Origin: an uncultured Armatimonadota bacterium
GTDB lineage: Bacteria; Armatimonadota; Fimbriimonadia; Fimbriimonadales; Fimbriimonadaceae
Direction of reading: 5' to 3'
NCBI GenBank assembly: GCA_946478935.1
Contig: CAMLEL010000044.1
Coordinates: forward strand, 1 to 10,185
Length of the DNA stretch: 10,185 bases
Below, one piece after another: positions 1-10,185 of this stretch (its first letter is position 1; every line of letters starts with the position of its first letter). Made by a program: the position numbers and the translations under genes. Under the pieces are notes generated by a model. The model ran no database searches. It was given only the letters and a program-made list of their open reading frames with translations, and was not told where the DNA came from.

Positions 1-1
1 A

Positions 2-130
2 ACACTTTCAGGCATGGCCGGTGAAGAAGAGGAAGAGGAAGGCGCGGCGGCCAATGCCGACAGCGACACTCTTTCGTTGAGCGACATCGCAGAAGAAGAG
101 AACGCCGGCGACGCCGAAAACGAAGAATAA
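2..130 (+). CDS. C-terminal end of an upstream gene with an acidic tail (partial)
   Basis: An open frame runs from the window edge to a TAA at 128-130. It encodes about 42 residues rich in Glu, Asp, Ala and Gly, with Glu runs at both ends (for example GEEEEEGAAA and the final ENEE). Such a tail is probably disordered. The stop lies only 4 bases before dnaJ, so the gene is almost certainly in the same operon. Because dnaJ is commonly preceded by dnaK or grpE, and DnaK usually ends in a disordered acidic tail, one of these chaperone genes is the best guess. No diagnostic motif is visible, and the tail lacks the EEVD-like ending of some DnaK proteins. That a coding region ends here is well supported; its identity is not. 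Confidence 0.6.
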   Translation, partial: TLSGMAGEEEEEEGAAANADSDTLSLSDIAEEENAGDAENEE

Positions 131-134
131 CTAG

Positions 135-1250
135 ATGGCTCAGCGCGATCCCTATGAGGTGCTTGGAGTGCCGAGGGATGCCTCGGCCGATGAAGTCAAA
201 TCGGCATATCGACGGCTTGCCCGCAAGTACCATCCGGATGTCAATCCTGGCGACCACGAGGCCGAGGAAAAATTCAAAGAAGTTGGAGCCGCCTATGCGG
301 TGCTTTCCGACCCCGATCGACGGTCGAAATTCGACCGATTTGGCACAACCGAGGATATGCCTCAAGATGCTTATTTCGGTGGGCAAGGCGGCATCAACGA
401 TCTGTTCGAGGCATTCTTTGGTGGATTCGCAGGAACCGGACGCCGACAGCAGAGGATGGGACGTGATGGTGGCGACATCGAAGTCCAGTTGGAACTTACG
501 CTCCAAGATGTTTTGAACGGCGCCCACAAGGAGATCGCGATCGATCGACTTTCCGAATGCGAAGCGTGCTCGGGTAATGGTGGGGAAGGTGGTGCGCCGC
601 CCACTCATTGTCCTGCCTGTAAAGGCACGGGAATGGTCACCCAGGTTCGCGACACGTTTATTGGGCGCATGCAGACCTCAGCGCCATGTCCCACCTGCCG
701 CGGCGAGGGCTGGACAGTCAAGGATCCATGCAAGAAATGTGGTGGCCAGGGAGTAAATCCTGAGCACCAGAGAGTCATGGTTACGATTCCAGCTGGCGTT
801 GAGCATGGGAATACGCTGCAGATTCCCGGCCAGGGCCATGACGGCATGGCCGGAGGCTCCCCAGGAAACTTGTATGTTCATTTGAGAGTCAAGCGGGATA
901 ATCGTTTTGAGCGGGACGGACAGACGGTGTATACAGCGATTGAAGCTACCTTCGCACAAGTTGCATTGGGCCACACGGTTACGTTCGCAGGCATTGAGGA
1001 AGAACATGAAGTGGTGATTCCAGCGGGCACTCAACCCGGAGAAAGGATCGCGATCAAGAATGCTGGCTTGCCACCGCTGCACGGCGGCCGTCGCGGCGAC
1101 CTCATCGTGCAGGTCGATGTGAAGATTCCGAAAAAGCTCAATGAGACTCAAGTGAAGCTACTGAGAGAATTTGCCGAAGTAGGCGGTGAAGACCTTCCGA
1201 CGGGTGAATCTCGAGGACTTCTGGGTGGTCTCTTCGGCAAGAAAAAATGA
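135..1250 (+). CDS. dnaJ: Chaperone protein DnaJ (type I Hsp40)
   Basis: This cytoplasmic co-chaperone binds unfolded proteins and stimulates the ATPase of DnaK. The 371-residue product has all parts of a type I DnaJ. The J-domain spans about 5-70, with the HPD motif at 33-35 and the ending KFDRFG. A short Gly/Phe-rich linker follows at about 71-110. The zinc-binding domain has four CxxCxGxG motifs, with Cys at 142/145, 159/162, 185/188 and 199/202. Two C-terminal beta domains run from about 210 to 335. The length is normal for the family (about 370-380). The ATG lies 4 bases after the preceding stop, and the gene overlaps prmA by ATGA, so it belongs to a tightly coupled chaperone operon. The regulatory region (for example CIRCE or a sigma-32 promoter) would lie outside the window. 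Confidence 0.97.
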
Positions 1251-2116
1251 GCTGGATCGAAGTCAAAGCCGTCTTGGATGCTCCTCCCGCCGATTGGTCG
1301 CTTCTGATCGAGATTTTTGAGCGTCACGGCTGTGAGAACACCCTCCAGACGGACACTCCGCCCACCCTCAGCTCCGCTGTTGTATCCGTCGACGGAAGCC
1401 AACGGGTCGTCGAACAGCTTAGCGATGACTTAGTCCAAGCGGGTGCAAGGGTTGAAGTCCGTGATTTGGTCGAAGAGAACTGGGATGAGGTTTGGAAACA
1501 GTTCTTCAAGCCCCGCAGGATCGGAAATCGGTTCGTGGTCCGTCCAACTTGGGAATCATTCGAGGCGCATCCCGGTGACTTGGAGATCGTCCTCGATCCC
1601 GGTCAGGCATTCGGAACCGGTGACCATCCGACGACGCGCATGTGTCTGGAATTGCTTGAGAAGTATGTGTCGTCTGCCACTTCGGTCGCTGATATTGGCT
1701 GTGGGAGCGGCATCCTTTCGGTTGGTGCCCGCAAGCTTGGATCAAGCCGAGTTGTAGCGATCGATATCGATCCGCTCTCGGTTGAAGTTGCGAAAGAAAA
1801 TGCAGAGCTGAACCAAGTGGAGTTTGAGGCAATTTGTGGCGCTGGCGTTCATGCCTTGCCCTCATCCAAGCATCCAACGCCGGATTCAGCCGAATACGAC
1901 GTGGTGGTCTCCAACATCATTTCGGCGACACTGATTTCAATTGCAAGAGATATTGCCCAAGTTGTCCGTTCTGGCGGAATCTGGATTGTGTCCGGCGTGA
2001 TCCACGCAAACTGGGCAGACGTTCAAGATGCGGCTTTGAAAGCCGGTTTCACACTCGTTGAAATGCAAGATGAAGCCGACTGGGTCGCTGCCGCATTTCG
2101 GCGGGGAACCGCTTGA
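1247..2116 (+). CDS. prmA: Ribosomal protein L11 methyltransferase PrmA
   Basis: This class I SAM-dependent methyltransferase trimethylates ribosomal protein L11. The 289-residue product has the family's two parts. The N-terminal L11-recognition domain spans about 1-85 and ends in a [11 protein letters not shown] linker. The catalytic domain follows. It shows the PrmA signature [15 protein letters not shown] at 116-130, SAM motif [13 protein letters not shown] at 147-158, the acidic ribose-binding segment AIDIDP at 171-176, and VVSNII at 220-225. The last corresponds to the usual VxANI motif. Its ATG overlaps the dnaJ stop as ATGA, implying translational coupling. The order dnaJ-prmA-rsmE is widespread in bacteria (the Bacillus dnaK locus, for example), which supports the call. 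Confidence 0.95.
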
Positions 2117-2826
2117 AACCCCTTCCCTTGCGAGCCCTGCCGAGGCTCTTTGTCCCGGGTGCGAACGCTGCGGATATCATCGAACTGCCCGGCCATGAGG
2201 TGGACAAACTTCGGAAAGTCCTGCGATTGGGAGCAGGAGCCGAGATCGGTGTGTTGCCCAATGACGGCACGATCATCCGCTGTGGTTTTACGGGTCGAGA
2301 AGCGGTTCCGAGGAGCGTCGAGCGACCTGATGTCGAGCCGAGAACTCACCTGACGGTGCTTCAGGCATTGCCCAAGGGTGACAAACTGGATGAAATCGTT
2401 CGTGCCTGCACGGAGATTGGAGTCTCTGCATTCGTGCTGTTCCCGAGTGAACGTACGGTGGTCAAATGGGACGAGAGGAAAGTCGCGGATCGGATTTCGA
2501 GGTTGGAGACCATCGCTCGGGAGGCGGCTGAGGTCAGCTTCCGTACGAGGTTGCCATCCATCCGGTATGTCAACACTTTCAAGGCGGCTTTGGACGATTA
2601 CCCAGAGTGCATTGTTTTGAGTGAAGCGGAAGTGGAAGAAAAGCCACTGCCCAGAGCGACCGAACAAATGTCCATCGCCGTCGGTCCGGAGGGTGGGTGG
2701 TCCAAGGCGGAGATCGGGTTGATCGGTGCCCGAGGGGTTACCCTCGGCCCTAGAGTCCTTCGCGTTGACCATGCGGCTCCTGTGGCCGCAGGCATCCTGC
2801 TCCTGAGCGATCAGGCGATCCGCTAA
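2113..2826 (+). CDS. rsmE: 16S rRNA m3U1498 methyltransferase RsmE
   Basis: RsmE is a SPOUT-class, trefoil-knot methyltransferase that makes N3-methyl-U1498 in 16S rRNA of the small subunit. The 237-residue product has the N-terminal PUA-like part (PRLFVPG at 10-16, DKLRKVLRL at 31-39) and the SPOUT part. The latter includes LPKGDKLDEIVRACTEIGV at about 86-104, EAAEVSFR at 137-144, the SAM-binding IAVGPEGGW at 188-196 and LGPRVLR at 211-217. Two family positions differ from common sequences: EAAEVS instead of EAAEQS, and RVDHAA instead of RTETAA. The start is probably TTG at 2113, overlapping the prmA stop as TTGA. It puts PRLFVPG close to the N-terminus as expected, and no suitable ATG or GTG lies nearby. 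The gene closes the chaperone/ribosome-modification operon. Confidence 0.92.
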   Translation: MKPLPLRALPRLFVPGANAADIIELPGHEVDKLRKVLRLGAGAEIGVLPNDGTIIRCGFTGREAVPRSVERPDVEPRTHLTVLQALPKGDKLDEIVRACTEIGVSAFVLFPSERTVVKWDERKVADRISRLETIAREAAEVSFRTRLPSIRYVNTFKAALDDYPECIVLSEAEVEEKPLPRATEQMSIAVGPEGGWSKAEIGLIGARGVTLGPRVLRVDHAAPVAAGILLLSDQAIR

Positions 2827-2830
2827 ACGC

Positions 2831-2855
2831 AAAAAGGCCCCGCTTCGGTCCGGGG
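2831..2855 (-). terminator. Rho-independent terminator for the minus-strand membrane gene
   Basis: CCCCG (2838-2842) and CGGGG (2851-2855) form a GC-rich stem around an 8-base loop. Read on the minus strand, it is followed closely by a T run (the A run at 2831-2835). This suits termination of the convergent gene whose stop is at 2917. A wider pairing, AGGCC 2835-2839 with GGCCT 2873-2877 followed by ATTT, could serve plus-strand transcripts leaving rsmE, so the element may act in both directions. Confidence 0.75.
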
Positions 2856-2916
2856 AGATCAAACCTGGCGAAGGCCTATTTCCGGTGCGGTGTGGTCCAT
2901 TGGTTCCGCACAAGAA

Positions 2917-3438
2917 TTAGTGGCCCTCAGTGTGGAAATTGTTCCCACGACTTTGGGAAGCGGCAGGTTGATTTAGGACTCTCAACCCGGCCGGCAGAAT
3001 CAACGCAAAGTCAACCAAGAACACCATCCCGCACGCCACAAGGAACTGCGCCAGGTGAAGCTTGGCCAATCCGATCAAAGAAACCAACAAGGTCAGTTCG
3101 CCAATGGCCAAACATATCGCCGTGGCTCGCAAGAGGTCTCGTGGATTGGTGACTACAGATGGGTGAAGCTTGGCCCGAGCGTAGACCATGCAGCCGATAA
3201 CACCGATGGCCGCGATGGATTGAAAGGCCTGCCGCATGGCATCGAGCCTCTTGGCGGCATCCAGTCCAAGGTCATTTCCGCTCGACCCGATGAGAATCCC
3301 AAACGCGGCGACCAAAGCTTGGAAAAGTAGAAAGGCGCCGAATAGTTGGAACCAGGCCGTGCGGACAGTGCGGGGCTTCAAGGATCCCGTCAGTGTACCG
3401 GCACCTGGTTCCGGTTTTTTTTCGCTTTCCCCTTGCAT
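2917..3438 (-). CDS. Small four-helix membrane protein of unknown function
   Basis: The 173-residue product is not recognised as any named family. A polar, Pro/Glu/Lys-rich N-terminus (about 1-27) is followed by four hydrophobic segments at about 29-50, 72-88, 105-125 and 129-151, and a short polar tail ending in His. A positive stretch (KPRTVRT) precedes the first helix. An inner-membrane protein with both ends cytoplasmic is therefore likely. The ATG at 3438 is preferred. A TTG at 3468 would extend the product by 10 basic residues but starts inside the inverted repeat at 3457-3480. The ribosome binding site is weak (GGCCGG). The gene is divergent from the VOC operon and shares the intergenic operator, so it might belong to the same regulon, but this is inference. 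A terminator lies about 60 bases after the stop. Confidence 0.75.
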   Translation of the reverse strand: MQGESEKKPEPGAGTLTGSLKPRTVRTAWFQLFGAFLLFQALVAAFGILIGSSGNDLGLDAAKRLDAMRQAFQSIAAIGVIGCMVYARAKLHPSVVTNPRDLLRATAICLAIGELTLLVSLIGLAKLHLAQFLVACGMVFLVDFALILPAGLRVLNQPAASQSRGNNFHTEGH

Positions 3439-3461
3439 CCGGCCACGTTTGATGATATACT
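3433..3461 (+). promoter_or_regulatory. Sigma-70-like promoter of the VOC/DinB/SRPBCC operon
   Basis: A -35-like TTGCAT (3433-3438) and a -10 TATACT (3456-3461) are separated by 17 bases. The second half of the -10 element lies inside the inverted repeat at 3457-3480. Transcription would begin near 3468, giving an untranslated leader of about 190 bases before the VOC start codon. The same layout recurs at 7465-7493. Confidence 0.6.
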
Positions 3462-3480
3462 TAACCAAACAGTTAAGTAT
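3457..3480. promoter_or_regulatory. Operator 1: perfect inverted repeat, probable ArsR-type binding site
   Basis: ATACTTAAC (3457-3465) and GTTAAGTAT (3472-3480) are perfect 9-base arms around the spacer CAAACA. A palindrome of this size, overlapping the -10 box and the predicted start of transcription, is what a dimeric winged-helix repressor would bind to block RNA polymerase. Near-copies occupy the same position relative to the -10 box upstream of the DUF899 gene (7489-7512) and arsR (8868-8891). This points to the ArsR-family protein at 8880-9227 as the cognate regulator. Confidence 0.7.
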
Positions 3481-3555
3481 TGTTTGCGAGACAGGTTCTG
3501 GAGCTTTGGCTAGTTGAGATCGCTTTGGCGCATCCAGTCAAAGCCCGATGGAACT

Positions 3556-3657
3556 ACGATGGAGAGTCGGTTTTTTTGGTTCTGGACCCGAACTTTGGAT
3601 CGCTTGGAAGCTTATCTTTGCGAAAGCATAATAAAGGATCGACAATTGGAGGAAAGA
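3556..3657 (+). pseudogene. Possible remnant of an ArsR-family regulator C-terminus
   Basis: In the long leader between operator 1 and the VOC gene, the frame at 3556-3657 reads MESRFFWFW followed by TRTLDRLEAYL. The segment FW-x3-LDRLEAYL (3580-3618) matches the C-terminal helix of the intact ArsR protein here (FW-x3-LDRLGEYL, residues 93-105), a segment typical of ArsR proteins paired with SRPBCC genes. The frame is closed by TAG at 3511, and no DNA-binding domain is recognisable between the operator and this tail. The simplest reading is that an autoregulated arsR once headed this operon and lost its N-terminal two thirds by deletion, leaving the operator and a stub. The match is short, so chance similarity is possible. 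Confidence 0.45.
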
Positions 3658-3660
3658 AAA

Positions 3661-4086
3661 ATGCCAGCACTAAACCCCTACCTGAACTTCAACGGCAATT
3701 GTATGGAGGCATTCGAACACTACAAGGGCGTCTTCGGTGGAGACTTCGCATTTGTTATGCGCTTCAGCGATGTCCCGCCGGAAATGAACATGGATCCGGC
3801 CGAGGCTAACAAGGTCATGCACGTGTCGCTCCCAGTTGGCGGCTCAATTCTCATGGGCAGTGACAGTCCGGAGCAATATGGCAGCGTCAATTTTGGAAAC
3901 AACGTCCATATCTCGGTTGGAGCCGATAGCGAAGCGGAAGCGGATCGTATCTTCGCAGGATTGTCAGGCGGTGGTGACGTCGTGATGCCGATGGAAAAGG
4001 CCTTTTGGGGTGACTACTTTGGCATGTGTACGGACAAGTTTGGCGTCAAGTGGATGATCAGCTACGCGTACGGACCGGGTAAGTGA
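3661..4086 (+). CDS. VOC family protein, PhnB-like (glyoxalase/bleomycin-resistance fold)
   Basis: The 141-residue product has the form of PhnB-type vicinal-oxygen-chelate proteins. It starts with LNPYLNFNGNCMEAFEHYKGVFGG (about 4-27), has a central strand KVMHVSLPVGG, and ends with the family signature FWGDYFGMCTDKFGVKW at 115-131. Members of this group are often annotated as 3-demethylubiquinone methyltransferase-like, but most have no proven activity; a small-molecule-binding or detoxifying role is typical. The ATG at 3661 is chosen because GGAGG (3648-3652) lies 8 bases upstream and the conserved fold begins there. The frame is open upstream to 3514, but that part resembles an ArsR tail, not VOC sequence. 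It is the first intact gene of a five-gene operon, and its TGA overlaps the next start as TGATG. Confidence 0.88.
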   Translation: MPALNPYLNFNGNCMEAFEHYKGVFGGDFAFVMRFSDVPPEMNMDPAEANKVMHVSLPVGGSILMGSDSPEQYGSVNFGNNVHISVGADSEAEADRIFAGLSGGGDVVMPMEKAFWGDYFGMCTDKFGVKWMISYAYGPGK

Positions 4087-4592
4087 TGGCCATTACTTCT
4101 CATCCAATCCCCATCGTGGAGAAAACCTGCGCCGACTTTGTCAATGCGGTTCAGGGTCTAAAGCACGCATTGGCGACGACGCCGGACGACCGCGTGAACT
4201 GGTCTCCGTCGGATTCGGCCCGGTCTCCGCTGCAAGTGGTCGCGCACGCGGCGCTTCGGGTTCGAAATATGTTTGAAAACATGATCGGACAGCCCTATGC
4301 AGTGAAAACGCCTGATGAAGCGGAGAAGCTATTCCGAGCTGAGGAAAAGACCTTTACTACCCGTGAACAGGTGTTGGAAGTACTGGATCGGAACTGCAAG
4401 GAGTTTCTGGATTGGGCAGCCGGTCTGAATGAAGCGGACATGGACCGAATACTGGTGATGCCGTTTGGGATGCCGTCGATGCCTCTTTCGATCGTCATCA
4501 CCTTCATGCCGATCCACTTGATGTGGCACACGGCGCAGCTCACCTACATTCAGACCATTTACGGCGACCACGATTGGCATCTCGGGAGTTGA
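4086..4592 (+). CDS. DinB-like protein (first of three DinB domains)
   Basis: The 168-residue product fits the DinB/YfiT-like four-helix-bundle superfamily, which often carries a three-histidine metal site. Candidate ligands are His54 (VVAHAAL), His144 and His148 (IHLMWHTAQ), in the spacing seen in the paralogues at 8284 and in the fusion at 9220. The segment NWSPSDSARSPLQVVAH matches NWVPSESARSALQMVVH in the 8284 protein. Some superfamily members are thiol-dependent transferases (bacillithiol or mycothiol S-transferases, maleylpyruvate isomerase), but the substrate cannot be read from the sequence. The ATG at 4086 overlaps the VOC stop (TGATG); an in-frame GTG at 4083 would add only one residue. 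The gene is separated from the next by one base. Confidence 0.85.
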   Translation: MAITSHPIPIVEKTCADFVNAVQGLKHALATTPDDRVNWSPSDSARSPLQVVAHAALRVRNMFENMIGQPYAVKTPDEAEKLFRAEEKTFTTREQVLEVLDRNCKEFLDWAAGLNEADMDRILVMPFGMPSMPLSIVITFMPIHLMWHTAQLTYIQTIYGDHDWHLGS

Positions 4593-4593
4593 A

Positions 4594-5523
4594 ATGAGCC
4601 TTTCTCAATCAGCGAACTGGGAAATCATTCTGGACCGCGCGTATGCCGCTCCGAAGTCACTGGTCTGGCGGGCTTGGACCGACCCTGAAATGCTTGGCAA
4701 ATGGCTTTGCCCAAAGGATTTTGTGGTCACGAACGTCGAGGTGGACTTGAAAATTGGTGGCAAGTGGCGGTCGGGAATGCGATCACCGGAAGGGATCGAC
4801 TATTCCATGGGCGGTGTGTACAAGACCCTTGATGCCCCAAACCGCCTCGTGTTCACTCACGCTTGGGAGGATGATCTGGCGTCGGGACATATTCCCGGCC
4901 ACGAATCCCTGATCGAAATCGACCTAAACGAATTCGAAGGTATGACCCGGATGACATTTCGAGTGACCGGACTAACTTCAGAAGAGTCGCGAGATGGCCA
5001 GAAGATCGGATGGAGCCAAGCGTTCGAGAACCAGGGGCGAGCGTTGGCGCTGGAAAGTCCGAATGGCGAGCTGGAATCGCGATCGCTGGCGTTCACTCGT
5101 CTCTATCCGCACTCAAGGAAGCGAGTTTGGAAAGCTTGGACGGACCCCGATGCCCTGACCCAGTGGTGGGGGCCGAATGGTTTTACGACGACGACCTATG
5201 AAATGGACGTTTGCTCAGGTGGACGATGGCGGTTCACCATGCACGGGCCGGATGGCCGCGATTACAAGAATCTGGTCTCGTACGTAGCGGTTGATGAACC
5301 AACGTTCTTGGCCTATCAGCACTCTGATGACGATGAGGGCGATATTCACTTCTTTGCTGAGGTTCATTTAACCAAAGAAGACATGAACACTCGCTTAGAT
5401 TTCCGAATGACTTTCGAGTCGATTGAAATTTTGCGCCGAGTCGTGGAAGAATTTGGAGCCGAAGAAGGGGCAAATCAGACACTCACCAGGCTCGCTGACT
5501 ATCTTAAGGAGAATAATTCGTGA
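4594..5523 (+). CDS. Tandem SRPBCC (AHSA1-like) domain protein
   Basis: The 309-residue product contains two copies of the roughly 150-residue AHSA1/START-like helix-grip domain, which binds hydrophobic ligands or proteins. Copy 1 spans about 8-152 (SLVWRAWTDPEMLGKWLCP at 22-40, DLKIGGKW at 51-58, RLVFTHAWED at 84-93). Copy 2 spans about 162-305 (RVWKAWTDPDALTQWWGP at 177-194, DVCSGGRWRF at 205-214). Most family members have a single domain, so this looks like a tandem duplication or fusion of two diverged paralogues joined by a short linker (PNGELESR). Copy 1 has WLCP where copy 2 has the common WWGP. Copy 1 is closer to the SRPBCC half of the 9220 fusion (WFCP). The ATG follows the DinB stop by one base with GGGAG at 4584-4588. 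The next gene starts inside its stop codon. Confidence 0.87.
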   Translation: MSLSQSANWEIILDRAYAAPKSLVWRAWTDPEMLGKWLCPKDFVVTNVEVDLKIGGKWRSGMRSPEGIDYSMGGVYKTLDAPNRLVFTHAWEDDLASGHIPGHESLIEIDLNEFEGMTRMTFRVTGLTSEESRDGQKIGWSQAFENQGRALALESPNGELESRSLAFTRLYPHSRKRVWKAWTDPDALTQWWGPNGFTTTTYEMDVCSGGRWRFTMHGPDGRDYKNLVSYVAVDEPTFLAYQHSDDDEGDIHFFAEVHLTKEDMNTRLDFRMTFESIEILRRVVEEFGAEEGANQTLTRLADYLKENNS

Positions 5524-6173
5524 AGCTAACGATCGCGCTATTGCCGGCAATTCTTGCGGCAAGTGCTGGCTACCTTGTTGTGCACCCCGGTGTTGCATTT
5601 GCCGAACCAAGGTTCCGGGCCGAAACACCATTTGCACAAGGCGCCTCATTCACCATCGATCCCAATCATTCGGGAGTCTATTTTGAGATCGAGCACCTGG
5701 AGTTGTCGAAGGTAACCGGGCGACTCAATAAGTTCACTGGAAAGATCACCGAACATGGAGCGGATCTAACCAAGGCCAAGGTGGAGTTTTCGGCGGAGGC
5801 AGCGTCGATCGATACTGCAATCCCAGTTCGGGACGACCATCTTCGAAAGGCCGACTTCTTTGATGTGGAGAAGCACCCCAAGATTACGTTCAAAAGCACC
5901 AGGGTGGAGAAGAAGGGTCGGGGCTATGTGGTGACCGGGGACCTCACCATCAAGGGCAAGTCCAAAAGTGTTGCCATCCCATTCCGGCACCTCGGTCCGA
6001 AGACCCTGAACTTTGGTGAGACGACAACACATATTGGAATCGTTGCCGATCCAATCGTCATCAAGCGAACCGACTTTGGCGTGGGCGATATGACTCGTTT
6101 GCCGGACGGAACCTTGGGCGCGAGCGACGAGGTTGTGATTCGGATTTCATTCGAAGCTATTCGTGACAAATGA
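5520..6173 (+). CDS. Secreted YceI-like lipocalin-fold protein
   Basis: The 217-residue product has an N-terminal signal peptide (hydrophobic core at about 4-22, probable cleavage after AFA at 26-28) followed by a YceI domain from about 42 to 214. Family hallmarks are FTIDPNHSGVYFEIEHL at 44-60, TGRLNKFTGKI, the segment DDHLRKADFFDVEKHPKITFKS at about 105-126, the GDLTIKG turn at 140-146, and a late DFGVG. YceI proteins bind polyisoprenoid or other amphiphilic ligands in a beta-barrel outside the cytoplasm. The start is GTG at 5520, overlapping the previous stop as GTGA, with AAGGAG (5506-5511) 8 bases upstream. An exported lipid-binding protein in an operon with cytoplasmic SRPBCC and DinB proteins suggests handling of a hydrophobic compound across compartments (inference). 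Confidence 0.9.
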   Translation: MKLTIALLPAILAASAGYLVVHPGVAFAEPRFRAETPFAQGASFTIDPNHSGVYFEIEHLELSKVTGRLNKFTGKITEHGADLTKAKVEFSAEAASIDTAIPVRDDHLRKADFFDVEKHPKITFKSTRVEKKGRGYVVTGDLTIKGKSKSVAIPFRHLGPKTLNFGETTTHIGIVADPIVIKRTDFGVGDMTRLPDGTLGASDEVVIRISFEAIRDK

Positions 6174-6192
6174 CAGATAATAGGAGGTCAGT

Positions 6193-6687
6193 ATGAAATC
6201 AATTTTCGTCACAGCAATGTTCATCTTCAGCGTGGTGGCTGCTCATGCGGGCACGCTGAAAGCTCATTTGTCGGCCGAAATCCCGAAGATCACCAAAGCC
6301 ATGAAGAAGGGGGATATGGCGTCCCTCGAAAAGATCTTCCGATCAGGCATGACGAAGGACTTCGTCTATATTGAGAATGGTCAAAAGCAAGGCATTGACA
6401 CGATGATTTCAAATATGAAGATGGGTTTGGCATCCATGAAAACTCTGACTGTCGTGCGAGCAAAGACCCTTTCGGTTACCGAAAAAGGCAATAGTGGAGT
6501 CGCAACGACGGAGCACTTCATGGAGGGCATCATGGTTGGCCCGGATAACAAAGAGCACAAAATGGGGTTCTCTGGCGTCAGCACCGACACGTACGTCAAG
6601 GTCAAGGGATCATGGAAGATGTCGAAGATGGCTTGGAAGAACCAGAAAATGCTCATGGACGGTAAGCCGATGGCCGCTGGCGGCTAG
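6193..6687 (+). CDS. Secreted Met/Lys-rich protein, probably NTF2-like (SnoaL/DUF4440 type)
   Basis: The 164-residue product has a signal peptide (about 1-19, ending AHA-G) and then a region arranged like the small alpha+beta NTF2-like fold. Helices include a segment at about 40-50 resembling the D-x-x-x-L-x-x-x-F start of DUF4440/SnoaL proteins. Strands follow (FVYIENG, ATTEHFMEGIM), and the end TYVKVKGSWKMSKMAWK at about 133-149 looks like the closing strands of that fold. Methionine is unusually common (17 of 164), and the tail (MAWKNQKMLMDGKPM) is especially rich. A strong AGGAGGT (6182-6188) sits 4 bases before the ATG. It follows yceI by 19 bases and is the last gene before the terminator. 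Secretion is well supported; the fold is probable; the function is unknown. Confidence 0.75.
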   Translation: MKSIFVTAMFIFSVVAAHAGTLKAHLSAEIPKITKAMKKGDMASLEKIFRSGMTKDFVYIENGQKQGIDTMISNMKMGLASMKTLTVVRAKTLSVTEKGNSGVATTEHFMEGIMVGPDNKEHKMGFSGVSTDTYVKVKGSWKMSKMAWKNQKMLMDGKPMAAGG

Positions 6688-6710
6688 TCAACGGTCGAAG
6701 ATCAGCATAA

Positions 6711-6733
6711 GGACCGGCGTTGCCGGTCCATTT
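6711..6733 (+). terminator. Rho-independent terminator closing the VOC-DinB-SRPBCC-YceI operon
   Basis: A perfect 8-base stem, GGACCGGC (6711-6718) and GCCGGTCC (6722-6729), encloses the loop GTT. It is followed by an AT-rich stretch (ATTTCATTTAT). It lies 24 bases after the stop of the secreted NTF2-like gene, so it probably ends the five-gene transcript and separates the following reductase gene. Confidence 0.82.
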
Positions 6734-6778
6734 CATTTATATCTGTGTATGCTTGGAGGCATGGACGGCGAACCGACG

Positions 6779-7450
6779 ATGACAAAACTCCGCCTGCAAG
6801 GCAAGAAACCAGAGGCAGGCAACGTTGAAACATTTATCTTCGAAACTGGCGGACTGACCTGGATAGCCGGACAGAACCAGGGTTATGTCATTTCGAGTCT
6901 GGGTCCATCGGAGGATGAGAATCAGCGGTGGTTTACGATCGCTTCCGCTCCTTTTGAGGGCGAAATCCACATCTCCACACGCGTGAGTCAGAGTGGTTTC
7001 AAGCAGGCTCTGAACTCTATGAACCCCGGCGACACGATTGAATGTCACACGCTAGAAGGGGATTTCACGTGGGAGGATGTTGGCGATCCGGTCGTCTTGG
7101 TCGCGGGTGGGATTGGCTCCACGCCGTTCCGAAGCATCCTTCTGCAACGCGAATTCGATGGAAAGCCATTGAACTGCAAGCTGCTTTACTACAATCGAAA
7201 TGAGGAAGTGCCATTTCAAGACGAGTTCGAGGCACTCGCGGCGCAGCATCCCGAATTCAAGCTTCAGATCATCGTTGGAGAGACGATCGATGCAGAGTCG
7301 ATATTGCGGCATGCGCCCGAGGGGCAGTCTCAGACTGTTTTGCTTTCTGGGCCTGAACCCATGGTCGAGGCAGTGGGAACACAACTGAAAGATCGCGGAG
7401 TCCACGTTAAGCAAGACTGGTTCCCCGGATACGACGAAAAGTCGTACTGA
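6779..7450 (+). CDS. FAD-dependent NAD(P)H oxidoreductase of the ferredoxin-NADP reductase type
   Basis: A stand-alone FNR-superfamily flavoprotein that would move electrons between NAD(P)H and an unknown acceptor. With the ATG at 6779 it has 223 residues. The FAD-binding barrel includes LTWIAGQNQGYV at about 26-37 and the FAD motif RWFTIASAP at 50-58. The nucleotide-binding domain has VLVAGGIGSTPFRSIL at 106-121, LLYYNRNEE at 135-143, and LLSGPEPMVEAV at 188-199. It ends with DWFPGY, typical of this subgroup. There is no iron-sulfur or ferredoxin domain. The start is uncertain. ATGs at 6749 and 6761 are also in frame; GGAGG (6755-6759) is too close to 6761 and too far from 6779 to decide. 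It stands alone between a terminator and operator 2, and no inverted repeat of that type precedes it. Confidence 0.85.
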   Translation: MTKLRLQGKKPEAGNVETFIFETGGLTWIAGQNQGYVISSLGPSEDENQRWFTIASAPFEGEIHISTRVSQSGFKQALNSMNPGDTIECHTLEGDFTWEDVGDPVVLVAGGIGSTPFRSILLQREFDGKPLNCKLLYYNRNEEVPFQDEFEALAAQHPEFKLQIIVGETIDAESILRHAPEGQSQTVLLSGPEPMVEAVGTQLKDRGVHVKQDWFPGYDEKSY

Positions 7451-7464
7451 TTTGTAAAGCGGGG

Positions 7465-7493
7465 TTGCACACCAGAGCGACCTCGTGTAAACT
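7465..7493 (+). promoter_or_regulatory. Sigma-70-like promoter of the DUF899-DinB operon
   Basis: TTGCAC (7465-7470) and TAAACT (7488-7493) are spaced by 17 bases, the optimum for a housekeeping promoter. Transcription would start near 7500, giving a short leader before the ATG at 7531. The arrangement nearly copies that at 3433-3461, including the overlap of the operator with the 3' half of the -10 box. Confidence 0.62.
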
Positions 7494-7516
7494 TAACCAA
7501 ACGGTTTAACTTAACC
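7489..7516. promoter_or_regulatory. Operator 2: ArsR-type inverted repeat with an extra half-site
   Basis: AAACTTAAC (7489-7497) and GTTTAACTT (7504-7512) are imperfect arms around CAAACG. Positions 7491-7502 (ACTTAACCAAAC) are identical to operator 1. A third half-site, ACTTAACC at 7509-7516, directly repeats 7491-7498 with an 18-base period, so two overlapping repressor dimers might bind here. The operator overlaps the -10 box and the predicted transcription start. Confidence 0.68.
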
Positions 7517-7530
7517 GAAGGAGAGTTGAA

Positions 7531-8256
7531 ATGCAAGTGGATACTGCTATGCCGCCAGTAGTTGAAGAGTCCGAATGGCGGGACAAACGGGTTGCGCTGC
7601 TTGAACGCGAAAAGGAGCTGACTCGGCATAAGGACCGCGTCAACGCCGAGCGAAAACGTCTGCCCATGGTCAAGGTGGACAAGGAGTACCAATTCGACAC
7701 GCTTGAGGGCAAGAAGAGCCTACGCGACTTGTTTGGAGTCAAGCGCCAGCTCATCATCTACCACTTCATGTTCGATCCGGCTTGGGATGAAGGATGTCCG
7801 GGATGTACGGGGTACATCGATTCGCTGGGCGACCTGTCTCTACTCGATGAGCGAGATACGGCATTTGTGATTGTATCGAGGGCTCCGCTTGACAAAATCG
7901 AGGCTTACCGCAAAAAGCACGGATGGGATCGAACGTACGTGTCATCTTTCGGCAGTGACTTCAACTACGACTTTCATGCCACGCTGGATGAGAAGGTCAA
8001 GCCGATCGAATACAACTTCCTGTCAAAGGAAGAAATCAAAGCTCGAGGCTTGAGTTACCTGGTGGAGGGGGAGCAGCACGGCACGAGCGTGTTCTTTCGA
8101 AACGGGGATGACGTCTATCACACGTACTCAAACTACGCTCGAGGGACAGAAGGCACTTCCGATGCCTATGGCCTTCTCGATCTCACGCCTTATGGTCGCC
8201 AGGAGGACTTCGAAGAAGCTCCAGCCGGGTGGCCGCAAAGGGCTACCTACTCATAG
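7531..8256 (+). CDS. DUF899 family thioredoxin-fold protein (predicted dithiol-disulfide oxidoreductase)
   Basis: The 241-residue product matches the DUF899 family, a thioredoxin-like group thought to act in cytoplasmic thiol-disulfide chemistry. An N-terminal helical, charged section (about 10-45) leads to the core. There, [19 protein letters not shown] at 77-95 carries the candidate redox motif CPGC (Cys89 and Cys92), in the position expected for this family. Later family features include [26 protein letters not shown] and the C-terminal [13 protein letters not shown] and [11 protein letters not shown]. No signal peptide is present. AAGGAG (7518-7523) lies 7 bases before the ATG. The gene sits just downstream of operator 2 and is followed 27 bases later by a DinB-like gene, so it probably responds to the ArsR repressor encoded nearby. 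The physiological substrate is unknown. Confidence 0.9.
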
Positions 8257-8283
8257 TCGGATGCAATTAGGAGGAAACTAAAA

Positions 8284-8790
8284 ATGGATACAGCAACCCG
8301 CCCAGACCTTGGAACATTCAAGGCAACGGCTCAAAAAGATGCCCAAGAGGGATGTGACTACCTACTCAAAACTTTTTCGTTCGTCAAAGACGAGAATCTC
8401 AACTGGGTGCCCAGCGAGTCGGCACGATCCGCCCTGCAAATGGTTGTGCACTGTGCCAACGCAAACCATGCGTTTGCGTCAATCGTTAGAGGTGATGAAG
8501 TCAACCTTCCCCCGGAAGCGCTGGCCGATTTTCGCAAGTTTCAGCGGGACATGGAGGCGGCGGTAACCGACCGGGATACCGCGGTTCAAATGCTCAACGA
8601 CACAACCCGTGAAGTAATCGATGCCATTGGCACCGTTGATGAAGAGGCGTTCGCTACTTCTCCAAGCAGCCCGTTTGGTCCGATGCCGATGGCATTTTGG
8701 ATGACGTTGTCCGGTATGCACATGAAGGCGCATGCCTGCCAGATCGATTATCTGCAAACGATTTGGGGCGATCTCGAGGACCACTTCTAA
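8284..8790 (+). CDS. DinB-like protein (second of three DinB domains)
   Basis: The 168-residue product has the DinB/YfiT-like helical-bundle pattern, with putative metal ligands His56 (VVHCANA), His146 and His150 (GMHMKAHACQ). Its ending, QIDYLQTIWGDLEDHF, is almost the same as the end of the fusion protein at 9220-10155 (QIDYLQTTWGDLVDHF), and the two share SALxxxVH and RGDE segments. They are therefore closer to each other than to the DinB encoded at 4086. AGGAGG (8269-8274) lies 9 bases before the ATG. The gene is probably co-transcribed with the DUF899 gene from the promoter at 7465-7493. A metal-dependent, thiol-linked transferase is one possibility known in the superfamily, but no substrate can be named from the sequence. 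Confidence 0.86.
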   Translation: MDTATRPDLGTFKATAQKDAQEGCDYLLKTFSFVKDENLNWVPSESARSALQMVVHCANANHAFASIVRGDEVNLPPEALADFRKFQRDMEAAVTDRDTAVQMLNDTTREVIDAIGTVDEEAFATSPSSPFGPMPMAFWMTLSGMHMKAHACQIDYLQTIWGDLEDHF

Positions 8791-8797
8791 GTGAAAT

Positions 8798-8823
8798 GGC
8801 GCCGCTTCGCAAGGGGCGGCGTC
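8798..8823 (+). terminator. Possible hairpin terminator after the DUF899-DinB operon
   Basis: GGCGCCGC (8798-8805) can pair with GCGGCGTC (8816-8823), with one G-U pair, around a 10-base loop, 8 bases after the DinB stop. No clear T run follows, so this may be a weak or factor-assisted terminator, or only a stable mRNA 3' end. Confidence 0.4.
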
Positions 8824-8841
8824 CACTGCCATCTTTCCGTA

Positions 8842-8872
8842 TTGAACAAGTTCTCGTCGAATTTGGTATACT
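8842..8872 (+). promoter_or_regulatory. Promoter of arsR and the SRPBCC-DinB fusion gene
   Basis: A -10 TATACT (8867-8872) is identical to that of operator 1. The best -35 is TTGAAC (8842-8847), with a long spacer of 19 bases that would make the promoter weaker than the other two. Transcription would start at about 8879-8880, at or next to the GTG start codon, predicting a leaderless mRNA. Confidence 0.55.
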
Positions 8873-8891
8873 AAACTAAGTGGTTAAGCTT
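8868..8891. promoter_or_regulatory. Operator 3: autoregulatory ArsR-type inverted repeat
   Basis: ATACTAAAC (8868-8876) and GTTAAGCTT (8883-8891) are imperfect arms around TAAGTG. The AAC-N6-GTT core and the position relative to the -10 box are the same as in operators 1 and 2. The site covers the 3' part of the -10 box, the predicted start of transcription and the first four codons of arsR, a natural design for autorepression. It is the most degenerate of the three, which fits weaker self-repression. Confidence 0.6.
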
Positions 8892-9227
8892 GCTTCTCCT
8901 AATTTAGATCGAGTTTTTTATGCCCTGTCTGATTCGACCCGTCGAGATATCTTGGGCCGAGTTTCCCAGGGTCCTGTCGCAGTGACATCCCTGGCTCAAA
9001 GATATGAGATGAGTCTTCCTGCGGTCGTCAAGCACTTGGGAGTTCTAGAAGCCTGTGGACTGGTCACGACGGATAAGGTCGGCAGGGTTCGAACCTGCAG
9101 GTTGGACGCCACACCATTAAAGGCTGCCGATGATTGGATCGAGACCTACCGCGTATTCTGGGAAGGACAGTTGGACCGCCTCGGTGAGTACCTGGATCGA
9201 CTCCAAAAGGAGGGTGAGGATGAGTAG
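8880..9227 (+). CDS. ArsR/SmtB-family winged-helix transcriptional repressor
   Basis: The 115-residue product is a typical small ArsR-family repressor of the type paired with SRPBCC genes. The N-terminal helix VFYALSDSTRRDILGRV spans 12-28. The helix-turn-helix spans about 36-60 (SLAQRYEMSLPAVVKHLGVLEACG), the wing about 61-74, and the C-terminal dimerisation helix about 84-110 (DWIETYRVFWEGQLDRLGEYL). It has no ELCVCD-like or other cysteine metal site, so a non-metal signal is more likely. The start is fixed at GTG 8880 because TAA immediately precedes it in frame (8877-8879). No Shine-Dalgarno sequence is present, and the promoter predicts a leaderless transcript. The gene overlaps the following SRPBCC-DinB gene by 8 bases (ATGAGTAG). 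It is the only intact regulator in the window and the best candidate to bind operators 1-3. Confidence 0.93.
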   Translation: MVKLASPNLDRVFYALSDSTRRDILGRVSQGPVAVTSLAQRYEMSLPAVVKHLGVLEACGLVTTDKVGRVRTCRLDATPLKAADDWIETYRVFWEGQLDRLGEYLDRLQKEGEDE

Positions 9228-10155
9228 CGTCCTTGAGGCATTGTCTGTTAGTCGAGTCTATCCTTGCCCACGAGAACTGGTCTTTAAGGCATGGACTGAA
9301 CCCGTCCGCTTGGAGCGATGGTTCTGTCCGAATCCTTCAAACCGGGTGAAAGCCCAGATCGACCTAAAAGTCGGTGGTCACTACCGAATTGCGATGGTCA
9401 ACCCAAGCGGTGAGTCGTGGGTGATCGGTGGGGAATATCGCGAAATCGAACGTCCAGGCAAACTAGTTTTCACCTGGAATTGGGAAGACTCCGAGGAGCC
9501 CACCTCGCTCGTTACAGTTTCCCTCAGTGAGGTGCAGAACGGTACCTTGGTCGAACTGGTACATGACAAGCTTGACTCCAGTGAGTCACAGCAACAACAT
9601 CTGCAAGGTTGGACGTTGACCTTCGAGCGCCTTGCGGCATACCTGATGGATCCTATGGAAACAGCCCTTTTGCCACCGTCCGACCTGCTGGGGGCGGCTG
9701 CCCAAATCAATACGGCGCGCGACCTTGCCCGCATGGCATTGGATCGCTTGCGGCTGACTTTCAGTCATGTTCCAAGCGACAGGGTCCATGAGTCACCCAG
9801 CCCCGATGCCAAGTCGGCGCTCCGGATCCTGGTCCATGCCGGGCTTGCGAACCAGTATTTTGCGGCTGTACTGCGAGGAGATGAGATGCCCCATATGTCA
9901 GCGGAAGAAGTTGTGGCGAACATCGCCGCGCACGAGTCCTCGATCACCGACCGATCGGAGGCCGAAGCCCTCTTGGCCACAAGTTCGAAAGAAGTTCTCG
10001 ATGCGATCGACAGGGTCGACCCTGGTCGGCTGACAACCGACCCCAAGTGCGCATTCGTCCTCCTGCTCGTCGGTCGGCACGCGGATGGGCACGCCTCACA
10101 AATCGATTACTTGCAGACGACCTGGGGAGATTTGGTGGACCACTTCGTCAAGTAG
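9220..10155 (+). CDS. SRPBCC (AHSA1-like) - DinB fusion protein
   Basis: The 311-residue product joins two folds usually encoded separately. Residues about 8-141 form an AHSA1-like SRPBCC domain (ELVFKAWTEPVRLERWFCP at 19-37, DLKVGGHYRI at 48-57, KLVFTWNWED at 81-90, and the C-terminal helix GWTLTFERLAAYL at 130-142). Residues about 155-309 form a DinB-like bundle with putative ligands His206 (LVHAG), His287 and His291 (GRHADGHAS), ending QIDYLQTTWGDLVDHF. The join at 9644-9648 reads TGATG, the usual form of a stop/start overlap. Here the TGA is out of frame, so translation continues through the in-frame ATG at 9646. The ATG at 9220 overlaps the arsR stop and has AAGGAGG (9207-9213) 6 bases upstream. 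Coupling to arsR implies the pair is made together; the product could be a sensor or effector for the repressor's ligand (inference). Confidence 0.88.
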   Translation: MSSVLEALSVSRVYPCPRELVFKAWTEPVRLERWFCPNPSNRVKAQIDLKVGGHYRIAMVNPSGESWVIGGEYREIERPGKLVFTWNWEDSEEPTSLVTVSLSEVQNGTLVELVHDKLDSSESQQQHLQGWTLTFERLAAYLMDPMETALLPPSDLLGAAAQINTARDLARMALDRLRLTFSHVPSDRVHESPSPDAKSALRILVHAGLANQYFAAVLRGDEMPHMSAEEVVANIAAHESSITDRSEAEALLATSSKEVLDAIDRVDPGRLTTDPKCAFVLLLVGRHADGHASQIDYLQTTWGDLVDHFVK

Positions 10156-10185
10156 GCATGTTCAATCCGATTGTCGGTTGTAGTC

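What the first reader, a model, noticed from the sequence alone, without database searches (positions are those of the whole stretch)
3433..8891. Three promoters share one operator at the same place in the -10 box: a probable local ArsR regulon
Inverted repeats at 3457-3480, 7489-7512 and 8868-8891 align without gaps (core AAC-N6-GTT). In all three, the operator begins at the second base of the -10 hexamer (TATACT, TAAACT, TATACT). The first two also share TTGCAT/TTGCAC at 17-base spacing. The third overlaps the start of the only intact regulator in the window. Together they would place at least nine genes (VOC, DinB, SRPBCC x2, YceI, NTF2-like; DUF899, DinB; ArsR, SRPBCC-DinB) under one repressor. 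ArsR-SRPBCC pairs are well known, but a three-operon regulon of this composition is not one I recognise.
Basis: partly seen in the sequence, partly recalled or inferred. Interest (0 to 1): 0.75.

Follow-up and report, generated by a model that had tools for sequence, protein, structure and literature searches.

The report
One repressor operator, three neighbouring operons
A small repressor gene and two neighbouring gene clusters, probably from a Fimbriimonas-like bacterium, carry the same DNA switch, which in distant bacteria sits on the repressor's own promoter and start codon, so the three clusters are probably switched on together, perhaps against reactive chemicals.

Summary
The three inverted repeats are real and lie as described. 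A matrix built only from other organisms' arsR promoters ranks exactly these sites first in the window (31.5, 23.0, 14.1; next 7.6). In 20 of 21 distant relatives (42-56% identity) the same 24-bp palindrome lies at the ArsR gene, and in 19 of those 20 an ATG inside it is in frame with ArsR. So "the same place in the -10" is the layout of a widespread ArsR subfamily: the operator runs from the -10 to the start codon, probably of a leaderless mRNA. Site 3 has it (GTG 8880). Sites 1 and 2 lack the start codon (ACA, ACG), and behind site 1 lies a probable internally deleted arsR remnant in frame with the operator. Best reading: two ArsR-less operons plus the autoregulated one form a local nine-gene regulon. 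Relatives' operons hold GST, DUF899 or DinB partners, suggesting thiol-based detoxification. Limits: the window's genome is not held, no close relative's DNA was obtained, site 2 is weak, another ArsR could bind sites 1 and 2, and no binding is shown. How rare three-operon regulons are could not be measured fairly.

The parts
3433..3461 (+). promoter 1: TTGCAT, 17 bases, TATACT
   Evidence: sequence; not listed by the generic promoter scan
3457..3480 (+). operator site 1, 9 of 9 arm pairs; start-codon place reads ACA
   Evidence: (score 31.5)
3469..3660 (+). probable internally deleted arsR remnant in frame with operator 1 (VKY at 3472-3480, TAG at 3511-3513, C-terminus-like FFWFWTRTLDRLEAYL at 3571-3618)
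3661..4086 (+). operon 1: VOC protein (glyoxalase superfamily, YjdN/PhnB-like)
4086..4592 (+). operon 1: DinB_2 protein with HLMWH
4594..5523 (+). operon 1: double AHSA1/SRPBCC protein, one ORF
5520..6173 (+). operon 1: YceI-like protein
6193..6687 (+). operon 1: SnoaL/DUF4440 (NTF2-like) protein
6711..6729 (+). terminator-like hairpin closing operon 1
   Evidence: 11 terminator-like sites found, mean 7.5 in shuffles
7465..7493 (+). promoter 2: TTGCAC, 17 bases, TAAACT
   Evidence: sequence; not listed by the generic promoter scan
7489..7512 (+). operator site 2 (weakest); start-codon place reads ACG, then GTT TAA
   Evidence: score 14.1
7531..8256 (+). operon 2: DUF899 protein with CPGC
8284..8790 (+). 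operon 2: DinB_2 protein with HMKAH
8867..8872 (+). -10 of promoter 3, TATACT
8868..8891 (+). operator site 3, contains the GTG start codon of ArsR
   Evidence: score 23.0
8880..9227 (+). ArsR-family repressor (HTH_20), the proposed regulator
9220..10155 (+). operon 3: SRPBCC-DinB fusion protein, DinB part with HADGH

Best explanation
The ArsR protein at 8880-9227 is a winged-helix repressor of a subfamily whose operator, ATACTTAAC-N6-GTTAAGTAT, runs from the -10 box to the start codon. Bound at its own promoter (site 3) it keeps RNA polymerase off and limits itself and SRPBCC-DinB. Two further promoters (sites 1 and 2) carry the operator without the start codon and put VOC, DinB, double SRPBCC, YceI, SnoaL (operon 1) and DUF899, DinB (operon 2) under the same repressor. 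The extra operators most likely descend from arsR-led promoters that kept the operator and lost the regulator; behind site 1 an arsR remnant is still visible. An unknown signal, perhaps an electrophile or oxidant acting at Cys73, would release all three operons for thiol-based detoxification. Shown by computation: the sites, their identity with the subfamily operator, the genes. Inferred: binding by this ArsR, repression, leaderless mRNA, origin, signal.
For: Same palindrome at the ArsR gene in 20 of 21 distant loci; its ATG in frame with ArsR in 19 of 20; a -35 with at least 5 of 6 TTGACA matches 15-18 bases before the -10 place in 15 of 20, against 1.9% of random positions. Matrix from 17 foreign operators: window 31.5, 23.0, 14.1, next 7.6; in 300,901 bases of the relatives' loci only two hits of 9 or more are not at an ArsR start region, one 2.3 kb after an arsR and one before an SRPBCC gene beside an arsR. 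Motif-first: 8 of 17 strict hits in 297 + 142 genomes begin an ArsR gene in register. DUF899 in the cluster in 8 of 21 loci. Site 1 matches the subfamily consensus better than any of the relatives' own sites (31.5 against at most 30.2), which argues that it is kept by selection. Remnant: 0 of 1984 scored shuffles as high with the close-relative profile, 2 of 1983 with the wide one. Near-invariant recognition helix in 120 homologues.
Against: No genome of the window is held, so regulon size and other ArsR paralogues are unknown; a Chloroflexi relative holds 10 matches to the ArsR alignment. Site 2 is below all own sites of the relatives. Promoters 1 and 2 have poor -35 boxes and a promoter-like site lies downstream of operator 1. 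The motif is not over-represented in other genomes compared with the reversed pattern: 13 against 12 places in 16 genomes, 10 against 42 in 297, 7 against 5 in 142. The remnant match is short (16-17 residues, 7.5-8.2 bits).
Confidence: 0.68

Rival explanations
1. Sites 1 and 2 belong to another ArsR of the same subfamily encoded elsewhere in the genome, so the three operons share an operator type but not one repressor.
For: Paralogues of this family are common: 19 of 21 Chloroflexi-phylum genomes match the ArsR alignment and one has 10 matches. The recognition helix is nearly invariant, so paralogues could share operators. The probable arsR remnant at site 1 shows that more than one arsR existed here.
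Against: The only intact ArsR of the window lies next to operon 2, and related operons combine ArsR, SRPBCC and DUF899 in one cluster.
Confidence: 0.17
2. Sites 1 and 2 are fossils: relics of lost arsR-led promoters that no longer bind a repressor in the cell.
For: Start codons lost at both, probable arsR remnant at site 1, site 2 degenerate.
Against: Site 1 has 9 of 9 arm pairs and the highest score of all, better than the live site 3; an abandoned site would be expected to decay.
Confidence: 0.1
3. The resemblance of the sites is chance among AT-rich promoter stretches.
For: Palindromy of sites 2 and 3 taken alone is ordinary and the generic promoter scan shows no excess.
Against: 0.14 pattern matches expected, 6 found; a matrix from other organisms ranks exactly these three first, and the highest of 40 shuffled windows scores 11.0 with the one-sided matrix against 14.1 for site 2.
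Confidence: 0.03

Closest known systems
ArsR-AHSA1/SRPBCC operons (noted for example in Frankia, PMC4531530, one passage seen)
   Same: ArsR gene directly followed by an AHSA1/SRPBCC gene; [quoted passage not shown]
   Different: Here two further operons carry the ArsR operator, and SRPBCC is fused to DinB
Rv2034 autorepressor and its Rv2034-Rv2036 operon (PMC3338718, passages seen)
   Same: ArsR autorepressor, DNase I footprint from -30 to +3 on the coding strand, operon with a polyketide_cyc2 (SRPBCC-type) gene, further targets proposed
   Different: Its operator is CCGTAAGT-N4-ACTTACGG, not ACTTAACC-N4-GGTTAAGT; reported further targets include phoP and dosR, not neighbouring detoxification operons. 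That Rv2036 is a DinB protein is recalled, from no call
Metal-sensing ArsR/SmtB repressors
   Same: Fold family (HTH_5, HTH_20, NCBIfam NF033788 over cut-off) and an operator on the promoter
   Different: Only Cys59 and Cys73, no CxC motif and no His in the last helix (sequence); no metal transporter in the nine genes
SdpR-type autorepressors (NF033789)
   Same: Short ArsR-fold protein, second best NCBIfam match
   Different: 48.6 bits, under the curated cut-off of 100

Membership tests
ArsR-fold repressor family | winged-helix HTH domain of the family over curated cut-offs | tested here: met
   PF12840 33.6 (cut-off 27), PF01022 31.7 (22), NF033788 65.6 (55); solved relative 3f6o at 2.2e-24
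ArsR subfamily with operator over -10 box and start codon | palindrome ATACTTAAC-N6-GTTAAGTAT with the start codon at columns 13-15 | tested here: met
   site 3 with GTG 8880; relatives 20 of 21 with the palindrome, 19 of 20 in frame
ArsR subfamily with operator over -10 box and start codon | SRPBCC gene directly downstream | tested here: met
   9220-10155; in relatives directly downstream in 17 of 21 loci; two of the others end within 0.5 kb
metal-sensing ArsR/SmtB | metal-binding Cys/His motif (CxC in helix 3, or His/Asp pairs in the last helix) | tested here: not met
   by inspection of the 115-aa sequence; the motifs themselves are recalled
SdpR family (NF033789) | score over curated cut-off 100 | tested here: not met
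   48.6 bits
Rv2034-type operator | CCGTAAGT-N4-ACTTACGG | tested here: not met
   the three sites read against the published motif
one regulon under this ArsR | binding of all three sites by the 8880-9227 protein and release in its absence | not testable with these tools
   needs protein and strain
one regulon under this ArsR | genome-wide sites confined to this gene set | not testable with these tools
   no genome held

The most novel reading that the evidence does not exclude
A regulon caught in the making: neighbouring arsR-led operons, each with an operator that doubles as the regulator's start codon, lost all regulators but one; the orphan operators were kept, lost their start codons and were taken over by the survivor, giving a nine-gene thiol-based detoxification regulon in which DinB enzymes stand where glutathione transferases stand in Proteobacteria.
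Probability: 0.3. Interest if true: 0.62.

Novelty: new variant of a known kind. Interest (0 to 1): 0.42.

Why it matters
It ties a widespread, poorly understood ArsR-SRPBCC-DUF899-DinB gene family to a defined operator that can be searched for in other genomes. It offers a reason why many of these repressors begin with MVKY or MLNY: their first codons are operator. It is a possible natural case of a local multi-operon regulon that arose by loss of regulators instead of spread of sites. And it suggests one biochemical theme (GST, DinB, DUF899 as thiol enzymes) for genes mostly annotated as unknown.

Tried and rejected
Close relatives' DNA: the one genome-contig scan gave only distant loci; two viral-contig scans gave no relative. 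Relatives from the window's own lineage were seen as proteins only.

Rarity of three-site genomes: I had meant to argue this and dropped it. At those stringencies the window itself would show only site 1 (sites 2 and 3 have 3 mismatches to the first pattern and 2 to the second). The fairer local comparison is the matrix scan of 21 loci: one (L020) has a second, ArsR-less site, none has three; but only 10 of 21 loci have 5 kb on both sides. I lowered interest from a planned 0.45 to 0.42 for this.

Divergent control of the minus-strand ORF 2917-3468 by site 1: possible, a TTG lies in the operator, but no -35 is evident by eye; the ORF read from its later ATG (2917-3438) has no Pfam match; left open. 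Ferredoxin-reductase-like gene 6749-7450: lies behind a terminator-like hairpin and has no site; left out.

Strict hits L066 and L067 were read for an ArsR-less target operon; none was recognised. Nine of 17 strict hits have no ArsR in register and are taken as chance; the downstream genes of the other seven were not examined.

Literature: nine searches. Five returned no paper: ArsR with SRPBCC+DinB+operator, SRPBCC+palindrom, DUF899, 'ArsR family'+SRPBCC, and DinB+glyoxalase+regulon+operon. The library lacks most subscription journals, so this is no proof of novelty. PMC3338718, PMC9416677, PMC8509827 and PMC4531530 were seen in passages; all others as listings only.

Choice of sites: the relatives' 24-mers used were taken's lists by eye. 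For L014, L016, L018 and L019 the ATG-bearing palindrome was not the first by palindromy, and for L020 it tied for first; L017 had none at arsR. The first matrix used 19 sites (not L016), the second 17 (not L005, L016, L018). The matrices' own training sites match by construction. Of 69 ORFs behind ArsR genes I sent 20 to Pfam, chosen by hand, from 13 loci.
Full report
What was checked. The pattern CTWAACN6GTTWA with at most one mismatch finds only these three palindromic sites (six matches on two strands) against 0.14 expected. By palindromy alone only site 1 stands out (9 of 9 arm pairs, unique); sites 2 and 3 (6 of 9) do not. A generic promoter scan shows no excess, does not list promoters 1 and 2, and lists a promoter-like site at 3604-3632 downstream of operator 1. 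So the case needed outside evidence.

Outside evidence. The ArsR protein has 1676 homologues at E up to 1e-3, of which the best 120 were seen. No genome is held for the window, and the genome scan returned 21 distant relatives, 42-56% identical. In 20 of the 21 loci a 24-bp palindrome of the form ATACTTAAC-N6-GTTAAGTAT lies at the ArsR gene. Its left end lies at the -10 place: the hexamer there matches TATAAT at 3-5 of 6, and a -35 with at least 5 of 6 TTGACA matches lies 15-18 bases upstream in 15 of 20, against 1.9% of random positions. An ATG at columns 13-15 is in frame with ArsR in 19 of 20 (the exception, L013, reads MVK and stops). The operator thus spans the -10 box and the start codon, and the transcript would begin at or next to the start codon, that is, be leaderless (inference from the -10 position). 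This offers a reason for N-termini such as MLNY and MVKY: 61 of 96 homologues that reach the first helix motif carry such a stretch before it.

Scoring the window with foreign sites. A symmetric matrix of 17 non-redundant foreign operators, with the six spacer columns left out, gives 31.5, 23.0 and 14.1 for sites 1, 3 and 2; the next window position scores 7.6. In the 300,901 bases of the 21 loci there are 25 hits of 9 or more: 20 own operators (17.7-30.2, most of them training sites), three second sites at the same promoter in L014, L016 and L018, and two others. L020:12241 (18.9) lies about 2.3 kb after the start of an arsR, with an operator and ATG but no arsR, only the short frame MVKYWQVRRDCQLVAA. 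L017:9476 (13.6) stands before the SRPBCC gene beside an arsR that has no operator of its own. With the first, one-sided matrix the highest of 40 shuffled windows is 11.0, against 14.1 for site 2. Site 2 is likely but the weakest.

Motif-first control. ACTWAACCN4GGTTWAGT with one mismatch was run over 297 genomes of the phylum of L001 (Acidobacteriota; 10 genomes, one site each), and ACTTAACCN4GGTTAAGT with one mismatch over 142 genomes of the class of L011 (Alphaproteobacteria; 7 genomes, one site each). Eight of these 17 sites begin an ArsR gene in register (3 of 10 and 5 of 7); without the two centre genomes it is 6 of 15. In the 16 genomes of relatives the second pattern at up to two mismatches has 13 places in 12 genomes, 10 of them at the known ArsR. 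Against: the tool's control, the pattern read backwards, has 12 places in the same 16 genomes, 42 in the 297 and 5 in the 142, so the motif is not over-represented as such; what counts is where it lies. These searches cannot tell how rare a three-site genome is, because the window itself would show only site 1 at these stringencies.

The remnant behind site 1. In site 1 the start-codon place reads ACA, followed in frame by GTT AAG TAT (V K Y), as in live arsR genes. The related proteins P0002 and P0003 seem to show the operator read as protein, LNQVVKY, against LNQTVKY here. The frame meets TAG at 3511. Further on in the same frame comes FFWFWTRTLDRLEAYL (3571-3618), resembling the ArsR C-terminus (RVFWEGQLDRLGEYL), and the frame runs on into the VOC start. 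The stretch 3481-3660 scores 7.5 bits with the close-relative profile, with 0 of 1984 scored shuffles (of 2000) as high; it scores 8.2 bits with the 120-sequence profile, with 2 of 1983 as high, and above all 280 control stretches of the window (best 5.4). I take an internally deleted arsR as probable, not proven. Site 2 has ACG at the same place, then GTT TAA, and only 18 bases to the DUF899 start. Loss of the start codon makes sense if the operator is kept while leaderless initiation there is unwanted (inference).

Genes. Operon 1: VOC, DinB, double-SRPBCC, YceI, SnoaL, with short gaps or overlaps, closed by a hairpin at 6711-6729. Operon 2: DUF899, DinB. Operon 3: ArsR, SRPBCC-DinB. In relatives with the same operator DUF899 lies in 8 of 21 ArsR-SRPBCC clusters (in L002 only 28% identity). 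Of 13 loci whose further genes I examined by 20 hand-picked ORFs, 7 hold a glutathione S-transferase and 2 (both Terriglobia) a DinB protein directly after SRPBCC; others hold an alpha/beta hydrolase (L001) or a RibD C-terminal domain (L014), and L004 nothing recognised. The window's three DinB domains keep HxxxH and DUF899 keeps CPGC (translations); one source labels DUF899 proteins predicted dithiol-disulfide oxidoreductases. A thiol-based answer to reactive chemicals fits all this, with DinB-fold S-transferases in place of glutathione enzymes; this step rests on general knowledge of the families and is inference. Cys73, present in 118 of 120 homologues, is a candidate sensor residue, also inference.

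Taxon. PrmA homologues named by sources as Armatimonadetes 55-13 (68%), Fimbriimonadales (58%) and Fimbriimonadaceae (59%), beside one labelled Chlorobia (67%), suggest that the window lies in or near Fimbriimonadales.

In print. ArsR-AHSA1 potential operons are noted in Frankia (PMC4531530, passage), and the autorepressor Rv2034, whose footprint reaches +3, has a different palindrome (PMC3338718, passages). No paper on this operator or on a regulon of this composition came up in nine searches of an open-access library.

Verdict. The shared place in the -10 box is the subfamily's layout and not a peculiarity of this window; what is peculiar is two regulator-less copies next to the live one, one of them with a probable regulator remnant.

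Noticed in passing
3604-3632: Promoter-like TTGGAA-17-CATAAT between operator 1 and the VOC start; could drive operon 1 past the operator.
   Followed up: no
2917-3468 (-): Divergent ORF of 183 aa without Pfam match (tested from ATG 3438) whose first possible start, TTG 3468, lies inside operator 1 in the subfamily's register (TTG GTT AAG TAT).
   Followed up: partly
6749-7450: Ferredoxin/flavodoxin-reductase-like gene between operons 1 and 2, behind a terminator-like hairpin and without an operator.
   Followed up: partly
L020:12241-12264: A second operator with ATG near an arsR-SRPBCC operon but with no arsR behind it, only MVKYWQVRRDCQLVAA and a stop: another ArsR-less copy.
   Followed up: partly
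L014, L016, L018: 9941-9964 and 9977-10000: Two operators in tandem, 36 bp apart, before the same arsR in Kibdelosporangium and Rhodococcus records.
   Followed up: no
   Followed up: no
135-2826: DnaJ, PrmA and an RsmE-type RNA methyltransferase in a row upstream of the region.
   Followed up: no
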